This document shows, in pieces, positions 1-64,000 of a stretch of 64,000 bases of DNA. The notes below the pieces were generated by a model that saw only the letters and a list, made by a program, of their open reading frames with translations, was not told the origin of the DNA and searched no databases. How positions within the stretch are numbered: position 1 is the stretch's first letter; each line of letters opens with the position of its first letter. The position numbers and the translations under genes are program-made. This DNA is from Streptomyces asoensis. Lineage in GTDB: Bacteria > Actinomycetota > Actinomycetes > Streptomycetales > Streptomycetaceae. Location: positions 8,928,001 through 8,992,000 of the forward strand of contig NZ_CP049838.1 in the NCBI RefSeq assembly GCF_013085465.1, given 5' to 3'.

Positions 1-1
1 T

Positions 2-286
2 CGGGCGTTCCACCGTGCCGACGCCTCCGGCGACCAGGCCGTGCGCCGGGTCTACCGGCGGGCGCTCGCGGCACAGGAGCGGCAGATCCTGGCGGCGCTC
101 GGCGCCGACCCGGAGTTCGGCCCGGTCTTCGAGGGACGCCCCGACGTCCGGCTGGCGGTGCGCGGCTGGCTGGCGTTCACGACGGCGGTCTGCCTGGAGT
201 GGCTGCGGGGGTCGGACCTGTCACGGGAACAGGTGGGGGAGTTGTGCGCGCGGGCGCTGCTGGGGGTCATCGCAGGCCCGGCGTGA
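2..286 (+). CDS. TetR-family regulator, C-terminal fragment (cut by window edge)
   Basis: The reading frame enters from the left edge and stops with TGA at 284-286, so only the last 94 or so residues are present. The piece is helical, with the pattern of a TetR ligand-binding domain end (VRRVYRRALAAQ, then RGWLAFTTAVCLEWL, then LCARALLGVI). The DNA-binding helix-turn-helix, which would identify the family firmly, lies outside the window. TetR proteins are small-molecule-responsive repressors; the ligand and target cannot be guessed here. The next gene is 134 bp away and has its own iron-regulated promoter. Confidence 0.6.
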   Translation, partial: RAFHRADASGDQAVRRVYRRALAAQERQILAALGADPEFGPVFEGRPDVRLAVRGWLAFTTAVCLEWLRGSDLSREQVGELCARALLGVIAGPA

Positions 287-362
287 TCATGGACGTGACG
301 GCCGCGTCCTCGCTCCCGAGGTCCGGCGGCCGACGCCCGGGTCCGGCATGGTGCGGTCGTGG

Positions 363-408
363 TTGGCGAACACCCGGATCTCCGATAGGTTAGGCAAGGC
401 TTACCTAA
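363..408 (+). promoter_or_regulatory. Promoter with DmdR/IdeR-type iron box
   Basis: TTGGCG (363-368) and TAGGTT (386-391) are separated by 17 bp. Overlapping the end of the -10 and the likely transcription start is TTAGGCAAGGCTTACCTAA (390-408), a 19-bp inverted repeat matching the known actinobacterial iron-box pattern (TTAGGTTAGGCTNACCTAA). The ribosome binding site AAGGAGGA (407-414) touches its right edge. A bound iron-loaded repressor would block both promoter opening and elongation, so the downstream gene should be switched on in iron limitation. Confidence 0.88.
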
Positions 409-420
409 GGAGGATTTGGG

Positions 421-1146
421 ATGGGTGACAGCCTGAGCTGGGCGGCCGTGCCTGCCGCTGCCGAACGGGCCCGTTCGGTACTCGCGGCCTCATGGTCCTG
501 CGCGGTGACCGCGGACGGCGGGCGCGAGGAGTTCGTCGGTGCGCACACCGTCGACGAAGACGGCCGGGTGATCCTGCACGTGCCCGAGGACAGCGCCCTG
601 CTCACGGCCGCGATCTGCGCGCCGCGCGGCGAGCCGTCCGCCGTGCTGGAGTTCGCGGACGTGGCGCCCGTTCCGGTACGAGGCCGTATCCGTGCCCGGC
701 TCTGGCTGGCCGGCTGGTTCACCCCCGAGGAGGGCCACCTCGCCTTCCACGCCACCCGCGTCGTGCTCAAAGAGTCCACCGGCGCGGTCGTCGTCGACCT
801 CGAGGAGTTCGCCGGCGCCGAGCCCGACCCGCTCGCCACAGCCGAGGCGCAGCTGCTCACGCATCTCGCCGACGCCCACCCGGACGCGGTGGAGCGGCTC
901 ACCCGGCTCGTCCGGCGGGACAGCCTGCACGGCGCCGTCCGGGTCCAGCCGCTCGCCGTCGACCGGCACGGACTGACGCTGCGCGTCGAGCGCGCCCGCG
1001 CCCACGGCGACGTACGCCTGCCCTTCCACGCGCCCGCCGACGACGTCGGCCAGCTCACCGAGCGCATGCACGTCCTGCTCACCCAGGCGGCCGCCGCCGC
1101 CTGTCCCCGAGCCCTACAGCGGCAGCGCACAGACGGCGACGGGTGA
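421..1146 (+). CDS. DUF2470 domain protein, iron-regulated
   Basis: This 241-residue soluble protein has the DUF2470 fold in its C-terminal part (from about residue 140: EAQLLTHLADAHPDAVERLTRLVRR, then the beta strands around LTLRVERARAHGDVRLPF). DUF2470 is the C-terminal module of HugZ/HutZ-type heme-degrading or heme-binding proteins and also occurs alone in Streptomyces. The ATG at 421 is fixed by AAGGAGGA at 407-414. The iron box at 390-408 puts it under iron control, which fits a role in heme or iron use, but no catalytic residue can be pointed out. Its last 33 bp overlap the convergent lactonase gene. Confidence 0.8.
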   Translation: MGDSLSWAAVPAAAERARSVLAASWSCAVTADGGREEFVGAHTVDEDGRVILHVPEDSALLTAAICAPRGEPSAVLEFADVAPVPVRGRIRARLWLAGWFTPEEGHLAFHATRVVLKESTGAVVVDLEEFAGAEPDPLATAEAQLLTHLADAHPDAVERLTRLVRRDSLHGAVRVQPLAVDRHGLTLRVERARAHGDVRLPFHAPADDVGQLTERMHVLLTQAAAAACPRALQRQRTDGDG

Positions 1147-2397
1147 CGCGAACGGCTCGCCCGCGAGGCGCAGTTCACCGTCGGTGCCGTCCACCCGGAA
1201 GACGCTGACCGTGCCGGAGCGCTGGTTGGCCGCGAACAGCAGGCCGCCGTCGGGCGAGAGGGCGATCTGCCGGGGGAAGTCGCCTTCCACCGGCACCGTG
1301 CCGAGCAGCCGCAGCCGGGACCCGTCCGCCTCCACCGCGTAGCGGGCGAGGGTGTTGTCGCCGCGGTTGGCGAGGAAGGCGTACGCGCCGTCCGGTGTAA
1401 CCGCCAGCTGCGCCGGGTAGTTGGTGTCCGCCTTCGAACCCGTGGACTGCGGCCTCCCGATCGTCAGCCGGCCGCTCGACGGCTCGTACGCGCAGACCGC
1501 GACCGTGTCGTCCGCCTCGTCGGCGAGATAGGCGTACCGGCCACCGGGATGGAACGTGAGGTGGCGCGGACCGGCGCCCGCCCGGGTGTGCGCCTGCGCG
1601 ACCTCCGTGAGCGTCCCGGCCTGCTGGTCCAGGCGGTAGCTGTACACCGTGTCCGTGCCGAAGTCGACGGCGAGGACATGGCCGCCGTCCGGAGCCGTGA
1701 TGAACTGGTGCGCGTGCGGCCCCTGTTGGCCCGACCGGGGCGCCGGACGGCTGTGCGTCACCCGGTCGGTGCGCTCGCCGAGCGCCCCCGAGGCGTCGAT
1801 CGGGTGCACGGCCACGCTGCCCGAGCCGTAGTCGGCGCTCAGCAGCCACCGCCCGCCCGGATGGACCGACAGGTGGCAGGTGTGCGCCCCGCCCGTCGGC
1901 CGGCTGCCCAGCACCTTCCCGTCGGACAGCCGCACGGCGGTCACCGCGCCCCGCTCGCGTTCGTTGACCGCGTACAGCGTTCCGCCGTCCGGGTGCACCG
2001 CGAGATACGAGGGGTCCTGGACACCGGTGATCGTCTCCCGGCCGGTGATCCGCCCCGAGGCGGGGTCGTACGAGGCGACCCCGATGCCCTTCCCGCCGCC
2101 CTGGGCGGAGGTGTAGGTGCCCAGGTAGAGGGGGCGGGGACCGGAGGAACTCCGCGAGGGCTCCGGGGCGGCGGACGTCGACGACGAGGGCTGCCCGGGC
2201 GGCGCGGCCTGCGGTGCTTCCCGGGACTCCGCCGGGCCACCGTTGTCGCCGTCGCTGCCGCACCCGGCGAGGGCCGACGCGGCGGCCGCGCCGCCGAGCA
2301 TCCCGACGAAGCGGCGCCTGCTCCAGCCTCCGCCGAGCTCTCGGCTTCGCCCGGGCCGGGAGGAACCCCAGCGCGCCGCTTCCGTCCCACTGCCCAT
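1114..2397 (-). CDS. Lactonase family (6-phosphogluconolactonase-like) beta-propeller, Tat lipoprotein
   Basis: 427 residues. The N-terminus carries a twin-arginine signal (SRRRFVG at about residues 26-32), a hydrophobic stretch and a lipobox LAGC with Cys46, so the mature protein should be exported folded and anchored as a lipoprotein. After a Ser/Pro-rich linker come repeated blades with motifs such as SYLAVHPDG, HLSVHPGGRWLLSADYG and FPRQIALSPDGGLLFAANQ, typical of the YbhE/Pgl seven-bladed propeller (Lactonase, PF10282). The family hydrolyses sugar lactones, but secreted actinobacterial members have no proven substrate. The 3' end overlaps the DUF2470 gene tail to tail. Confidence 0.88.
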   Translation of the reverse strand: MGSGTEAARWGSSRPGRSRELGGGWSRRRFVGMLGGAAAASALAGCGSDGDNGGPAESREAPQAAPPGQPSSSTSAAPEPSRSSSGPRPLYLGTYTSAQGGGKGIGVASYDPASGRITGRETITGVQDPSYLAVHPDGGTLYAVNERERGAVTAVRLSDGKVLGSRPTGGAHTCHLSVHPGGRWLLSADYGSGSVAVHPIDASGALGERTDRVTHSRPAPRSGQQGPHAHQFITAPDGGHVLAVDFGTDTVYSYRLDQQAGTLTEVAQAHTRAGAGPRHLTFHPGGRYAYLADEADDTVAVCAYEPSSGRLTIGRPQSTGSKADTNYPAQLAVTPDGAYAFLANRGDNTLARYAVEADGSRLRLLGTVPVEGDFPRQIALSPDGGLLFAANQRSGTVSVFRVDGTDGELRLAGEPFASPVAVCALPL

Positions 2398-2585
2398 GCC
2401 CGCACCTCAGGTCGTCGTACGCCTCCGCCGTGACAGCCACCTTGACCCGGACGGGCCGTCGAACGCAAAAGCGGACCCCTCGGCGCAGCGGACGGACGGG
2501 TGCGCCGAGGATCGGGCGGGCGGCCAGGCGGTTGCCACGGGTCCAGGTCACCGGACGGCGCCCCACGACCCCGTCCGGGGTCGAC

Positions 2586-3842
2586 TCACGAAGAACGCCG
2601 GCCGAACCCCGTACGGTTCCGCCACAGCTCGTCCTGCACGCCCAGGCGCTCGCGCAGCCGGTTCAGCCGTGGCATCCGGTCCCGCTGCTCACGGCTGTTG
2701 CGGTCCAGTTCCTCCAGGAGACGGCGGGAGCGGTGCTCGGTGTCGAGCTCGTCGATGATGCGGGTGGCCTCGGTCAGCACCGCGCCGTGCAGCTGCCACT
2801 GGCGGGCGTCGTGCTGGAGCTGCTCCAGCAGCAGCTGGGCGAGCTTGTCGCGGGTGGCCGCGGCCTGCCGCAGCTCGGCGGTGAGCCGCTCCTCGGCGGC
2901 GTCCGCGTTGGGGCTGACACTCGTGGTCACCAGCACCGCGAAGCTGACCACCGCGTCGGCGATCTCGGACAGCAGCCGCTCCACGACCTCGCCGATCCCG
3001 GCCGGGAACAGCGGCTCCGGCTCACGCACCTTGGCGAGATCGGTGAGGGTCCGGGCGAGCACCCGCAGCACGACCGTGCAGATCTCCAGCGTGTCCAGAC
3101 CGGTGCGCAGCACCACCCGGTGCAGCAGCCCCTCGCGTACGCGTGGATTGAACCGCAGGCTGTCCTCGGCCTGCCGCAGGGCCGCGTCCACCCGGACGAT
3201 GTCGTGGTCCAGGCGGCGCGCCTCGTGCAGCCGGGCGGCCGCCTGCTCCACCGGGGTGCGGTCCGAGGCCTCCTCGCCGATGCGCAGCATCAGCTGGCGC
3301 AGCCGACGGGCCAGCCCCTCGATCGACTCGCCCGCCTCCTCCACCCACACCGGTGGCGGCAGCAGCAGATTGCAGCCGAGCCCGACGAACGCGCCGATCA
3401 GCGTCTCCACCACACGCGCCCACGCCGTGTCCCCGACGGTGGTCACGCCCAGCACCAGCATGGCGCTGATCGCCACTTCGGGGACGTACTCGTCCACCCG
3501 CACCAGATGCCCCACCCCCAGCGAGGCCACGATCAGCAGCGCGAGGCTCCACCAGGTCAGGCCCACCAGAAGGCTGAAGGCGATGGCCACGAGCACACCG
3601 GCCACCACGGCGTTCACCCGGCGGATCCCGTTGGTGAGCGTCGCGTACAGGGTGACCTGGACGACGAGCAGCGCGGTCAGCGGCGCGGTGAGGGGCAGCG
3701 CCTCGGGGCTCAGGCGCAGCGCGATGACATAGGCGATCGTCGCCGCTGTGGCGGCCCGCAGTGCCTGGACGACGACGGGTTCCCGGTGGCGCTGCACCAA
3801 TCGCACGAGCGGTGCCGCTCGCTCACGTACTTCTTCTTGCAT
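2586..3842 (-). CDS. FUSC/aromatic acid exporter family membrane protein
   Basis: 418 residues. About six hydrophobic segments fill residues 20-165 (for example VVAGVLVAIAFSLLVGLTWW and RVVETLIGAFVGLGCNLLLP), followed by a long charged helical cytoplasmic part. This is the half-size FUSC/ArAE layout (DUF939-like), a family linked to export of aromatic acids and related compounds by proton-driven transport. It is shorter than proteobacterial AaeB proteins, as usual for actinobacteria. The start is the ATG at 3842, and 181 bp separate it from the divergent gene at 4024. The substrate is unknown. Confidence 0.82.
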   Translation of the reverse strand: MQEEVRERAAPLVRLVQRHREPVVVQALRAATAATIAYVIALRLSPEALPLTAPLTALLVVQVTLYATLTNGIRRVNAVVAGVLVAIAFSLLVGLTWWSLALLIVASLGVGHLVRVDEYVPEVAISAMLVLGVTTVGDTAWARVVETLIGAFVGLGCNLLLPPPVWVEEAGESIEGLARRLRQLMLRIGEEASDRTPVEQAAARLHEARRLDHDIVRVDAALRQAEDSLRFNPRVREGLLHRVVLRTGLDTLEICTVVLRVLARTLTDLAKVREPEPLFPAGIGEVVERLLSEIADAVVSFAVLVTTSVSPNADAAEERLTAELRQAAATRDKLAQLLLEQLQHDARQWQLHGAVLTEATRIIDELDTEHRSRRLLEELDRNSREQRDRMPRLNRLRERLGVQDELWRNRTGFGRRSS

Positions 3843-4023
3843 CGACAGTCCAGTTCCCCTTCCCCCGCGGCCTCGAACGTTTCTTCACCACCTCGCGACA
3901 CGCGACGGGCGACCGGCTGCCTCGATCGGCCGTATTGAGGACCGTAACTGTCCGCAAGCGAGCCTAGATTGTTCTCATCAGCCGGGGAAGACGCCGGCTA
4001 CGTGAAACGGAGGGGGAAGCTCC

Positions 4024-4671
4024 ATGGTGGACAAGGCAGCCGGGGCGGAAGAGGCGGTCACGGCCGACCGGGCCGACGGGGTGGGCACGCCGGGCATCGA
4101 GGTCCTCACGGGGGCGCACGCCTACCTGCGGGAGGTGGTCGCGGCGGTCGGCGACGAGCAGTGGGGCGCGGCGACGCCGTGCGACGCGTGGACGGTACGC
4201 CAGGTGCTCAACCACGCCCGCATCGACCAGCAGGGCTACGGCCTCGCGCTCACCGGCGGCCGGCCCGACAGCGACCCGTTCCACCCGGCCGACGCGCTCG
4301 ACGGCGACCCGGCGGCCGAGCTGGCGAAGGTGCTGGACGCGGTGGCCGAGGCGTACGCCGGGCTGCCCGCGGACACCGAGCAGGTGCCGACCCCGCTGGG
4401 CCCGCTGCCGCTGCCCCTCGCCATCGGCGCCGCCGCGATGGACGCGGCCGTGCACGCCTGGGACATCGCCGTGGCCACCGGCCAGGACCGCCCCCTGCCG
4501 GCCGGGACGGCCGAAGGGATCGGGCCGACGGCGGAACACCTCGTGGACCATCTGCGCGACTCGTTCAAGGTCTTCGCCCCGGCGCGGGAGACCCCGGACG
4601 GCCACGACCGGTCGGCGACCCTGCTGGCCTTCCTCGGCCGCGACCCGCGCTGGTCCCCGCGCGCGTCCTGA
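4024..4671 (+). CDS. TIGR03086 family metal-binding protein (DinB/mycothiol-dependent type)
   Basis: 215 residues, with the conserved opening of the TIGR03086/maleylpyruvate-isomerase-like family: CDAWTVRQVLNHARIDQQG near residue 55 and AMDAAVHAWDIAVATGQDRPLP near residue 140. The His residues in NHA and VHAWD are the usual metal ligands of this four-helix DinB fold. Family members are thiol-dependent, often mycothiol-dependent, enzymes of mostly unknown substrate. The start is set by GGAGGGGG at about 4009-4016. It is transcribed alone, divergent from the FUSC gene. Confidence 0.82.
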   Translation: MVDKAAGAEEAVTADRADGVGTPGIEVLTGAHAYLREVVAAVGDEQWGAATPCDAWTVRQVLNHARIDQQGYGLALTGGRPDSDPFHPADALDGDPAAELAKVLDAVAEAYAGLPADTEQVPTPLGPLPLPLAIGAAAMDAAVHAWDIAVATGQDRPLPAGTAEGIGPTAEHLVDHLRDSFKVFAPARETPDGHDRSATLLAFLGRDPRWSPRAS

Positions 4672-4712
4672 GGGGGACGACGCGACGGGCGGCCTTGCGC
4701 CTGCGCGTCGGC

Positions 4713-5354
4713 CTACGTGTCGCCGGCCGGCGCGGGCGGCCACGCCTCTGCCGCCAGCACTCCCAGCGCATAGGCGCGGGCGACCAGTTCCGTACGGTTG
4801 GCCGCGCCCCAGCGTGTGGACAGGCGCCGCAGGTGATAGGTCACGCCGTCCCGGGTGAGGCCGGTCTCGCGGGCGGCGCGGGCCGTCGTGGCGCCCCCGG
4901 CGAGCAGTGCGAGGATCCGCGCCTCGACCGGCGTGACGCGGACCGGGGGCGCCTCGGGGCGCGGTGCGCGTTCGCCGAGGACGCGCAGCATCACCAGCAG
5001 CGCGGGAGTCGCCTCGACGCTGTCGCTCACCGGGTCCGCCGTCAGCTCCCCGTACCGCTCCACGGCTCCGGACGGCTGCCAGCACACCGACACCTGGTAG
5101 CGCGAGCGGTGCCGCAGCCGCAGCGCCTCGGCGATCCGCTCCACCTGGGTCGCCTCCTGCGGCCGGAACAGCTCCAGCACCTCCCGCCCGCGCAGCCGCC
5201 CCGGACTCGTCCCGCACTCCGCCGCCATGGCCGGATTGGCCAGCAGGACGGCGCCGTACACATCGCACACCGCGACCGGCACCGACACCCGGTCGAAGAG
5301 CAGCAGTGCGCGATTGCGCCACACCACGGCGTCCCGCTCGGCCCGCTCACCCAT
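4713..5354 (-). CDS. PAS domain-containing LuxR-type regulator
   Basis: 213 residues from the ATG at 5354. The first half looks like a PAS sensor (DRVSVPVAVCDVYGAVLLANPAM, then a REVLELFRP turn), and the C-terminus has a LuxR/GerE-like helix-turn-helix (TPVEARILALLAGGATTARAARETGLTRDGVTYHLRRLSTRWG). The likely role is a one-component transcription factor reading a small ligand or redox cue. The start ATGGGTGA overlaps the stop of the upstream HD-hydrolase gene by 8 bp, so the two are translationally coupled and co-regulated. A longer frame with M at 5402 exists but would run further into the HD gene without a ribosome binding site. Confidence 0.8.
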   Translation of the reverse strand: MGERAERDAVVWRNRALLLFDRVSVPVAVCDVYGAVLLANPAMAAECGTSPGRLRGREVLELFRPQEATQVERIAEALRLRHRSRYQVSVCWQPSGAVERYGELTADPVSDSVEATPALLVMLRVLGERAPRPEAPPVRVTPVEARILALLAGGATTARAARETGLTRDGVTYHLRRLSTRWGAANRTELVARAYALGVLAAEAWPPAPAGDT

Positions 5355-5946
5355 GGACGGGATGCGCCGCCTGCCAGGCCAGCCGCAGGTCCGCGCCCTC
5401 ACCGAGGCCGGTGAGGAACTCGTCGAGGTCCAGGAACTCCTGCCAGACGGGCCGTCCGCCCGCTCGCGACAGCTCGGCCACCACCAGGTCCTCCAGGTCG
5501 GCCACCCGCTTGTTCTTCCACACCTTGTCGGCCAGGCTCACCAGCAGATCCTCCACGGCCACGCCCGGCGTCCCCCAGGAGGCGTGCGTCCCGGCGAACC
5601 GCGCCGCCTCGGGGCGCACCCCGTGGGCCAGCAGCAGCTCCCGTCCGGCCGCCTCGTGCCGGGCGCCGGGGCCGGACAGCTCATCGGGGTGCAGGGTCTT
5701 GCCGATGTCGTGCGTGGCCGCACCGAACAGCACCGCCTCCCGGTCCACGGCCAGCGCCGGGCAGTGCCGTCCGACCCAGTCGACGAGCCGGGCCGCGACG
5801 TCGTGGACGGCCCGCAGATGAGCGACCAGCCGGGGCGGCGCACCGACCTCGTCGAGGAGCGCCGCCACCTCCCTGGGCAGCGGTCGCAGCGCAGGGTCCG
5901 AGGTCTCGTCCAGGGCGATGGACAGCACGGTCGGGATGAAGGTCAT
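5347..5946 (-). CDS. HD domain-containing phosphohydrolase-like protein
   Basis: 199 residues. It contains AHLRAVHDVAARLVDWV and the metal-binding pair HDIGK (in FGAATHDIGKTLHPDELSG), then HASWG and a SLADKVWKNKR segment with an Asp, the pattern of HD-superfamily metal-dependent phosphohydrolases. Substrates in this superfamily range from nucleotides to second messengers; none is predicted. It is the first gene of a two-gene unit with the PAS-LuxR regulator, overlapping it by 8 bp, which suggests that regulator and enzyme act in one response. Confidence 0.8.
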   Translation of the reverse strand: MTFIPTVLSIALDETSDPALRPLPREVAALLDEVGAPPRLVAHLRAVHDVAARLVDWVGRHCPALAVDREAVLFGAATHDIGKTLHPDELSGPGARHEAAGRELLLAHGVRPEAARFAGTHASWGTPGVAVEDLLVSLADKVWKNKRVADLEDLVVAELSRAGGRPVWQEFLDLDEFLTGLGEGADLRLAWQAAHPVHG

Positions 5947-6100
5947 CGGCCCAGCCTAATAACCGTCGCAGGGCACCTCCGCAACCCCTCACGTGCCCTT
6001 TCCGCTGCACGAACATGTAGTCCGGCGGCACGGCCCCGGCAACCGGGTGGACCACGCTGGAGTGCGGTACGTCCGTTCAGCGAAAGGCAGTTGTCGCGCC

Positions 6101-9100
6101 ATGCCCCCCACCGCGCTGCGCCCGCACACCACCGACACCCCTACCGACCTCCCCCTCGTCGACATCACCGCCACCGGCCCAGGCCGGACCCCCATCCAGC
6201 AGGCCATGGAACTGATGCGGGAGCACGGGCCGCTGTTCGTGCGGCGGTTGCACGGGCGGGACACGCTCTTCGTCGCCGACCTCGACCTGGTCACCGACCT
6301 CGCCGACGAGCGGCGCTTCGGCAAGCACGTCGGGCCCGCCCTGGAGAACGTCCGCGAGTTCGCCTCCGACGGTCTGTTCACCGCCTACGACGACGAGCCC
6401 AACTGGGCGAAGGCGCACGACATCCTCATGCCGGCCTTCGCGCTCGGCTCGATGCGCTCCTACCACCCGGCGATGCTGAAGGTGGCCCGCAGGCTCATCG
6501 ACACCTGGGACCGCGCCGCCCGCGCCGGGCAGCCCGTGAACGTGCCCGACGACATGACCCGGATGACCCTCGACACCATCGGACTCGCCGGATTCGGCTA
6601 CGACTTCGGGTCCTTCGAACGGGACGAGCCGCACCCGTTCGTCGAGTCGATGGTCCGCTGCCTGGAATGGAGCATGACCCGGCTCGCCCGCGTCCCGGGC
6701 GAGGACCACACCGCCGCCGACGCGGCCTTCAAGGCCGACGCCGACCACCTCGCCCAGGTCGTCGACGACGTCATCGCCGCCCGCACCTCCGGCACCGGCG
6801 GGGGTGCCGGCGACGACGACCTCCTCGGGCTGATGCTCACCGCCCGGCATCCCGCCGACGGCACCACGCTCGACACCACCAACATCCGCAACCAGGTCAT
6901 CACCTTCCTGATCGCGGGCCACGAGACCACCTCGGGCGCGATGTCGTTCGCGCTGTACCACCTCGCCAAACACCCCACCGCGCTCCGGCTCGTCCAGCGC
7001 GAGGCCGACGCCCTGTGGGGCGACACGCCGGACCCCGAGCCGACGTACGACGAGGTCGGCCGGCTGACCTACACCCGGCAGGTGCTCAACGAGGCGCTGC
7101 GGCTGTGGCCCACGGCGGCCGCGTTCAGCCGGCAGGCGCTGGCGGACACCCTGCTCGGCGGACGCGTTCCGCTGAAGGCGGGACAGTCCGTGGTCGTCCT
7201 CGCGCCGATGCTGCACCGGCAGCCCGTCTGGGGCGACAACCCCGAGCTGTTCGACCCCTCCCGCTTCACTCCCGAGGCGGAGGCGGCCCGTTCCGTGCAC
7301 GCCTTCAAGCCGTTCGGAACCGGTGAACGCGCCTGTATCGGACGGCAGTTCGCCCTCCACGAGGCGACCATGCTGCTGGCGATGCTCGTCCACCGCTACC
7401 GGCCGCACGACCACGCCGACTACCGGCTCGCGGTGAAGGAGACCCTCACGCTCAAGCCCGAGGGCCTCACCCTCACCCTCTCTCCGCGCACCCCCGCCGA
7501 CCGGGTCCACCCGGATCTGCCGGGCGCCGTCCGGACCGAAACCGCGCCGACGGTCGACGCGAGCGCCCTTCCCGCTCGCGTCCGACCCGGCACCTCCGCC
7601 CTCTTCCTGCACGGCAGCAACTACGGCACCTGCCGCGAGTTCGCCGACCGACTCGCCGACGAGGCGGCGGAGATCGGCTGCACCACCCGGGTGGCGCCAC
7701 TGGACGCCTACGCGGACGGCCTGCCCACCGACCGCCCCGTCGTCATCACCGCCGCCTCCTACAACGGCCGCCCCACCGACGACGCCACCGCGTTCGCCGC
7801 CCGGCTCGAGGAGACCCACGACCTCTCCGGCGTGACGTACGCCGTCCTCGGCGTCGGTGACCGCAACTGGGCCGCCACCTACCAGCACGTCCCGACCCGC
7901 GTCGACGAGCGCCTCGCCGACCTCGGCGCCACCCGGCTCACCGACCGCACGGCCGCCGACGCCTCCGGTGATCTGACCGGCGCCGTACGGGGGTTCACCG
8001 ACCGGCTGCGCACCGCACTGCTGGAGCGGTACGGCGACCCCGACGGCGTCGAGTCCGCCGCCGCGCCCGCCGACCGGTCCCCGGCCGCCTACGAGGTCCG
8101 TACCCTGACCGGCGGTCCGCTCGACGCCCTCGCCGCACGGCACGGGCTGGTGCCGATGAAGGTCACCGAGGCGTACGACCTCACCGCTCCCGGCCACCCC
8201 CGCCGCAAGCGGTTCCTCCGCCTCGCCCTGCCCGAGGGGACCACCTACCGCACGGCCGACCACCTCACCGTGCTCCCGGCGAACTACGGCGCGCTCGTCG
8301 AACGCGCCGCCACGGCACTCGGCGTCGACCTCGACACCGTCCTGGACATCCGTGCCACCCGCCCGAGCCGCGCCGGACTCGCCGTGGATCGGCCCATGAC
8401 GGTGCGTCAACTGCTCACCCACCACGTCGAGGTGCAGGAGCGCCCGAGCGCGTCCCAGCTCTCCCTCCTGGCCGCCGCCAACCCCTGCCCGCCCGAACGC
8501 GCGGCCCTCGCCGCCCTCCCCGACGGGGACCCGCGCACCCTCGTCGAGGTGATCGAGGACCATCCGGCACTGCGCGGCGCCCTGGACTGGCCGCGGCTCC
8601 TCGACCTCCTCACCCCGCTGCGCCCCCGCCACTACTCGATCTCCTCCTCGCCCGCGGTCGACCCGGGACACGCGGACCTGATGGTCTCGCTGCTGGAGGC
8701 GCCCGCGCGCTCGGGCCGGGGTCGCTACCGGGGCACCGGCTCCGGGTATCTCGCCGGTCTCACGGCGGGCGACACGGTGTACGCCCGTGTCCAGTCGTGC
8801 CGTGAGGCCTTCCGTATCGACGACACGGCACCCGTGGTGATGGTGGCGGCCGGCACCGGTCTCGCCCCGTTCCGGGGCGCCGTCGCCGACCGCACGGCAG
8901 CCCTCGCCTCGGGGGCCCGACTCCCGCCCGCGCTCTGCTACTTCGGCTGCGACGCCGCCGACGCGGACTTCCTGCACGCACGGGAGCTGGGCGCCGCCGA
9001 GGCCGCCGGAGCGGTCTCGCTGCGCCCCGCCTTCAGCGCGGCTCCCGAGAACGGGGCGATGTTCGTCCAGCACCGCATCGCCGCCGAGTCCGACGAGGTG

Positions 9101-9295
9101 TGGCGGCTGCTGGCCGCCGGAGCCCGCGTGTACGTGTGCGGTGACGGTTCACGGATGGCGCCGGGAGTCCGGGAGGCGTTCCGTACCCTGTACCGGGACC
9201 GCACACCCGGCGCCGGTGACACGGCCGCCGAGGCGTGGCTCGACGGGCTGATCGCGGACGGCCGCTATGTGGAGGACGTCTACGCGGCCGGGTGA
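6101..9295 (+). CDS. Self-sufficient cytochrome P450/NADPH-P450 reductase fusion (CYP102/BM3 type)
   Basis: 1064 residues, close to the 1048 of P450 BM3. Heme domain: I-helix AGHETTS near residue 272, and the heme loop FGTGERACIG with the thiolate Cys412. FMN flavodoxin domain from about residue 500 (HGSNYGTCREFADRL, then AASYNGRPTDDA). FAD/NADPH domain: RHYSISSSP near 842, GTGLAPFRG near 920 and YVCGDGSRMAPGV near the C-terminus. All redox parts are in one chain, so no separate ferredoxin is needed. The family hydroxylates medium to long fatty acids at sub-terminal positions using NADPH and O2. The start at 6101 was preferred over 5993 because the homologous N-terminus begins there and GAAAGG lies upstream. 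Confidence 0.95.
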   Translation: MPPTALRPHTTDTPTDLPLVDITATGPGRTPIQQAMELMREHGPLFVRRLHGRDTLFVADLDLVTDLADERRFGKHVGPALENVREFASDGLFTAYDDEPNWAKAHDILMPAFALGSMRSYHPAMLKVARRLIDTWDRAARAGQPVNVPDDMTRMTLDTIGLAGFGYDFGSFERDEPHPFVESMVRCLEWSMTRLARVPGEDHTAADAAFKADADHLAQVVDDVIAARTSGTGGGAGDDDLLGLMLTARHPADGTTLDTTNIRNQVITFLIAGHETTSGAMSFALYHLAKHPTALRLVQREADALWGDTPDPEPTYDEVGRLTYTRQVLNEALRLWPTAAAFSRQALADTLLGGRVPLKAGQSVVVLAPMLHRQPVWGDNPELFDPSRFTPEAEAARSVHAFKPFGTGERACIGRQFALHEATMLLAMLVHRYRPHDHADYRLAVKETLTLKPEGLTLTLSPRTPADRVHPDLPGAVRTETAPTVDASALPARVRPGTSALFLHGSNYGTCREFADRLADEAAEIGCTTRVAPLDAYADGLPTDRPVVITAASYNGRPTDDATAFAARLEETHDLSGVTYAVLGVGDRNWAATYQHVPTRVDERLADLGATRLTDRTAADASGDLTGAVRGFTDRLRTALLERYGDPDGVESAAAPADRSPAAYEVRTLTGGPLDALAARHGLVPMKVTEAYDLTAPGHPRRKRFLRLALPEGTTYRTADHLTVLPANYGALVERAATALGVDLDTVLDIRATRPSRAGLAVDRPMTVRQLLTHHVEVQERPSASQLSLLAAANPCPPERAALAALPDGDPRTLVEVIEDHPALRGALDWPRLLDLLTPLRPRHYSISSSPAVDPGHADLMVSLLEAPARSGRGRYRGTGSGYLAGLTAGDTVYARVQSCREAFRIDDTAPVVMVAAGTGLAPFRGAVADRTAALASGARLPPALCYFGCDAADADFLHARELGAAEAAGAVSLRPAFSAAPENGAMFVQHRIAAESDEVWRLLAAGARVYVCGDGSRMAPGVREAFRTLYRDRTPGAGDTAAEAWLDGLIADGRYVEDVYAAG

Positions 9296-9317
9296 CCGGC
9301 AGGAGGGAGCGGGCGGG

Positions 9318-10280
9318 GTGACGGATTCCTGGGAGCGTGCCCGGAGCGTCCTGGAGGCGGCGGGCATCCCGCCCGACCGGCTGGCCCACGTGGGGCCGCT
9401 CGGCGGCGGCACGTACAACACCGTCGAGGAGCTGCGCCTGACGGACGGCGGCCACTACGTACTGAAGGTCGCGCCCACGGCGCCGGGCCTGAGCCACGAG
9501 ATCCGACTGCTGTCCGCAGAGGCGGAGTTCTGTCGCGGGGCGGCCCGGGCCGAAGTGCCGGCACCGCGGGTGGTGGCCCTCGACGGGCAGTGGCTGCTGA
9601 TGACGGTGTGCCCGGGCGACCCCTGGAACGGATCCCTGGAGCCCGCCGAACAGGCCGAGCTGCGCAGGGAGTTGGGCGGTCAGGTCGCCCGGCTGCACCG
9701 GGTGACCGGGCCGGGCTTCGGCTACCCTTCCGGCGTCTTCGGCCCGCTCGCCCCCGACTGGCGCACGGCGTTCACGGCGATGTTCGACGCCCTCCTCGCC
9801 GACGCCCGCAGCCACGGCGCCTGGCTGCCCCGCCCCGTCGACGAGGTGGCCGCCGTCGCGCGGGCCGCGTACGACGCCCTCGACGAGGTGACCGTCGCCC
9901 GCCTCGTCCACTTCGACCTGTGGCCGGGCAACATCCTGGTCGACCGCGCCGGCGCAAAGCCCGGGATCGGGGGCCTCATCGACGGCGAGCGCATGTTCTG
10001 GGGCGACCCCCTCGCGGACTTCGTCTCGTTGGCGCTGCTCGGGGACATCAAGAAGGACGAGCCGTTCCTGGAGGGCTATCGCGGGGCCGGAGGGCACGCC
10101 GCGTTCGACCCGTCCGCCCGGCTGCGTCTGGCCCTGTACCGGGCCTACCTCTACCTGATCATGCTCATCGAGACGATCCCGCGGGCGTACGGCGCGGATC
10201 ACGACCGCTGGCTGCGCGAGACGGTCGCCCCGGAGCTCCTCGCGGCACTGGACGAGATCGAGTCCGCGGGCGTCTCTTAG
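9318..10280 (+). CDS. Phosphotransferase (aminoglycoside/fructosamine kinase-like fold)
   Basis: 320 residues from the GTG at 9318, which sits 9-10 bp after AGGAGGGA (9301-9308). Kinase-like features are a glycine loop (GPLGGGTYNTVEEL), a lysine in YVLKVA, the catalytic HFDLWPGNIL near residue 197 and the metal-binding IDGERMFWGDPLAD near 217. The family phosphorylates small hydroxyl compounds or sugars. It starts 22 bp after the P450 fusion stop, so the two could share a transcript, although no biochemical link is obvious. Its TAG stop lies inside the ROK operator. Confidence 0.85.
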   Translation: MTDSWERARSVLEAAGIPPDRLAHVGPLGGGTYNTVEELRLTDGGHYVLKVAPTAPGLSHEIRLLSAEAEFCRGAARAEVPAPRVVALDGQWLLMTVCPGDPWNGSLEPAEQAELRRELGGQVARLHRVTGPGFGYPSGVFGPLAPDWRTAFTAMFDALLADARSHGAWLPRPVDEVAAVARAAYDALDEVTVARLVHFDLWPGNILVDRAGAKPGIGGLIDGERMFWGDPLADFVSLALLGDIKKDEPFLEGYRGAGGHAAFDPSARLRLALYRAYLYLIMLIETIPRAYGADHDRWLRETVAPELLAALDEIESAGVS

Positions 10281-10297
10281 CTCACATCGTGAACTAA
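10277..10297. promoter_or_regulatory. Probable ROK-regulator operator (inverted repeat)
   Basis: A 21-bp inverted repeat with arms TTAGCTCAC and GTGAACTAA around a 3-bp centre; 8 of 9 arm positions are complementary. It lies 75 bp upstream of the ROK gene and covers the stop codon of the phosphotransferase gene. TTAGTTCAC-type arms resemble sites bound by ROK/XylR-family repressors, so autoregulation of the next gene is the simplest reading. Confidence 0.65.
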
Positions 10298-10371
10298 GGG
10301 TTGGAGGAATGTCGCGTGCCGCCGCCCGCAGGGGTATGTTGCAGGTCGGGCAGGGTGCGAAGGGGAGCGAC

Positions 10372-11664
10372 ATGACGGGGCGGAACGGGCGCACGGTACG
10401 CGATCTGAGGCGGGCCAACCGTACGGCTGTGCTTCAGCGGCTCTACTTCGACGGACCCCTCAGCCGCTTCGAGCTCGGCCCGACCACCGGCCTGAGCTCC
10501 GGCTCGGTCAGCAATGTCGTCGCCGACCTGGTCGCCGACGGGCTGGTCGAGGAGGCCGGCAGCGTCGACTCCGACGGCGGCCGCCCCCGCATCCTGCTGC
10601 GCGTCGTCCCGGCCAGCGGTCACCTGATCGGCGTGGACGTCGGCGAGACCCGGGTGCGGATCGAGCTGTTCGACCTGACCCTCACCGAACTCGCGCGGGT
10701 GGAAAGGCCGTTGGAGCAGCGGCGGTACGAGGTCGACGGGATCGTCGGGCACATCCGGGACGGCGTCGCCGAGGTGCTGGGCGCCGCCGGCATCGTCCCG
10801 GAACAACTCCTCGGGGTCGGCATCGGCGTCCCCGGCATCATCGAGCACACCCCAGAACAGGGCGCCGTCGTGCACGGCCAGACGATCGGCTGGGACGCCG
10901 TCCCGCTGGAGGCGCTGCTGCGCGAGGGATCCCTCCTCCCCGAGACCGTGCCGTACTTCATCGACAACGGCGCCAAGACCCTCGGCCAGGCCGAGATGTG
11001 GTTCGGCGGCGGACGCGGTGCGCACAACGCGGTCGTCGTCCTCTTCGGCTCGGGTGTCGGCGCCTGTCTCGTCACGCCCGAGGTGGAGCACGGCCGGGCC
11101 GTCGAGTGGGGGCATCTGACCGTAAGGGTGCGGGGCCGCCGCTGCCGGTGCGGCGCCCTCGGCTGTCTGGAGGCGTATGCCGGCGCCGAGGCGCTGCTGG
11201 AACGCTGGCGGGAGCAGGGGGGTCGGCCGCCGGAGGGCATGGACGAGGAGACCGCGCTGACGGCGATGCTCAGCGCCGCCTACCCCCTGGGGGACGCGGA
11301 GGCCCCCGACCCCGTGGCGCTCGAGGTCCTGGAGGAGACGGCCGAGTACCTGGGCGCCGGCCTCTCCGACCTGATCAATCTCTTCCAGCCCGAGCGCATC
11401 CTCATCGGCGGCTGGGCCGGACTCCAGCTCGGCGCCCGCTTCCTGCCCGCCGTACGCCGCCACGCGACCGCGTACGCGTTGCGTCACCCCGCGCAGAAGG
11501 TCACCGTCGAGCTCGGGCGGCTCGGCCCCGACGCGGTCACCGTCGGCGCGGCGATCCTCCCGCTCGCCGACTTCTTCGCCCGTGGCGGCCGACGCCCCGA
11601 GCCCACCCCCGCCGGCCCGGCTCCCGCCTGGCGCACGGTGCTGGAGGATCGCGCCCCGCGCTGA
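10372..11664 (+). CDS. ROK family transcriptional regulator
   Basis: 430 residues. The N-terminal winged helix (RDLRRANRTAVLQRLYFDGPLSRFELGPTTGLSSGSVSNVVADLVADGLV) precedes a ROK/hexokinase-like domain with the phosphate motif GVDVGETRVRIELFD near residue 88, WGHLTVRVRGRRCRCGALGCLEAYAG (zinc motif CxCGxxGC-L-E) near 250, and IGGWAG near 345. ROK repressors release DNA on binding sugars or sugar phosphates. The start at 10372 is supported by GAAGGGGAG upstream. The palindrome at 10277-10297 and the adjacent sugar-kinase-like phosphotransferase suggest local carbohydrate control. The gene stands alone downstream. Confidence 0.92.
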   Translation: MTGRNGRTVRDLRRANRTAVLQRLYFDGPLSRFELGPTTGLSSGSVSNVVADLVADGLVEEAGSVDSDGGRPRILLRVVPASGHLIGVDVGETRVRIELFDLTLTELARVERPLEQRRYEVDGIVGHIRDGVAEVLGAAGIVPEQLLGVGIGVPGIIEHTPEQGAVVHGQTIGWDAVPLEALLREGSLLPETVPYFIDNGAKTLGQAEMWFGGGRGAHNAVVVLFGSGVGACLVTPEVEHGRAVEWGHLTVRVRGRRCRCGALGCLEAYAGAEALLERWREQGGRPPEGMDEETALTAMLSAAYPLGDAEAPDPVALEVLEETAEYLGAGLSDLINLFQPERILIGGWAGLQLGARFLPAVRRHATAYALRHPAQKVTVELGRLGPDAVTVGAAILPLADFFARGGRRPEPTPAGPAPAWRTVLEDRAPR

Positions 11665-11864
11665 GTCCGCGCCGGCCGGGCCTCGCGTCGAGTCCGCGCC
11701 GCTGCCCGGACCGGTCTCCGCACGACCGCCTCCGCCCCCGCACACCCGACCGTGCCGTCACGTTTCGCTGATCACCGTGGAGGTACTCGCCTCCTCGCCC
11801 GGACGATCGCCGCCCGGGAAAGTCGCCCGCGCCCGGCGCGGCGCGACGGTGAAGGGAGGACGTC

Positions 11865-12131
11865 GTGGCCGCACAGCGCCCCGAAGGCCCCGGCGAGAAC
11901 GGCACGCCGATCCCGCGCGACCCGCCGGACCAGCAGGCCGACGGGCGAGCGGACCCCTGGGACCTCGACGACCCCGAGCCGCCCGGCCGGTCCGACCGGT
12001 CCGGCGGGCCCGCGGAGAACACCCCGGACGACGTTCCCGACACCGACGAGGCGGGCACCGGTCGACAGGACGCCCCCCGCGCGGGCAGCGGTCAGTCCGA
12101 CCACCCCGTACCCGACGAGCCGTCCGACTGA
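11865..12131 (+). CDS. Small acidic disordered protein, hypothetical
   Basis: 88 residues rich in Asp, Pro, Gly, Glu and Arg, with almost no hydrophobic residues (for example DPWDLDDPEPPGRSDRS); no domain, signal or membrane segment was seen. The frame is supported by a clean ribosome binding site, AAGGGAGGA at 11852-11860, five bases before the GTG. Such small disordered proteins are common between Streptomyces genes, but a function cannot be stated. The 200 bp upstream hold no recognised feature. Confidence 0.55.
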   Translation: MAAQRPEGPGENGTPIPRDPPDQQADGRADPWDLDDPEPPGRSDRSGGPAENTPDDVPDTDEAGTGRQDAPRAGSGQSDHPVPDEPSD

Positions 12132-12266
12132 GGAACCCGCGGCGACGACTTGACGAGCGGCGGACGCGGTCATGACCCGGGAGGTAATCGACGCCCCCGG
12201 TTCGGGCCGCAAGCATGGACGACGCACCCGGCCACCGCGTCCCCCAGCACGTCAGGAGAACGATCC

Positions 12267-13100
12267 ATGCCGTACTTCACGAGTCCCGTCGACGGCACAC
12301 GGCTGCACTACGTCGACTACGGGCCCGCCGACGGGCCCGTGATCGTCTTCGTGAACAGCCTGTACTTCGGGACCGAGATGTGGGAGTACCAGATGCTGCC
12401 GCTGGCCCAGGAGGGCCATCGCTGCGTGAGCTTCGACCGGCGCGGCCACGGGCGCTCCGACGACGTGTGGGGCGGCTTCGACCTGGACAGCCTCGCAGAC
12501 GACGTGCAGGGCCTGCTCGACCATCTCGACCTGAGCGAGGTCACGCTCGTGGGGCACTCCCTCGGCACCGCCGAGATCGTCCGCTGCCTGGCCCGGCACG
12601 GCGTCGACCGCGTGACCCGGGTGGCGTTGATCGCGGGCATGGCGCCCGGTCCGGCCCGCTCGGCGAACCACCCCGAGGGAGTCGACCCGGAGCTCATACG
12701 GGCGGGCACCGAGGCCTTCCGGCGCGACCGCTCCGCCTTCTTCGCCGACGGCGCGCACGCCTTCTTCGCCCTGGACCGGCCGGGCAACGACCTGTCCGAG
12801 GCGTACGTCGAGGCCATGATCCGGCGCTGCCATGGCTCCACGGCACGGGCCGCCGTCGCCCTCGGCGAGCTGATCGCCGAACTCGACGTCGCCCCCGAAC
12901 TGGCCGCGCTCGACCTGCCGGTGCTCGTCGTCCACGGCACCCACGACACCTCCGGGCCCATCGAGCTGACCGGCCGCCGCGCCGCGCGCCTCGCCCCGAA
13001 CGCCACCCTCGAGGTGTACGAGAACGCCGGCCACGGCCTCTTCGCCACCCACGCCGACCGTCTCACCGCGGATCTGCGGAAGTTCGCGGCCGGGGGCTGA
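12267..13100 (+). CDS. Alpha/beta hydrolase
   Basis: 277 residues. It has the alpha/beta hydrolase signs: an early loop with FVNSLYFGTEMW, the FDRRGHGRSDD strand-turn, the nucleophile elbow VGHSLGTAE with Ser near residue 98, an Asp in VVHGTHD and a terminal His in ENAGHGLFATH. It resembles esterases and cofactor-free haloperoxidase-like proteins of about 275 residues. The ATG at 12267 follows CAGGAGAA. It has no signal peptide, so it should be cytoplasmic. It faces the SDR gene end to end across 12 bp. Confidence 0.88.
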   Translation: MPYFTSPVDGTRLHYVDYGPADGPVIVFVNSLYFGTEMWEYQMLPLAQEGHRCVSFDRRGHGRSDDVWGGFDLDSLADDVQGLLDHLDLSEVTLVGHSLGTAEIVRCLARHGVDRVTRVALIAGMAPGPARSANHPEGVDPELIRAGTEAFRRDRSAFFADGAHAFFALDRPGNDLSEAYVEAMIRRCHGSTARAAVALGELIAELDVAPELAALDLPVLVVHGTHDTSGPIELTGRRAARLAPNATLEVYENAGHGLFATHADRLTADLRKFAAGG

Positions 13101-13112
13101 CCCGGCGTCCGG

Positions 13113-14075
13113 CTACGCGAACGCGTTCACCCCGGTCAGCCGCGCCGACAGCTCCCACAGCCGAGCCGCCTGCTCGGGGTCCGTCGCCCAGTCCTTGACG
13201 CCGACCCGCTCGCCGTCCGCCGGGGCGGGCTCGGCGATGTCGCAGTCCTCGAGGTAGACGCCGCCCATACCGGCCAGCTGCGGCGAGGTCGCCGCCCACA
13301 CCTGGGTGGCCGCGCCCTGCTCCGGGGTCTTGAAGCCCTCCGGGTCGAGCACGTTGCCGTCCTCGTCGATCCAGCCGCGGTCCACCATCTCCTGCTTCGG
13401 CAGATGCCGCTGGAGGGGCGTGATGATGCCACCGGGGTGCAGGGAGAAGGCGCGGACGCCCCGGTCCCGGGCCAGCCTGTCGAGGTGGCCGGCGAACAGC
13501 ACGTTCGCGGTCTTGGCCTGTCCGTACGCCTCCCACTTGTCGTAGCCGTCGCGCCAGTGGACGTCGTCCCAGCGCATCCCCGAGAAGTGGTGGCCGCGCG
13601 AGGACACGGAGACGATCCGGGCGCCGCCGGGCTCGATCGCCGGCCAGAGCCGGTTGACGAGGGCGAAGTGGCCGAGGTGGTTCGTGGCGAACTGGGCCTC
13701 CCAGCCCGGGCCGACCCGGGTCTCCGGGCAGGCCATGATCCCGGCGCTGTCGATGAGCAGGTCGATGGTCCGGCCGGAGGCGAGGAACCGGTCGGCGAAG
13801 GCGCGCACGCTCTCCAGGTCGCCGAGGTCGAGGGCGTCCGTCTCGACGCTGTCGAGGCCGGCGAGGTTCTCGCGGGCGGTGTCGGGGCGGCGCGCGGGCA
13901 CGACGACATGGGCGCCGGCCTTGGCCAACGCGCGGGTGGTCTCCAGTCCGAGGCCCGAGTATCCGCCGGTGACGACGGCCAGCTTCCCGGACAGGTCGAT
14001 GCCCCGCAGGACGTCGTCGGCGGTGCTCGTGGCGCCGAAGCCCGAGCCGATCTTGTGCTGTGCGGTGTCGCTCAT
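13113..14075 (-). CDS. Short-chain dehydrogenase/reductase (SDR)
   Basis: 320 residues with the cofactor motif TGGYSGLGLET near residue 37, DSAGIMA in place of NNAG, the catalytic Ser in IVSVSSRGHH and the YGQAK catalytic pair (YxxxK) near 183. It belongs to the retinol-dehydrogenase-like or WW-oxidoreductase-like SDR group, which reduces or oxidises carbonyl/alcohol groups with NAD(P). The 40-residue C-terminal extension is usual for that group. Upstream is a MerR-type promoter whose predicted start coincides with the ATG, implying a leaderless message. Confidence 0.9.
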   Translation of the reverse strand: MSDTAQHKIGSGFGATSTADDVLRGIDLSGKLAVVTGGYSGLGLETTRALAKAGAHVVVPARRPDTARENLAGLDSVETDALDLGDLESVRAFADRFLASGRTIDLLIDSAGIMACPETRVGPGWEAQFATNHLGHFALVNRLWPAIEPGGARIVSVSSRGHHFSGMRWDDVHWRDGYDKWEAYGQAKTANVLFAGHLDRLARDRGVRAFSLHPGGIITPLQRHLPKQEMVDRGWIDEDGNVLDPEGFKTPEQGAATQVWAATSPQLAGMGGVYLEDCDIAEPAPADGERVGVKDWATDPEQAARLWELSARLTGVNAFA

Positions 14076-14082
14076 GTCTGGA

Positions 14083-14113
14083 ACGCTACGGATTGGAGTG
14101 CACTCGAAGTCAA
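14083..14113 (-). promoter_or_regulatory. MerR-type promoter of the SDR gene (19-bp spacer), leaderless start
   Basis: On the minus strand, TTGACT (14113-14108) and TAGCGT (14088-14083) are 19 bp apart, the over-long spacing typical of promoters that need a MerR-family activator to twist the DNA. The spacer holds the palindrome GAGTGCACTC (14096-14105), extended by flanking TT and AA. The expected transcription start, about 7 bases after the -10, falls on or next to the ATG at 14075. No MerR gene lies in the window, so the activator acts from elsewhere. Confidence 0.68.
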
Positions 14114-14135
14114 GTGCTCAGGTGCGAGCGCCTGA

Positions 14136-14176
14136 GCCGTGCGCGTCCGGGCCGTGCGGGTCCGGGCCGTGCGGAC
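14136..14176. repeat. 15-bp tandem repeat, 2.7 copies
   Basis: The unit GCCGTGCGCGTCCGG (14136-14150) is followed by a copy with one change (14151-14165) and a partial third copy (14166-14176). It lies between the SDR promoter and the end of the predicted small RNA. No function can be assigned. Confidence 0.6.
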
Positions 14177-14179
14177 AGA

Positions 14180-14342
14180 GGAAAGCCCCGACCGGACGGG
14201 GGAATCACGGTCGGGGCGGTCTGAGTGTGGGCGCGGATGGCGGTCGCCTCTCGGCGAAAGGCTCCACAGGGCTTCAGCCGAACGATCGTCCCTGTGGGCA
14301 GAAGGTGAGGCCCGGGGACACTGTCCCATCCGCACCCACGAA
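14180..14342 (-). ncRNA. Predicted structured small RNA, about 160 nt
   Basis: This gene-free stretch, read on the minus strand, has all the parts of an independent small RNA. A sigma-R-like promoter ends just before it (14349-14375). A long closing stem pairs 14339-14326 with 14240-14227 (13 of 14 positions), enclosing a hairpin at 14297-14264 (CCACAGGG with CCCTGTGG) and a short one at 14256-14245 (CGCC with GGCG). It ends with a 10-bp GC-rich terminator hairpin and TTTCC. An alternative small hairpin, GGGAC with GTCCC (14315-14327), competes with the closing stem. No credible reading frame fills it. The identity is unknown; its length resembles that of Streptomyces sRNAs such as scr5239, but no sequence match was checked. 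Confidence 0.66.
14185..14217 (-). terminator. Rho-independent terminator of the predicted small RNA
   Basis: A perfect 10-bp stem, GCCCCGACCG (14185-14194) with CGGTCGGGGC (14208-14217), has a 13-base loop. Read on the minus strand the stem is followed directly by TTTCC, giving the normal polarity for termination of leftward transcription. Confidence 0.75.
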
Positions 14343-14348
14343 TGATTC

Positions 14349-14375
14349 AACGGAGAACTTCCTATGGGTGTTCCC
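14349..14375 (-). promoter_or_regulatory. Sigma-R-like promoter for the small RNA
   Basis: On the minus strand, GGGAAC (14375-14370) and GTT (14351-14349) are separated by exactly 18 bp, matching the published Streptomyces sigma-R pattern GGGAAY-N18-GTT. The start would fall near 14343-14340, right at the base of the long closing stem. Sigma-R responds to disulfide stress, so the RNA could be stress-induced. Confidence 0.5.
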
Positions 14376-14442
14376 GGGTCCGCGGCCACGCGCGGTGATG
14401 CGTGTCACCCGCCCCGAGGGGGCCCGCGCGGATCACCGGCCC

Positions 14443-15099
14443 TCAGGCCAGCGGGCTGTCCGACAGGGACGCCAGGAGCTCGGCGGGGTCGGCGTACACC
14501 GCTTCCGCGCCCGCCTCCAGCAGGTCGGCGCGGGGGATGCCGCCGCACAGGACACCCACGCAGCGCACCCCGGCCCGGCGGCCGGCCCGCATGTCCCACA
14601 CGGTGTCCCCGACGAACACCGCCCCTTCGGCGGGCGCCCCGGCCAGCTCCAGCGCGTGTTCCACGGGTTCCGGAGCGGGCTTGCCCTCCTCGACGTCGTC
14701 CGCGCTCGCGGTCGCGGCGATGACGTCGTCGGCGTCGATGGCGCGCCGCAGGGCGGACAGCTCGGCCCCGCTCGCGGAGGTGGCGAGCACGACCGTCCAG
14801 CCGTCGTCGTGCAGCCTCCGCAGCAGCGGACCGGCGTCCCGCAGCGCCGGCAGCCGGTCGAAGTACTGCCCGTAGAGAGCCTTGTGGGCGGCGCCGATCC
14901 GGGCGTCCTCGTCCTCGTCCCGGTCGTCGCCGAGCAGATGGGCGATGAGATCGTCGGATCCCAGCCCGACCGCCCGGTGCACGGCGTGCATCGGGACCCG
15001 GTGGCCCGCCTGCCGGAAGGCCTCCCACCAGGTGGTGACGTGCAGGTGGTTGGTGTCGACCAGGGTGCCGTCGACGTCGAACACGGCGGCGCGTGTCAT
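14443..15099 (-). CDS. HAD family hydrolase (beta-phosphoglucomutase/phosphatase type)
   Basis: 218 residues from the ATG at 15099, six bases after AAAGGA; a GTG one codon earlier is possible. HAD motifs are present: FDVDGTLVD (I, nucleophile Asp near residue 8), LATSASGAE (II), the lysine in EEGKPAPEP (III) and FVGDTVWDMRAGRRAG (IV). The helical cap sits between motifs I and II, as in the beta-PGM/phosphoglycolate phosphatase group. The probable activity is a small-molecule phosphatase or mutase. It shares direction with the PHP gene upstream, 36 bp away. Confidence 0.9.
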   Translation of the reverse strand: MTRAAVFDVDGTLVDTNHLHVTTWWEAFRQAGHRVPMHAVHRAVGLGSDDLIAHLLGDDRDEDEDARIGAAHKALYGQYFDRLPALRDAGPLLRRLHDDGWTVVLATSASGAELSALRRAIDADDVIAATASADDVEEGKPAPEPVEHALELAGAPAEGAVFVGDTVWDMRAGRRAGVRCVGVLCGGIPRADLLEAGAEAVYADPAELLASLSDSPLA

Positions 15100-15135
15100 C
15101 ACGGGTCCTTTCTCTCGAGCCCCCCGGGTACCACC

Positions 15136-16176
15136 TCAGGCACTCGTCACGCCCGCCGGCACCCGCCCCTCCCGCGTCCAGGCCAGCAGGTCCGCCACCG
15201 GCCAGGCGGTCACGATCCGTTCTTCCGGCACCCCGCACTCCTCGGCCCGCGCACAGCCGAGGATCTGCCAGTCCAGCTGGCCGGGCGCGTGCGCGTCGGT
15301 GTCGACCGAGAACAGCGCGCCCGCCTCCACGGCCCGGCGCAGCAGCGGGCGCGGCGGGTCGAGCCGCTCGGGCCGGCTGTTGATCTCGACGGCCGTACCG
15401 GACTCGGCGCACGCGGCGAACACCGCGTCCGCGTCGAACTCCGACTCCGGCCGTCCCCGCCCGGTCACCAGCCGCCCGGTGCAGTGGCCGAGGATGTCGG
15501 CATGCGGGTCGCGCACGGCGTTCACCATCCGGCGCGTCATCGCACGGGACTCCATGCGCAGCTTGGAGTGCACGGACACGACCACCACGTCGAGCCGCTC
15601 CAGCAGCTCCGGTTCCTGGTCCAGCGACCCGTCGTCGAGGATGTCGCACTCGATGCCGGTCAGCAGCCGGAACGGTGCCCAGGTCGCGTTGAGCTCCTCG
15701 ACCACCTCCAGCTGCCGGCGCAGCCGCTCGGGCGAGAGCCCGCGGGCCACCGTCAGACGGGGTGAGTGGTCGGTCAGCACGGCCCACTCGTGGCCGAGCG
15801 CGGCCGCCGCCCGGCCCATCTCGTCGATGGGGCTGCCGCCGTCCGACCAGTCGGAGTGGACATGGCAGTCGCCGCGCAACAGTGCCCGCAGCCGGGCCCC
15901 CGCCCCGTCCGTGAGCGGCCGGCCGGCCTCGCCCTCCAGCTTCTCCAGATAGGACGGCACCTGCCCGGCGAGCGCCTCACGCACCACCTGGGCGGTCTTG
16001 GGGCCCACGCCCTTCAGCGACTCCAGCGTCCCGTCGGCCGCCCGCTGCGCGACCTCCGCCGCGGGCAGCGGGGTCAGCACACGGGCCGCGGTGCGGAAGG
16101 CGCGGACCCGGTAGGTCGGCGCCAGGGACCGCTCCAGCAGGAAGGCGATCCGGTCCAGGGCTTCGACGGGATCCAT
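15136..16176 (-). CDS. PHP domain protein with helix-hairpin-helix N-terminus
   Basis: 346 residues, with the start set by a perfect AGGAGGT before the ATG at 16176. The N-terminus resembles the DNA polymerase X 8-kDa region with a helix-hairpin-helix (LESLKGVGPKTAQVVREAL). From about residue 125 there is a PHP phosphoesterase domain with metal ligands in DCHVHSDWSDG, LTDHS, GIECDI, VVSVHSK, LGHCTGR and SVDTDAH. No polymerase catalytic core is present, so this is the stand-alone PHP form. PHP domains cleave phosphoester bonds; roles in DNA repair or nucleotide clean-up are inferred only. It lies upstream of the HAD gene, probably in the same unit. Confidence 0.87.
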   Translation of the reverse strand: MDPVEALDRIAFLLERSLAPTYRVRAFRTAARVLTPLPAAEVAQRAADGTLESLKGVGPKTAQVVREALAGQVPSYLEKLEGEAGRPLTDGAGARLRALLRGDCHVHSDWSDGGSPIDEMGRAAAALGHEWAVLTDHSPRLTVARGLSPERLRRQLEVVEELNATWAPFRLLTGIECDILDDGSLDQEPELLERLDVVVVSVHSKLRMESRAMTRRMVNAVRDPHADILGHCTGRLVTGRGRPESEFDADAVFAACAESGTAVEINSRPERLDPPRPLLRRAVEAGALFSVDTDAHAPGQLDWQILGCARAEECGVPEERIVTAWPVADLLAWTREGRVPAGVTSA

Positions 16177-16272
16177 CGCCACCTCCTGGCTCCAGAGTTC
16201 CCCACCCGCGCGCGGACCGCACCAGGAAATCGGAGGATCCGTACCGGCAGGTTCCGTTTTATCCTCTATGTC

Positions 16273-16509
16273 ATGACCGAAATCGCGAGCCTCCGCATCT
16301 CCCACCCTCGGATCATGGTGCTCGGGGTACAGCCGGGCCTGTCACCGTTCCGCATCGTGGAAATAGACTCCGAAGTGGTCGGTGAGGCGAGGGACGTGAC
16401 CGACGTCCTCGAGATCGCCGCCGCGTACGGCATCACGGTTCACGACCTCGACGACCCCGATGTCGTGCGATGGGTGGGCGGGGGCAAATACACCTGGACT
16501 CCGCGCTGA
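16273..16509 (+). CDS. Conserved small protein of unknown function (78 aa)
   Basis: 78 residues starting MTEIASLRIS and ending VGGGKYTWTPR, with a mixed alpha/beta pattern, no signal and no membrane segment. The composition (many Val, Ile, Asp) is that of a folded domain, and the frame is well separated from neighbours. It is divergent from the PHP gene and ends 6 bp from the convergent VanZ gene. No function is assigned. A weak TATCCT/TCTATG region 5-15 bp upstream could be the -10, making the message nearly leaderless. Confidence 0.6.
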   Translation: MTEIASLRISHPRIMVLGVQPGLSPFRIVEIDSEVVGEARDVTDVLEIAAAYGITVHDLDDPDVVRWVGGGKYTWTPR

Positions 16510-16515
16510 CGGCGG

Positions 16516-17241
16516 TCAGGCTCCCTCGCGGGCGCCCCGTCGCAGGTGCCGTTCCCGTGCGTGCACCGCGCGGCTCATCCGGCGGCCCACGAGCAGGTAA
16601 CCGATCAGGGCGCCCGTGGTGTTGAGGATGACGTCGTCGATGTCGAAGGCGCGTCCGGTCACCACCGCGCCCTGGGCGAACTCCACCATCAGCATGACGG
16701 TCGCGGTGAGCAGCAGTACGCGCAGCAGCCCGCGCGCCCTGGGCGCGACCACCGGTACCAGCACGCCGAAGGGCACGCCGAGCAGTATGTTCCCGCCGAT
16801 CTGCTTCACCGCGTCACGGAGTTCGGGCTGGTCCAGGTAGGCGCGCAGGGAGTCGCCCGGACGCAGGTTGGAGTGCACCAGTGCCGCCGAGGCGGGTGAC
16901 GGCTCCAGTGTGAGCCGGGCGAGCACGACGGCGAACGCCACCATGAACGCGAAGGCGAACAGCATCGCCAGCAGCCGGAGCGGGAGCGGCAACGGCCGTC
17001 GCTCGGCGCGCGCCGCCTTCTTCGACGAACCAGGCTTGGGGCGGGACTTCGGGCGGGACTTCGGGCCGGATTCCGGGCGGGATTCCGGGCGGGATTCCGG
17101 GCCGGATTTCGAGCGGAACCTGAAGGGGGAACTGCGCTTCGGGCCCGACTTCCCGGCCCCGTTCTTCGACGGGGCGGGCTCCTCCGTCCTGGTGGCGCGT
17201 GGGCGGAACACGGCAAGCGGACGTAGAGCTGCACGGGCCAT
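16516..17241 (-). CDS. VanZ family membrane protein with repeat-expanded N-terminus
   Basis: 241 residues. Residues about 25-75 are a basic, Pro/Ser-rich tail made of a repeated (E/K)S(R/G)P unit. From about residue 85 come four hydrophobic segments with VanZ signs: LRPGDSLRAYL, IGGNILLGVPFGVLVPVV, VEFAQGAVVTGRAFDIDDVILNTTGALIGYLLV. VanZ-type proteins are four-helix membrane proteins, first seen beside teicoplanin resistance; most members have no known role. The repeat tail would be cytoplasmic and is probably length-variable between strains. Confidence 0.85.
   Translation of the reverse strand: MARAALRPLAVFRPRATRTEEPAPSKNGAGKSGPKRSSPFRFRSKSGPESRPESRPESGPKSRPKSRPKPGSSKKAARAERRPLPLPLRLLAMLFAFAFMVAFAVVLARLTLEPSPASAALVHSNLRPGDSLRAYLDQPELRDAVKQIGGNILLGVPFGVLVPVVAPRARGLLRVLLLTATVMLMVEFAQGAVVTGRAFDIDDVILNTTGALIGYLLVGRRMSRAVHARERHLRRGAREGA
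17039..17110. repeat. 12-bp tandem repeat, six copies, inside the VanZ gene
   Basis: Six consecutive 12-bp units of the type GGGCGGGAYTYC/GGGCCGGATTYC, differing at a few positions. Read in the coding direction they give a four-residue repeat (E or K)-S-(R or G)-P. The length is an exact multiple of three, so copy changes keep the frame. Confidence 0.9.
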
Positions 17242-17386
17242 TCGGTCCTCCAGTCTTCAACTTCCCTGCGTGGTAGCGCGATTACCCCCGAACGGCCGAG
17301 GGATGCGGTCCGTCGAGCGGGAGCGGCCGGCCGGGGGCCGTGGGCAAGGCCGCGCCGCCCCCGGTCCGGGCACCCTGCGTAGCTGG

Positions 17387-18067
17387 TCAGGTGTGGTACG
17401 TCACCTTCACCTCCGTGAAGCCGAGAGAGCGCAGCAGTCCCTGGAGCATGTCGGTGGTGTTGGTCTCGGCGCGCGCGATCAGTTCGCTCTCCTTCGCCGC
17501 CTCGCCGATGTGTTTGACGGCCAGTTTCTGCACGGCCTGCTCACCGCTCGGGTTGTCCGAGAAGAGGTCACCGAGGCGGTCGAACAGTCCGCGCTGCTTG
17601 GAGACCGCGTAGGAGCGGTCGGGGTCGAGCGCCGGTTTGCCGAGCAGGGCGTGCGGCAGCCGGAGCGTGGCCGAGGTGCGGTCGTCGTCGACGGTCACGT
17701 CCTTGTCGCCGACCTTGCCGAGGTCGACATAGGCGTCCACGGTGCCCGCCCCGACGTACAGGGTGCGGGTGCCGCGGATCGCGTCGGGGAGGTACTTGGC
17801 GTCCTTCTCCAGGTCGACGACGACCTGGAAGTTGCCGGAGGCGGCGTCGTACCGGCTCATGTCCTGGATGGATTCCAGCAGGGCGGGGCCCGAGCGGTCA
17901 TGGGTCTCGGTGCCGAAGAAGTCGCGCAGTCCCGGCAGCAGGCTCAGCCGGATCCCGGCGAACATCACGACGAGTACGACCACGACGGCGGTGAGCACCT
18001 TGGCCCAGCCGGGCATGCGCCGGGGGAGGCGTGTGGTGGGCTTCTCGGGCTTGGTGTCAGTCGTCAT
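17387..18067 (-). CDS. DUF4230 domain-containing membrane-anchored protein
   Basis: 226 residues from the ATG at 18067, preceded by AAGGAGGG. A short basic cytoplasmic segment is followed by one membrane helix (WAKVLTAVVVVLVVMFAGIRL) and an external domain with the DUF4230 pattern (LESIQDMSRYDAASGNFQVVVDLEKDAKYLPDAIRGTRTLYVGAGTVDAYVDLGKV, ending GLLRSLGFTEVKVTY). The family is widespread and uncharacterised. It is separated from its neighbours by gaps and is probably monocistronic. Confidence 0.87.
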   Translation of the reverse strand: MTTDTKPEKPTTRLPRRMPGWAKVLTAVVVVLVVMFAGIRLSLLPGLRDFFGTETHDRSGPALLESIQDMSRYDAASGNFQVVVDLEKDAKYLPDAIRGTRTLYVGAGTVDAYVDLGKVGDKDVTVDDDRTSATLRLPHALLGKPALDPDRSYAVSKQRGLFDRLGDLFSDNPSGEQAVQKLAVKHIGEAAKESELIARAETNTTDMLQGLLRSLGFTEVKVTYHT

Positions 18068-18495
18068 GCGACGGCCCTCCTTCCTGCTGTCCGGATGCCC
18101 GTCAATTGCCCTGTCAGACCGCGCTGTTGACAACCTGTGACAGTGGCGGCACGGATGACCGGCCGCCCGGGTGAGCGGGCCGGAGCCTGCCGCGAGGTCG
18201 CCCCGGGACGCCGGGTGACGGCCCCGACCTGCCGACTCGGTGGCCGGTCGGCCGTGGCGACGACGTCCGCCGCCGCGACCGGCGCGGTTCCGGCCGCTCC
18301 ACCCGGTTGGCCGCTCGGAGCGGTCCGAGGCCCAGCGGCGGACGGTGACCTGTTTCCCCGGGGTCCGGGGGGCTCCTGGTGACTTCGAGTGACGCGGGGG
18401 GACTCCCGCGCACTCCTGAGGGTGGGCAGAACGGACCCGGTCCGTAGCATGAGAGCTCCCCGCCCCAGCCGGACATGATCAGCGAGGAGCCGATC
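18068..18495. other. Gene-free region between divergent DUF4230 and PRPP synthetase genes
   Basis: About 430 bp without a convincing frame; the 81-residue and 163-residue frames here have shadow-like Arg/Pro composition. It must hold two divergent promoters. TTGACA at 18124-18129 lies in a spaced direct repeat of TGACA, and a second direct repeat, GTGAC-N5-GTGAC, lies near 18378-18393. No terminator, riboswitch or known operator was recognised. Confidence 0.5.
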
Positions 18496-19449
18496 GTGCG
18501 AGACATCTCCGTGTTCAGCGGCAGTGCCCACCCCGAGCTGGCCGCCGAGGTCTGTGCCCACCTCGGCGTGCCCCTGAGCCCCACCCGACTCAGCAGGTTC
18601 GCCAACGACTGCCTGGAGGTCCAGCTTCAGGCGAACTGCCGGGAACGGGATGTCTTCCTGGTCCAGCCCCTGGTCCGGCCCGTGCAGGAGCACCTCGTCG
18701 AGCTGCTGCTGATGTGCGACGCGGCCCGCGGGGCGTCGGCGGGCCGGATCACCGTCGTCATGCCGCACTATTCCTACGCCCGCTCCGACAAGAAGGACGC
18801 GCCCCGCATCTCCCTGGGCGGACGCCTGGTCGCGGACCTGATGGCGGCGGCCGGCGTCCACCGGGTCCTCACCATGACCCTGCACTCTCCCCAGGTGCAC
18901 GGCTTCTTCTCGATGCCCGTGGACCATCTGCACGCCCACCGGGAACTGGCCGCCCACTTCCGCCGCTACGACCTCACCCGCACCACCGTGGTCTCGCCCG
19001 ACCTCGGCAACGCCAAGGAGGCCGCCGCCTTCGCCCGGATGATCGGCGCCCAGGTGGCGGCCGGCGCCAAGCAGCGGTACGCCGACGACCGGGTCAGTAT
19101 CAGCGCCGTGATCGGCGAGGTGGCCGGGCGGGACGTCATCGTCCTCGACGACGAGATCGCCAAGGGCAGCACGGTCCTGGAACTACTCGACCGGCTGAGG
19201 GAGTTGGAGCCGAGGTCGATACGGGTGGCGTGCACGCACGGCCTGTTCGCGGACGGTGCCCTCAAGCGGCTCAGCGAGCAGAGCGACGTGCTGGAGATCG
19301 TGTGCACCAACACCGTGCCGGTGCCCGCAGAGGAGCACACCGACAAGCTGCGGATCCTGTCCATCGCGCCCGCCCTCGCGGAGGCCGTGCGCCGTATTCA
19401 CAACGGTGAGTCCGTCAGCGCCCTGTTCGACGCGGCGCGCGGCCAGTAG
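18496..19449 (+). CDS. Ribose-phosphate pyrophosphokinase (PRPP synthetase) paralog
   Basis: 317 residues from the GTG at 18496, seven bases after GAGGAG; a longer frame from 18475 lacks a binding site. It follows the PRPP synthetase fold: VFSGSAHPELAAEV at the start, then PHYSYARSDKKDAPRISLGGRLVADLMAAAG, HSPQVHGFF, SPDLGNAKEAAAFARMIG and the PRPP loop VLDDEIAKGSTV near residue 217. It makes PRPP from ribose-5-phosphate and ATP for nucleotide, His and Trp synthesis. Several motifs differ from the housekeeping class I enzyme (for example YARSDKKD and EIAKGST), so it is probably a secondary copy. No operon partners were seen. Confidence 0.85.
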   Translation: MRDISVFSGSAHPELAAEVCAHLGVPLSPTRLSRFANDCLEVQLQANCRERDVFLVQPLVRPVQEHLVELLLMCDAARGASAGRITVVMPHYSYARSDKKDAPRISLGGRLVADLMAAAGVHRVLTMTLHSPQVHGFFSMPVDHLHAHRELAAHFRRYDLTRTTVVSPDLGNAKEAAAFARMIGAQVAAGAKQRYADDRVSISAVIGEVAGRDVIVLDDEIAKGSTVLELLDRLRELEPRSIRVACTHGLFADGALKRLSEQSDVLEIVCTNTVPVPAEEHTDKLRILSIAPALAEAVRRIHNGESVSALFDAARGQ

Positions 19450-19458
19450 CCAGGAACC

Positions 19459-19480
19459 GGGACCGGGGCTGGGGCCGGGG
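19459..19480 (+). other. Potential G-quadruplex in the 3' region of the PRPP synthetase gene
   Basis: Four G-runs (GGG, GGGG, GGGG, GGGG) are spaced by loops of 3, 2 and 2 bases starting 10 bp after the stop codon. Short loops and long runs favour a stable quadruplex in the RNA or non-template strand. It could aid termination between the convergent PRPP and STAS genes. Confidence 0.4.
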
Positions 19481-19534
19481 CTGAGAGTGGGACTGGGGAC
19501 TGCGGTGGCACTGGGAGGAGCGCTTCGAGCGCCG

Positions 19535-19915
19535 TCATAACGTGCCGGAGGTGGCCTCGGGCTGTTCCAGGGCCGCGTCCAGCGTCGTGGCGGGCGGCAG
19601 CAGCCGGTACAGCCCCGTGGCCCGCAGGATCCGCAGGGTGAGCCGATGGGTGCAGACGAGGTGCAGATGCCCGCCCTGGTCGAGGACGCGGCCGCGGGCC
19701 CGATACAGCAGGCGCAGCCCGGAGCAGTCGAAGAACTCGATCCGGCTCAGGTCGATCACGATCCGGGGCGCCGGGCCACCGGTCGCGTCGTCGAGGTGCG
19801 GGGTGATCTCGGTCGCGGCGACGATGTCGATCTCGCCGCGGAACTCCAGCACCGTGTACCCCCGGTCCTCGCGGACGCGCAGATGCGGGGTGTCCGCTGC
19901 GGGTTTCTCCAGCAC
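19535..19915 (-). CDS. STAS domain anti-sigma factor antagonist
   Basis: 126 residues from the GTG at 19915, which has GGAGG ten bases upstream; a longer ATG start at 20038 adds 41 non-homologous residues and has no binding site. The STAS domain shows YTVLEFRGEIDIVAATEITPHLDD, IVIDLSRIEFFDCSGLRLLYRARGRV with the phosphorylatable Ser in DCSGL, and HLVCTHRLTLRILRATGL. Such proteins bind anti-sigma kinases and are switched by Ser phosphorylation. No partner kinase is adjacent; the SpoIIE-type phosphatase at 46.4-48.7 kb is one possible opposing enzyme. It lies downstream of marR in the same direction. Confidence 0.87.
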   Translation of the reverse strand: MLEKPAADTPHLRVREDRGYTVLEFRGEIDIVAATEITPHLDDATGGPAPRIVIDLSRIEFFDCSGLRLLYRARGRVLDQGGHLHLVCTHRLTLRILRATGLYRLLPPATTLDAALEQPEATSGTL

Positions 19916-20129
19916 GACGACATCGCCTCCAACCCGCTCCACCGGTCGGGAGCCTCCAACGGCCGGGGAGCAGACAGCAGTTCCCCGCCCCAGCAAGTTA
20001 CCCCCGATCGAGTGAATTCCAGCATGTTCGATTGACATATGTCTTCGAAATGCAACCGACTCTGCGGGAGTTTTTTCGCGCCGTGAGCGAAGGGGGTGCG
20101 CCGAGTCCTGCGACAGGGTGCGCCGAGTC

Positions 20130-20594
20130 CTACGACAGTGCGTGCCATGCCTTGGAGAGCGCGATGCGCAACTGCTCCGCCTGGTGTGCGGTGAGCTCCC
20201 GCACCATGCGCTCCTCCAGCTCCCGCACCGGCCCGGCGTGCCGGTCGAGCAGCTCGCGCCCCTCCGCGGTGAGCAGGATCAGCAGCTCGCGCCGGTTGCG
20301 CGGATTGCGTTCGCGGCGGATGAGGCCGCGCGTCTCCAGGGAGCGCACCAGGTCGGCGATGGACTGGGCCGTCACGAAGGAGTCCCTGGCCAGCTGGGCG
20401 GCGGACAGGCCGTCGTGCCGCTCCAGCACGGTGAGCGCCGTGTACTGGAGGGCCGTGATCCCCGACGGCTTGACCAGCTCGTCCAGGTGGGATCGCACGA
20501 CCAGCTCCACCTGCTTCACCATGTAGAGCAGGGACGGGGGTGCCTTGTGGGGCTGAGGTGCGGAAGCTGCCTTGGTTGTCTGGGTGCCGGCCAT
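20130..20594 (-). CDS. MarR family transcriptional regulator
   Basis: 154 residues. After an Ala/Pro-rich start comes the winged helix typical of MarR: ALQYTALTVLERHDGLSAAQLARDSFVTAQSIADLVRSLETRGLIRRERNPRNRRELLILLTAEGREL. It is divergent from the aldehyde/alcohol dehydrogenase operon. A TACGCT -10 at 20607-20602 ends 7 bases before the ATG, so the message is probably leaderless. Two near-identical operators in the shared intergenic region point to joint control of itself and the operon, with release by an aromatic or aldehyde ligand as in many MarR systems. Confidence 0.9.
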   Translation of the reverse strand: MAGTQTTKAASAPQPHKAPPSLLYMVKQVELVVRSHLDELVKPSGITALQYTALTVLERHDGLSAAQLARDSFVTAQSIADLVRSLETRGLIRRERNPRNRRELLILLTAEGRELLDRHAGPVRELEERMVRELTAHQAEQLRIALSKAWHALS

Positions 20595-20601
20595 GAGTCC
20601 G

Positions 20602-20663
20602 AGCGTAGACCATTGACAGGAAACCTGTCTGTAATGAGACTGCGGACCAACAGGAATCCTGTT
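20602..20663. promoter_or_regulatory. Divergent marR/dehydrogenase control region with two MarR operators
   Basis: Two palindromes share the core ACAGG-N3-CCTGT: GACAGGAAACCTGTC (20615-20629) and AACAGGAATCCTGTT (20649-20663), with centres 34 bp apart. The first overlaps a rightward TTGACA (20613-20618) and the likely -35 of the leftward marR promoter (-10 at 20602-20607). Binding would silence both directions. Confidence 0.82.
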
Positions 20664-20698
20664 TGTTGAAATCTTGGCGACGATGCTGAGGAGTGGTG

Positions 20699-22153
20699 AT
20701 GACCACCTTCGAGATCGACCCCGGTCGGCTGTTCATCGGGGGGCAGTGGCGCGAGGCCGCGGACGGAGCGCGGACCGAGGTGGTCGACCCGTCCCGGGGC
20801 ACGGTCGTCACCACCGTCGCGGAGGCGGGCGCCGCCGACGTCGACGCAGCCGTACGGGCCGCGCGCGCGGCCTTCGACGCCGGGCAGTGGTCCGGACTGA
20901 GCGGCCGGGAGCGCGGCCGCGTCCTGCTCCGGGTGGCGGAGCTGATCCGGGCGGAGGCCGACGAGATCGCCCGGCTGGAGAGCCTGGACGTCGGCAAGCC
21001 GATCACCCTGGCGCACGCGGTCGACGTCACGAACGCGGCCAACGACTACGAGTACTTCGCCTCCCTCGCCTTCTCCCTGGACGGGGCGACCCGCGACACC
21101 CCGATGAACGCCCTCGCCTACACCAAGCGGGGCCCGGTCGGTGTGGTCGCCGCGATCACCCCGTTCAACTTCCCGCTGATCCTGGCCGGTTCGAAGATCG
21201 CCCCGGCGCTCGCCGCAGGCAACACGGTCGTCCACAAGCCCGCCGACGAGACCCCGCTCAGCGCCCTGTACATGGCGGGACTGTTCCAGCGGGCCGGCGT
21301 CCCCGACGGGGTGGTCAACGTCGTCACCGGCGCCGGCCCGGTCGCCGGCGAGGCGCTGCTGCGGCACCCCGGCGTGGACAAGATCGCGTTCACCGGCTCC
21401 ACCGCGATCGGCCGGCACGCCGCGAGCGTCGCCGGCGAGAACCTCAAGCCGGTCACCATGGAACTCGGCGGCAACGCGGCGCACATCGTCTTCGAGGACG
21501 CCGACCTGGAGAAGGCCGTCGGCGCGGTCATCAAGGGCTTCGTCTTCAACACCGGCCAGTTCTGCATGGGCGGCCCGCGTCTGCTGGTGGCCCGCCCGGT
21601 CTACAGCACCCTGCTGAACATCCTCGCCGAGGCGGTCCCCGGGGTGCCGGTCGGTGACCCCCGGCAGGTGGAGACCGTCGTCGGCCCGATGGCCGGGGAG
21701 AAGCACCTGCGCAAGGTCGAGGAGTACGTCGAGCTGGCCCGCAAGGAGGGTGCCCGCATCGTCTGCGGCGGCGAGCGGCTCGACCTCGACGGCGGCTACT
21801 ACTACAAGCCCACCGTGATCGCCGACCTCGCGAACGACTCCCGGGTCGTCCAGGAGGAGATCTTCGGACCGGTCCTCACCGTCCAGCCCTTCGACGACGA
21901 GGACGAGGCCGTCACGCTGGCCAACTCCACGCCGTACGGCCTGGCTTCGGGCGTCCAGACCGGCAACCTGGCCCGCGCCCACCGCGTCGCCGACCGCCTC
22001 CAGGCCGGCATCGTCTGGGTCAACGACTGGGCGATGCTCGACCCGGCCGTCCCCTTCGGCGGCGTCAAGGACTCCGGCTTCGGCCGCGAGTACGGCCCCG
22101 AGGCGCTCAACGCGTACACCAAGGTCAAGTCCGTCGTCGTCTCGCTCGACTGA
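20699..22153 (+). CDS. NAD(P)-dependent aldehyde dehydrogenase
   Basis: 484 residues, typical ALDH length. Cofactor and catalytic motifs are ITPFNFPLILAGSKIAPALAAGNTVVHKPADETP, FTGSTAIGR, the general base in MELGGNAAHI near residue 257 and the nucleophile in NTGQFCMGGP near 290; the C-terminal EEIFGPVL and PFGGVKDSGFGREYG are also intact. It oxidises aldehydes to acids. It is the first gene of a MarR-controlled operon with the alcohol dehydrogenase 30 bp downstream, together giving alcohol to aldehyde to acid. GTG-GTG-ATG are consecutive codons; the ATG at 20699 has the better spacing from GAGGAG. Confidence 0.93.
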   Translation: MTTFEIDPGRLFIGGQWREAADGARTEVVDPSRGTVVTTVAEAGAADVDAAVRAARAAFDAGQWSGLSGRERGRVLLRVAELIRAEADEIARLESLDVGKPITLAHAVDVTNAANDYEYFASLAFSLDGATRDTPMNALAYTKRGPVGVVAAITPFNFPLILAGSKIAPALAAGNTVVHKPADETPLSALYMAGLFQRAGVPDGVVNVVTGAGPVAGEALLRHPGVDKIAFTGSTAIGRHAASVAGENLKPVTMELGGNAAHIVFEDADLEKAVGAVIKGFVFNTGQFCMGGPRLLVARPVYSTLLNILAEAVPGVPVGDPRQVETVVGPMAGEKHLRKVEEYVELARKEGARIVCGGERLDLDGGYYYKPTVIADLANDSRVVQEEIFGPVLTVQPFDDEDEAVTLANSTPYGLASGVQTGNLARAHRVADRLQAGIVWVNDWAMLDPAVPFGGVKDSGFGREYGPEALNAYTKVKSVVVSLD

Positions 22154-22183
22154 ACGCGCCGCGAAACACAGGGAGTTCAACCG

Positions 22184-23290
22184 ATGTCCATCACCACACG
22201 CGCCGCCGTCGTCGAGTCCGGCGGAGCCCCCTTCACCCTGTCCGACGTCGTCCTCGACGACCCCGCCCCGCACGAGGCGGTCGTCCGTCTGGTGGCGGCC
22301 GGGCTGTGTCACACCGACCTCGGTGTGGCGAGCGGCGGGCTGCCCTTCCCGCTGCCCGGAGTCCTCGGCCACGAGGGCGCGGGCGTCGTGGAGTCGGTCG
22401 GCTCGGCCGTCACCGGGGTGGCACCCGGCGACCATGTCGTGCTGTCCTTCACCTCCTGCGGCGACTGCCGCAACTGTCACGGCGGCCATCCCGCCTACTG
22501 CGCCACCTGGCTGCCGCTGAACCTCATCGGCGGCCGCCGCGCCGACGGCACCAGCACCATCAGCCGGGACGGCGAGCCCCTCGGCGGCCACTTCTTCGGC
22601 CAGTCCTCCTTCGTCGAGCGGGCCCTGGTCGACGAGCGCAGCCTCGTCAAGGTCGACCCCGCCGTGCCCCTGGCGTCGATCGCCCCGCTGGGCTGTGGCG
22701 TCCAGACCGGTGTCGGCGCCGTCTGGAACGTGCTGAAGCCGGCGACCGGCAGCACGATCGTCGTCCTCGGCGCGGGCGCCGTCGGCCTGTCGGCGGTCAT
22801 GGCGGCCGCCCTCACCCCGGCCACCACGATCATCGCGGTCGACCGGGTCGCCGAACGCCTTCAGCTGGCCAAGGAGTTGGGCGCCACGCACACCGTCGAC
22901 GCGAGCGGGACCCCGCTGGGCGAGGCGGTCGCGGAGATCACCGGCGGACAGGGTGCCGACGGCATCGTGGAGACCACGGGCAACACGGCCGTGCTGCGCC
23001 AGGGCGTCGACGCGCTCGCCGCCCGCGGCACCCTCGTCGTCGTGGGCGCACCGCCCTTCGGCAGTGAGGTCGCCCTGGACGTCAACGGGCTGCTGGGCGG
23101 CAAGCGGGTCGTCGGCCTCACCCTCGGCGACAGCGAGACGCAGTCCTTCATCCCCGCCCTGGTCGAACTGGTCAAGGCGGGGCGGCTCCCGCTGGACCGC
23201 CTGATCGCCACCTATCCGTTCGCGGACATCGACCAGGCGGTGCAGGACATGACCGCGGGCAGGACCATCAAGCCCGTGCTGCTGTTCTGA
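22184..23290 (+). CDS. Zinc-dependent alcohol dehydrogenase (aryl-alcohol type)
   Basis: 368 residues of the medium-chain, zinc-containing family. Catalytic zinc ligands lie in GLCHTDLG and GHEGAG; the structural zinc lobe is CGDCRNCHGGHPAYC. The nucleotide fold has VVLGAGAVGLSAVMAA near residue 200. The region around NLIGGRRADGTSTISRDG and SSFVERALVDERSLVKVD resembles benzyl/aryl-alcohol dehydrogenases. Paired with the upstream aldehyde dehydrogenase it would take an alcohol to its acid under MarR control. GGGAGTTC precedes the ATG. Confidence 0.92.
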   Translation: MSITTRAAVVESGGAPFTLSDVVLDDPAPHEAVVRLVAAGLCHTDLGVASGGLPFPLPGVLGHEGAGVVESVGSAVTGVAPGDHVVLSFTSCGDCRNCHGGHPAYCATWLPLNLIGGRRADGTSTISRDGEPLGGHFFGQSSFVERALVDERSLVKVDPAVPLASIAPLGCGVQTGVGAVWNVLKPATGSTIVVLGAGAVGLSAVMAAALTPATTIIAVDRVAERLQLAKELGATHTVDASGTPLGEAVAEITGGQGADGIVETTGNTAVLRQGVDALAARGTLVVVGAPPFGSEVALDVNGLLGGKRVVGLTLGDSETQSFIPALVELVKAGRLPLDRLIATYPFADIDQAVQDMTAGRTIKPVLLF

Positions 23291-23297
23291 CGGCTCG

Positions 23298-24266
23298 TCA
23301 GGCTCGTCCGGTTCGTCGGTCGACCGTCAGGACCAGCTTCCCGGTGGTCCGGCCGGTGTCGCCGAGCGTGTGAGCCTCGGCGGCATCGGCCAGCGGGAAG
23401 GTCCCCGCGATCGTGGCGCGCAGCTTGCCCGTCTCGACCAGTTCGGCGATCGTCCGCATCCCGGCCCGGTCGGCGTCCACGAGCATCCGCACCGCCCGGA
23501 CGCCGAGCCGCTCCGCCTCCTCGTGGAACTCGATCGACCCCACCGGCAGGATCGACACCACGATCCCGCCCGGTCGCAGCACGCGCAGGGACCGCACGGA
23601 GGTGTCCCCACCCAGCGTGTCGAGGACCACGTCGACGTCCTTCACGGCCTCCGTGACGTCGTTCTCCCGGTAGTCGATCACCTCGTCGACGCCCAGCTCC
23701 CGCAGGAAGTCGTGCTTGCCCGCGCTGGCCGTACCGATCACATACGCGCCGCGCGCCTTGGCGATCTGCACGGCGACATGGCCCACGCCGCCCGCGGCCG
23801 CGTGGATCAGTACCCGCTGCCCGGCCTCGAGGCCGGCGTTCTCCACCAGGGCCTGCCAGGCGGTCAGCGAGACCAGCGGCAGCGCGGCCGCCTGGACGTG
23901 GTCGATCCCGGCCGGCTTGTGCCACAGGGCACGGACCGGGGCGACGGCGTACTCGGCGTGCGAGCCGTGGCCGAAGGGGTACGGCAGCATGCCGAAGACC
24001 TCGTCGCCCGGCGCGAAGGCGGCCACGCCGATGCCGACCGCCTCGACGGTCCCGGAGAGGTCCCAGCCCAGGACGAAGGGCGGCTCGCCCAGGAGCCCGC
24101 CCGTCGCGCGGTGCTTCCAGTCGGTCGGGTTGACGCCGGCGGCGCGCACCCGGACCAGTACCTCGTTCGGACGCGGCGCGGGCCGCTCCACTTCCACTTC
24201 CTTCAAGACCTCGGGGCCTCCGAGGATGTCCTGGCCGACGACGCGCATGGTGTTCACAGTGCTCAT
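23298..24266 (-). CDS. NADP-dependent oxidoreductase, quinone-reductase-like (zinc-free MDR)
   Basis: 322 residues from the ATG at 24266 (MSTVNTMRVV); a second ATG at 24248 is possible. Motifs are RVRAAGVNPTDWKHR, GWDLSGTVEAVG, a GxGxxG-like HAAAGGVGHVAVQIAKARGAYVIGTA and VVLDTLGGDT. Catalytic zinc ligands are absent, as in the QOR/enoyl-reductase branch. It probably reduces activated double bonds or quinones with NADPH. It is divergent from the GlxA-type regulator with a perfect palindrome between, so that regulator probably controls it. It ends 8 bp from the convergent alcohol dehydrogenase. Confidence 0.9.
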   Translation of the reverse strand: MSTVNTMRVVGQDILGGPEVLKEVEVERPAPRPNEVLVRVRAAGVNPTDWKHRATGGLLGEPPFVLGWDLSGTVEAVGIGVAAFAPGDEVFGMLPYPFGHGSHAEYAVAPVRALWHKPAGIDHVQAAALPLVSLTAWQALVENAGLEAGQRVLIHAAAGGVGHVAVQIAKARGAYVIGTASAGKHDFLRELGVDEVIDYRENDVTEAVKDVDVVLDTLGGDTSVRSLRVLRPGGIVVSILPVGSIEFHEEAERLGVRAVRMLVDADRAGMRTIAELVETGKLRATIAGTFPLADAAEAHTLGDTGRTTGKLVLTVDRRTGRA

Positions 24267-24303
24267 GGTGAACCAGCCTGCCGGGCCGCGCCCGACCGGG
24301 AAA

Positions 24304-24317
24304 TGGCAAGATTGCCA
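24304..24317. promoter_or_regulatory. Operator between the GlxA regulator and the MDR oxidoreductase
   Basis: TGGCAAGATTGCCA is a perfect inverted repeat (6-bp arms, 2-bp centre) in the 71 bp between two divergent starts. TAGGAT at 24326-24331 ends 7 bp before the regulator's ATG at 24338, so its mRNA is probably leaderless and the palindrome covers its -35 region. Confidence 0.68.
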
Positions 24318-24337
24318 AGCTTCGATAGGATCGTGCC

Positions 24338-25294
24338 ATGCAGGCACAGCAGCGCAGGCACCGGGTGGTCGTCCTCGCCCTCGACGGCGTCTATCCCTTC
24401 GAGCTCGGCATCCCCAGCCGGATCCTCGGCGCGGCCGACGGCCACTACGAGACCCTGACCTGCTCGGTCGACGGCCGTCCTGTCCTGACCAACGCCGACT
24501 TCACGATCGGCGTGCAGCACGGTCCTGAGGTGCTGGCCACGGCCGACACCGTCGTCGTCGCCCCCGTGGCCTCCGACTGGATCACCGCCGAACTGCCGGA
24601 CGGGGTCGCCGAGGCGCTCGCCCGGATCCGCCCCGACGCGCGCATCGTCTCCATCTGCACCGCCGCGTTCGTCCTCGCCGCCGCCGGTCTCCTCGACGGC
24701 CGCCGGGCCACCACCCACTGGCAGGTCGCCGAGGCGTTCAGCCGGATGTACCCGCAGGTCGACCTCGACCCGGACGTCCTCTTCGTCGACGACGGCCGGG
24801 TGCTGACCTCGGCGGGCGCCGCCTCCGGCGTCGACATCTGTCTGCACCTCGTCCGCAAGGACCACGGCAGCGAACTCGCCAACAAGGTGGCCCGCCGCTG
24901 CGTGGTCCCGCCGTTCCGCGACGGCGGCCAGGCGCAGTACATCGAACGGCCCGTTCCCGAGACCGGCCCGGCGAGCACGGCGGCCACCCGCGCCTGGGCC
25001 CTGGGGCGCCTCGGCGAGCCCCTCGCCCTCGCCGACCTCGCCGCGCACGCCCGGATGAGCCCGCGCACCTTCGCCCGCCGCTTCCACGACGAGGCGGGCA
25101 TCAGCCCCGGCCGGTGGCTGATCCAGCAGCGCGTGGTGCACGCCCGGCACCTGCTGGAGGCCAGTGACCTCTCCGTCGACCAGATCGCCGGCCGGGTCGG
25201 CTTCGGCACCGGCGCCTCACTGCGCCAGCACCTGCACGCGGCCATCGGGGTCTCCCCCCAGGCGTACCGCAGGACGTTCCAGACGGCCCGCTGA
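24338..25294 (+). CDS. GlxA family transcriptional regulator (DJ-1/PfpI plus AraC HTH)
   Basis: 318 residues. The N-terminal DJ-1/PfpI-like amidotransferase fold (VVVLALDGVYPFELGIPSRIL, then SICTAAFVLAAAGLLDGRRATTHW near residue 105) has Cys in the elbow position, as usual in GlxA regulators. The C-terminus has the two AraC helix-turn-helices (LALADLAAHARMSPRTFARRFHDEAGISPGRWLIQQR and LSVDQIAGRVGFGTGASLRQHLHAAIGVSPQAYRRTF). It is a one-component regulator with an unknown signal. The palindrome at 24304-24317 and the divergent MDR gene make the local target likely. Confidence 0.92.
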   Translation: MQAQQRRHRVVVLALDGVYPFELGIPSRILGAADGHYETLTCSVDGRPVLTNADFTIGVQHGPEVLATADTVVVAPVASDWITAELPDGVAEALARIRPDARIVSICTAAFVLAAAGLLDGRRATTHWQVAEAFSRMYPQVDLDPDVLFVDDGRVLTSAGAASGVDICLHLVRKDHGSELANKVARRCVVPPFRDGGQAQYIERPVPETGPASTAATRAWALGRLGEPLALADLAAHARMSPRTFARRFHDEAGISPGRWLIQQRVVHARHLLEASDLSVDQIAGRVGFGTGASLRQHLHAAIGVSPQAYRRTFQTAR

Positions 25295-25366
25295 ACGTTC
25301 CGGGTCGCCGCCGCGTCACAGGAGCGGGCGCGACAGGGCGACCGTGGGACGGGAACGGGGGCGGTT

Positions 25367-26221
25367 ATGCGTGCACGGTTCGTGGCGTCGGGGCTGCTGG
25401 TGGTACTGGCGGCCGTGGGATGCGGTGCCGGGGACGAGAAGGACGTGGTCGTCGAGGGAACGCCCCCGGCGACGCCGTACGCCGGTCCGCTGGACATCGT
25501 CACGAAGGAGCTGGACGAGAGCACGCCGGAGGCCTTGCGCAGCGCGTCCGGCGCCGCGGGCCGGGCGCTGGAGTGCGAGGGGGAGATCTCCTGGGGCGGC
25601 GGGCCGGACGGATGGAGCGAGCGCGACGGCGGTGACACGCCGGAGGAGGGGCTGCGGCTCTACTTCGACATGTTCGAGCCGACGGGCCCGCACTCCGGCT
25701 TCCGGGTGGAGCGCGAGGAGGCGGACCGTGTGCTGTTCTCGTACGACGTGGCCGGGCGGACGAAGGTCGCGGTCGTCGTCGCCCGGGACCAGAAGGACCG
25801 GCCGGGCTGGGGTCCGGAGACCAACGCCTCCTGTGATCCGGCCGAACTTCCCGCGAGCGTCACCGACTCCGGCGATCCGGAGATCTGGACCGACCGGCAG
25901 GGTGAGCGGGTCGCGACCACGACACTGAGCAGCTACCCCGGTGCCGAGCACTGTGGCTGGCAGTCGGCGCACTTCCTGGAGATGGGCCGGGGCGAGGACC
26001 ACCGGCAGTACGTCCGCGACCCCGACGGCGTGATCGAGGAGGACCTGCTGACCTCGCCGTACGACGGCGACGCCGCTCTGCCGGCCGACGCCCACGACAC
26101 CGGATACCGCTACGGCGACCGGTGGTTGTGGCTGACGGACGACGCCTCGACGGCGTACGTCCGCACCTCCGACGGCGTCGAGGCCTGGCCCCTGGCGAAG
26201 GACACGGTGGCGTGCATGTGA
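25367..26221 (+). CDS. Putative lipoprotein, unknown function
   Basis: 284 residues. The short basic start and hydrophobic stretch MRARFVASGLLVVLAAVGC end in a lipobox with Cys19, so it should be membrane-anchored outside. The mature part is acidic with scattered Cys (near residues 69, 155, 198 and 283) and segments such as GHCGW-like EHCGWQSAHFLEMG and GYRYGDRWLWLTDDASTAYVRT. It matches the general type of Streptomyces lipoproteins with no assigned domain. It is transcribed alone and ends 8 bp from the convergent tetR. Confidence 0.72.
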   Translation: MRARFVASGLLVVLAAVGCGAGDEKDVVVEGTPPATPYAGPLDIVTKELDESTPEALRSASGAAGRALECEGEISWGGGPDGWSERDGGDTPEEGLRLYFDMFEPTGPHSGFRVEREEADRVLFSYDVAGRTKVAVVVARDQKDRPGWGPETNASCDPAELPASVTDSGDPEIWTDRQGERVATTTLSSYPGAEHCGWQSAHFLEMGRGEDHRQYVRDPDGVIEEDLLTSPYDGDAALPADAHDTGYRYGDRWLWLTDDASTAYVRTSDGVEAWPLAKDTVACM

Positions 26222-26228
26222 CCGCCGG

Positions 26229-26792
26229 TCAGCGGCTGGCGTGCAGCGCGACCAGCAGCTGCCACACCTGGTCGGCGATCTCACCGGGCGTACCCGCGAG
26301 GTCGCCGTGCAGCCAGTCCGCCAGCACCCCCGCGAAGGTCGCGGCGACGGCCGAGGCGACCAGGGGCGCGTCGGCGGCACCCGCCCGTTCCCGTTCCCGC
26401 AGGCTGTAGGCCCGCAGGTCCCGGTGCAGCACGCGGCCGAGCGGTCCGCCGCCGCCCGGCGCGAGCAGGGTGCGGTACAGCGCGGCGTGCGGCGTCAGGG
26501 AGCCGAAGAACTCCGGCAGCGCGGCCGGCGCCCGTACCGGGTCGGGCCGCCCCTGCCAGGCGTGCAGCGCTTCCACGGCCTCGCGTACGACGTCCGCGCA
26601 GGCGTCGACCGCGAGCGCCTCCAGGTCGGGATAGTGCACGTAGAAGGTGGCCCGGCCGACCCCCGCCCGCCGCACCAGCGCGGCGACGCCGACCTCCTCC
26701 AGCGGCCGCTCGGCGCATTCCTCGAGCAACGCCGAGCGCAGCCTCGCCCGGGTGCGGGCCGCGCGCGGGTCCTCGGGCTCGCCGCGGGTCAC
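26229..26792 (-). CDS. TetR/AcrR family regulator
   Basis: 187 residues from a GTG at 26792 that shares GTGA with the stop of the DUF1304 gene, a 4-bp translational-coupling overlap. The helix-turn-helix is RARLRSALLEECAERPLEEVGVAALVRRAGVGRATFYVHYPDLEALAVDA, followed by a helical ligand-binding domain. It is second in a two-gene unit whose promoter contains a large inverted repeat, the expected arrangement for autoregulation. A longer frame reaching 27074 is only an extension through the DUF1304 gene. Confidence 0.88.
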   Translation of the reverse strand: MTRGEPEDPRAARTRARLRSALLEECAERPLEEVGVAALVRRAGVGRATFYVHYPDLEALAVDACADVVREAVEALHAWQGRPDPVRAPAALPEFFGSLTPHAALYRTLLAPGGGGPLGRVLHRDLRAYSLRERERAGAADAPLVASAVAATFAGVLADWLHGDLAGTPGEIADQVWQLLVALHASR

Positions 26793-27151
26793 TGCGCGAT
26801 CAGGGCGGCGGCCAGGGCGAGCGCGCCGGGCAGGGCCTGCGCGACCAGGATCCGGCGGTTCGCCGTGGCCGCGCCGTACACGCCGGCCACGATCACGCAG
26901 GACAGGAAGAACACCTGCGCCCGGAAGCCGGTCGGGTCGGCCGCGATCAGCCCCCACACCAGGCCCGCCGCGAGGAAACCGTTGTAGAGCCCCTGATTGG
27001 CGGCCAGCGCGGCGGTCCGCTTCGCCATCTCCGCGTCCAGGCCGTGGAACGACATCCCCGGCTTCTTCTGCCACAGGAACATCTCCATCACCAGGATGTA
27101 GAGATGCAGTGCGGCCACCAGAACGACCAGCACGTTCGCCAGGATCTCCAT
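26789..27151 (-). CDS. DUF1304 small membrane protein
   Basis: 120 residues with four hydrophobic helices: NVLVVLVAALHLYILVMEMFLW, then NQGLYNGFLAAGLVWGLIA, VFFLSCVIVAGVYGAATA and a C-terminal Ala/Leu helix. MEMFLWQKKPGMSFHG and ANQGLYNGFLAAGL are the DUF1304 signatures. The family is often next to TetR or MarR genes and is suspected in stress or efflux functions, but not characterised. GAGGGAG lies before the ATG. It is first in an operon with tetR, under the inverted-repeat operator at 27170-27202. Confidence 0.88.
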   Translation of the reverse strand: MEILANVLVVLVAALHLYILVMEMFLWQKKPGMSFHGLDAEMAKRTAALAANQGLYNGFLAAGLVWGLIAADPTGFRAQVFFLSCVIVAGVYGAATANRRILVAQALPGALALAAALIAQ

Positions 27152-27169
27152 GGTCTCCCTCAATTTCTT

Positions 27170-27202
27170 GGACAGGTGTCCACTATAACGGGACACCTGT
27201 CC
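27170..27202. promoter_or_regulatory. TetR-type operator and promoter of the DUF1304-tetR unit
   Basis: Twelve-bp arms GGACAGGTGTCC (27170-27181) and GGACACCTGTCC (27191-27202) are exact inverted copies around 9 bp. The leftward -10 TATAGT (27187-27182) sits inside the spacer, so a repressor dimer pair would cover the promoter core. Confidence 0.82.
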
Positions 27203-27286
27203 AGGAAGTCCAGTCGCCGGTGGGACTCGTGGCCCCCAGGGCGGAACTCCTCGTGCGAAGCGGGCGGCGACGGCCACACTGAAACC

Positions 27287-27751
27287 ATGACGCCAGCACC
27301 CGCACGCCCCGCGAAGCAGCGCAAGCTCGACACCCTCCACCGGCTGGAACACGACGTCGACGCGTGGGTCGCCACGGCCGCCGAAAGCGGTGCGGCCCCC
27401 TATCTGGTCCCTCTCTCCTTCGTCTGGGACGGCGCGACCCTGCTCTTCGCCACACCCGCCACCAGCCCCACCGGCCGCAACCTGCTGGCCACCGGTGTCG
27501 CGCGCATCGCCGTCGGCCCGACCCAGGACGTCGTGATGATCGAGGGCACCGCCGCGGCCGTGCCGCCGGTCGAACTGCCGGAGGAGGACGCCGAGATCTT
27601 CGCGGGCAAGACCGGCTTCGACCCGCGCGAACTGGCCGCGCCCTACCTGTACTTCAGGGTCCTCCCCGACCGGATCCAGGCCTGGCGGGCGGCCGACGAG
27701 ATCCAGGGGCGGGAGCTGATGCGGGACGGGACCTGGCTGGTGGCCGACTGA
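27287..27751 (+). CDS. Pyridoxamine 5'-phosphate oxidase-fold protein (flavin/F420-binding family)
   Basis: 154 residues with the split-barrel pattern: VDAWVATAAESGAAPYLVPLSFVWDGATLLFATPATSPTGRNLLATGVARIAVGPTQDVVMIEGTAA, then FRVLPDRIQAWRA. This resembles the PPOX/FDOR class of FMN-, F420- or heme-using proteins common in actinobacteria. The cofactor and substrate cannot be chosen from sequence alone. Little room exists between the upstream operator region and the ATG, and no ribosome binding site is visible, so a leaderless message is possible. Confidence 0.8.
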   Translation: MTPAPARPAKQRKLDTLHRLEHDVDAWVATAAESGAAPYLVPLSFVWDGATLLFATPATSPTGRNLLATGVARIAVGPTQDVVMIEGTAAAVPPVELPEEDAEIFAGKTGFDPRELAAPYLYFRVLPDRIQAWRAADEIQGRELMRDGTWLVAD

Positions 27752-27826
27752 AACCGGGGTATCCGCAAGGTCCGGGGGGCGGGAGTCGCCCGCCCCGGTT
27801 CCGGACCTCGCGGAGGAGACGACGAC

Positions 27827-28219
27827 ATGGCATTGGTGAAAGCGGGCGTTGTGGTGCTCGACTGTGCCGAGCCCGAGAAGCTCGCCGAGTTCTACAAGGG
27901 GCTGCTGGACGCCGAGGAGATCGTCGCGTCCGCCAACCGCGTGGAGATCAGGGGCGCCGACGGGACCCGCCTGGCCTTCCGGCGTGACGTGAACGCGACC
28001 CCGCCGAGCTGGCCCCGCCCCGAGAACTCCTTTCAGGCCCACCTGGACTTCCTCGTCGACGACCTCGACGAGGTGGAACGCAGGGTCGTGGGTCTGGGGG
28101 GCCGCCCCCTGGAGACCAAGGGGGCCCCCGGCCCGCACGAGGAGCGCGGCTACTCCGACCCCTCAGGCCACTCCTTCACCATCCGCCTCGAGCCCCCCAC
28201 GGCACCGAAGCAGGGCTGA
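27827..28219 (+). CDS. VOC family protein (glyoxalase/bleomycin-resistance fold)
   Basis: 130 residues, one VOC domain: VVLDCAEPEKLAEFYKGLLDAE, VEIRGADGTRLAFRR, HLDFLVDDLDEVERRVVGLGGRPLE and YSDPSGHSFTIRL. The FYKGLL and DPSGHSF repeats are the paired beta-alpha-beta-beta-beta modules. Such small Streptomyces proteins are metal- or ligand-binding members with unknown substrates. GGAGGAGAC precedes the ATG. It is 75 bp downstream of the PPOX-fold gene and followed by a strong bidirectional hairpin. Confidence 0.87.
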   Translation: MALVKAGVVVLDCAEPEKLAEFYKGLLDAEEIVASANRVEIRGADGTRLAFRRDVNATPPSWPRPENSFQAHLDFLVDDLDEVERRVVGLGGRPLETKGAPGPHEERGYSDPSGHSFTIRLEPPTAPKQG

Positions 28220-28235
28220 AGCCGGGTACCGGAGC

Positions 28236-28276
28236 GGCCCGGCCCTCACCCGGACGACGCCGGGGAGGGCCGGGCC
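28236..28276. terminator. Bidirectional terminator-like hairpin
   Basis: GGCCCGGCCCT (28236-28246) pairs perfectly with AGGGCCGGGCC (28266-28276) across a 19-base loop that can pair further. It lies between the convergent VOC and DUF4235 genes. Confidence 0.7.
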
Positions 28277-28366
28277 GCGGTCAGGGTCGGGCCGGCGGCG
28301 CCCCGACGGAGCCCGGAGGGACGCCGCGGGGTCACCGCCGACCGCGGCAGGTCCCGGGCGGGGCGC

Positions 28367-28663
28367 TCAGTCCCGGCCGCCCTTGTCCTGGGCCGGCCAC
28401 ACTCCCGTGGACCGTTCGATCGCCTTGGCGCCGGTGCGGTCGGCGGCGCTGCGGACCGCCGCGAAGATCGCGCCCTGGACCGCCGCGGCCAGCAGGATCT
28501 CGCCCCAGCCGCGGTCCCGGTCCAGGGCGTCCGGAGCGTTGTCCTCGTGTCGTATCGCCTTCCACGCCTTGCGGAACGCGACTCCCGCCAGGGCGCCGCT
28601 CGCCCAGCCGAGCACGAATCCGACGGGCTTGTAGGCAAGGGGGAGTTTCCTCTTCTTGGCCAC
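28367..28663 (-). CDS. DUF4235 domain-containing small membrane protein
   Basis: 98 residues from a GTG at 28663 preceded by AAGGAG. The segment YKPVGFVLGWASGALAGVAFRKAWKAI and a second weakly hydrophobic helix ILLAAAVQGAIFAAVRSAADRTGAKAIERSTGVWP are the DUF4235 signature. The family consists of small actinobacterial membrane proteins of unknown role. It follows the GST gene in the same direction, 58 bp downstream. Confidence 0.87.
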   Translation of the reverse strand: MAKKRKLPLAYKPVGFVLGWASGALAGVAFRKAWKAIRHEDNAPDALDRDRGWGEILLAAAVQGAIFAAVRSAADRTGAKAIERSTGVWPAQDKGGRD

Positions 28664-28721
28664 GTGTGTCTCACTCCTTCTTCCGGTGTTGCGTGGATGG
28701 GGGGTCTGGTGGATGGGGGGC

Positions 28722-29741
28722 TCAGGGGCGTCCCCGCGCCGGAACCTCTTCGTCGACACGGACCGGACCGGGAGGTGTCCCGGTGCCGAAAGGACGGCCG
28801 CCGAGTTCCTCGCGGTGGTGGGAGGCGCGCCAGCCGGCCAGGTCCGGGCCGAGGGGGACGATCCGGGTCGGGTTGATGCCGGTGTGCACCCGGTAGTAGT
28901 GCCGCTTGATGTGATCGAAGTCGACGGTGTCCCCGAAGCCGGGCGTCTGGAAGAGATCCCGGACGTACGCCCACAGGACCGGATTCTCCGTCAGCTTCCA
29001 GCGGTTGCACTTGAAGTGGCCGTGATAGACGGCGTCGAAACGCACCAGTGTGGTGAACAGCCGGATGTCCGCCTCGGTGATCGTGTCACCCACCAGGTAG
29101 CGCTGCCGGGCCAGTCGGGACGTCAGCAGCTCCAGCCGCCGGAACACACGCGCGCACGCCTGCTCGTACTCGCCCTGCTCACTGGCGAAACCCGCCCGGT
29201 ACACCCCGTTGTTGACGTCCTCGTACACGTCGGCCATGACCGTGTCGATCTCGTCTCGCAGCCGGTCGGGGTAGAGGTCGGGGGCGCCGGGGCGGTGCAG
29301 GGCCGTCCACTCGGTGGCGAGGTCCAGGGTGAGCTGCTGGTAGTCGTTCGTCACCAGCTCGCCGCTGGGCACGTCCACGATCGCGGGCACGCTGACGCCG
29401 GTCCCGTGGTCGCGCTCCCGGCGGTCGTACGCCTCGCTGAGATAGCGGATGCCGAGGACGGGATCGCGGCCGTCCGGGTCGAGGGTGAAGCGCCAGCTGC
29501 GGTCGTCCTGGATGGGGTCGGCGATCGCCATCGACAGCGCGTCCTCCAGGCCGAGGAGGCGCCGGGAGATCACCGCTCGGCTCGCCCACGGGCAGGCACG
29601 GCTGACCACCAGACGGTAGCGGCCCGCCGTCACGGGCCGGCCGTCCCGGCCGTCCGCGGTGATGCGGTCGGTGAAGTGACTCTTGGACCGCTGGAACGCC
29701 TTGTGGCCGTACGCGCTGTTGCCGTCGCCCCCGCCGCTCAT
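28722..29741 (-). CDS. Xi-class glutathione S-transferase family (glutathionyl-hydroquinone reductase-like)
   Basis: 339 residues, the usual length of the Xi class. The active-site CPWASR near residue 50 has the reactive Cys; downstream YLSEAYDRRERDHGTGVSVPAIVD, ITEADIRLFTTLVRFDAVYHGHFKCN and HIKRHYYRVHTGINPTRIVP are family hallmarks. The family reduces S-conjugated hydroquinones. Streptomyces makes mycothiol rather than glutathione, so the physiological thiol is probably mycothiol (inference). GGGAGGAACC precedes the ATG. It is divergent from the CDF transporter. Confidence 0.92.
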   Translation of the reverse strand: MSGGGDGNSAYGHKAFQRSKSHFTDRITADGRDGRPVTAGRYRLVVSRACPWASRAVISRRLLGLEDALSMAIADPIQDDRSWRFTLDPDGRDPVLGIRYLSEAYDRRERDHGTGVSVPAIVDVPSGELVTNDYQQLTLDLATEWTALHRPGAPDLYPDRLRDEIDTVMADVYEDVNNGVYRAGFASEQGEYEQACARVFRRLELLTSRLARQRYLVGDTITEADIRLFTTLVRFDAVYHGHFKCNRWKLTENPVLWAYVRDLFQTPGFGDTVDFDHIKRHYYRVHTGINPTRIVPLGPDLAGWRASHHREELGGRPFGTGTPPGPVRVDEEVPARGRP

Positions 29742-29867
29742 GGTTCCTCCCGCTGGCGTCGCGTGTTCTCGTGCGTGTCCCGTTCTCGTGCATGTCCTGC
29801 TGAACGCGTTCCCCGATTTCCGCCGACGGCACGGTATGAGCTCGACCCGCCTGGGCAGTCGGCGAAG

Positions 29868-30935
29868 GTGACAGGGACACCTTCAGAGCGCCACACCACA
29901 CGGACCGCCGAACGGAACGCCGGATCGAACAACGAAAGGGCCGCTGAGGAGAAGGCGCGGGGGAGTGGAGATCGCCCCACCGAGTCGAACGCCGACCGCA
30001 GGACCCGCGTCACCGTCCTGGTGGCGCTCGCCGCCAACCTGGTGATCGCCGTCGCCAAGGCCGCGGGCGGTCTGTTCGCGGGCTCGCCCGCGCTGCTGTC
30101 GGAGGCGGCGCACTCCGTGGCCGACAGTCTGAACGAGGTCTTCCTCCTCGCCGCACTGCGCCGCAGCCGACGCCCGGCCGACGCACGGCATCCCTTCGGC
30201 TACGGCAAGGAACGCTTCTTCTGGTCGCTGCTGGCCGCCGTGGGGATCTTCGTCATGGGCGGCTGTTTCTCCTTCTTCCAGGGGGTCGAGGCTCTCCGGT
30301 CGGACGTCGACGAGAAGCTCAGCGGCTATGTGGCGGGCCTGATCGTGCTCGGCGTCGCCTTCCTCGCCGAGGGAGCCTCACTGCTGCGGGCCCTGCACCA
30401 GGTACGCAAGCAGGGCGGCGGTGTCGCGGGCCTGCGCGACCCGGCCCTGCGCACGGTCGTCGCCGAGGACGGCACCGCCGTGCTCGGCGTCACCCTGGCC
30501 GCGATCGGCATGGTCCTGCACATGGTGACCGGGCAGGTCGTGTGGGAGGCCTCCGCCTCGCTGGCGATCGGCGCGCTGCTCGTCTACGTCGCCTACCGGC
30601 TCGGGCGTGAGGCCCGCGACCAGCTCATCGGCGAGGCCGCCGACCCGGAGACCGGCGCGCGGATCCGCGCGCTGCTCGACGCCCAGCCCGAGATCGACAG
30701 TGTGGAAGCGCTGTTCACGATGAAGATGGGCCTCGACGCGGCCCTGGTGGCGGCCCGCGTCGACCTCATGCCGGGCCTGGACAGCGAGCGGGTCGAGGAG
30801 ATCGCCGTGCGCATCAAGCGCTCGATCGCGGCGACGGTGCCCGAGGCCGACCAGATCTTCCTCGATGTGACCGACCGCGGCGCGCGCGAGGCAGCGGAAA
30901 GCCCCGCCGCGACGGGGGAACGCGGCGGGGCCTGA
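29868..30935 (+). CDS. Cation diffusion facilitator (CDF) family transporter
   Basis: 355 residues from a GTG at 29868; the first 45 are charged and disordered and the exact start is uncertain. CDF signs are GSPALLSEAAHSVADSLNEVFLLAALRRSRRPADARHPFGYGKERFFWSLLAA (the HSxxD metal site and HPFGYGKERF turn) and six hydrophobic segments to about residue 250, then a cytoplasmic C-terminal domain (IDSVEALFTMKMGLDAALVAARVDLMPG). The usual second HxxxD in helix V is replaced by EDGTAVLG, as in the SLC30A9-like branch. It exports divalent metal, probably zinc, by proton exchange. A strong hairpin overlaps its stop. Confidence 0.88.
   Translation: MTGTPSERHTTRTAERNAGSNNERAAEEKARGSGDRPTESNADRRTRVTVLVALAANLVIAVAKAAGGLFAGSPALLSEAAHSVADSLNEVFLLAALRRSRRPADARHPFGYGKERFFWSLLAAVGIFVMGGCFSFFQGVEALRSDVDEKLSGYVAGLIVLGVAFLAEGASLLRALHQVRKQGGGVAGLRDPALRTVVAEDGTAVLGVTLAAIGMVLHMVTGQVVWEASASLAIGALLVYVAYRLGREARDQLIGEAADPETGARIRALLDAQPEIDSVEALFTMKMGLDAALVAARVDLMPGLDSERVEEIAVRIKRSIAATVPEADQIFLDVTDRGAREAAESPAATGERGGA
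30901..30931 (+). terminator. Terminator hairpin overlapping the CDF gene end
   Basis: GCCCCGCCGCG (30901-30911) and CGCGGCGGGGC (30921-30931) form a perfect 11-bp stem with a 9-base loop, ending two bases before the TGA. A smaller hairpin, GGTGCCC with GGGCACC, follows at about 30942-30961. Confidence 0.65.
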
Positions 30936-31077
30936 CTGTCGGGTGCCCGGTGGGGGCACCGTCATGCGTATCCGGGACAGATTTTTCTACGAGGCACTCG
31001 AGGACCCCTCGAGTGCCGCTCGAACGGTGCCCGGAGTGACAGCTTCCGGCACCTTCCGTGCCCGGGCGGAGGCCGTC

Positions 31078-31527
31078 TCAGCTGCCGTGGGCGGGCTCCA
31101 CGACGAACACCGGGATCTCCCGGTCCGTCTTCTTCTGGTAGTCGGCGTACTGCGGAAACGCGGCGACGGCGCGCTCCCACCACTCGGCCTTCTCCGCGCC
31201 GGTGACCTCACGGGCCGTCATGTCCTGCTTCAGGGGCCCGTCCTGGAGCTCCACCTGAGTGTCGGCCTTGACGTTGTGGTACCAGACCGGGTGCTTGGGT
31301 GCGCCGCCCAGCGAGGCGACCAGGGCGTACCGGCCCTCGTGCTCGACCCGCATCAGCGGCGTCTTGCGGAGCTTCCCGCTCTTCGCGCCCCGGGTCGTCA
31401 GCAGGATGACGGGCAGTCCCGTGTCCTCCAGCGTCGTCCCCTCGGTGCCGCCGGAGCGCTCGTACTGCTCCACCTGTTCGCGCACCCACTGCGCCGGGCT
31501 GGCTTCGTACTCGCCTTCGAGAGGCAT
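31078..31527 (-). CDS. Deazaflavin (F420)-dependent nitroreductase family protein (Ddn-like)
   Basis: 149 residues from the ATG at 31527, eight bases after AAGGGGA; a start 7 codons earlier lacks a binding site. The Ddn pattern is clear: [84 protein letters not shown]. These enzymes use reduced F420 to reduce quinones or nitro compounds; Ddn of Mycobacterium activates pretomanid. The gene is monocistronic. Confidence 0.92.
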
Positions 31528-31635
31528 GGCATCCGTCCCCTTCGTCATCGCGCCACGTCGTTCGCGTCACGTACGTTCCGACTCGCACCCTGCTTCAACA
31601 CCGGTGGCCGCGAGATTCATCCGCCCGGGGGCCTC

Positions 31636-32259
31636 CTAGGTCACCATCCGCACGGCCAGCACCGTGATCACTCCGCTCGACACGAGCGCCGTCACCAGCC
31701 GTCCTCGGTGGCCGGTCAGCACGCGGCCCAGCAGTGCGCCGCCGCCGGCGAGCGAGACCTGCCAGCTCGCGGAGGCGAGGAAGGCCGCCAGTACGAACAC
31801 GCCCTGTTCCAGGGGGCCTGCGGACTCGGTGGTGCCGGTGCCGAGAACAAGCGCGGCGAAGTAGATCACGGTCGTCGGGTTGAGGAGGGTGATGCCGAAC
31901 AGGCTCAGACAGGCCCGGGCCGGGCTCGGCGGAGGGGGTGCGGACCGGGTGTTGAGCCGCCGGGCCCGGTACTGGCGTACGGCCGCCACCGCGCCGCGTG
32001 CCGCCAGCGCCAGCAGGACCAGCGCCGAGGCCCAGCGCAGCGGTGCCAGTACCGGCCGCAGCACGGCCGCGACGGCGGAGCCCCCGACGGTGGCGATCAG
32101 GGCGTAGAGGCCGTCCGCGAGGGCGACGCCGAGCGCGGCGCACACACCGGTGCGCAGGGAGGTGCGGGCGGTGAGGGAGACGAGGTAGGTCGCGACCGCG
32201 CCGACGGGTACGGCGATGCCGTAGCCCGCGACCAGGCCCGCGACGAGCGCGGCCGTCAC
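31636..32259 (-). CDS. LysE/RhtB family amino-acid exporter
   Basis: 207 residues from a GTG at 32259, matching the usual LysE length; longer frames only add an Arg/Pro-rich shadow. Family signs are VAGYGIAVPVGAVATYLVSLTARTSLRTGVCAALGVALADGLYALIATVGGSA, then FGITLLNPTTVIYFAALVLG and six hydrophobic helices. It exports amino acids or related small compounds by proton antiport; the substrate is unknown. No regulator is adjacent. Confidence 0.88.
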   Translation of the reverse strand: MTAALVAGLVAGYGIAVPVGAVATYLVSLTARTSLRTGVCAALGVALADGLYALIATVGGSAVAAVLRPVLAPLRWASALVLLALAARGAVAAVRQYRARRLNTRSAPPPPSPARACLSLFGITLLNPTTVIYFAALVLGTGTTESAGPLEQGVFVLAAFLASASWQVSLAGGGALLGRVLTGHRGRLVTALVSSGVITVLAVRMVT

Positions 32260-32559
32260 GGTCGCGCGGTATCGCGCCTCCGGGGACGGCCGGGCTGCTG
32301 CTGGCCGCGCGCCGGAAGAGCGGTGGCGGACGTCAGCGGCAGGAGGGCGTCGAATGTGGGCATGGCCGGATCCTGCGGGTGAAGGTGGGGCGGCGGCAAC
32401 CGGTTTTTCCGCCGCCGTCCCAGGAGTGACGCTTCGGGGCGAATGGTTCCGGCCGAATCGCCCCATTGGTCGATCTGGCCGAACTGTGCGTCGCCCTATA
32501 GGTGCCCGGGGCATCCGCTGAAGATCGGCATGACGCACTCTTCGTCTGCGAGGTCACCC
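32260..32559. other. Gene-free region upstream of lysE and the P450 relic
   Basis: About 300 bp without a supported gene. It contains a hairpin GGCGGCGG (32389-32396) with CCGCCGCC (32409-32416) and must hold the divergent lysE promoter. No operator with clear symmetry was found. Confidence 0.45.
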
Positions 32560-33542
32560 ATGACGGACAGGACGGACACGACGGACCTGATGAATGGGAC
32601 GGACCTGACGGATGCGACGGACCTGACGGATGTGAGGCGCGGTCCGGCTCCCGTCGCCTTCCCCCAGGACCGCACCTGCCCCTACCAGCCGCCCGCCGCC
32701 CACGCCCCCTGCGCGACTCCCGTCCGCTGGCCCACGTCACCCTCTAAGACGGCCGGGTCGCCTGGCTGGTCACCGGGCACGAGGCGGCCCGCGACCTGCT
32801 CGCCGACCCCCGCCTGTCGACCGACCGCACCCACCCCGGCCACCCGGCGACTCGCCCCGCTTCGAGGCGCTGCGCGACCGCCGGTCGGCCCTGCTCAACG
32901 TCGACGACCCCGAGCACCACGTCCAGCGCCGGCTGCTGGTCGCGAGCTTCACCCTGAAACGCGCCACCGCCCTGCGCCCGGCCGTCCAGCGGATCGTCGA
33001 CGAGCGCATCGACGCGATGCTCGCGCAGGGTCCGCCCGCGGAACTCGTGAACGCCTTCGCGCTGCCCGTGCCGTCCACGGTGATCTGCGAACTGCTCGGC
33101 GTCCCGTACGCCGACCACGAGTTCTTCGAGGAGCAGTCGCGACGGCTGCTGCGCAGCCGGGTGCCGGAGGAGGTGCGTGCGGCTGCTGTCCGTCGCGGAC
33201 GGGCTGCTGAGGCAGGCCACCGAGGACATCGAGGTGGCCGGGACGACGATCCGGGCGGGGGAGGGCGTGGTCTTCGCGACCTCGGTCATCAACCGCGACG
33301 AGCGCGCCTACCCCGAACCGGACCCCCTCGACTGGCACCGCTCCGCCCGCCACCATGTGGCGTTCGGCTTCGGCCTCCACCAGTGTCTCGGCCAGAACCT
33401 GGCCCGCGCGGAGCTGGAGATCGCCCTGGGCACCCTCTTGGAGCGGCTCCCCGGCCTGCGGTTGGCCGTGCCCGCCGACGAGGTCCGCCGGAAGCCGGAC
33501 GACACCATCCAGGGGATGCTGGCACTCCCCGTGACCTGGTAA
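32560..33542 (+). pseudogene. Cytochrome P450 (CYP105-like) pseudogene
   Basis: Pieces of one P450 appear in different frames. From the ATG at 32560 the frame gives a Thr/Asp repeat then APVAFPQDRTCPYQPPAAHAP; near 32710 one C seems lost and the sequence continues in another frame (RDSRPLAHVTL, stop TAA, DGRVAWLVTGHEAARDLLADPRLSTDRTHPG). Near 32850 it shifts again to SPRFEALRDRRSALLNVDDPEHHVQRRLL through EFFEEQSRRLLRS. Around 33170 a large in-gene deletion joins to RLLSVADGLLRQATEDIEVAGTTIRAG and on to the heme loop FGFGLHQCLGQNLAR and the normal end at 33542. The I-helix AGxET and the ExxR motif are gone, so no active P450 can be made. The ferredoxin partner follows. Confidence 0.9.
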
Positions 33543-33552
33543 GGGGCTCCCC

Positions 33553-33756
33553 GTGACGGACATTCACATCGGCACGGACGTCCGTATCGGCGCCGGCCAG
33601 TGCGCGCTGGCCGCCCCCGGGATCTTCACCCAGGACGACGACGGCTTCAGCGCCCTCCTGCCCGGCCGGGAGGGCGGCGGGGGTGACCCGATGGTCCGGG
33701 AGGCCGCGCGGGCCGGCCCGGTCGGCGCGATCAAGGTGTCCGATACGGCGGGGTGA
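33553..33756 (+). CDS. Degenerate [3Fe-4S]-type ferredoxin, P450 partner relic
   Basis: 67 residues, 10 bp after the P450 relic, as CYP105 ferredoxins usually are. The overall sequence is the standard P450-linked ferredoxin (IGAGQCALAAPGIFTQDDDGFSALLPGREGG...VREAARAxPVGAIKV), but only one of the three cluster cysteines remains: the first (normally VCIGAG) is Arg in DVRIGAGQC, and the last (normally ACPV) is Gly in ARAGPVGAI. A cluster cannot be held normally. The frame is intact, so it is called as a gene, but it is probably non-functional and decaying with its P450. Confidence 0.8.
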   Translation: MTDIHIGTDVRIGAGQCALAAPGIFTQDDDGFSALLPGREGGGGDPMVREAARAGPVGAIKVSDTAG

Positions 33757-34042
33757 GGCCCCGTCGGCCACCCGAGCGCCGGAGCGCAGCGGCCGGCAGG
33801 CGGTCCGGGCACCGTGTCCCCTTCAACTGTCCTACGTTGAACGGCATTCGTGTACATCCTGGGATGCGAGAAGGCAACCCGAGGCGGACGATGGAAGGGG
33901 CGGGGTCTCTTCCCGGAGCGGCGAGTGTCGCCGGGGGAGACGGTGAGGGGCCGTCAGCCCCGGGGCCCTTCATCCGCGCGCGGCACCCGCTCCGCCCTGT
34001 CACCTGTCGATCCGGGGCCGGTTCACCTCGCGGAGGCACACC
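33757..34042. other. Promoter region before the peptidase unit
   Basis: Nearly 290 bp with no supported frame. An inverted repeat TTCAAC-N8-GTTGAA lies at 33822-33841, in a locally AT-richer patch that is the best candidate for promoter and operator of the HAD-M28 gene. CACCTGTCGATCC and a CGGAGG binding site precede the ATG at 34043. Confidence 0.45.
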
Positions 34043-36016
34043 ATGCCCGTGCTCTTCTTCGATATCGGGGCGACCTTGGCGGACGCCCGTCTGGAGGCCG
34101 ACGGTTCGCTGACGCTCGTGCCCCGACCGCGTGTCCTCGCTGTGCTCGACGCCTTCCGCGACGTACGCAAGGGCATCATCTCCAACCCGGGCCCGGATGC
34201 GGCCGACGCGGAGCGGGCCGCGTCGGCCCTGCGGGAGGCGTTCCCGGACCGTTTCACGGACGACGCCCTCGTGCACTGGGGCGCCAAGGACAGCCGGGAG
34301 ATCTTCGACGGGGCGGTCGCCGGCACGGCGGGTGAGGGGACCCCCGTCTCGGCGGCCGACGAGTGCGTCTTCGTGGGGGAGGACGCCCGGGAGCGCGCCT
34401 TCGCCAGGGAAGCCGGGCTGCGCACGGCGGCCCACCCCGTGTTCACCGCCGCCTCCGTGGAGAACCGTCCCGTCCTCTGGGCGCGGATCGGGCTGCCCGA
34501 GGGCCTGGGGCTGTCTGCGCTGGAGGGGGTCGCGAACCAGACCGAAGTCGTCCCCGTGCATGTCGCGTCGGCGCGGCTCGTGCTGGCCATGGCGAGCACG
34601 CGCGGCGCCGCGGTACTCGAACAGGCAGGGTTCACGGTCGACTTGCGGGGACCGGTGGAGGACACGGCGGCCTTCCTGATCCGCGACGACCGTCCGCTCA
34701 CCCCCGCCGCGAGCGCCGCGGACGACCGGGACGGGGCGACGACGCGCGCCACGGCCGCCTTCGGCCTGGTCGCCGACGAACTCGCCGCAGCCGCCACCCC
34801 GCCGCTCATTCCCCTGGGGCCCGCGCCGGGCGGCGTCTACCTCGCGGCGCCGGCCGGTGCTCCGGTGGAGGCCGTGCACCTGCCGGGTGCGAAGCCGGGG
34901 CACACCGAACGGCTGCTGCCGGACCCGGCGCTGCTCTCCCGCCCCGGCGAGGCATGGGCGGCAGGACTCGCCGCCGGTCCGGCGGCGGGCGGCGCGGAGC
35001 CGGACCCTGCCGCGGCGGCCATGGACGGTCACCCCTCCCCGGAGACGATCGCGGCGGTGCGCGCGGCCGTGACCCCCGAGGTACTGCGCGGCCATGTCGC
35101 GCGCATCTCCGGTGTCGAGCCGCTGAGAGACGGCGACGGGCTGCTGGTGCGCAGCCGGGATGTGTCCGCCGACGACAACCCCCGGGTCGTCGAGGCGCTG
35201 GCGGACCGTTTCCAGGACCTCGATCTGAGCGTCCGACTGCACCGGTTCCGGTGGCGGGGGCACCAGCTGTTCAACGTGGAGGCCGAGCACCGCGCCGCAG
35301 GGGCGGACTCCACGGTGCTCATCACCGCGCACCTGGATTCCACCGCTTCCAGCGGCGACTTCGTCGATGCGAACGGCGACCCCCGCCCCTACGACCCCGC
35401 CGTGGACCCCGCACCCGGCGCCGACGACGACGGGAGCGGAACCGCAGCCGTCATGGCCGCCGCCGAGTGCCTGCACGCGCTGCTCGCGGACGGCAGGGCG
35501 CCCACCCGGAACGTGCGCTTCGTGCTCTTCAACGCCGAGGAACAGGGCCTGGTCGGCAGCAAGTTCTACGCCAGGGCCGCCGCCGCGGCGGGGGAGCGGA
35601 TCGCCGGCGTCTTTCAGATGGACATGATCGCGGGCCGTCAGCAGGGCAGTACGCCGACCGTGGAGATCCACGCCGGTTCCTCGGTGTCGGGCCCGGTCGT
35701 GGGCGCGTCCGACGCGCTGGGCGCACTCGTCGCGGACACCGTGCCGGCCATCGACACCGGGGTGACGGTTCAGCAGCTCACGGGCCCCGACGATCCGGCG
35801 ATCGGGCGCAGCGACCACGCGAGCTTCCACGAGCGGGGCTGGGCGGCGGTCGCCGTCTCCGAGGACATCTTCGCCCTCGACGGCGGGCCCGGCACGGGCA
35901 CCCGGCAGTACCACACCCCGGGAGACACCCTTCTCGACCAGGACCACAGCACGCAGTTCGCCGCCACGGTCGCCCGCTCCGTCACGGCGACCGCCCTGAC
36001 CCTTGCGGGCCTTTGA
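34043..36016 (+). CDS. HAD-like domain fused to M28 family zinc aminopeptidase-like domain
   Basis: 657 residues with no signal peptide. Residues 1-145 look like a HAD fold (FFDIGATLADA, GIISNPGP, CVFVGEDARERAFAREAG), but the second Asp of the DxDxT motif is Gly, so phosphatase activity is doubtful. A middle part follows (FTVDLRGPVEDTAAFLIRDD, then an Ala/Pro-rich linker). From about residue 345 there is an M28 peptidase with the zinc ligands in TAHLDST (about 428), PGADDDGSGT (about 462), FNAEEQGLVGSKFYA (about 498), FQMDMIAG and SDHASFHERGWAAVAVSED (about 592), all intact. The unit continues with an M36 gene 51 bp downstream. The combination is not one I recognise; a cytosolic maturation or self-processing role is a guess. 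Confidence 0.82.
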   Translation: MPVLFFDIGATLADARLEADGSLTLVPRPRVLAVLDAFRDVRKGIISNPGPDAADAERAASALREAFPDRFTDDALVHWGAKDSREIFDGAVAGTAGEGTPVSAADECVFVGEDARERAFAREAGLRTAAHPVFTAASVENRPVLWARIGLPEGLGLSALEGVANQTEVVPVHVASARLVLAMASTRGAAVLEQAGFTVDLRGPVEDTAAFLIRDDRPLTPAASAADDRDGATTRATAAFGLVADELAAAATPPLIPLGPAPGGVYLAAPAGAPVEAVHLPGAKPGHTERLLPDPALLSRPGEAWAAGLAAGPAAGGAEPDPAAAAMDGHPSPETIAAVRAAVTPEVLRGHVARISGVEPLRDGDGLLVRSRDVSADDNPRVVEALADRFQDLDLSVRLHRFRWRGHQLFNVEAEHRAAGADSTVLITAHLDSTASSGDFVDANGDPRPYDPAVDPAPGADDDGSGTAAVMAAAECLHALLADGRAPTRNVRFVLFNAEEQGLVGSKFYARAAAAAGERIAGVFQMDMIAGRQQGSTPTVEIHAGSSVSGPVVGASDALGALVADTVPAIDTGVTVQQLTGPDDPAIGRSDHASFHERGWAAVAVSEDIFALDGGPGTGTRQYHTPGDTLLDQDHSTQFAATVARSVTATALTLAGL

Positions 36017-36067
36017 CCCGTCGGTCCGCCCAGACCGGGCCTCGCGCCCGCGGGAGGAGCATCCGTC

Positions 36068-38083
36068 ATGACGCAGTTGATCGACAAGCGAGACCTGGGT
36101 TACGACCGGCTCGCCCGGCTCCCGGGCGCCGAGGCGTTCCTGGCCGACACCGATCGTGTGGCGGAGTCGGTGCGCCACACCCTCATCGCCGAGGAAGGCA
36201 AGGTGAACCGCTTCACCGGCCACCTGACCGAACTACGGGTGGAGGGCGCACCGGCCGGCCTCGCCGAGCGGGCAGGCGCCGAGTCCACCGACGGCGACTA
36301 CATCGCCAGGGCGAAGGAGTACCTCTCCTCGGTCTCGGCGGCGATCGGCTTCGCCGCCGGAGAACCCGCCGAGTTCGAAGCCGATCCGAAGGTGACGGTC
36401 ACGAGCGGCGGCATGCACGTGGTCAGCCTCCAGCAGACACTCAACGGCATCGATGTGTGGGGCATGGCCCCCAAGGTGTGGCTGCGCGAGGACGGCACGG
36501 TCGACCGGGTCGTCGGCGACACGGTGAGTGTGCCGGGCAACGTCCCCACGATGCCGACGGTGCCGGTCGAGACGGCCCTGGCCGCCGGCGCCGCGAAGGC
36601 CGCCGAGTCGGTCACGCTCGAAGGCCTGCTCGGTACCGACGAGCTGCCGGCCCTGGACGTCTCGGACGGCTTCCGCCGGCTGAGCTCCCAGGCGCGCAAC
36701 GACCAGCCGATGACGTTCGACAAGGGCGCCTTCGACGAGGCGATCCCCGGTCGGCTGGTGTACTTCTACATGGGCGACACCGTCCGTCTCGCCTGGTCGT
36801 TCAGGTTCTCCCGGGCGCAGGGGGCGGTGCAGTACCACGCGCTGGTGGAGGCCGACGGGATGACGGCGGACCGGGCGGCGCCACAGGTCCTGTACCTCCA
36901 GGACCTGACGAACCATGTCGTCGGAGGACTGGTGTTCCGGCAGAACCCGGTCGAGACCGGGTTCGCCCTGGCCTCCTTCCCGCTGCCGCTGAGCGACTAT
37001 CCGGTCGCACCGCCGTCGACGCCGATGCCCGGGTTCCCCGGCCCGTGGGTGGAGCGGCAGAACGGAAGTGTGGCCACCGTCGGGAACAATGTGCAGGCCG
37101 TCGACGGGGACACCGGCGAAAGCTTCAAGGTCGACGTCGACGCGGCGGGCAACGGGGTGTTCGCCCCGAACCCCGACACGCCGGAGCAACTCGTCACCAA
37201 CATCTTCTTCTTCTGCAACTACATGCACGACTTCTTCGTGATGCTCGGCTTCAACGAGGAGCACGGCAACTTCCAGACCGTCAACTTCTCGGGCCTGGGC
37301 GTAGGTGCCGACCCGGTCGTCGCCCAAGCCCATCCCAGGCCGGTCTTCGGCACGGCCAACATGCTCACGCGCGCCGACGGTCTGGCAGCGGAGATGAACA
37401 TGGGTCTGGTCGCCGACACCGGAAGGCACACGGCCAACGACGCGCACGTGGTGCGCCACGAGTTCGCGCACGGCGTGACCAACCGGCTGGTCGGCGGTCT
37501 GCACGATGCCAACGGTCTGCGCGAGGAGCAGTCCAGGGCGATGGGCGAGGGCTGGTCGGACTTCTTCGCGCTCACCATCCCCAACTTCTCCCAGGAGCGG
37601 GAGCACACCGTGGTCGGCGACTGGGTGGTCGACGACCCGGCCGGCATCCGCCAGCGGCCCTACGACGACCGGTACCCCGGTGGCTTCGGGGACATCGGGC
37701 AGGTCAAGGGCGGGCTCGACTACACGAGGATCCACAACGTCGGCGAGATCTGGTGCGCCGCGCTCCTGGAGATGACCCGCCGGATCAGCGCGGAGCTCGG
37801 CAGCAAGGAGCGCGGCTACCGGGTCGCCTGGCAGGCCGTCGTCGACGGGCTGAAGCTCACGCCCAAGAACCCGTCCCTGCTCACCGCCCGCGACGCGATC
37901 CTGCGGGCCCTGAAGGACCTCAAGGGCACGTCGTTCACCGCGGCCGAGTACACCGAGGTCCGGACGGCGGCCTGGGGATCGTTCGCCCGGTACGGCATGG
38001 GCTTCGACGCCTTCTGTCCCAACGCGTCCTTCGTCGGCTGCCGGGCCGGCAGTCAGCCGCCCCCGGCCGGACACGAGGACTGA
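36068..38083 (+). CDS. M36 family (fungalysin-like) zinc metallopeptidase without signal peptide
   Basis: 671 residues. An N-terminal FTP-like propeptide region (VTVTSGGMHVVSLQQTLNGIDVWGMAPKVWLREDGTVDRVVGDTV) is followed by the catalytic domain: VRHEFAHGVTNRLVGG with the HExxH zinc site near residue 464 and GEGWSDFFALTIPNF with the third ligand Glu near 494. NIFFFCNYMHDFFVMLGFNEEHGNFQ is a strong M36 hallmark. Fungalysins are normally secreted with a signal and propeptide; here the N-terminus MTQLIDKRDLGYDRLARLPG has none. AGGAG sits at 36055-36059. It is co-directional with the HAD-M28 gene and ends 2 bp from the convergent tetR. Confidence 0.9.
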   Translation: MTQLIDKRDLGYDRLARLPGAEAFLADTDRVAESVRHTLIAEEGKVNRFTGHLTELRVEGAPAGLAERAGAESTDGDYIARAKEYLSSVSAAIGFAAGEPAEFEADPKVTVTSGGMHVVSLQQTLNGIDVWGMAPKVWLREDGTVDRVVGDTVSVPGNVPTMPTVPVETALAAGAAKAAESVTLEGLLGTDELPALDVSDGFRRLSSQARNDQPMTFDKGAFDEAIPGRLVYFYMGDTVRLAWSFRFSRAQGAVQYHALVEADGMTADRAAPQVLYLQDLTNHVVGGLVFRQNPVETGFALASFPLPLSDYPVAPPSTPMPGFPGPWVERQNGSVATVGNNVQAVDGDTGESFKVDVDAAGNGVFAPNPDTPEQLVTNIFFFCNYMHDFFVMLGFNEEHGNFQTVNFSGLGVGADPVVAQAHPRPVFGTANMLTRADGLAAEMNMGLVADTGRHTANDAHVVRHEFAHGVTNRLVGGLHDANGLREEQSRAMGEGWSDFFALTIPNFSQEREHTVVGDWVVDDPAGIRQRPYDDRYPGGFGDIGQVKGGLDYTRIHNVGEIWCAALLEMTRRISAELGSKERGYRVAWQAVVDGLKLTPKNPSLLTARDAILRALKDLKGTSFTAAEYTEVRTAAWGSFARYGMGFDAFCPNASFVGCRAGSQPPPAGHED

Positions 38084-38085
38084 GC

Positions 38086-38631
38086 TCAGCCCAGCAGCAG
38101 CCGCGCCGCCTCGCGTGCCTCCGTCGCCGGGGCGGTGCCGCCGCTGATCCCGGCGGTCACCATCGCGCCCTCCGCCAGCAGGAACAGCGGCCCGGTGAGC
38201 GCGTCGGGCAGCCCCGCGTCGGCCACGAGCCCGCCGAGGTACTCGCGGAACGCCCGCTTGTGCTCCCGTACTTGGCGGGCGACCCGCTCCGAGGTCGCGC
38301 CCAGCTCACCGTACGCGTTGATCCAGGCGCAGCCGCGGAAGTCAGGCTCGCCGAACCACTCCGCCAGCCAGTCGAACACGGCCGGGATCCGCTCCCGGGG
38401 GTCCTCCCGCCGGGCGACGGACTCGGCGAGCTGCCCGCGCCAGCGCACGTCCCGCCGCTCCAGGTAGGCCTCCACCAACTGCTCCTTGGCCGGGAACAGC
38501 TGGTACAGGCGCTTGAGCGACACCCCCGAGGCGCCGCGGAGGTCGTCCATCCCGACGGACTGCACGCCGCGCCCGTAGAACAGTTTCTCCGCGGCGTCGA
38601 GCGCCTGCTCACGGGCCGTTGCGCTGTCCAT
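38086..38631 (-). CDS. TetR/AcrR family regulator
   Basis: 181 residues. The helix-turn-helix [58 protein letters not shown] is classical, with a C-terminal ligand domain ending in [23 protein letters not shown] lies before the ATG. It is divergent from the DUF1348 gene across two copies of a GAGAACG-N2-CGTTCTC operator, so it very probably represses itself and that gene. This TetR subgroup often controls simple detoxification or redox genes. Confidence 0.92.
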
Positions 38632-38665
38632 GGACCGCTCCTCGGGGTTCCTGGTTCCTTGACGG

Positions 38666-38717
38666 GAGAACGTGCGTTCTCTACGTTAGCAGCCAAGCCG
38701 GAGAACGCACGTTCTCC
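38666..38717. promoter_or_regulatory. Twin TetR operators
   Basis: GAGAACGTGCGTTCTC (38666-38681) and GGAGAACGCACGTTCTCC (38700-38717) share arms GAGAACG/CGTTCTC, with centres TG and CA, 35 bp apart. They occupy the gap between divergent tetR (start 38631) and the DUF1348 gene (start 38742). Confidence 0.88.
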
Positions 38718-38741
38718 GTATGTCGGAAGCCAGGAGACGCC

Positions 38742-39203
38742 ATGTCGGACGCCCGTCCACCCCTGCCGCCCTTCACCCGGGAAACCGCGGCCCGGAAGGT
38801 CCAGGCCGCCGAGGACGCCTGGAACACCCGTGACCCGCACAAGGTCGCCCTCGCCTACTCCGAGGACTCGGTCTGGCGCAACCGCGACACCTTCCTCACC
38901 GGCCGTGCCGCGATCGTCGAGTTCCTCACCGCCAAGTGGGCCCGCGAGCACGAGTACGCGCTCCGCAAGGACCTCTGGGCCCACGACGGCCACCGCATCG
39001 CCGTCCGCTTCCAGTACGAGTCGCGCGACGCCGCCGGGCAGTGCTGGCGCAGCTACGGCAACGAACTGTGGGAGTTCGACGAGCGCGGGCTGATGACCCG
39101 CCGCGAGGCGAGCATCGACGACGTGCCGATCGAGGAGGCGGACCGCCGGATCCACGGGCCGCGCCCCGAGGCCGAACGAGGGCTGTCCTTCCCGCTTGAG
39201 TAG
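38742..39203 (+). CDS. DUF1348/SnoaL-like NTF2-fold protein
   Basis: 153 residues. The pattern [113 protein letters not shown] is the DUF1348 family of NTF2-like cone folds. These bind small hydrophobic molecules; a catalytic role is not proven. CAGGAG precedes the ATG. It is probably repressed by the divergent TetR. The flavoprotein gene follows after 9 bp and may be cotranscribed. Confidence 0.9.
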
Positions 39204-39212
39204 GGTGCGCGG

Positions 39213-39728
39213 GTGACCGAACAGGACGAACAGCCGCCCTTCCTCTACGTCGTCGTCTGCGCCGCCGGTATCGCCGCGGACGTCGGCAGGCTGATCGCCG
39301 CCGCCCAGGAGCGGGGGTGGCACGTGGGCGTCATCGCGACGCCCCACGCCATGAACGGCTTCTTCGACACCGCCGCCGTCGAGGCGCAGACCGGGCGCCC
39401 GATCCGCTCCGCCTGGCGGCGCCCCGGCGACCCGCGGCCGTTCCCCGAGCCCGACGCGGTCGTCGTCGCCCCGGCCACCTTCAACACCATCAACAAATGG
39501 GCGGCGGGCATCGCCGACACCCTCGCCCTGGGCACCCTGTGCGAGGTCTCCGGGCTGGGCGTCCCCCTCGGGGTCCTGCCCTGTGTGAACGAGACCCTCG
39601 CGGGCCACCCCGCCTACCAGGACAGTCTGATACGGCTGCGCGGCATGGGCGTCCGGTTCGGGTACCCGTACGACCGCGCCCAGGGCGAGGAGTTCGACTG
39701 GGAGCGGGCGCTGGACCTGATCGAATGA
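39213..39728 (+). CDS. Flavoprotein of the PPC-decarboxylase-like (HFCD) family
   Basis: 171 residues starting from a GTG at 39213. Family motifs are YVVVCAAGIAADVGRLIAAAQERGWHVGVIATPHA, the conserved PATFNTINKWAAGIADTL (PAxxNT flavin/substrate site) and GVLPCVNETLAGHPAY. The HFCD group includes Dfp/CoaBC, EpiD and Ubi-type flavoproteins that bind FMN. This stand-alone version lacks the CoaB half; its reaction is unknown. It is close behind the DUF1348 gene, so the TetR operators may control it too. Confidence 0.85.
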   Translation: MTEQDEQPPFLYVVVCAAGIAADVGRLIAAAQERGWHVGVIATPHAMNGFFDTAAVEAQTGRPIRSAWRRPGDPRPFPEPDAVVVAPATFNTINKWAAGIADTLALGTLCEVSGLGVPLGVLPCVNETLAGHPAYQDSLIRLRGMGVRFGYPYDRAQGEEFDWERALDLIE

Positions 39729-39800
39729 GGCATACGGTGACCGGCCGGGCCGACGTACGCTCCACTCCTGTACCCCACACCGATGTCAGGAGCGGCCGCG

Positions 39801-40769
39801 ATGCAGTACGTGAAGCTCGGTTCGACGGGTCTGGACGTGTCCAGGATCTGTCTGGGCTGCATGACCTACGGACTCCCCGACCGGGGCGCGCACGAGTGGA
39901 CCCTCGACGAGGCGGCGTCGCGCCCGCTCATCAGGCAGGCCCTGGACGCGGGCGTCACCTTCTTCGACACCGCGAACGTCTACTCCGACGGCACCAGCGA
40001 GGAGATCGTCGGCAGGGCCCTGCGCGACTTCGCCCGCCGTGACGAGATCGTGCTCGCGACGAAGGTCAACGGCCGGATGCGGCCCGGGCCCAACGGCGCC
40101 GGACTGTCCCGCAAGGCGATCCTGTCCGAGATCGACCACAGTCTGCGCCGCCTCGGCACCGACCACGTCGACCTGTACCAGATCCACCGCTTCGACCCGC
40201 ACACCCCGGTCGAGGAGACGATGGAGGCGCTGCACGACCTGGTGAAGGCGGGCAAGGTCCGCTACATCGGGGCGAGTTCGATGTACGCCTGGCAGTTCTC
40301 CAAGATGCAGTACACGGCCGAGCGGCACGGCTGGACCAGGTTCGTGTCGATGCAGAACCACTACAACCTCCTCTACCGCGAGGAGGAGCGCGAGATGCTG
40401 CCGCTCTGCGCGGACCAGGGCGTCGGGGTACTGCCCTGGAGCCCGCTGGCCCGCGGCCGCCTCACCCGTGACTGGGGCACCGAGACCGGCCGCAGTTCCA
40501 CGGACGGCTTCGGCGGCTCCCTCTACCCGGAGGGCGATCGCGGCACCGTCGAGGCGGTCACCCGCATCGCGGCCGACCGGGGCGTCCCCCGCGCCCGGGT
40601 CGCCCTGGCCTGGCTCCTCCACCAGCCCACGGTGACCGCCCCGATCATCGGAGCCGCGAAGCCCCACCACCTCGAGGATGCGGTGGCTGCCACCGAACTG
40701 GCCCTGACGGAAAAGGAGTTGGCGGAACTGGAGGAGCCCTACACCCCCCACCCGATCGCCGGCCACTGA
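39801..40769 (+). CDS. Aldo/keto reductase
   Basis: 322 residues from the ATG at 39801, with AGGAG ten bases upstream; a frame from 39783 is less likely. The AKR tetrad is present: Asp and Tyr in FFDTANVYSDG, Lys in VLATKVNG and His in LYQIHRFDPHTP. GASSMYAWQFSKMQYTAERHGWTRFVSMQNHYNLLYREEEREMLP is typical of the AKR-11/12-like bacterial group. It reduces aldehydes or ketones with NADPH. A Streptomyces-type repeat hairpin follows its stop. Confidence 0.93.
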   Translation: MQYVKLGSTGLDVSRICLGCMTYGLPDRGAHEWTLDEAASRPLIRQALDAGVTFFDTANVYSDGTSEEIVGRALRDFARRDEIVLATKVNGRMRPGPNGAGLSRKAILSEIDHSLRRLGTDHVDLYQIHRFDPHTPVEETMEALHDLVKAGKVRYIGASSMYAWQFSKMQYTAERHGWTRFVSMQNHYNLLYREEEREMLPLCADQGVGVLPWSPLARGRLTRDWGTETGRSSTDGFGGSLYPEGDRGTVEAVTRIAADRGVPRARVALAWLLHQPTVTAPIIGAAKPHHLEDAVAATELALTEKELAELEEPYTPHPIAGH

Positions 40770-40770
40770 A

Positions 40771-40834
40771 AGCGCCCCGTCAGGGGCGCGGGGAACTGCG
40801 CAACCAACCCCGACGGACCCGCAGCCGAAGAACG
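40771..40834. repeat. Streptomyces intergenic repeat with terminator hairpin
   Basis: GCGCCCC (40772-40778) and GGGGCGC (40783-40789) form a short tight hairpin, followed by the familiar run GGGGAACTGCGC and CGCAGCCGAAGAA. Elements of this type (hairpin plus GGGGAACTGCGC tail) recur in many Streptomyces genomes at gene ends. It separates the convergent aldo/keto reductase and dioxygenase genes. Confidence 0.75.
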
Positions 40835-40851
40835 ACCCGTCGCGCGGAGCG

Positions 40852-41676
40852 CTAATGCGGGCCTTGCGGTGCGAACTCGGTACCGCAGGGCCCCGCCCCC
40901 TCGCTGACCGCCAACGGCACCCGCTCCCCACCCATCGACACCGTCAGGTAGTACTGCCCGATGCGCTGCGCCGACTGTCCGGCGTAGTGCCCGATGAACG
41001 ACCGCCGGAACCGGTCCCCGCTGCGGTTGGGCCCCGACCCGTGCACCAGGCTGCCGTTGAAGAACAGCACGTCACCCGGCGCCATGTCGACCGGCATCGA
41101 GGCGAGGCCGGGCGGCGGCGGCACGTACTCGCGCGCGAACGACACCTCCGCGTCGGCCTCCTCGGGGCAGAACAGCCCCATCCGGTGGGTGCCGGGCACG
41201 ACCTCCAGCCCGCCGTTGTCCCGGTCGATCACGTCACAGGCCAACCAGGCCGCCACGCACGTGCCCGGCTCGACCCGCAGATAGAAGTTGTCCTGGTGCA
41301 GCGCCTGACCCCGGGCGCCCGGCGGCTTGAAATAGAACATGCTCTGCGCGGCCAGCACCTCCTCGCCGAGCAGTTCCTCCAGCACGCCCCGCAGCCGCGC
41401 GTCCAGCAGCACCTGCCGGGCGAGGGGACTGATCTCGTGCGGGTGCATCACCCTCGGGTACGCGTGCAGCGGGTCGGCGGCGCCGGGGCGCGGCTCGAAG
41501 TGCCCGGGCACCGGCCGCCCGGCCGCGTGCAACTCCGTGAACTCGGCGCACAGCCGGTCGACCTCGTCGTACCCGAACAGCCCGCGTACGACGGTGAAGC
41601 CGTCCTCCCGGTACTGCCGCAGCCCCGCCCGGGTCAGGACGGGTGTCCCGGCGGCGCCGGTCTCCGTGACGGTCAT
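40852..41676 (-). CDS. Phytanoyl-CoA dioxygenase family protein (Fe(II)/2-oxoglutarate)
   Basis: 274 residues from the ATG at 41676, with GGAGG nearby. PhyH signs are YREDGFTVVRGLFGYDEVDRLCAEF, the HxD iron ligands in ALHQDNFYLRVEPGTCVAAWLACDVIDRDNGGLEVVPGTHRMG, the distal His in NGSLVHGSGPNRS and the following Arg that holds 2-oxoglutarate (RRSFIGHY). It hydroxylates an unknown small molecule. The adjacent divergent AraC regulator, 69 bp away, probably controls it. The product is cytoplasmic. Confidence 0.92.
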   Translation of the reverse strand: MTVTETGAAGTPVLTRAGLRQYREDGFTVVRGLFGYDEVDRLCAEFTELHAAGRPVPGHFEPRPGAADPLHAYPRVMHPHEISPLARQVLLDARLRGVLEELLGEEVLAAQSMFYFKPPGARGQALHQDNFYLRVEPGTCVAAWLACDVIDRDNGGLEVVPGTHRMGLFCPEEADAEVSFAREYVPPPPGLASMPVDMAPGDVLFFNGSLVHGSGPNRSGDRFRRSFIGHYAGQSAQRIGQYYLTVSMGGERVPLAVSEGAGPCGTEFAPQGPH

Positions 41677-41745
41677 ACTTGCCCTCCTCGGTCCACTGGT
41701 CTCGACCCGCCACGCTAGGCCGACGCACCCCCCGGGAGGATGCCC

Positions 41746-42705
41746 ATGCGTGCTGACGACCTGCCCAGGACTGCCGGGCCCGCGGATCCGTCCCCGCCGC
41801 CCGGCCTGGTGGTGGTCGGTCACTTCGACGAGGACGCCGGGTACGGCGTCAACCGGCCCCAGGGGTCGGACAGTTGGCTCTTCACCTGGACGACGGGCGG
41901 GCGCGGCCGGCTGCGGCAGGGCGGGAGCGAGGCACGGGCGGGCGCCGGAGAACTGGTGGTACTCGCGCCGGGCGTCCCGCACGCCTACGCCGTCGAACCC
42001 GGCGCCCGGCACTGGCGGTTCTGGTGGGCGCACTGCCAGGCCCGGCCCTCCTGGACACCCTGGCTTCGCCCGTACGCCACCGGCGACGGTCCGGACGGTC
42101 TGTACACCGTCGGCCCCGTCCCGGCCGCTCTGCACGACCGGATGGAGGGAGCCTGGCGGCGGATGCACGCCGACGCCCGGTGGGCCGGTGCCGACATACC
42201 GGCCGGTGACCTGGGGATCGTGGTGGCCCAGGGCTCCGCGGCCCGGGAACTCGCCCTGTGCGGGCTGGAAGAGGCCGTCCTGCTGGCGGCCGCCTCGGCC
42301 CGGCCTCCCACGTCCCCGCCCGGCCTCGACGACCGCGTCCGCCGGGCACAGGCGCGGATGGCGGCGGATCCCGGCGCCCCGCACACCGTCCGTTCGCTCG
42401 CCGCGGAGGTCGCGCTGTCGCCCTCGCGCTTCGCCCATCTCTTCACGGAGCAGGTCGGCCACTCCCCGATGCGGTCCCTGCTCGAGACGCGACTGCGCCA
42501 TGCCGCCCGGCTGTTGGAGGGCACCGACCTGTCCGTGGAACGCGTGGCATCGGCCTCGGGCTTCGCGAGCGCGTTCCACTTCAGCCGCGTCTTCCGCGCC
42601 CGACACGGCACACCGCCGGGCGCCTACCGGGACGGAATGCGCCCGGCAATTACCGTCCTGAAAGGCACGTCAAAAGGGGCACCAAAAGGGACACCGATAC
42701 AGTGA
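41746..42705 (+). CDS. AraC family transcriptional regulator
   Basis: 319 residues from the ATG at 41746, six bases after GGGAGG; the ATG at 41740 is too close to that site. The N-terminal cupin-like sensor (SWLFTWTTGGRGRLRQGG, GELVVLAPGVPHAY) resembles sugar or carboxylate-binding AraC members. The C-terminal double HTH is VRSLAAEVALSPSRFAHLFTEQVGHSPMRSLLETRLRHAARLLEGTDLSVERVASASGFASAFHFSRVFRARHGTPPGAYR. It faces the dioxygenase gene. The last 25 residues are Lys/Gly/Thr-rich. Confidence 0.92.
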   Translation: MRADDLPRTAGPADPSPPPGLVVVGHFDEDAGYGVNRPQGSDSWLFTWTTGGRGRLRQGGSEARAGAGELVVLAPGVPHAYAVEPGARHWRFWWAHCQARPSWTPWLRPYATGDGPDGLYTVGPVPAALHDRMEGAWRRMHADARWAGADIPAGDLGIVVAQGSAARELALCGLEEAVLLAAASARPPTSPPGLDDRVRRAQARMAADPGAPHTVRSLAAEVALSPSRFAHLFTEQVGHSPMRSLLETRLRHAARLLEGTDLSVERVASASGFASAFHFSRVFRARHGTPPGAYRDGMRPAITVLKGTSKGAPKGTPIQ

Positions 42706-43017
42706 CCACCCCACAGGGGTTGCGCGGTTGACGTTTCGTCAAAATTATTCGTCCCACACACAATGCACGAAACCGCGAGATCTCTTGTTCCGCCTGGTCC
42801 GGCTGTGCAAAGGTGAGCCCTGTCGGCGCACGGACAACGATTTCCCCGGTGCGCGCGAGACACCTCCCGTTCACACCCCCCACGCTTCAAAAGAGCGGTA
42901 CCCCCCGCGGACGTCAGAGGTGCCGAACCCTGTGCGAGTCGACCCCGCTTCGTGGGCGGGGCCGCATACCCGATGGTATGGACTTTATGCCGCATGCCCC
43001 CGGAAGGAATGCAGACC
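42706..43017 (+). promoter_or_regulatory. Long leader of the first sigma-lectin gene, with 16-bp shared element
   Basis: 312 bp without a gene. TTGACG-TTT-CGTCAA (42728-42742) is a tight inverted repeat whose left arm could be a -35, in an AT-rich patch. At 42804-42819 lies TGTGCAAAGGTGAGCC, matching 15 of 16 bases of an element upstream of the paralogous gene at 56.6 kb; in both, CTTGTT lies 14 bp before it. A CCCCCCGCG run is also shared. GGAAGGA precedes the start. Confidence 0.6.
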
Positions 43018-44982
43018 GTGAATGACGCAGGCCTGTCGAATTCCCCTTCGGCGCGCCGCTTCGACGCGACGGACGAACAGCTGAGCTCCGAGCTGAAGAA
43101 GTGGACGGGGGCGTCACCCGCACTGCATCCCGTCGGTGAGCTGCTGGACCGCCACTGGGCGGCCGCCTTCGCCTACGCACGACTGTGCACCGACGGCGAG
43201 CGCGCGGCGGGCATGCTCACCACGGCCGCCTTCACCCGGCTGTTCGGTGAGAGCCTGCGGCAGAACGGGCCGACCGCCGCGTGGCGCCCCCATCTACTGG
43301 TGACCGTGCGCCGCATCGCCGGTGAATGGGACGCCGACGGCCGCCGTGATCTGCTGCACCCGGCGCTGCGCTCCGAGGGCGAGGACGGCGACCGCGCCGC
43401 CGCCCGGCTGCTGCCGCCGCTGAACCGGCGCATCCTGTCCCGGGCGTTCCAGCGGCTGCCCCAGTCCGCGCGCTGCCTGCTCTGGCACATCGAGGTCGAG
43501 GCCGAGCCCCTGGCGGTCCCGGCCGGACTGCTGGGCCTCGAGGAGGAGGGCGCCCGGGTCGAACTGCGCCGGGCCCGCGAGCGGCTGCGCGAGGAGTGCC
43601 TCCAGGTGCACCGCGAACTCGCCACCGACGACGAGTGCCACCGCTACGACCGGCTGCTGGACGTCACCTGCCGCCGCGGCGGCGCCGACCTCGACCCCGA
43701 TCTGCGCGGCCACCTGGAGCGGTGCCGGCACTGCCTGCACACCGCCGACCAGCTGCGGCAGTTCGAGGGTCTGCTGGGCGCCGCCCTGGCCGAGGGCATC
43801 CTGGGCTGGGCCGCCGCGTCCTACGTGGAGGTCAGGGTGGCCGGCGACGGCGAATCCGTCGAGACCCCCGCGGAGCAGCCCCGGAGTTACTCGGGTGAGG
43901 CCTTCACCGACGGGACCCCCGCTCTCGCGGCGCCCGGCACCGGAGCCGACACGAACTCCCGCGCCGGGCTGCGCGCCGGGGTGATCGCCCGCATCGGATC
44001 GCGGGCCGGCGCCGACTCCCGCCCCGGAGCGAGCCGTTCGGCCCAGAAGGCGGCCCGCCGCGCCCGCCGCCGCAACCTCGCCGCCGCCGTGCTGACCGTG
44101 AGCGGGCTGGTCGTGCTGCCGCTCGGCGTGTGGGCCGCCGTCGGCTCCGGGGACGGAGCCGCGCCCACCGCCGGCAACGAGTCGGCGAAGTCCCCGGCCC
44201 CCGGGACGGACACGGCCACCTCCGACCCGTCCTGGGTCGACGTCGGGGAGGACGCCCAGGGCACCCTGCGCGGTCGTCTGCACAACGTGGCCTCCGGGCT
44301 GTGCATCGGCATCGTCGGCACCAAGCCCGTCAGCGGCGCCGAGACCGAACTCGCCGCCTGCTCCTCCGCGGCCGGCCAGCAGTGGTCGTACGAACCGGAC
44401 GGGCTGGTGCGCAGCGCCGCCAACGCCGATCTGTGCCTCGACTCCCACCTGGGCTTCTCGGTGCGGCTGGCACCGTGCGCGGGCGCCTCCCAGCCCGACC
44501 CCAAGAACGTCCGGTACGACTTCACACTCCAGGGCACGCTCGTCCCGCGCTCGGGTCAGAACCTCGCGCTGGCGCCCGCCGCCACCGACGGATCGGGCGC
44601 TCTCGTCCTGAAGAACCGGGTGGACAGCGCCGCCCAGCGCTGGGTGATCGACACCTCGCAGCCCGACCCGCAGATGCAGTTCGTCAACTGGGGCGCCGAC
44701 AGCACCTCCTCGGACGCCCCGGCGGCGACCCCGACGCCGAAGGCCGCGAAGCCCCCGACGCCCACGCCGACGCCGTCCGCCACCCCGACCACCACGAGCC
44801 CGACGGGCTCCTCCTCGGGCTCGAACACCACATCCTGCTCGTACTACACCTATTACTACTGCTCGTGGGGCGGCCAGTCGGGCTCGTCCGGCGGCTCGGG
44901 ATACGGCTACGGCGGCTCCGGGTACGGCAACGGATACGGGGGATACGGCTCGGGCTCCGGGTCCGGCGGCGGGCGCAACTGA
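43018..44982 (+). CDS. ECF-sigma-like / zinc-motif / single-TM / ricin-lectin membrane protein, copy 1
   Basis: 654 residues from the GTG at 43018 (an ATG at 43009 is too close to GGAAGGA). Residues about 40-125 resemble ECF sigma region 2 (DRHWAAAFAYARLCTDGERAAGMLTTAAFTRLF, WRPHLLVTVRRIAGEW), and 145-200 region 4 (AFQRLPQSARCLLWHIEVEAEPLAVPAGLLGLEEEGARVELRRARERLREE). HLERCRHC near 232 is the HxxxCxxC of zinc anti-sigma domains. One membrane helix is near 357-378 (LAAAVLTVSGLVVLPLGVWAAV). Outside is a ricin-type trefoil (HNVASGLCIGI, QQWSYEPDGLVRS, LCLDSH, RWVI), then a Thr/Pro linker and a Gly/Tyr/Ser tail. The usual acidic promoter-opening residues of region 2 are missing. It is paralogous to the gene at 56607. 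Confidence 0.78.
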   Translation: MNDAGLSNSPSARRFDATDEQLSSELKKWTGASPALHPVGELLDRHWAAAFAYARLCTDGERAAGMLTTAAFTRLFGESLRQNGPTAAWRPHLLVTVRRIAGEWDADGRRDLLHPALRSEGEDGDRAAARLLPPLNRRILSRAFQRLPQSARCLLWHIEVEAEPLAVPAGLLGLEEEGARVELRRARERLREECLQVHRELATDDECHRYDRLLDVTCRRGGADLDPDLRGHLERCRHCLHTADQLRQFEGLLGAALAEGILGWAAASYVEVRVAGDGESVETPAEQPRSYSGEAFTDGTPALAAPGTGADTNSRAGLRAGVIARIGSRAGADSRPGASRSAQKAARRARRRNLAAAVLTVSGLVVLPLGVWAAVGSGDGAAPTAGNESAKSPAPGTDTATSDPSWVDVGEDAQGTLRGRLHNVASGLCIGIVGTKPVSGAETELAACSSAAGQQWSYEPDGLVRSAANADLCLDSHLGFSVRLAPCAGASQPDPKNVRYDFTLQGTLVPRSGQNLALAPAATDGSGALVLKNRVDSAAQRWVIDTSQPDPQMQFVNWGADSTSSDAPAATPTPKAAKPPTPTPTPSATPTTTSPTGSSSGSNTTSCSYYTYYYCSWGGQSGSSGGSGYGYGGSGYGNGYGGYGSGSGSGGGRN

Positions 44983-44991
44983 CCCGAGCGG

Positions 44992-46311
44992 TCAGACGCC
45001 GACCACCTGGAGCGAGGCCCACAGCGCCACGACGGCCGGGACCAGCGCGGCAGGCACCGTGAGCAGTCCCAGCCGGGTGAACTCCCCGAGCCCGACACGT
45101 TCCTCACGCGCCTGCACCACGCGCCGCCACAGCAGCGTCGCCAGCGATCCGGCGTAGGTGAGGTTCGGGCCGATGTTCACCCCGAGCAGCACCGCGAGCA
45201 TCGCCCCGGCCCCGGCCGGGGCGGCGAGCGGCACCAGGACCAGCACCGCGGGCAGGTTGTTGATCAGGTTGGCCAGGACGGCGGCCAGCGCGGCGACCGC
45301 GAGCAGGGCGAGCAGGCCCGAGCCGTCCGGCAGGACGTGCCGCAGCGCGTCGGCGAGCCCGTTGTCGACGACCGCGCGCACCACGATGCCGAGCGCCAGC
45401 ACGAACGCCAGGAACCCCGGCGCGGCGGCCCGCACCACGGCGACCGGTGTCACCCGACGCCGCACCAGCGCGCGTCCGGCCATGACCAGGGCGCCGGCGA
45501 ACGCGGCCCACGCGGGCTCGATCCCGACGGCGGACGCCACCACGAACCCGACGAGTGTGCAGGCGACGGTGACCAGCGCGAACAGCGGCAGCTCGGGCGC
45601 CGGGCCGTCGTCGGCGGCGGGCTCGGCGGCGGGCAGGTCGTCGGCGAAGAACCGCCGGAAGACCAGGTACTCGGCGCCGATCGCGACCACCCAGGGCAAC
45701 GCCATCAGAGCGGCGAACCGGGTGAAGCTCAGCCCGCTCGCCTCGAACGCCAGCAGGTTGGTGAGGTTGGAGACCGGCAGCAGCAGCGAAGCGGTGTTCG
45801 ACAGATGCGCGCAGGCGTAGACGTGCGGCCTGGCGCGCACGCCCATCCGGGCGGCCGTGGCGAACACCACCGGCGTCAGCAGCACCACGGTCGCGTCCAG
45901 ACTGAGCACGGCGGTGATCACCGAGGCCAGCACGAACACCGCGACCAGCAGGCGCCGGGGGCTGCCCGCCGACTTCCGGGCCATCCACGCACCGCACGCC
46001 GTGAAGAGGCCCTCGACGTCGCACAGGTGGGCCAGCACCAGCACCGCCGCGAGAAAGCCGACGACCGGTCCGAGCCGCTCGGCCTCCGCCAGCGCGTGCT
46101 CCGGCGAGACCGCCCCCAGGGCGATCACCAGTGCGGCGGCGGGGACGGCGACGAGGGCCTCGGACCGCCCGGCGGGGCGCAGCACGGCCCATCCGAGGGC
46201 GGCGGCGAGCAGGACGACGGACAGCGTTTCGGCGAGCGGGGCGTTGATGTGGTCTCCGGGAGCGGGGTGCGGTGGGGCCCGCCCCATTGACTGGTCCGGG
46301 TGTCCGTCCAT
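44992..46311 (-). CDS. SLC13/ArsB-like anion or ion transporter
   Basis: 439 residues from the ATG at 46311; a GTG at 46362 overlapping the SpoIIE-gene stop by 4 bp is another choice. About 11-12 hydrophobic helices with ion-transporter superfamily features are seen: VLAHLCDVEGLFTACGAWMARKSAGSPRRLLVAVFVLASVITAVLSLDATVVLLTPVVFA, SNTASLLLPVSNLTNLLAFEASGLSF and ANLINNLPAVLVLVPLAAPAGAGAMLAVLLGVNIGPNLTYAGSLATLLW. The duplicated SNTASLLLPVSNLTN and INNLPAV/NIGPNLT hairpins match ArsB/NhaD-type carriers (arsenite, citrate or Na+/H+). The substrate is not determined. It is downstream of the SpoIIE-type gene in the same direction. Confidence 0.85.
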   Translation of the reverse strand: MDGHPDQSMGRAPPHPAPGDHINAPLAETLSVVLLAAALGWAVLRPAGRSEALVAVPAAALVIALGAVSPEHALAEAERLGPVVGFLAAVLVLAHLCDVEGLFTACGAWMARKSAGSPRRLLVAVFVLASVITAVLSLDATVVLLTPVVFATAARMGVRARPHVYACAHLSNTASLLLPVSNLTNLLAFEASGLSFTRFAALMALPWVVAIGAEYLVFRRFFADDLPAAEPAADDGPAPELPLFALVTVACTLVGFVVASAVGIEPAWAAFAGALVMAGRALVRRRVTPVAVVRAAAPGFLAFVLALGIVVRAVVDNGLADALRHVLPDGSGLLALLAVAALAAVLANLINNLPAVLVLVPLAAPAGAGAMLAVLLGVNIGPNLTYAGSLATLLWRRVVQAREERVGLGEFTRLGLLTVPAALVPAVVALWASLQVVGV

Positions 46312-46358
46312 GAAAACACGCGTGGGTAAAGCGCTCGCCAAGGGACCGGAAGGCCGCC

Positions 46359-48728
46359 TCACTCCTCGTCGAGCAGGCTCAGCTCCGCCCAGATCGTCTT
46401 GCCCTCGGGGGTGTGCCGGCTGCCCCAGCGCTGGGTGAGCTGGGCGACCAGCAGAAGGCCGCGGCCGCCCTCGTCCCAGGTCTTCGCCCGGCGCAGGTGC
46501 GGGGCGGTGTGACTGGTGTCGGACACCTCACAGATCAGCGTGGTCGCGTCATGGATCAGCCGGAGCCGGATCGGGTGGGCGCCGTAGCGGATGGCGTTGG
46601 TGACCAGTTCGCTCACCACCAGCTCGGTGGTGAAGGACGCCTCGCTCAGTCCCCAGCGGGAGAGCTGGTCGACCGCTTGTTTGCGGATCGGCGCGACCAG
46701 CGAGGGGTCGGCGGGGATGTCCCAGGTCGCGACCTGGGAGGCGGGCAGGCCCCGGGTGCGCGCGAGCAGCAGGGCCACGTCGTCGGCGGCGCCGCCGGGC
46801 GGGAGCAGGGCGTGCAGGATCCGGTCGCAGGTCTCGTCCAGGGAGTCCGAGTACGCCGCCAGCGTCTCGTTCAGCAGCCGGAGACCGGAGTCCACCTCCC
46901 GCTCGCGGGACTCGATCAGACCGTCGGTGTAGAAGGCGAGCACACTGCCCTCGGCCAGCTCCAGCTCGGCCGACTCGAACGGCAGCCCGCCCACACCCAG
47001 CGCGGGACCGGCCGGCAGCTCGACCCGCCGGGCCGGGCCGTTCGGCCGCAGCACGACGGGCGGGGGGTGCCCGGCCCGGGCCAGCGTGCAGCGTCGCGAC
47101 ACGGGGTCGTACACCGCGTACAGACAGCTGGCGCCGACCTCGCCGGGGTTGCCCTCGGCGCCGGCCTCCTCCGACAGCCGGACGACCAGGTCGTCCAGGT
47201 GGGTGAGCAGCTCGTCGGGGGCCAGGTCGATGTCGGCGAGGGTGCGCACGGCGGTGCGCAGCCTTCCCATGGTGGCCGAGGCCTGGATGCCGTGCCCGAT
47301 GACATCCCCGACGACCATGGCGACGCGCATCCCGGACAGCGGGATCACGTCGAACCAGTCGCCGCCGACCCCGGCGCGGGCGGCCGGCAGATAGCGGGAG
47401 GCGGCGTCGACGGCGGCGGTACGGGGCAGGGTGCGCGGCAGCAGACTGCGCTGGAGGGCGAGGGCCGTCTCGCGCTCGCGGGAGAACCGGCGGGCGTTGT
47501 CGATGCAGACGGCGGCGCGGGCCGTGATCTCCTCGGCCAGCAGCACGTCGTCCGGAGTGAAGGGGTCTGGCCGGCGGAACCGGGTGAGGACGGCGACGCC
47601 GAGCGTCATACCGCGCGCCTGGATCGGCACGGACATCGTCGAGTGGATGCCGAGCTCCCGCACCCGGGCGCCGCGTGCCGGGTCCCAGGCGAGCCACGCG
47701 TCCAGACCGCCCCCCGCCAGGGAGCCGATGATGGTGTGCCCCGCGACCAGTGAGTCGGCCTGCGGCGACCCGGTCGGGTACTGCTGTACCTCGCCGGGCT
47801 TGGCCACCGCCTCCGGGTTGCCGCGGTTCACCGAGTGGTGCGCGGCGCGCCGCAGCCCCACCGGCGGGCTGAACCGGCTCGGCAGCTCCCCGCCGTCCCG
47901 CGGGTCGAGCAGGTCGACGCTGACGAAGTCGGCGAGCGCCGGCACGCAGACCTCCGCCAGCTCCTGAGCCGTCCGGATGACGTCGAGGGTGCTGCCGATG
48001 CGCACGCTGGCCTCGTTGACCAGCTGGAGCCGCTCGCGTGCGAGGTAGTTCTCGGTGAAGTCGTGGGCGGACAGGCACACGCCCCGTATCCGGCCGTCGG
48101 CGTCGGTGACGGGCGCCATCCGGGCCAGCCAGGCGTGGGCCTGTGACTCGCCGCCGGAGCGGATGTACGTCTGCACGTCCTGCGGCCGGCCGCTGGTGAG
48201 CACCCGCAGCATGTGCTGTTCGAGCTCCGTGCTCTGCGGCCCGCCGCCGATCTCGGCGAGCCGCAGCCCCCGGATGCGTTCCTCGGGCAGTCCGATGACC
48301 TCACGCATCGCGTCGTTGATCCGGCGCAGCCGCAGCCGTTCGTCGTAGACGGCCACGGCGCAGGGGGACTGGACGAGGCCGGCCGCGGCGAGAAGGGCGT
48401 CCGAGGAGCCGGGGTCGGCTCCGGCGAGCGGGGTGACGACGAGCCAGTGTCCCGGGTCGTCGGCCCGGGCGGGGAAGCGGTGGGCGAGCAGCCAGACCCG
48501 GACCGCGCGGCCGTCGCGATGGCGCAAAGTCACCGTTCCGTCCCAGCGCGTACCGGTGAAGTCGGGTGTCCCGTCGGCCAGCAGTTCGGTGGCGGGCCGA
48601 CCCAGGACATCGGCCGGGGTCCAACCCAGCAGGGTCCGGGCGCCCTCGTTCCACCCGATCAGCGCGCCGGAGTCGTCGACGACCGCCCGGGCCGTCGCGG
48701 CCTCGTCGAACGGATACTCCGGGCTCAT
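46359..48728 (-). CDS. SpoIIE family PP2C phosphatase with PAS, GAF and HATPase domains
   Basis: 789 residues from the ATG at 48728 (GGAG seven bases before). In order: two PAS domains (about 10-105 and 120-235; LRRINDAMREVIGLPEERIRGL), a GAF domain (about 255-410; FTPDDVLLAEEITARAAVCIDNA), a PP2C/SpoIIE phosphatase (about 425-650; GVGGDWFDVIPLSGMRVAMVVGDVIGHG, LAFYTDGLIESR, ADDVALLLAR) and a C-terminal HATPase_c kinase-like domain (TTELVVSELVTNAIRYGAHPIRLRL, EGGRGLLLVAQL). This Streptomyces layout combines a phosphatase for STAS antagonists with an RsbW-like kinase. The signal and sigma factor are unknown; the STAS protein at 19.5 kb is one candidate partner. Confidence 0.95.
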   Translation of the reverse strand: MSPEYPFDEAATARAVVDDSGALIGWNEGARTLLGWTPADVLGRPATELLADGTPDFTGTRWDGTVTLRHRDGRAVRVWLLAHRFPARADDPGHWLVVTPLAGADPGSSDALLAAAGLVQSPCAVAVYDERLRLRRINDAMREVIGLPEERIRGLRLAEIGGGPQSTELEQHMLRVLTSGRPQDVQTYIRSGGESQAHAWLARMAPVTDADGRIRGVCLSAHDFTENYLARERLQLVNEASVRIGSTLDVIRTAQELAEVCVPALADFVSVDLLDPRDGGELPSRFSPPVGLRRAAHHSVNRGNPEAVAKPGEVQQYPTGSPQADSLVAGHTIIGSLAGGGLDAWLAWDPARGARVRELGIHSTMSVPIQARGMTLGVAVLTRFRRPDPFTPDDVLLAEEITARAAVCIDNARRFSRERETALALQRSLLPRTLPRTAAVDAASRYLPAARAGVGGDWFDVIPLSGMRVAMVVGDVIGHGIQASATMGRLRTAVRTLADIDLAPDELLTHLDDLVVRLSEEAGAEGNPGEVGASCLYAVYDPVSRRCTLARAGHPPPVVLRPNGPARRVELPAGPALGVGGLPFESAELELAEGSVLAFYTDGLIESREREVDSGLRLLNETLAAYSDSLDETCDRILHALLPPGGAADDVALLLARTRGLPASQVATWDIPADPSLVAPIRKQAVDQLSRWGLSEASFTTELVVSELVTNAIRYGAHPIRLRLIHDATTLICEVSDTSHTAPHLRRAKTWDEGGRGLLLVAQLTQRWGSRHTPEGKTIWAELSLLDEE

Positions 48729-49028
48729 CTCGGCACTCCATCGCGGACACTCACAGTGAACAGGCACGTCACTTCCGTTCCAGCCTAGTGTGTCCCGCTC
48801 TCACGCGGACGGGAACCCCCACAGCTCGACTGAACAGCGAGTTCCCGCCGGGGTCAAGGGCTAAAACCGGCCGATCCCGCGCGATCCCCGCGTGAGGGAG
48901 CCCTCGTGCGCCGCCGGAACGGGCGGCCGCCTCCGGCCCCTTGACGGGCAGGAGCGCCCCGTCGTCAGATTCTGTTTGTTAACGATCAGTTGTGAGTACT
49001 TCTGGTTCCTGATGAGGGAGAGCCGACC
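48729..49028. other. Intergenic region between SpoIIE and GH2 genes
   Basis: 300 bp with no gene. Toward the GH2 gene there is an AT-richer patch with GTTAAC (48978-48983) in TTTGTTAACGATC, the kind of small palindrome used by LacI/ROK-type sugar repressors; whether it is an operator is unproven. GAGGGAG at 49014-49020 serves the GH2 start. The SpoIIE promoter region shows no clear hexamers. Confidence 0.4.
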
Positions 49029-52000
49029 ATGACGGTCACTCGCAGATCGGTCCTTCTCGCGTCCGCGGCCGCACCGGCCGCCGGAGCGCTCCTCGGCACA
49101 CCGGCGGCACAGGCCGCCGCGGACGCCGTGCGCGCATCCGGCCGCCGCACGGTCGCGCTGCGTGACGGCTGGCGCTTCGCGCTGGCCAACCCGGGCGGGA
49201 TCACCGACCCGACCGGGCAGTACGCGGACGCCGCCGCCCCCGGCTACGACGACTCGACCTGGCGCGCGGTGGCGGTCCCGCACGACTGGAGCATCGAGCA
49301 GACGCCCACCACACAGAACGGCACGACCAGCGGCACCGGCTTCTTCCCCGGTGGCCTGGGCTGGTACCGCCTCGCCTTCACCCTGCCGCCCGGCCATGCG
49401 GGCCGGCGGATCTCGGTCGAGTTCGACGGCGTCTACATGGACTCGTACGTGTACTGCAACGGCACCGAGGTCGGCCGCCACCCCTACGGCTACACCGGCT
49501 TCGCCTTCGACCTCACCGACCTGCTGCACACCGACGGCACCACCGAGAACGTGATCGCGGTCAAGGTGCAGAACCGGCTCCCGAGCAGCCGCTGGTACTC
49601 CGGCAGCGGCATCTACCGCGAGGCCCGCCTGGTCGTCACCGATCCGGTGCACGTGGACCGCTGGGGCACGTACGTCACCACCCCCGAGGTCACCGACGAA
49701 CGGGCCGTCGTCCGGGTCGCGACCACCGTGGCGAACGCGTCCGGCGCGAGCACGGACGTCGAGGTCGTCTCCCGCGTCCTCGCCCCGAACGGCCGCACCG
49801 TCGCCCGTACTTCCTCCACGGTCGCCGTCGCCGACCGGGTCACGGAGACCCACGAACTCACCGTGGCCCATCCGCAGCGATGGGACTTCGAGACCCCGCG
49901 CCGCTACACCCTGGAGACCGAGCTGCGCGTCGCCGGCCGGGTCACCGACACCTACCGCACCCCGTTCGGCATCCGCACCTTCCGCTTCGACCCGGACGAG
50001 GGCTTCCACCTCAACGGCAGGCACGCCAAGATCAAGGGCGTCGACCTGCACCACGACCTGGGCGCGCTCGGCGCCGCGATCAGCGTCGACGCCGTCCGCA
50101 GACAGATGACGATCATGAAGTCGATGGGCGTCAACGCCTTCCGCACCTCCCACAACCCGCCGTCGCCCGAGATGATCCGGGTCTGTGAGGAACTGGGCAT
50201 CGTGATGCTGGTGGAGGCCTTCGACTGCTGGAAGACCGGCAAGACGCGGTACGACTACGGGCGGTTCTTCGACGAGTGGTGCGAGCGGGACGCCACCGAG
50301 ATGGTGCTCGCGGCCCGCAACTCGCCCGCCGTTCTCCTGTGGTCCATCGGCAACGAGATCACCGACTCCACCTCCACCGCCGGTCTCGCCATGGCCGACC
50401 GCATCATCACCGCGATCAGGGCGGCGGACGACACCCGTCCGCTCATCATCGGCTCGGACAAGTACCGCACCCCGCCCGCCAAGGGCTCCGCCGCCGACCT
50501 GATGCTCGCCAAGCTGGACGGCCTCGGCCTGAACTACAACACCGCCAAGTCGGTGGACGTCCTGCACACGACCTACCCGCACCTGTTCCTCTTCGAGTCC
50601 GAGTCGTCCTCGGAGACCTCGACCCGCGGCACCTACCAGGAACCCGAGCACCTCAACACCGGCGAGAACCACACACCCGGCAGGCGGGCGACCTCGTCCT
50701 ACGACAACAACCTCGCCTCCTGGACGATGAGCGGCGAGTACGGGCACAAGAAGGACCGCGACCGGAAGTGGTTCACCGGGCAGTTCCTGTGGTCCGGCAT
50801 CGACTACATCGGCGAGCCCACCCCGTACAACGTCTTCCCGGTGAAGGCGTCCTTCTTCGGCGCGGTCGACACGGCCGGGTTCCCGAAGGACATGTACCAC
50901 CTCTTCCGGAGCCAGTGGGTCGACGAGCCGATGGTCCATCTGCTGCCGACGACCTGGAACCACGAGGCGGGCGACACGGTCGAGGTGTGGGCCTACTCCA
51001 ACGTCGACACCGTGGAGCTGTATCTCAACGGAAAGTCCCTGGGCGTACGGAAGTTCGACACCAAGAAGACCGTCGACGGCCGTGCCTACCTGGAGACCAC
51101 CGAGGCCACCGGCGACGACAAGACCTTCACCACCGGCCCCTATCCCGGCAGTTACACCAGCCCGAACGGCAGCGCGGGCAAGCTGCACCTGGTGTGGCAG
51201 GTGCCCTACCGGCCGGGCGAGTTGAAGGCGGTGGCCCGCCGGGGCGGCAGGACGGTCGCCACCGATGTGCTGCGCACGGCCGGCGCCCCGCACGCCGTAC
51301 GCCTCACCCCGGACCGCAAGTCCCTTCCCGCGGACGGGCGTTCACTGGTCTTCGTCACCGCCGACGTGGTCGACGCGCACGGGACCGTGGTGCCCGACGC
51401 CGAACACCTCATCTCCTTCGAGGTGAGCGGCGGCTCTCTCGCCGGCCTCGACAACGGGCGGGAGGAGAGCGCCGAGCGCTACCAGGCCAGTACGCGCACC
51501 GCCTTCCACGGCAAGGCCCTCGCCATCGTGCGCTCCGGCACCGGGGCCGGGGCCCTGAAGGTGACCGCGCGTGTGGACGGCCTGCGCAAGGGCACCGCCA
51601 CCGTGCGCACCACGCCCGCCCGCGCGAAGGCGACCACCCCGCCCGCCGCCTTCGCTCCCGACCTGCCGGCGCCCGTGAACCACCCCTACGCGGACGCCAG
51701 CTACTCCGGTCGCCCGGACACCCTGCCCGCCGCCCTGCTGGACGGTGACCCGGCCACCGGCTGGTCCAACGCCTTCGCCAAGGCGGCCACCGCCCTGCTG
51801 CCCGCCTTCGGCGGGGCCCGGCCGAAGGACTGGGTCTCGGTGGACTACGGGCGCGTCCGGGACTTCGACCGGGTGGAGGTGTCCTTCACCGTCGACGCGA
51901 CGCACAGCCTGCCCGCGGCGGTCGAGGCGGAGGTCTGGGACGGCGAGCGCTATGTGCCGGTCACCGGGGCGACCGTCGACTGGGCCACCGCCTCGGATGC

Positions 52001-52115
52001 GCCGACGGCTCTCACCTTCGACCCGGTCCGCGGCTCCAGGCTGCGGCTGACCCTGACCAGCAGCGCACCCGGCACGCCCCAAGGAGCGGTCCGCATCACC
52101 AAGCTGGAATCCTGA
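49029..52115 (+). CDS. Secreted glycoside hydrolase family 2 (beta-galactosidase-like)
   Basis: 1028 residues. The Tat-type signal MTVTRRSVLLASAAAPAAGALLG is followed by an AQA cleavage region. GH2 domains follow in order: sugar-binding jelly roll (WRAVAVPHDWSIEQ, GLGWYRLAFTLP, DSYVYCNGTEVGRHPYGYTGF), Ig-like sandwich, and TIM barrel (GFHLNGRHAKIKGVDLHHDLGALGAA, RTSHNPPSPE). The acid/base Glu is in LLWSIGNEI near residue 443 and the probable nucleophile Glu in FLFESESS near 523. C-terminal Ig-like DUF4982-type and F5/8-like carbohydrate-binding parts follow. It should hydrolyse beta-galactosides or related plant or host glycans outside the cell. Confidence 0.94.
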   Translation: MTVTRRSVLLASAAAPAAGALLGTPAAQAAADAVRASGRRTVALRDGWRFALANPGGITDPTGQYADAAAPGYDDSTWRAVAVPHDWSIEQTPTTQNGTTSGTGFFPGGLGWYRLAFTLPPGHAGRRISVEFDGVYMDSYVYCNGTEVGRHPYGYTGFAFDLTDLLHTDGTTENVIAVKVQNRLPSSRWYSGSGIYREARLVVTDPVHVDRWGTYVTTPEVTDERAVVRVATTVANASGASTDVEVVSRVLAPNGRTVARTSSTVAVADRVTETHELTVAHPQRWDFETPRRYTLETELRVAGRVTDTYRTPFGIRTFRFDPDEGFHLNGRHAKIKGVDLHHDLGALGAAISVDAVRRQMTIMKSMGVNAFRTSHNPPSPEMIRVCEELGIVMLVEAFDCWKTGKTRYDYGRFFDEWCERDATEMVLAARNSPAVLLWSIGNEITDSTSTAGLAMADRIITAIRAADDTRPLIIGSDKYRTPPAKGSAADLMLAKLDGLGLNYNTAKSVDVLHTTYPHLFLFESESSSETSTRGTYQEPEHLNTGENHTPGRRATSSYDNNLASWTMSGEYGHKKDRDRKWFTGQFLWSGIDYIGEPTPYNVFPVKASFFGAVDTAGFPKDMYHLFRSQWVDEPMVHLLPTTWNHEAGDTVEVWAYSNVDTVELYLNGKSLGVRKFDTKKTVDGRAYLETTEATGDDKTFTTGPYPGSYTSPNGSAGKLHLVWQVPYRPGELKAVARRGGRTVATDVLRTAGAPHAVRLTPDRKSLPADGRSLVFVTADVVDAHGTVVPDAEHLISFEVSGGSLAGLDNGREESAERYQASTRTAFHGKALAIVRSGTGAGALKVTARVDGLRKGTATVRTTPARAKATTPPAAFAPDLPAPVNHPYADASYSGRPDTLPAALLDGDPATGWSNAFAKAATALLPAFGGARPKDWVSVDYGRVRDFDRVEVSFTVDATHSLPAAVEAEVWDGERYVPVTGATVDWATASDAPTALTFDPVRGSRLRLTLTSSAPGTPQGAVRITKLES

Positions 52116-52158
52116 CCGGCTGGACCGGCTGGACCGGCTGGACCGGCTGGACCGGCTG
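52114..52158. repeat. 9-bp tandem repeat, five exact copies
   Basis: GACCGGCTG is repeated five times without change, beginning in the GH2 stop codon, with a degenerate sixth copy after it. Perfect short repeats just after a stop suggest recent slippage. Confidence 0.9.
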
Positions 52159-52268
52159 GACCAGCAGGAACCGGCTGACCTGCTCACCGGCTGGTCTCCC
52201 TCGGCGCCGAGGCGGGACCGGCCGGTCTGCACCGCCCGGCCCGGCCCGCCATGCTGGAACCGCCTGCT

Positions 52269-52336
52269 CCGGTCTGTTCCGGGCCGGGCCGGGCGGTCCG
52301 GTCCGGAACAGACCGGTCCGGACCGCCCGGCCCGGC
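52269..52336. terminator. Interleaved inverted repeats between convergent GH2 and isochorismatase genes
   Basis: Two perfect inverted repeats interlock in the order A-B-A'-B'. A (CCGGTCTGTTCCGG, 52269-52282) pairs with A' (52303-52316). B (19 bp, 52283-52301, GCCGGGCC...GGTCCGG) pairs with B' (52318-52336). Either hairpin could terminate transcription; formed together they would make a pseudoknot. A further partial copy of B' lies at 52231-52245. Confidence 0.8.
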
Positions 52337-52372
52337 GCTGCCGCCGTCCGAGCATCCCGCGCCCGAGGCGCC

Positions 52373-52939
52373 TCAGCCCGCGTCCGCCGCCTCGAAGGTC
52401 ACCTTCGCCGTGTCCACCGTGCCCGCGCCGCGCCCGGGTGCGCTCTGCCACGACCAGTACAGGTTGGTGTGGGCTATCACCTGCTCCGGCGCCGGAGCGC
52501 CGTACTTGCTCAGGTCCTCCGTCGTGTGCGCGTCGCCGACCAGTGTCACGTCGTAGCCCCGTACGAAGGCGCCGTGCAGCGTCGAGCGGATGCACGCGTC
52601 GGTCTGCGCCCCGGTGACGACGACCCGGCCCACCCCGCGCTCCGCGAGCACCGACTCCAGCTCGGTGTCCTCGAAGGAGTCCTGGTAGTTCTTGTGGACG
52701 AGGGGCTCGGCGTCGAGGCGGACCAGTTCCTCGACGTACTCCCAGTTCTCGCTGCCCCGTTCGAGGTCGTCGTCGGAGTGCTGTACCCAGACGACCGGCA
52801 CGTCCTGCGCGCGGGCCGCGTCGATCAGGGTGTGGATGTTCGCGATCACCTCGTCGCGCCGGGGCGCGCCCGCGACCACGCCCTTCTGGACGTCGATCAC
52901 GAGCAGGGCGGTGTTCGGTCGGCCGGGCAGGGTGGTCAT
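52373..52939 (-). CDS. Isochorismatase family cysteine hydrolase
   Basis: 188 residues from the ATG at 52939, directly after GGAGGTCTCC. The catalytic triad is visible: Asp in ALLVIDVQKGVV, Lys in VHKNYQDSFEDTELESVL and Cys in VVVTGAQTDACIRSTLHGAFVRGYDVTLVGDAHTT, with the usual cis-peptide before the Cys region. The family cleaves C-N or ether bonds (nicotinamidase, isochorismatase and related). It is divergent from the cellulase gene; a role near carbohydrate use is not implied. Confidence 0.92.
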   Translation of the reverse strand: MTTLPGRPNTALLVIDVQKGVVAGAPRRDEVIANIHTLIDAARAQDVPVVWVQHSDDDLERGSENWEYVEELVRLDAEPLVHKNYQDSFEDTELESVLAERGVGRVVVTGAQTDACIRSTLHGAFVRGYDVTLVGDAHTTEDLSKYGAPAPEQVIAHTNLYWSWQSAPGRGAGTVDTAKVTFEAADAG

Positions 52940-53039
52940 GGAGACCTCCGGTTCCTCGTCAGGGGCGTGATCGGTGCTCGGACGGTCCACATTAGGGCGC
53001 ACCACTGACAACGGCCTCGAAGCCATCTCGTCAAGACCG

Positions 53040-53100
53040 TTGACGGGGTGTCATGACTCCAACAACCATGTCCTGCGACCCCGCTCTGGGAGCGCTCCCA
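53040..53100 (+). promoter_or_regulatory. Cellulase promoter with CebR operator
   Basis: TTGACG at 53040-53045 and a weak AACCAT -10 about 18 bp later precede TGGGAGCGCTCCCA (53087-53100), an exact 14-bp palindrome identical to the CebR box known from Streptomyces cellulose-utilisation genes. CebR is a LacI-type repressor released by cellobiose/cellotriose. The box lies 57 bp before the GTG start, in the early transcribed region. Confidence 0.92.
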
Positions 53101-53157
53101 CGAGATGGCACCTCCATCTCGAAGCGAGCGTCCCGCACCTCCCCGAGGAGCCTGGAC

Positions 53158-55398
53158 GTGAAACGACGCAGAACCACCCTGCTGTCCCTCGCGGCCCTGC
53201 TGGGCGCGGCGCTCACCGCGCTGCCCGCGCAGCAGGCCGGTGCCGACGAGGTCGAACAGGTCAGGAACGGCGGCTTCGAGACGACCGCCGACCCGTGGTG
53301 GACCAGCAATGTCACCGCCGGTCTCACCGACGGCCGGCTGTGCGCGGACGTGCCGGGCGGCACCGTCAACCGCTGGGACTCCGCCGTCGGTCAGGACGCG
53401 ATCACCTTGGTGAAGGGGTCGTCGTACCGGTTCTCCTTCAGCGCCTCCGGAGTGCCCGAGGGGCATGTGGTGCGGGCGATCGTGGGCCTCGGTGTCTCCC
53501 CGTACGACACCTGGTACGAGGCGACCCCGGTGCTGGGCGAGTCGGGAGACGCCTACACGTACACGTTCACCTCGCCGGTCGACAGCACCCAGGGGCAGGT
53601 CGCCTTCCAGGTCGGCGGGAGCGCCGATCCCTGGCGGTTCTGCCTGGACGACGTGTCGCTGCTGGGCGGGGTGCCGCCGGAGGTGTACCAGCCCGACACC
53701 GGGCCACGCGTGCGCGTCAACCAGGTCGCCTATCTGCCCGCCGGACCGAAGAACGCCACCCTGGTCACCGACGCCGCCGCGAAGCTGCCCTGGCAGCTCA
53801 GGAACGGTTCCGGGGTGACGGTCGCGCGCGGCTGGAGCGTGCCGCGCGGCCTCGACGTCTCCTCCGGACAGAACGTCCACTCCATCGACTTCGGCGGCTA
53901 CCGCACCCGCGGGACGGGCTTCACGCTGGTCGCCGACGGCGAGACCAGCCGCCCCTTCGACATCGGCACGGCCGGCTACGACCAGCTGCGGCTGGACGCG
54001 GTGAAGTACTACTACACGCAGCGCAGCGGCATCGCGATACGGGACGACCTGCGGCCCGGTTACGGCAGGGCGGCAGGCCATCTGGACGCGGCCCCCAACC
54101 AGGGCGACTCCGCGGTCCCGTGTCAACCCGGGGTGTGCGACTACACCCTCGACGTCACCGGCGGCTGGTACGACGCCGGTGATCACGGCAAGTACGTCGT
54201 CAACGGCGGCATCGCCACCTGGGAGCTGCTGAGCACCTACGAACGTTCCCTGCTCGCCCGCACCGGCGACCCGGCCGCTCTCGGCGACGGGACGCTCGCC
54301 CTCCCGGAGAGCGGCAACAAGGTGCCGGACATCCTCGACGAGGCCCGCTGGGAGCTCGACTTCCTGCTGAAGATGCAGGTACCGGACGGGCAGTCGCTCG
54401 CCGGCATGGCCCACCACAAGATCCACGACGAGCAGTGGACCGGCCTGCCGCTGCTGCCGAGCGACGATCCGCAGAAGCGCGAACTGCACCCGCCGACCAC
54501 CACCGCGACCCTCAACCTGGCCGCCACGGCCGCCCAGGCGGCCCGCCTGTACCGGCCCTACGACAAGGCCTTCGCGGCGAGGGCGCTGACGGCCGCGCGC
54601 AAGGCCTTCACGGCGGCCCTCGCGCATCCGGACGTGTACGCCGACCCGAACGACGGCATCGGCGGCGGTGCCTACAACGACGACGACGCGACCGACGAGT
54701 TCTACTGGGCGGCCGCCGAGCTGTATCTCAGCACGGGGGAGAAGCAGTTCGCCGACAAGGTCGTGAACTCCCCGGCGCACACGGCCGACATCTTCGTCCC
54801 CAGCGGCTTCGACTGGTCCCGCACGGCCGCCGCCGGCCGCCTCGACCTCGCGACCGTCCCGAACAGACTGCCCGGCCGCGACAAGGTCCGCGGATCGGTC
54901 GTGCGAGGCGCCGACAAGTACCTCGCCACACTGGCCGGACAGCCGTACGGCATGCCCTACGCGCCCGACGGCAACCGCTACGACTGGGGATCCAGCCACC
55001 AGGTCCTCAACAACGCCGTGGTCATCGCCACGGCCTACGACCTCACCGGCGCCTCGAAGTACCGGGCCGGGGCCGTCCAGAGCATGGACTACGTCCTCGG
55101 GCGCAACGCGCTCAACCTGTCGTACGTCACCGGCTACGGCGAGGTGAACTCCCATCACCAGCACAGCCGCTGGTACGCGCGCCAACTGGACCCGAACCTG
55201 CCGGACCCGCCGCGGGGGACCCTGTCGGGCGGCGCGAACTCGAGCATTCAGGACCCCTACGCGCAGAGCAAGCTCCAGGGCTGCGTGGGCCAGTTCTGCT
55301 ATATCGACGACATCCAGTCCTGGTCCACGAACGAGACCGCGATCAACTGGAACGCGGCGCTGGCCCGACTGGCCTCCTTCGTGGCGGATCAGGGATAG
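53158..55398 (+). CDS. Secreted GH9 cellulase with N-terminal carbohydrate-binding domain
   Basis: 746 residues from a GTG at 53158, seven bases after GAGGAG. The Sec signal [29 protein letters not shown] is followed by a CBM4/9-like jelly roll ([33 protein letters not shown], about 35-175), a CelD_N Ig-like domain ([22 protein letters not shown], about 180-265) and the GH9 alpha6/alpha6 barrel. The catalytic Asp pair is in [13 protein letters not shown] (near 337-340) and the proton donor Glu in [14 protein letters not shown] near 724; [10 protein letters not shown] holds the conserved His/Arg region. It cleaves cellulose outside the cell, induced through the upstream CebR box. Confidence 0.96.
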
Positions 55399-55436
55399 GG
55401 CCGGATCAGGGATGGGGCCGGATCGGCAATAGGCCC
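55386..55436. repeat. 17-bp tandem repeat, three copies
   Basis: GGATCAGGGATAGGGCC (55386-55402), a copy with one change (55403-55419) and a diverged third copy (55420-55436) span the cellulase stop codon. A small CCTG-N6-CAGG hairpin follows. Confidence 0.75.
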
Positions 55437-55472
55437 TGTCTGATCAGGAGCGTGCAGGGTCGACCACCCTTC

Positions 55473-55533
55473 GGTACCGCGCGGTCATCAGTTTGACCTG
55501 GGGATATTTACGAGTAAGTACCCGCGCGGTACC
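55473..55533 (+). promoter_or_regulatory. Promoter flanked by inverted operator arms, toxin-antitoxin unit
   Basis: GGTACCGCGCGG at 55473-55484 and its exact inverse CCGCGCGGTACC at 55522-55533 flank a promoter with TTGACC (55493-55498) and a TAAGTA-like -10 (55514-55519). This layout fits autorepression by the ribbon-helix-helix-type antitoxin encoded directly downstream. Confidence 0.65.
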
Positions 55534-55542
55534 GTGAAGGGC

Positions 55543-55788
55543 ATGCCAGCCCTCAATGTGGAATTCAGCGATCGCGAGCTGGAGGACCTGCGGCAGATCG
55601 CCAAGGAACGCGGTACGTCGATGAAGGCACTCGTACGGGAGGCGGCCGCGGCCGACATCGCGCGGCACCGGGCGCTCCAGGAGGGCGCGGAGGCCTTCCG
55701 CAGGTTCTTCGCCTCGCACGCGGACGAGTTCGCCGCCGCCTTCCCCGACGACGAACGCTCCGTGCGGGGCGAGGGGCGGGTCGCCTGA
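55543..55788 (+). CDS. Antitoxin-like ribbon-helix-helix protein
   Basis: 81 residues from the ATG at 55543; a GTG three codons earlier is possible. The start MPALNVEFSDRELEDLRQIAKERGTSMKALVREAAAADI has the beta-strand plus two-helix pattern of RHH (MetJ/Arc-like) DNA-binding antitoxins. The acidic C-terminus (AAAFPDDERS) would wrap the toxin. It lies 3 bp upstream of the Fic/Doc-like gene. It probably represses its own promoter through the inverted arms at 55473-55533. Confidence 0.8.
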   Translation: MPALNVEFSDRELEDLRQIAKERGTSMKALVREAAAADIARHRALQEGAEAFRRFFASHADEFAAAFPDDERSVRGEGRVA

Positions 55789-55791
55789 CCG

Positions 55792-56169
55792 ATGACCTCC
55801 GTCATCCACATCGACGTGCCCTGGCTGCTCCAGCGCCATGAAGAGGTTCTGCCGGAGCAGCCCACCATCAACGACTTCTCGGCGCTGGTCGCCGCCGTCG
55901 CCCGGCACCGGGTCGATCCGCCCAAGCTCGGCGTGGACTCCGACCCGGCCTGGCGGGCCGCCGCGCTGCTGCACACCCTCACCCTGCTCAAGCCCCTGCC
56001 CTCGGCCAACGCCCGCTTCGCCTGCGCGACGGCGGTGGCGTACATGTTCACCAGCGGGGTCGGTATCGATCCGCCGTACGGCGCGCTCGTCGACCTCGCC
56101 CGCGATCTGCTGGACGGGAAGACGGACGTCTACGGCGCGGCGGACCGGCTGCGGTCCTGGCAGATATAG
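55792..56169 (+). CDS. Fic/Doc-family toxin-like protein lacking the catalytic His
   Basis: 125 residues. It has the Doc-like layout: PTINDFSALVAAVARHRVDPPKLGVDSDPAWRAAALLHTLTLLKPLPSANARFACATAVAYMFTSG. The Fic motif HxFx(D/E)GN(K/G)R is degenerate: the region reads LLKPLPSANARFACATAV, with the catalytic His replaced by Lys or Leu and the Asp/Glu absent, while Asn and Arg remain. Kinase or AMP-transferase activity is therefore unlikely by the normal mechanism. The pair with the upstream antitoxin is compact (3-bp gap). It may be inactive, or act as a binding partner only. Confidence 0.78.
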   Translation: MTSVIHIDVPWLLQRHEEVLPEQPTINDFSALVAAVARHRVDPPKLGVDSDPAWRAAALLHTLTLLKPLPSANARFACATAVAYMFTSGVGIDPPYGALVDLARDLLDGKTDVYGAADRLRSWQI

Positions 56170-56188
56170 GCAAGCGCAAAGGGTTCAG

Positions 56189-56227
56189 GGCCGCCGGCCG
56201 AGGGCGGGAGGAACAAGGCCGGCGGCC
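56189..56227 (+). terminator. Terminator hairpin after the toxin gene
   Basis: GGCCGCCGGCC (56189-56199) pairs perfectly with GGCCGGCGGCC (56217-56227), an 11-bp stem with a 17-base loop, followed by GTTTCG. It lies 20 bp after the toxin stop codon. Confidence 0.75.
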
Positions 56228-56606
56228 GTTTCGCGCAGGAGAGCCGCCGTCCTGCGCGGGGCCTCCGAGGAAGTGGCCGGTTCCAGCCAACTATGCGGGC
56301 CGGTGCGCCGGGAGCGTGCGTGACGCCTTGGTGTGTGTGCGTGTTTCACACGGGGCGCAAGGGTGAATTCCGGCCGGGCCGGCAGGGGTCGTGGAAAGGC
56401 GGGATGCCCGGTGTGAGCCGGCCCCGCCTATCGACTTTCTATCAACAAGGCGCAGCTTCAGCCGTCGCCTTGTTGTGCGCGACTCAGTTGTGCAAAGGTG
56501 AACCGCCCGTGCGGGGGGTCATGACCAAACCCCCCGCGTTCGTCGGCGGAGGCGAATTCACGCTCCCTGCCGCACCGGACAGGTACGTACCAAAGGAATG
56601 CGCTCA
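56228..56606 (+). promoter_or_regulatory. Leader of the second sigma-lectin gene with hairpins and shared element
   Basis: No gene is seen in about 380 bp. CAACAAGGCG (56443-56452) and CGCCTTGTTG (56466-56475) are perfect inverted arms. TGTGCAAAGGTGAACC (56489-56504) matches the element upstream of the paralog at 15 of 16 bases, with CTTGTT 14 bp earlier as there. GCGGGGGGT (56511-56519) and ACCCCCCGC (56529-56537) form a further perfect hairpin. AAAGGA lies just before the start. Confidence 0.62.
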
Positions 56607-58259
56607 GTGCCCACCCCTCAGCCTCCTCGTCCGCCCTACCCTCCGCCGGGCGGGGGTCCCGGAGAATCCGACGAGTCGCTCGCCGCGGGAATACGCGGCG
56701 GCGCGGACAGCGAGGTCGCCCAGTCCACCGCTCTGCTGATCGCCCGGCACTGGCGGCCGGTGCACGAGTACGCGGTCATCTGCCTCGCCTCCTCCGGGAG
56801 TGTCGCGTCCATGGTCACCGCGGCCGCCTTCCACCAGGTCCTCGACCGGTTGAAGCTGGGCGAGCCGGGGACCGCGCTGCGGCCCCGACTGCTGGTGACC
56901 GTGCGGGACATGGCCCGGCTGTGGTCCGCCGACGAGGGACTGTCCGGCGTGCTGCCGGTGCTGCGCAAGCCGGCCGGCGCCCGTGGGATGCGGGCCGCGA
57001 AGTCCATGATCCCGGAGAACCGGGTGCTGGCGGAACGCTCGTTCCAGGGCCTTCCCGCGGTCGCCCGCTGTGTCCTGTGGCATGTGGAGGTCGAGGCCGA
57101 AGAGGTCACCGTCGCCGCCGGTCTGCTCGGTATGGACACCGACACCGTGGCCGCCGTCCTGGAGCAGGCCCGGGACAAGCTGCGTGAGGGCGTCGTCCGC
57201 GCCCACCGGGAGCTCGCGCCGAGCAAGGACTGCCGCTTCTACAACCGGCTCCTCGACGTCCCGATCCGGCGTGGCGGCGACCTCCTGCCGGACGTGCGCA
57301 AGCACCTGGACGAGTGCCGCTACTGCCGTGCCGCCGCCGAACAGCTCGGCCACTTCGAGAGCGGCCTCGGCGTGCTGCTCGCCGAGGCGGTGCTCGGCTG
57401 GGGCGCCCGCCGCTACCACGACACCCGCCCCGGCCGCGCCAAGCAGCAGACCGTACGGCTCAAGGGCTCCGCACGGCACGGCGGCCGTGGCGGCCGTGGC
57501 ACCCGAGGCACCCGCGGCAGAGGCGGCAACCTGCTCTCGCGCATCCCCTCGCCCCGCCGGCGGTCGTCGGGGGAGGCGCGCTCACCGCGCGCGCTGTTCA
57601 CCGGTGTCGGCCTGGCCTCGGCGGGTCTGCTGACCACCCTGCTCGCCGCCGGCATGTGGTCCGACGACGGCGGCGCCGACCCGGCCGCCTCCACCAGCGG
57701 CAGCGTCCCCGGCATCGACTCGCAGGCCGCCACCGCCTCGCCGACCGCTCCGGACACCGCCCAACTGCCCACCGCGCCACGGCAGACCAGGCTGCGCAAC
57801 GCCGCCGCCGACCTCTGCCTGGACGTCCGGGGCGAGGCGCGTGCGGGCGCCTCCGTCGAACTGGCGGACTGCTCCTCCGACGCGACACAGCAGTGGTCGT
57901 ACGACGACGACGGGCAGTTGCGCAGCGTGGCCGGGCCCGGTCTGTGCGTGGACTCCCACGCGGACGCCGGGGTGGTCATCCTCGGCGCGTGCGTGGACGC
58001 CACCGACGCCCGCGGGGACGACGTCCGCTACGACCTCACCGTGCAGGGCGAGTTGCTGCCCCGCTGGGACGACGCGCTCGCCCTCGCGCCGGCCGGTGAG
58101 GAGCCGGGCGCCGACGTGGTCGTCAAGGTCCGCGACCACTCCACCGGCCAGCGCTGGCTCACCGACGTCGCCTCCGCCACCCCCGGTTCCCTCGCGGTCA
58201 CCGGCACGGACGCGCCCGCCTCCGCCCAGCCGGTCGACCTGGCGGACGGCACCGCCTGA
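56607..58259 (+). CDS. ECF-sigma-like / zinc-motif / single-TM / ricin-lectin membrane protein, copy 2
   Basis: 550 residues from the GTG at 56607 (an ATG at 56598 touches AAAGGA). It is a paralog of the gene at 43018 in the same domain order: sigma-2-like part (ARHWRPVHEYAVICLASSGSVASMVTAAAFHQVLDRL, RPRLLVTVRDMARLWSADEG), sigma-4-like part (SFQGLPAVARCVLWHVEVEAEEVTVAAGLLGMDTDTVAAVLEQARDKLRE), HLDECRYC zinc motif near 233, a basic Gly/Arg segment, a membrane helix near 330-350 (LFTGVGLASAGLLTTLLAAGMW) and an external ricin-type domain (RLRNAAADLCLDVRG, QQWSYDDDGQLRS, LCVDSH, QRWLTDV). It lacks the Gly/Tyr tail of copy 1. Confidence 0.78.
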   Translation: MPTPQPPRPPYPPPGGGPGESDESLAAGIRGGADSEVAQSTALLIARHWRPVHEYAVICLASSGSVASMVTAAAFHQVLDRLKLGEPGTALRPRLLVTVRDMARLWSADEGLSGVLPVLRKPAGARGMRAAKSMIPENRVLAERSFQGLPAVARCVLWHVEVEAEEVTVAAGLLGMDTDTVAAVLEQARDKLREGVVRAHRELAPSKDCRFYNRLLDVPIRRGGDLLPDVRKHLDECRYCRAAAEQLGHFESGLGVLLAEAVLGWGARRYHDTRPGRAKQQTVRLKGSARHGGRGGRGTRGTRGRGGNLLSRIPSPRRRSSGEARSPRALFTGVGLASAGLLTTLLAAGMWSDDGGADPAASTSGSVPGIDSQAATASPTAPDTAQLPTAPRQTRLRNAAADLCLDVRGEARAGASVELADCSSDATQQWSYDDDGQLRSVAGPGLCVDSHADAGVVILGACVDATDARGDDVRYDLTVQGELLPRWDDALALAPAGEEPGADVVVKVRDHSTGQRWLTDVASATPGSLAVTGTDAPASAQPVDLADGTA

Positions 58260-58307
58260 GGGACGAGCGACCCGAACCCCGGCGGGCGCGCGGGCGCCCG
58301 CCTGCCG

Positions 58308-59477
58308 TCACCCGGCGTCCTCGACGAGGTCCGCCGGGCCCACGGTCGCCGGGCCGGCGTGGCCGGACAGCGCCAGGGTGAGGTCGAACTCGGCGAGCAG
58401 ACAGCGGATCACGTGCTCGACGCCCGGCTGCCCGTCCAGGCCGAGGCCGTAGACGTAGGGACGGCCGAGCAGCACCGCCCGCGCGCCGAGGGCGAGCGCC
58501 TTGAAGACGTCGTCGCCGGTGCGCACCCCACTGTCGAACAGCACCGTCAGCCGGTCGCCGACCGCCCGCGCCACCCGGGGCAGCGCGTCGGCGGCCGCGA
58601 CCGAACCGGCGACCTGTCGGCCCCCGTGGTTGGAGACCACCACGCCGTCCATTCCGGCGTCGGCGGCCAGCCGGGCGTCGTCGGGGTGCAGAACACCCTT
58701 GAGGACGATCGGACCGTCCCAGTTCTCCCGCAGGAACTCCAGGTCCGGCCAGGTCTTGCCGGGGTCCGCGAACAGGCTGACGAAGTGCAGGACGGCCGCG
58801 TTCGGGTCCTCGTGCACCGGCTTGGCCAGGCCCGCCAGGAAGGCCGGGTCGGTGAAGTAGTTGGCGGTGCCCACACCGTGCAGGAACGGCAGATAGGCCT
58901 GGTCGAGGTCGCGGGGCCGCCACGCGAGGAGCGGGGTGTCCAGGGTGACCACGAGCACCGTGAACCCGCTCGCCCGCGCCCGCCGAAGAAAGCTGCGGGT
59001 CACCTCGCGGTCCTTGGACCAGTACAGCTGGAACCAGCGCTCGGCGTCCCCCATCGCCTCGGCCACCTGCTCGATCGGCGTGCTGGACGCCGACGACAGG
59101 ACGAACGGCACCCCCTGCGCGGCCGCCGCCCGGGCCGCCGCGGACTCGGCCTCCGGATGCATGATCGACAGCACACCGACGGGCGCGAGCGCGAGCGGCG
59201 CGGGCAGGGCACGGCCCAGCACCTCGACCGACAGGTCCCGCTCGTGCACGTCCCGCAGCATGCGCGGCACGATCCGGCGTCGCTCCAGGGCCGCACGGTT
59301 CGCCCGCGCCGTGCCGCCGTCCCCCGCGCTGCCCGCCACATAGCCGACCGGTCCGGGCCCGAGGCGCTGTTCGGTGAGCTCCTCGAGCCGGGTCAGGTCG
59401 GTGGGCAGCCGGGGGACCGCGCCCGTCATCCCGTTGAGATAGATCTCGTACTGGAAGTCCGCCCAGTGCTTCGCCAT
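58308..59477 (-). CDS. FMN-dependent alpha-hydroxy-acid oxidase (lactate oxidase/monooxygenase type)
   Basis: 389 residues, full family length. Motifs are GYVAGSAGDGGTARANRAALERRRIVPRML, LAPVGVLSIMHPEAESAAARAAAAQGVPFVLSSASSTPIE, an active-site Lys in PIVLKGVLHPDDARLA, and the catalytic His/Arg in VVSNHGGRQVAGS near residue 290, then LFDSGVRTGDDVFKALALGARAVLLGRPYVYGL. The lactate 2-monooxygenase subgroup is suggested by length and the N-terminus. It oxidises 2-hydroxy acids. It is downstream of the NCS1 permease in the same direction, 92 bp away, so an uptake-oxidation pair is possible. Confidence 0.92.
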   Translation of the reverse strand: MAKHWADFQYEIYLNGMTGAVPRLPTDLTRLEELTEQRLGPGPVGYVAGSAGDGGTARANRAALERRRIVPRMLRDVHERDLSVEVLGRALPAPLALAPVGVLSIMHPEAESAAARAAAAQGVPFVLSSASSTPIEQVAEAMGDAERWFQLYWSKDREVTRSFLRRARASGFTVLVVTLDTPLLAWRPRDLDQAYLPFLHGVGTANYFTDPAFLAGLAKPVHEDPNAAVLHFVSLFADPGKTWPDLEFLRENWDGPIVLKGVLHPDDARLAADAGMDGVVVSNHGGRQVAGSVAAADALPRVARAVGDRLTVLFDSGVRTGDDVFKALALGARAVLLGRPYVYGLGLDGQPGVEHVIRCLLAEFDLTLALSGHAGPATVGPADLVEDAG

Positions 59478-59569
59478 CCGTACGTCCCGCCTCTCGCCGT
59501 CCCGCGGTTCAGCGTCGTCGCCGTCGCAGGGCGACCATACCGGCGGGTCGGTGGCGGCGGTCCGGCGGT

Positions 59570-61168
59570 TCAGTCGACGGCCGACCCGGACGGTACGGCG
59601 GCGGGTTCGCCGGCGTTCGTGCCCGGACCGGTGATCGGCGGCACCGCCACCTCCACGGTCCTGGCCAGCCGCGCCCCCTCGGGCCCGTACACCGCCCGGG
59701 GTTCGGGGAACAGCCGCAGCAACGCCAGGTAGAGCACGGCGGCGACGGCCAGGGACAGCGGCAGACCGATGTCGATGCCGTTCGCCAGATCACCCAGCGG
59801 GCCGACGAACTGGCCCGGGATGTTCGTGAACAGCACACCGAGCAGCGCCGACACCCACCAGGCGGTCATGCCACGCCAGTTCCAGCCGTGTGCGAACCAG
59901 TAACGCCCGCCGCGCTGACGGCGGTTGAAGACCTGGAGGGCTTCGGGGTCGTACCAGCCGCGCCGGGTGTAGAAGCCCAGCATCATCACGACCATCCACG
60001 GCGTCGTACACGTGATGATCATCGTGGCGAACGTCGAGATGGACTGCACGAGGTCCAGGCCGAACCGGCCGACGAAGATGAACACGATCGACAGCAGACC
60101 GACCAGCACGGTCGCCTGCACCCGCGACAGCCGCGGGAACACCGACGAGAAGTCCAGACCGGTGCCGTAGAGCGAGGTCGTGCCCGTGGACATCCCGCCG
60201 ATCAGGGCGAGCAGACACACCGGCAGGAAGAACCAGGTCGGTGAGATCGCCAGCAGCCCGCCCACGAAGTCGGGGGCGGCCGGGTCGACGTACTCCGGGG
60301 CCTTCGACGCGATGATGCTCGCGGTCGCCAGGCCGAAGACGAACGGCAGCAGGGTCGCGATCTGCGACAGGAACGCGGCGCCGACCACCCTGCGGCGCGG
60401 GGTCGTGGCCGGGATGTAGCGCGACCAGTCGCCGAGGAACGCCCCGAACGACACCGGGTTGGACAGCACGATCAGCGCCGCGCCGATGAACGACGGCCAG
60501 AACAGCGCGTCGGTGGCCGCGTCCGCGGAGTCCGTGAAGACGCCCGCGTACGACGCGTCGAAGTCGCCGGCGAAGGCGATCGCGCCGAGGAGGAACAGCA
60601 CCGTGGCCGAGGCGACCGCGACCTTGTTGACGAACAGCATGAACCGGAAGCCGTACACGCACACCGCGAGCACCAGCCCGGCGAACAACGCGTAGGCGAC
60701 GGCGTACGTCAGGTCGCCGCGGGAGAGGCCGAAGAGGCGGTGCGCGCCGCCGACCAGGGCGTCGCCGGAGCTCCACACCGAGATGGAGAAGAATGCGATC
60801 GCCGTCAGCAGGGAGAGGAACGAGCCGACCACGCGGCCGTGCACACCGAGGTGCGCGGAGGAGGAGACCGCGTTGTTGGTGCCGTTGACGGGCCCGAACA
60901 CCGCCATCGGGCACAGGATCAGCGCGCCCACGAAGACCCCGAGCAGGGTGGCGGCGAGGCCTTGCCAGAAGGACAGGCCGAAGAGGATCGGGAAGGCGCC
61001 GAGCACGCAGGTGGAGAAGGTGTTCGCGCCGCCGAAGGCGAGCCGGAACAGGTCGAGGGGGGTCGCGGTGCGCTCGGCGTCGGGGATGCGGTCCACACCG
61101 TGGGACTCGACCTCGGTGAGCGACGGGGGAGACGCGGACGGCGCGGGTTCGGAGGACGGCGGGGTCAA
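59570..61168 (-). CDS. NCS1 family permease (cytosine/purine/allantoin type)
   Basis: 532 residues from a TTG at 61168 that follows GGAG by five bases and gives the usual N-terminus (LTEVESHGVDRIPDAERTATPLDLFRLAFGGANTFSTCVLGAFPILFGLSFWQGLAATLLGVFVGA); a GTG at 61270 is longer and lacks a binding site. About twelve hydrophobic helices are seen, with NCS1 signs in FGPVNGTNNAVSSSAHLGVHGRVVGSFLS, SNPVSFGAFLGDWSRYIP and TTPWMVVMMLGFYTRRGWYDPEALQVFN. The family imports nucleobases, hydantoins or related compounds with Na+ or H+. The substrate is not determined. Confidence 0.9.
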   Translation of the reverse strand: MTPPSSEPAPSASPPSLTEVESHGVDRIPDAERTATPLDLFRLAFGGANTFSTCVLGAFPILFGLSFWQGLAATLLGVFVGALILCPMAVFGPVNGTNNAVSSSAHLGVHGRVVGSFLSLLTAIAFFSISVWSSGDALVGGAHRLFGLSRGDLTYAVAYALFAGLVLAVCVYGFRFMLFVNKVAVASATVLFLLGAIAFAGDFDASYAGVFTDSADAATDALFWPSFIGAALIVLSNPVSFGAFLGDWSRYIPATTPRRRVVGAAFLSQIATLLPFVFGLATASIIASKAPEYVDPAAPDFVGGLLAISPTWFFLPVCLLALIGGMSTGTTSLYGTGLDFSSVFPRLSRVQATVLVGLLSIVFIFVGRFGLDLVQSISTFATMIITCTTPWMVVMMLGFYTRRGWYDPEALQVFNRRQRGGRYWFAHGWNWRGMTAWWVSALLGVLFTNIPGQFVGPLGDLANGIDIGLPLSLAVAAVLYLALLRLFPEPRAVYGPEGARLARTVEVAVPPITGPGTNAGEPAAVPSGSAVD

Positions 61169-61325
61169 GGGAGCTCCAGCAACAGGCGGTCGACGGTGGA
61201 GCGCGGGGTGGCGCGGCACGGTGAACGGCCGTCCCGTCGCGGGGTGGGCGACGCGGGCGGATGCCGTCACTGATCGGGGTCTGCCGAACCTACGGCGTGG
61301 GGCAAGACCCCGACCAGAGGATGAA

Positions 61326-61925
61326 TCATCCTTCTTCCGCGTCGGGAGTGGACGAATCCGCCACCTCTCCGTGATCGGAGCCGGAGCCGGAGTCGGAGCC
61401 GGGGATCGTGTCCGGTCCCTGGGCCCGCACCCGCTGGACCTGTTCGAGGGAGTCGCGCAGCTCGGTGAGCCAGTCGTCGGTGTGGCGCTGGACCAGCCGC
61501 ACGCACCAGGCGAGCGCGTCGCTGCGGCTGCGGGCCACGCCCGCGGCGATCAGGGTGTCGAGGACCTGGCGTTCGGGTTGGCGCAGCCGGGTCATGACGG
61601 GAGCGGCCACGTGGGTGAACAGAGCGCGCTCCCCGTCGCACACCACACCCCAGGACACCTTCCGCCGGAACCGGTGCTCGGCGTCGCGGGCCACGGCGAT
61701 CCGGGTCTCCCGGGTGCGCTCCCGGAACTCCTGGATCCGGGCGGTGACGGCAGCCTCCCGCTCGGCGGCCGACGCGTCCTCCGTCAGCCGGGGCGCGGGG
61801 ATGCGGCCGATCACGGTGATCTCCTCACGGTCGACCGTCACCTCGGCCGGCTCCTCGAAGAGGTCGTCGGGCAGGCGACCCGCGAACCAGCCCCTCAGCT
61901 TCTCTTTCTGCTCGTTCGTAATCAT
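61326..61925 (-). CDS. Conserved hypothetical protein
   Basis: 199 residues from the ATG at 61925. It is charged and largely helical (TNEQKEKLRGWFAGRLPDDLFEEPAEVTVDREEITVIGRIPAP, AAEREAAVTARIQEFRERTRETRIAVARDAEHRF, RQPERQVLDTLIAAGVARSRSDALAWCVRLVQRHTDDWLTELRDSLEQVQRVR). The last helix-turn segment, SRSDALAWCVRLVQRHTDDWL, resembles small RHH-like or sigma-associated helices, but no family is recognised. The tail is Ser/Asp/Gly-rich. No membrane segment or signal was seen. It is divergent from the inhibitor gene region. Confidence 0.7.
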   Translation of the reverse strand: MITNEQKEKLRGWFAGRLPDDLFEEPAEVTVDREEITVIGRIPAPRLTEDASAAEREAAVTARIQEFRERTRETRIAVARDAEHRFRRKVSWGVVCDGERALFTHVAAPVMTRLRQPERQVLDTLIAAGVARSRSDALAWCVRLVQRHTDDWLTELRDSLEQVQRVRAQGPDTIPGSDSGSGSDHGEVADSSTPDAEEG

Positions 61926-62305
61926 GTAATGACCATTACTCCGCTGGTACATGAACACAAGGGGTCGAGAAGAAGTCCGCCGAGAGCGGAACGGCGGGGT
62001 CTGTGGAGGGTTCTGGAGGGCTCCGGAGGAGGGATCCGGGGGCGCGAGCGGAATGTTTCAGGCCGATTAACGAAGCTATGGAAATCGGTCATCGAGCCGA
62101 CCGAAGGGATCATGAAGCGCTTGTTTCCGGCGTTGGAACGTTCGAATTTCGTTACTTCTCGCCACTGATTCAATACGCAAGGTTACTGAAACCCATGGGG
62201 TCGATGTGAGATTCGGCGGCGGACTCGGCAGACTCGCGCTCGCCGCGTTCGACACAGACCGAGCCGGACCGGCACACCCCCGAATCGAGCGGAAGGATGC
62301 ACACA
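61926..62305. other. Lower-GC intergenic region upstream of the SSI-like gene
   Basis: About 380 bp without a supported gene. GC content falls clearly below that of the neighbours (runs such as GAATGTTTCAGGCCGATTAACG and GAATTTCGTTACTTCTCG). It must carry the divergent promoters for the hypothetical gene and the inhibitor gene; no exact hexamer pair is convincing. Confidence 0.45.
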
Positions 62306-62740
62306 ATGCGGAACACCGCGCGCTGGGCAGCGACCCTCGGCCTCACGGCCGCCACCGTCTGCGGATCCCTCACCGGATCCGCGCTCGCCGCCCCGGCCGC
62401 AGCGCCGACCTCCCTCTACGCCCCGTCGGCCCTCGTGCTGACCGTGGGCCACGGAGAGAGCGCCGCCACCGTCAACGCGGCCCGGGCCGTCACCCTGAAC
62501 TGCGCCCCGACGCCTTCCGGCACCCATCCCGCCGCCGCCCTCGCCTGCGCCGAACTGCGCGCCTCCGGCGGCGATATCGACGCCCTGGCGGGCCCGGGCG
62601 ACGCCATCTGTACGAGGCAGTACGACCCGGTGGTCGTCACCGTCGACGGCGTATGGCAGGGCAAGCGCGTCTCCTTCGAGCGCGCCTTCTCCAACGAGTG
62701 CGTGAAGAACGCTGCCGGGAGCAGCCTCTTCGCGTTCTGA
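62306..62740 (+). CDS. Subtilisin inhibitor-like (SSI family) secreted protease inhibitor
   Basis: 144 residues from the ATG at 62306, nine bases after GGAAGGA; a start at 62297 is too close. Signal peptide [33 protein letters not shown]. The mature part has the four SSI cysteines: [62 protein letters not shown] and the terminal GSSLFAF. In the reactive loop CTRQYDP the P1 position is Arg instead of the Met of SSI, suggesting inhibition of trypsin-like or kexin-like proteases. It is abundantly secreted in most streptomycetes and often controls self-processing proteases. Confidence 0.95.
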
Positions 62741-62832
62741 GACCGGGATCGCGTGGTCCCCGTGGACGCCGAGAGAGGCTCGTGAAGTGGGGAGTGCGAG
62801 CCCCTGACACGGGACCGGCGTGATCCCGATAC

Positions 62833-62876
62833 CCGGAGGCCGGACGGGCGGTGTGGGGCTGCCCGCCGGCCTCCGG
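62833..62876. terminator. Strong bidirectional terminator
   Basis: CCGGAGGCCGG (62833-62843) pairs exactly with CCGGCCTCCGG (62866-62876), extended inward by CGGGC/GCCCG with one bulged base. It lies between the convergent SSI-like and CDGSH genes. Confidence 0.8.
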
Positions 62877-62912
62877 TGCGCGCGTTCTCGACAAGCGCGC
62901 GCCGGAGGCTCC

Positions 62913-63110
62913 CTAGGACCGCTCCCGGTGGCTGGTGTCGCACCAGGGATAGCGGCGGCTGCGCCGGCAGGTGCACAGGGCGACCCGGAAGCGGTCGGAG
63001 GTGACCGTGGTGCCGTCCTCCAGTTCCACCTCGACCGGCCCCTCGACGAGCAGGGGACCCCGGCGCTGGACGCTGATCCGACAGGGCCTGTCAGCAGGGG
63101 AGTTCGGCAC
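62913..63110 (-). CDS. CDGSH iron-sulfur domain protein
   Basis: 65 residues from a GTG at 63110. CTCRRSRRYPWCDTSHR matches the CDGSH pattern CxCxxSxxxPxCDxxH, with the three Cys and one His that hold a [2Fe-2S] cluster. A single domain without a membrane anchor, as in actinobacterial mitoNEET-like proteins. It overlaps the upstream methyltransferase stop by 20 bp and is probably cotranscribed with it and the iron-containing redox enzyme gene. Confidence 0.9.
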   Translation of the reverse strand: MPNSPADRPCRISVQRRGPLLVEGPVEVELEDGTTVTSDRFRVALCTCRRSRRYPWCDTSHRERS

Positions 63111-63744
63111 GGACGACCACCAGTTCCTCGTTCTCGTCGTCGGCGGACAGCAGGCCCCGCTCCCGCAGCCAGTCCCTGCGCTCGCGCAGGACCGGGCCGA
63201 AGGGGATGCGGCGGCGTCGCGTCACGGACGCCTTCAGGCCGGACGTGCGCAGGACCGCCAGCGTGCTCGCGGGGTCACTGAGCGCGGAGTGGACCATCAG
63301 CAGCACCCCGCCGGGCCGCAGCAGCAGGGGCGCCTCGAGGCAGATCCGGTCGAGCAGGAGCCTGCCGTCACCGCCGCCGTCCCAGGCCCGGGCCGTTCCG
63401 CGCCCCGTACGATCGCCGGCCGGCGCGGGCACGTACGGCGGGTTGGTCAGGATCAGGTCGAAGGACTGTCCGTGCACCGGGGCGAAGAGGTTGCCGCGAT
63501 GCACGCGCACCGGCAGCCGTTCCCGCCAGGCGTTGAGGCGGGCGGAGTACACCGCGCGCCAGGACACGTCGACGGCGGTGACCCGCGTGCCGCGCCGCGC
63601 GGCCTCCAGGGCCAGCGCGCCGGTGCCGGTCCCCACGTCGAGGACGTCGGCGCCCGGGAGCAGCGGTTCTTCGGACAGTGCCCCGGCCAGCAGGGCGGTG
63701 TCCTCCTGGGGGGCGTACACGCCCGGGAGTACGAGAGGATTCAC
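63091..63744 (-). CDS. HemK2/MTQ2-like N5-glutamine methyltransferase family protein
   Basis: 217 residues from a GTG at 63744; a TTG at 63765 is also possible. SAM-binding motifs are VLDVGTGTGALALEAARRGTRVTAVDVSWRAVYSA and the catalytic NPPY in LILTNPPYVPAPAGD, the mark of glutamine/adenine N-methyltransferases. GVYAPQEDTALLAGAL is the usual HemK2 start. Eukaryotic and archaeal members methylate release factors; in bacteria the target is unproven. It overlaps the CDGSH gene by 20 bp. Confidence 0.88.
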   Translation of the reverse strand: MNPLVLPGVYAPQEDTALLAGALSEEPLLPGADVLDVGTGTGALALEAARRGTRVTAVDVSWRAVYSARLNAWRERLPVRVHRGNLFAPVHGQSFDLILTNPPYVPAPAGDRTGRGTARAWDGGGDGRLLLDRICLEAPLLLRPGGVLLMVHSALSDPASTLAVLRTSGLKASVTRRRRIPFGPVLRERRDWLRERGLLSADDENEELVVVRAELPC

Positions 63745-63768
63745 GCCGACCAAGTACCCAGACAATCA

Positions 63769-64000
63769 CTAAATATGGGCTTTTGTCTGATCAGGGAGCG
63801 GGGTACGCAGGGAGGACTCTCCCGCGCGCCAGGCCGTGAGCAGGCGGGCGGCCAGGCGGTCCTCCAGGTGCCCGGTGGCGTCGAGGCCGAAGGTGATGTC
63901 GGGGGCCAGATGCGGTTCCTCGTCCAGCAGGCCGCCGATGACGTCGTGGCGCACCACCTGCTCGTGTACGGCGTCGGCCTCGACGTGCTCGTCGTAGAAG
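63769..64000 (-). CDS. Iron-containing redox enzyme family protein, C-terminal fragment (cut by window edge)
   Basis: The leftward frame ends at 63769 and continues past the right edge; about 76 residues are present. FYDEHVEADAVHEQVVRHDVIGGLLDEEPHLAPDITFGLDATGHLEDRLAARLLTAWRAGESSLR has the EHVEADAVHEQ helix of heme-oxygenase-like diiron proteins (iron-containing redox enzyme family). It is the first gene of a set with the methyltransferase, 24 bp downstream, and the CDGSH gene. I recall this three-gene set from other Streptomyces genomes. Confidence 0.75.
   Translation of the reverse strand, partial: FYDEHVEADAVHEQVVRHDVIGGLLDEEPHLAPDITFGLDATGHLEDRLAARLLTAWRAGESSLRTPLPDQTKAHI

Follow-up and report, generated by a model that had tools for sequence, protein, structure and literature searches.

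A conserved structured RNA with a SigR-type promoter in Streptomyces asoensis and other Actinomycetes

The current analysis indicates that an intergenic element of Streptomyces asoensis, situated in a window of 64,000 nucleotides (the whole stretch of DNA that was analyzed), represents one copy of a conserved and apparently unregistered family of structured RNAs. The element is probably a stand-alone gene whose product, a small RNA (sRNA) with extensive structure, is trans-encoded and belongs to a class-wide family; it would be transcribed by SigR under stress and may bind a conserved partner. At the level of sequence comparison, the RNA is characterized by its fold, a SigR-type promoter in most copies, a terminator in Streptomyces, independence of the downstream gene, and the presence of multiple copies. 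The initial annotation had proposed that the minus strand encodes a hitherto unannotated sRNA, equipped with a SigR-type promoter, a closing stem, and a terminator of its own, and this proposal was corroborated by conservation and strong covariation; a CRP-like box, further copies in this genome, and the spread across the class came in addition. With an RNA that has a SigR-type promoter and is found in Streptomyces as well as in Nocardioides, Cellulomonas, and relatives of Mycobacterium, the thiol stress response would gain an RNA arm.

The window is located at 8.93-8.99 Mb of the 10.04-Mb chromosome, and the RNA resides in the 367-bp gap (14076-14442 between script-chosen coding frames) that had been recognized between an SDR gene (PF00106, E 1.7e-23) and an HAD gene (PF00702, E 1.2e-29), both of them confirmed by Pfam. 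According to its anatomy and conservation, the putative sRNA gene (14180..14342, minus strand) would specify a transcript of about 160 nt that runs to the terminator and probably starts near 14340. All elements named in the following are on the minus strand. A CRP-family-like palindrome GTGA-N6-TCAC (GTGACACGCATCAC; 14395..14408) lies 20 nt upstream of GGAAC, followed by the SigR-type -35 element GGGAAC (14370..14375) and the -10 region GTTGAA (14346..14351), whose GTT (14349-14351) is placed exactly 18 nt after GGGAAC, as originally read. The closing helix P1 pairs 14326-14339 with 14227-14240; the 14-base stem thus stands, but the mismatch that had been ascribed to it is a U-G wobble. Helix P1b, with the 5' strand G, bulged U, G, U (14318..14321) and the 3' strand 14242..14244 directly after P3, closes a three-way junction, from which the junction strand J1/2 (CCCCGGGCCTCA; 14306..14317) leads to P2. 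The two internal hairpins were found where they had been placed, i.e., P2 at 14261-14299 (5' strand 14290..14299, 3' strand 14261..14271), which contains the inner stem-loop P2b (TCGTTCGGCTGA; 14274..14285), and P3 at 14245..14256 (CGCC-GAGA-GGCG with a GNRA-type loop). Equally correct was the 10-bp hairpin of the intrinsic terminator (14185..14217, loop TGATTCCCCCGTC) with its 3' TTTCC tail (14180..14184).

The 166-nt minus strand of 14180-14345 has a predicted folding energy of -88.2 kcal/mol (z = -5.18, 0 of 200 shuffles as good), and the plus strand of 14180-14375 reaches z = -2.88 (1 of 200 shuffles as good). Promoter, conserved fold, terminator, and intergenic position, which served as criteria for an sRNA gene, are combined in the window copy and in the Streptomyces core copies. 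The ordered set had been regarded as hard to explain by chance, and it is indeed far above chance expectation, because it recurs in many genomes with compensatory changes.

According to the alignments, the fold is composed of a long closing helix, a three-way junction with the almost invariant strand CCCCGGGNYYMA, and two hairpins. In the model-fitted alignment A5 (97 distinct sequences, 91.7% of cells paired), 604 of 2949 cells were changed on both sides compared with 177 (sd 11) after shuffling and 70-131 with slid partners, and both-sided change was found in all 14 P1 pairs. Since A5 leans to the structure, the MAFFT alignment A1 (39 sequences), which was not fitted to the fold, represents an independent test; it contained 131 both-sided cells versus 43 in shuffled alignments and 23-41 with slid partners, and C-G, U-A, and G-C exchange freely at P2 pairs. 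Ranks 1-19 of the APC-corrected mutual information were occupied by pairs of the drawn helices, and the next one, the undrawn pair 32:167, extends P1b. The latter helix had been seen in the sequences and its exchanges (U-A, C-G, A-U, and G-C) had been counted before it entered the model. The comparison of related genomes for compensatory change, a check that had been set in advance, hence revealed conservation and strong covariation. As regards coding potential, the translations were viewed by eye only for the window RNA, and the copies differ by indels within the fold.

Near-constant across the copies are CCCCGGG with a pyrimidine-rich stretch and an A as well as P3 with a GNGA-type loop. The CCCC of J1/2 is present in 179 of 181 copies (8 of 189 were dropped), and the bases 3' of CCCCGGG differ between lineages. 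A pseudoknot of J1/2 with P2 or P3 was rejected for lack of a covariation signal, although J1/2 is too invariant to provide one. Three forms of the RNA were distinguished, a long one with a core of about 123 nt, a long one with expanded P2 (family f19), and a short one of about 90-100 nt that lacks P2b. A shape switch had been suggested on the basis of a second hairpin (GGGACAGTGTCCC; 14315..14327) that is incompatible with P1b and with the inner part of P1. This alternative hairpin is present in the window, but the switch is no family feature, as the hairpin is largely confined to copies with the Streptomyces-type P2 sequence (60 of 72 versus 3 of 113 others, 4 of 189 copies having been dropped); it could be a folding intermediate.

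The comparison with the covariance models of Rfam 15, including 6C and several scr RNAs, revealed no match at the gathering score in the whole window and none at E<=10 for 14080-14460, and in 12 loci with other copies (11 from other families, 1 from the same genus) only rRNA and tRNA were detected at Rfam gathering scores. No prior description of the RNA was found in literature that comprised article texts without supplementary sRNA tables; an unnamed RNA-seq entry may exist in the sRNA list of some species. The accessible portions of PMC8632094, PMC6429828, PMC9205884, PMC4340878, PMC4921905, PMC6767563, PMC4046766, PMC10033298, PMC11678152, PMC6344877, PMC9130861, PMC8388888, PMC11109978, and PMC3765725 do not describe it. 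With 6C RNA it shares the occurrence in actinobacteria and C-rich single strands, but 6C, as presented in the available part of its description (PMC8388888), consists of two stem-loops with at least six C each, whereas the RNA reported here forms a three-way junction in a long helix.

The distribution was assessed at several levels. A DNA search of 61 genomes gave matches in 44 of them, which were in part only short flanking matches; copies from the same genus shared 77-95% identity in the aligned part, and other families contained the core as well. The first covariance model, built from 39 of 43 copies (L047, L038, L019 [partial], and L004 [duplicate core] were left out), detected the RNA in 74 of 296 class genomes and 37 of 114 genera. 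A second model from 98 copies recovered it from 100 of 150 Streptomyces genomes, of which 73 had one copy and 27 had two to seven; the per-genome table comprised 157 matches. In the 50 genomes without a match, the task of the RNA may be dispensable or the copy may have been missed by the search. The second model found the RNA in 18 of 396 genomes of a phylum sample, a run that scored only nine first-look candidates per genome and will therefore miss copies; two weak matches outside the class (E 0.002 and 0.008) were not trusted. A pattern of promoter plus fold, applied to named genomes, yielded at least 118 stretches. The genera among the matches listed were Streptomyces, Micromonospora, Actinoplanes, Actinomadura, Nonomuraea, Saccharopolyspora, Lentzea, Amycolatopsis, Geodermatophilus, Modestobacter, Nocardioides, Cellulomonas, Mycobacterium relatives, and others. 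This pattern finds copies in genomes where the respective stretch is now blank.

SigR/RsrA is a textbook redox switch, and the home genome has a match to RsrA (TIGR03988, E 2.7e-28). Such matches were present in 289 of 296 class genomes, 241 of them over the curated cut-off, and the seven genomes without a match all lack the RNA; this co-occurrence says little because RsrA is found nearly everywhere. GGAAY-N18-GTT was detected in 56 of 82 upstream regions (88 contexts minus 6 without the core by the search expression) compared with a mean of 0.03 and a maximum of 1 in shuffled sequences. With N16-20, the motif was present in 60 and absent from 22 of the 82 regions; other spacings occurred 0-3 times each, except N11 (18 times), which reflects an inner GTT of the Streptomyces spacer. 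Among 108 distinct copies that the models had found in unselected genomes, GGAAY-N17-19-GTT preceded 81 (77 with N18; 0 in one shuffle each), i.e., 48 of 53 Streptomyces copies and 33 of 55 others, with the two groups split by hand from kinship. The Streptomyces count may lean upwards, because the first copies came from a query that included the promoter stretch. Eighty loci obtained with the promoter-plus-fold pattern were kept out of this evidence since they had been selected by the promoter, and they were included in the counts of CRP boxes (159 copies), neighbors, and terminators. Copies of families f3 and f15 lack the motif; other sequences at this place look sigma-70-like by eye, and these copies may use another sigma factor.

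The sigma-R pattern recognized initially fits the published SigR motif GGAAT-N18-19-GTT (available text of PMC9205884) and is kept in the 33 non-Streptomyces copies mentioned above. A SigE-type promoter was rejected, since the window has a spacer of 18 and GTT versus the 16-17 bp and the CGTC-type -10 element given for SigE of S. coelicolor (accessible part of PMC6767563). Induction of the RNA by thiol stress is predicted from the promoter sequence. The RNA would thereby join the regulon for thiol-oxidative stress that is governed by SigR in Streptomyces and by SigH-type factors in other actinobacteria, and whose targets are protein genes, with no sRNA family of such kind, in the portion of PMC9205884 at hand; this source also lists SCO6404, a gene of unknown function, as the top-expressed SigR target in vitro in S. 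coelicolor. A small RNA arm in the stress regulon of an ECF sigma factor has a counterpart in enterobacteria, but the RNA reported here would belong to another sigma group and has a conserved three-way junction; to our knowledge, no Hfq is to be expected for it. The enterobacterial examples are the sigma-E-dependent sRNAs MicA and RybB.

A second regulatory signal was found upstream of the promoter. The palindrome GTGA-N6-TCAC, with at most one mismatch, is located there in 74 of 159 copies, compared with a mean of 2.9 and a maximum of 9 after shuffling. The distance from the end of the box to GGAA is 9-11 or 19-22 nt in 73 of the 74 cases, which corresponds to one or two helical turns. Among the copies that were not selected by their promoter, the phased CRP-like box is characteristic of Streptomyces (of the copies with promoter, 33 of 48 in this genus carry it versus 2 of 33 others); Actinoplanes and Micromonospora loci of the promoter-selected set carry a box at 10-11 nt. 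The window box conforms to GTG(N)8CAC, the motif of GlxR, and, apart from one position at which A replaces G, to GTG(N)6GNCAC, the motif of Crp in S. coelicolor (both motifs from the accessible part of PMC10033298). The box thus resembles Crp/GlxR boxes and is a candidate Crp site.

SigR freed from RsrA under thiol or electrophile stress would transcribe the RNA, and a CRP-family protein that binds at a distance of one or two helical turns upstream would tune the transcription of most Streptomyces copies. The RNA may then act in trans, with P1 perhaps serving as a clamp of variable sequence that holds the three-way junction and with the junction strand CCCCGGGNYYMA perhaps being offered to one conserved partner. 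A single partner is suggested by the invariance of this strand across lineages in which its surroundings change; since it hardly varies, a protein or a ligand would be the most likely partner and RNA targets the second choice. Stress would raise the dose of the RNA, several gene copies would raise it further, and the partner would be bound, titrated, or modulated. We consider it a more speculative idea, worth keeping in mind, that the RNA is aptamer-like or protein-capturing and represents a core output of thiol stress, in which SigR (plus Crp in Streptomyces) leads to binding of a partner by the CCCCGGGNYYMA strand. This partner might be a ligand, a protein of the stress response or of the ribosome, or the RNA itself, two copies of which could associate through the CCCGGG palindrome. 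If true, the regulon would act by RNA structure and dose rather than by mRNA base pairing.

Two further ideas were rejected. Bacterial Y RNA, which acts with Ro60 (TROVE), combines a closing stem with an apical module and has a link to stress, and in these respects the RNA is similar. Among 150 Streptomyces genomes, however, TROVE and the RNA occur independently of each other, with TROVE present in 55 of 100 genomes with the RNA and in 26 of 50 without it (odds ratio 1.13, p 0.73). Mimicry of rRNA was considered based on two 9-mers, one of them CCCGGGCCT, that the window RNA has in common with a 16S/23S stretch of one other genome; they were judged to be chance matches.

The strongest rival is a base-pairing sRNA whose C-rich single strands, i.e., J1/2 and the Streptomyces terminator loop, bind G-rich, Shine-Dalgarno-like stretches of mRNAs, a reading that we regard as possible yet doubtful. 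A terminator-like hairpin follows 112 of 187 copies versus 20 of 187 shuffled sequences. With another score, used without a shuffled control, terminators were found after 46 of 47 Streptomyces core copies, 8 of 12 paralogs, 72 of 103 other long forms, and 6 of 25 short forms. The Streptomyces stems show compensatory exchange of A-U to G-C (24 and 27 of 59), and although the stem covaries, CCCC is kept in the loop of 43 of 46 Streptomyces core copies, which speaks for base pairing and makes this loop a possible extra seed in the Streptomyces lineage. C-rich loops have also been noted among conserved Streptomyces sRNAs, with mRNA pairing left open in the available text (PMC3765725). On the other hand, such a terminator loop was found in none of 8 Streptomyces paralogs and is rare elsewhere (11 of 72 other long and 1 of 6 short forms, without shuffled control), and J1/2 would be very invariant for a strand with drifting mRNA targets. 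The complement of the terminator loop matched the genome 53 times with at most one mismatch, one match being the terminator itself, compared with 6 matches of a reversed control that is biased by the rarity of TA; 30 matches were viewed for stem context, and the 7 loci viewed for neighboring genes had no clear start-site pattern.

Less probable still is an RNA of the 6S/Ms1 type, which would sequester RNA polymerase in stress by a long, DNA-mimicking hairpin. The closing helix is long, variable in sequence, and provided with an internal loop, the RNA is free-standing and actinobacterial like Ms1/6S RNA (scr3559), and an HAD gene adjoins the window RNA as one adjoins Ms1 (accessible part of PMC9130861). 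However, this HAD type heads only 8 of 146 upstream neighbors. Streptomyces Ms1 is about 230 nt long, located mid-chromosome, and was found by structure and gene synteny (same portion of PMC9130861), whereas the present RNA has a core of 90-160 nt with an invariant junction strand, is often found in several copies per genome, lacks a fixed neighbor, and is located on plasmids and close to chromosome ends as well. Identity with Ms1/6S RNA is accordingly disfavored by the position of the window, the varying neighbors, and the shorter length.

The genomic surroundings argue for a stand-alone RNA. Downstream neighbors are on the same strand in 75 and on the opposite strand in 71 of 146 cases and fall into 88 sequence clusters; this variety and the equal use of both strands distinguish the RNA from a leader. 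Upstream neighbors (91 clusters) are on the same strand in 92 cases and on the opposite strand in 54, so that some copies could arise by read-through. The neighbors were derived from a GC-based gene-calling script, with a Pfam check on only eight proteins. Since the neighbors vary and the RNA is provided with its own terminator, the position of the window copy between an SDR and an HAD gene is most likely incidental. We therefore see hardly any room for a cis-acting riboswitch or attenuator of the downstream gene (in the window, the SDR gene). The three-way junction, the invariant joining strand, and the GNRA-type hairpin are indeed reminiscent of riboswitch aptamers, the largest downstream cluster, SDR-like, comprises 24 of 146 neighbors, 23 of them on the same strand, and four f3 copies lie upstream of an HAD-family gene of the Hydrolase_6 kind. 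In contrast to riboswitch aptamers, the RNA is equipped with both a promoter and a terminator, is not linked to any particular downstream gene, and has no Rfam match, and in the 46 Streptomyces core copies mentioned above the fold is directly followed by a strong terminator without overlap; a riboswitch for the neighboring gene was rejected on account of the orientation and diversity of the neighbors. It is just as improbable that the RNA is a 3'-UTR element or a processed terminator of the upstream gene; the excess of upstream neighbors on the same strand would fit, but in 81 of 108 copies the promoter motif separates the RNA from that gene, and the upstream neighbors are spread over their 91 clusters.

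Copies of the RNA also recur within genomes and are found on plasmids. The home genome contains five matches, the window copy and two pairs that are mirrored 32-37 kb from the chromosome ends. Among the plasmid records, 51 of 72,556 had a match (43 from Streptomyces, 6 from Rhodococcus, 1 from [Kitasatospora], and 1 from Nonomuraea, the latter being a chromosome-sized record). For 38 of the 40 plasmid matches listed, no gene was listed under the match in a gene table that holds no RNA genes, two records were without annotation, and the six records examined were all linear. No copy was found in phages or, with a pattern that misses some forms, in viral contigs. A mobile or selfish repeat, conserved by spreading and not by host function, would account for up to seven matches per genome, tandem copies, mirrored copies near both ends of the home chromosome, and plasmid records, but it is very unlikely, as compensatory substitutions between distant families require selection for the fold, constant neighbors and phage or viral-contig matches were not found, and the promoter is kept with the RNA.

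Several individual loci deserve mention. The end copies of the home chromosome are located at 32401-32525 and 36602-36727, with mirrors at 10011776 and 10007574 (L031, L052-L055). In L031, the promoter GGGAAT-N18-GTT precedes both units, one of which lies beside a FolD-type gene (PF02882/PF00763) and the other downstream of an L31-type gene (PF01197). A gene for a ribosomal protein L31-like protein is the shared upstream neighbor in the Streptomyces loci L017, L022, L031, and L069, with a Pfam check for L031; this may simply reflect common descent. Tandem copies whose starts are about 180-880 nt apart are present in L091, L102, L103, L113, L177, and L195, and a SigR-type promoter precedes each unit in the first four of these loci. 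In L105 (5432-8737, family f39), a copy is located upstream of a gene for a molybdopterin oxidoreductase (formate-dehydrogenase-like) with an in-frame TGA that possibly encodes selenocysteine, and a similar split was seen in L107. Finally, a short-form copy in L086 (6640-7178, family f22) is convergent with an Lsr2 gene (PF11774, Pfam), an arrangement that, judged by eye, is the same in L089 of this family.
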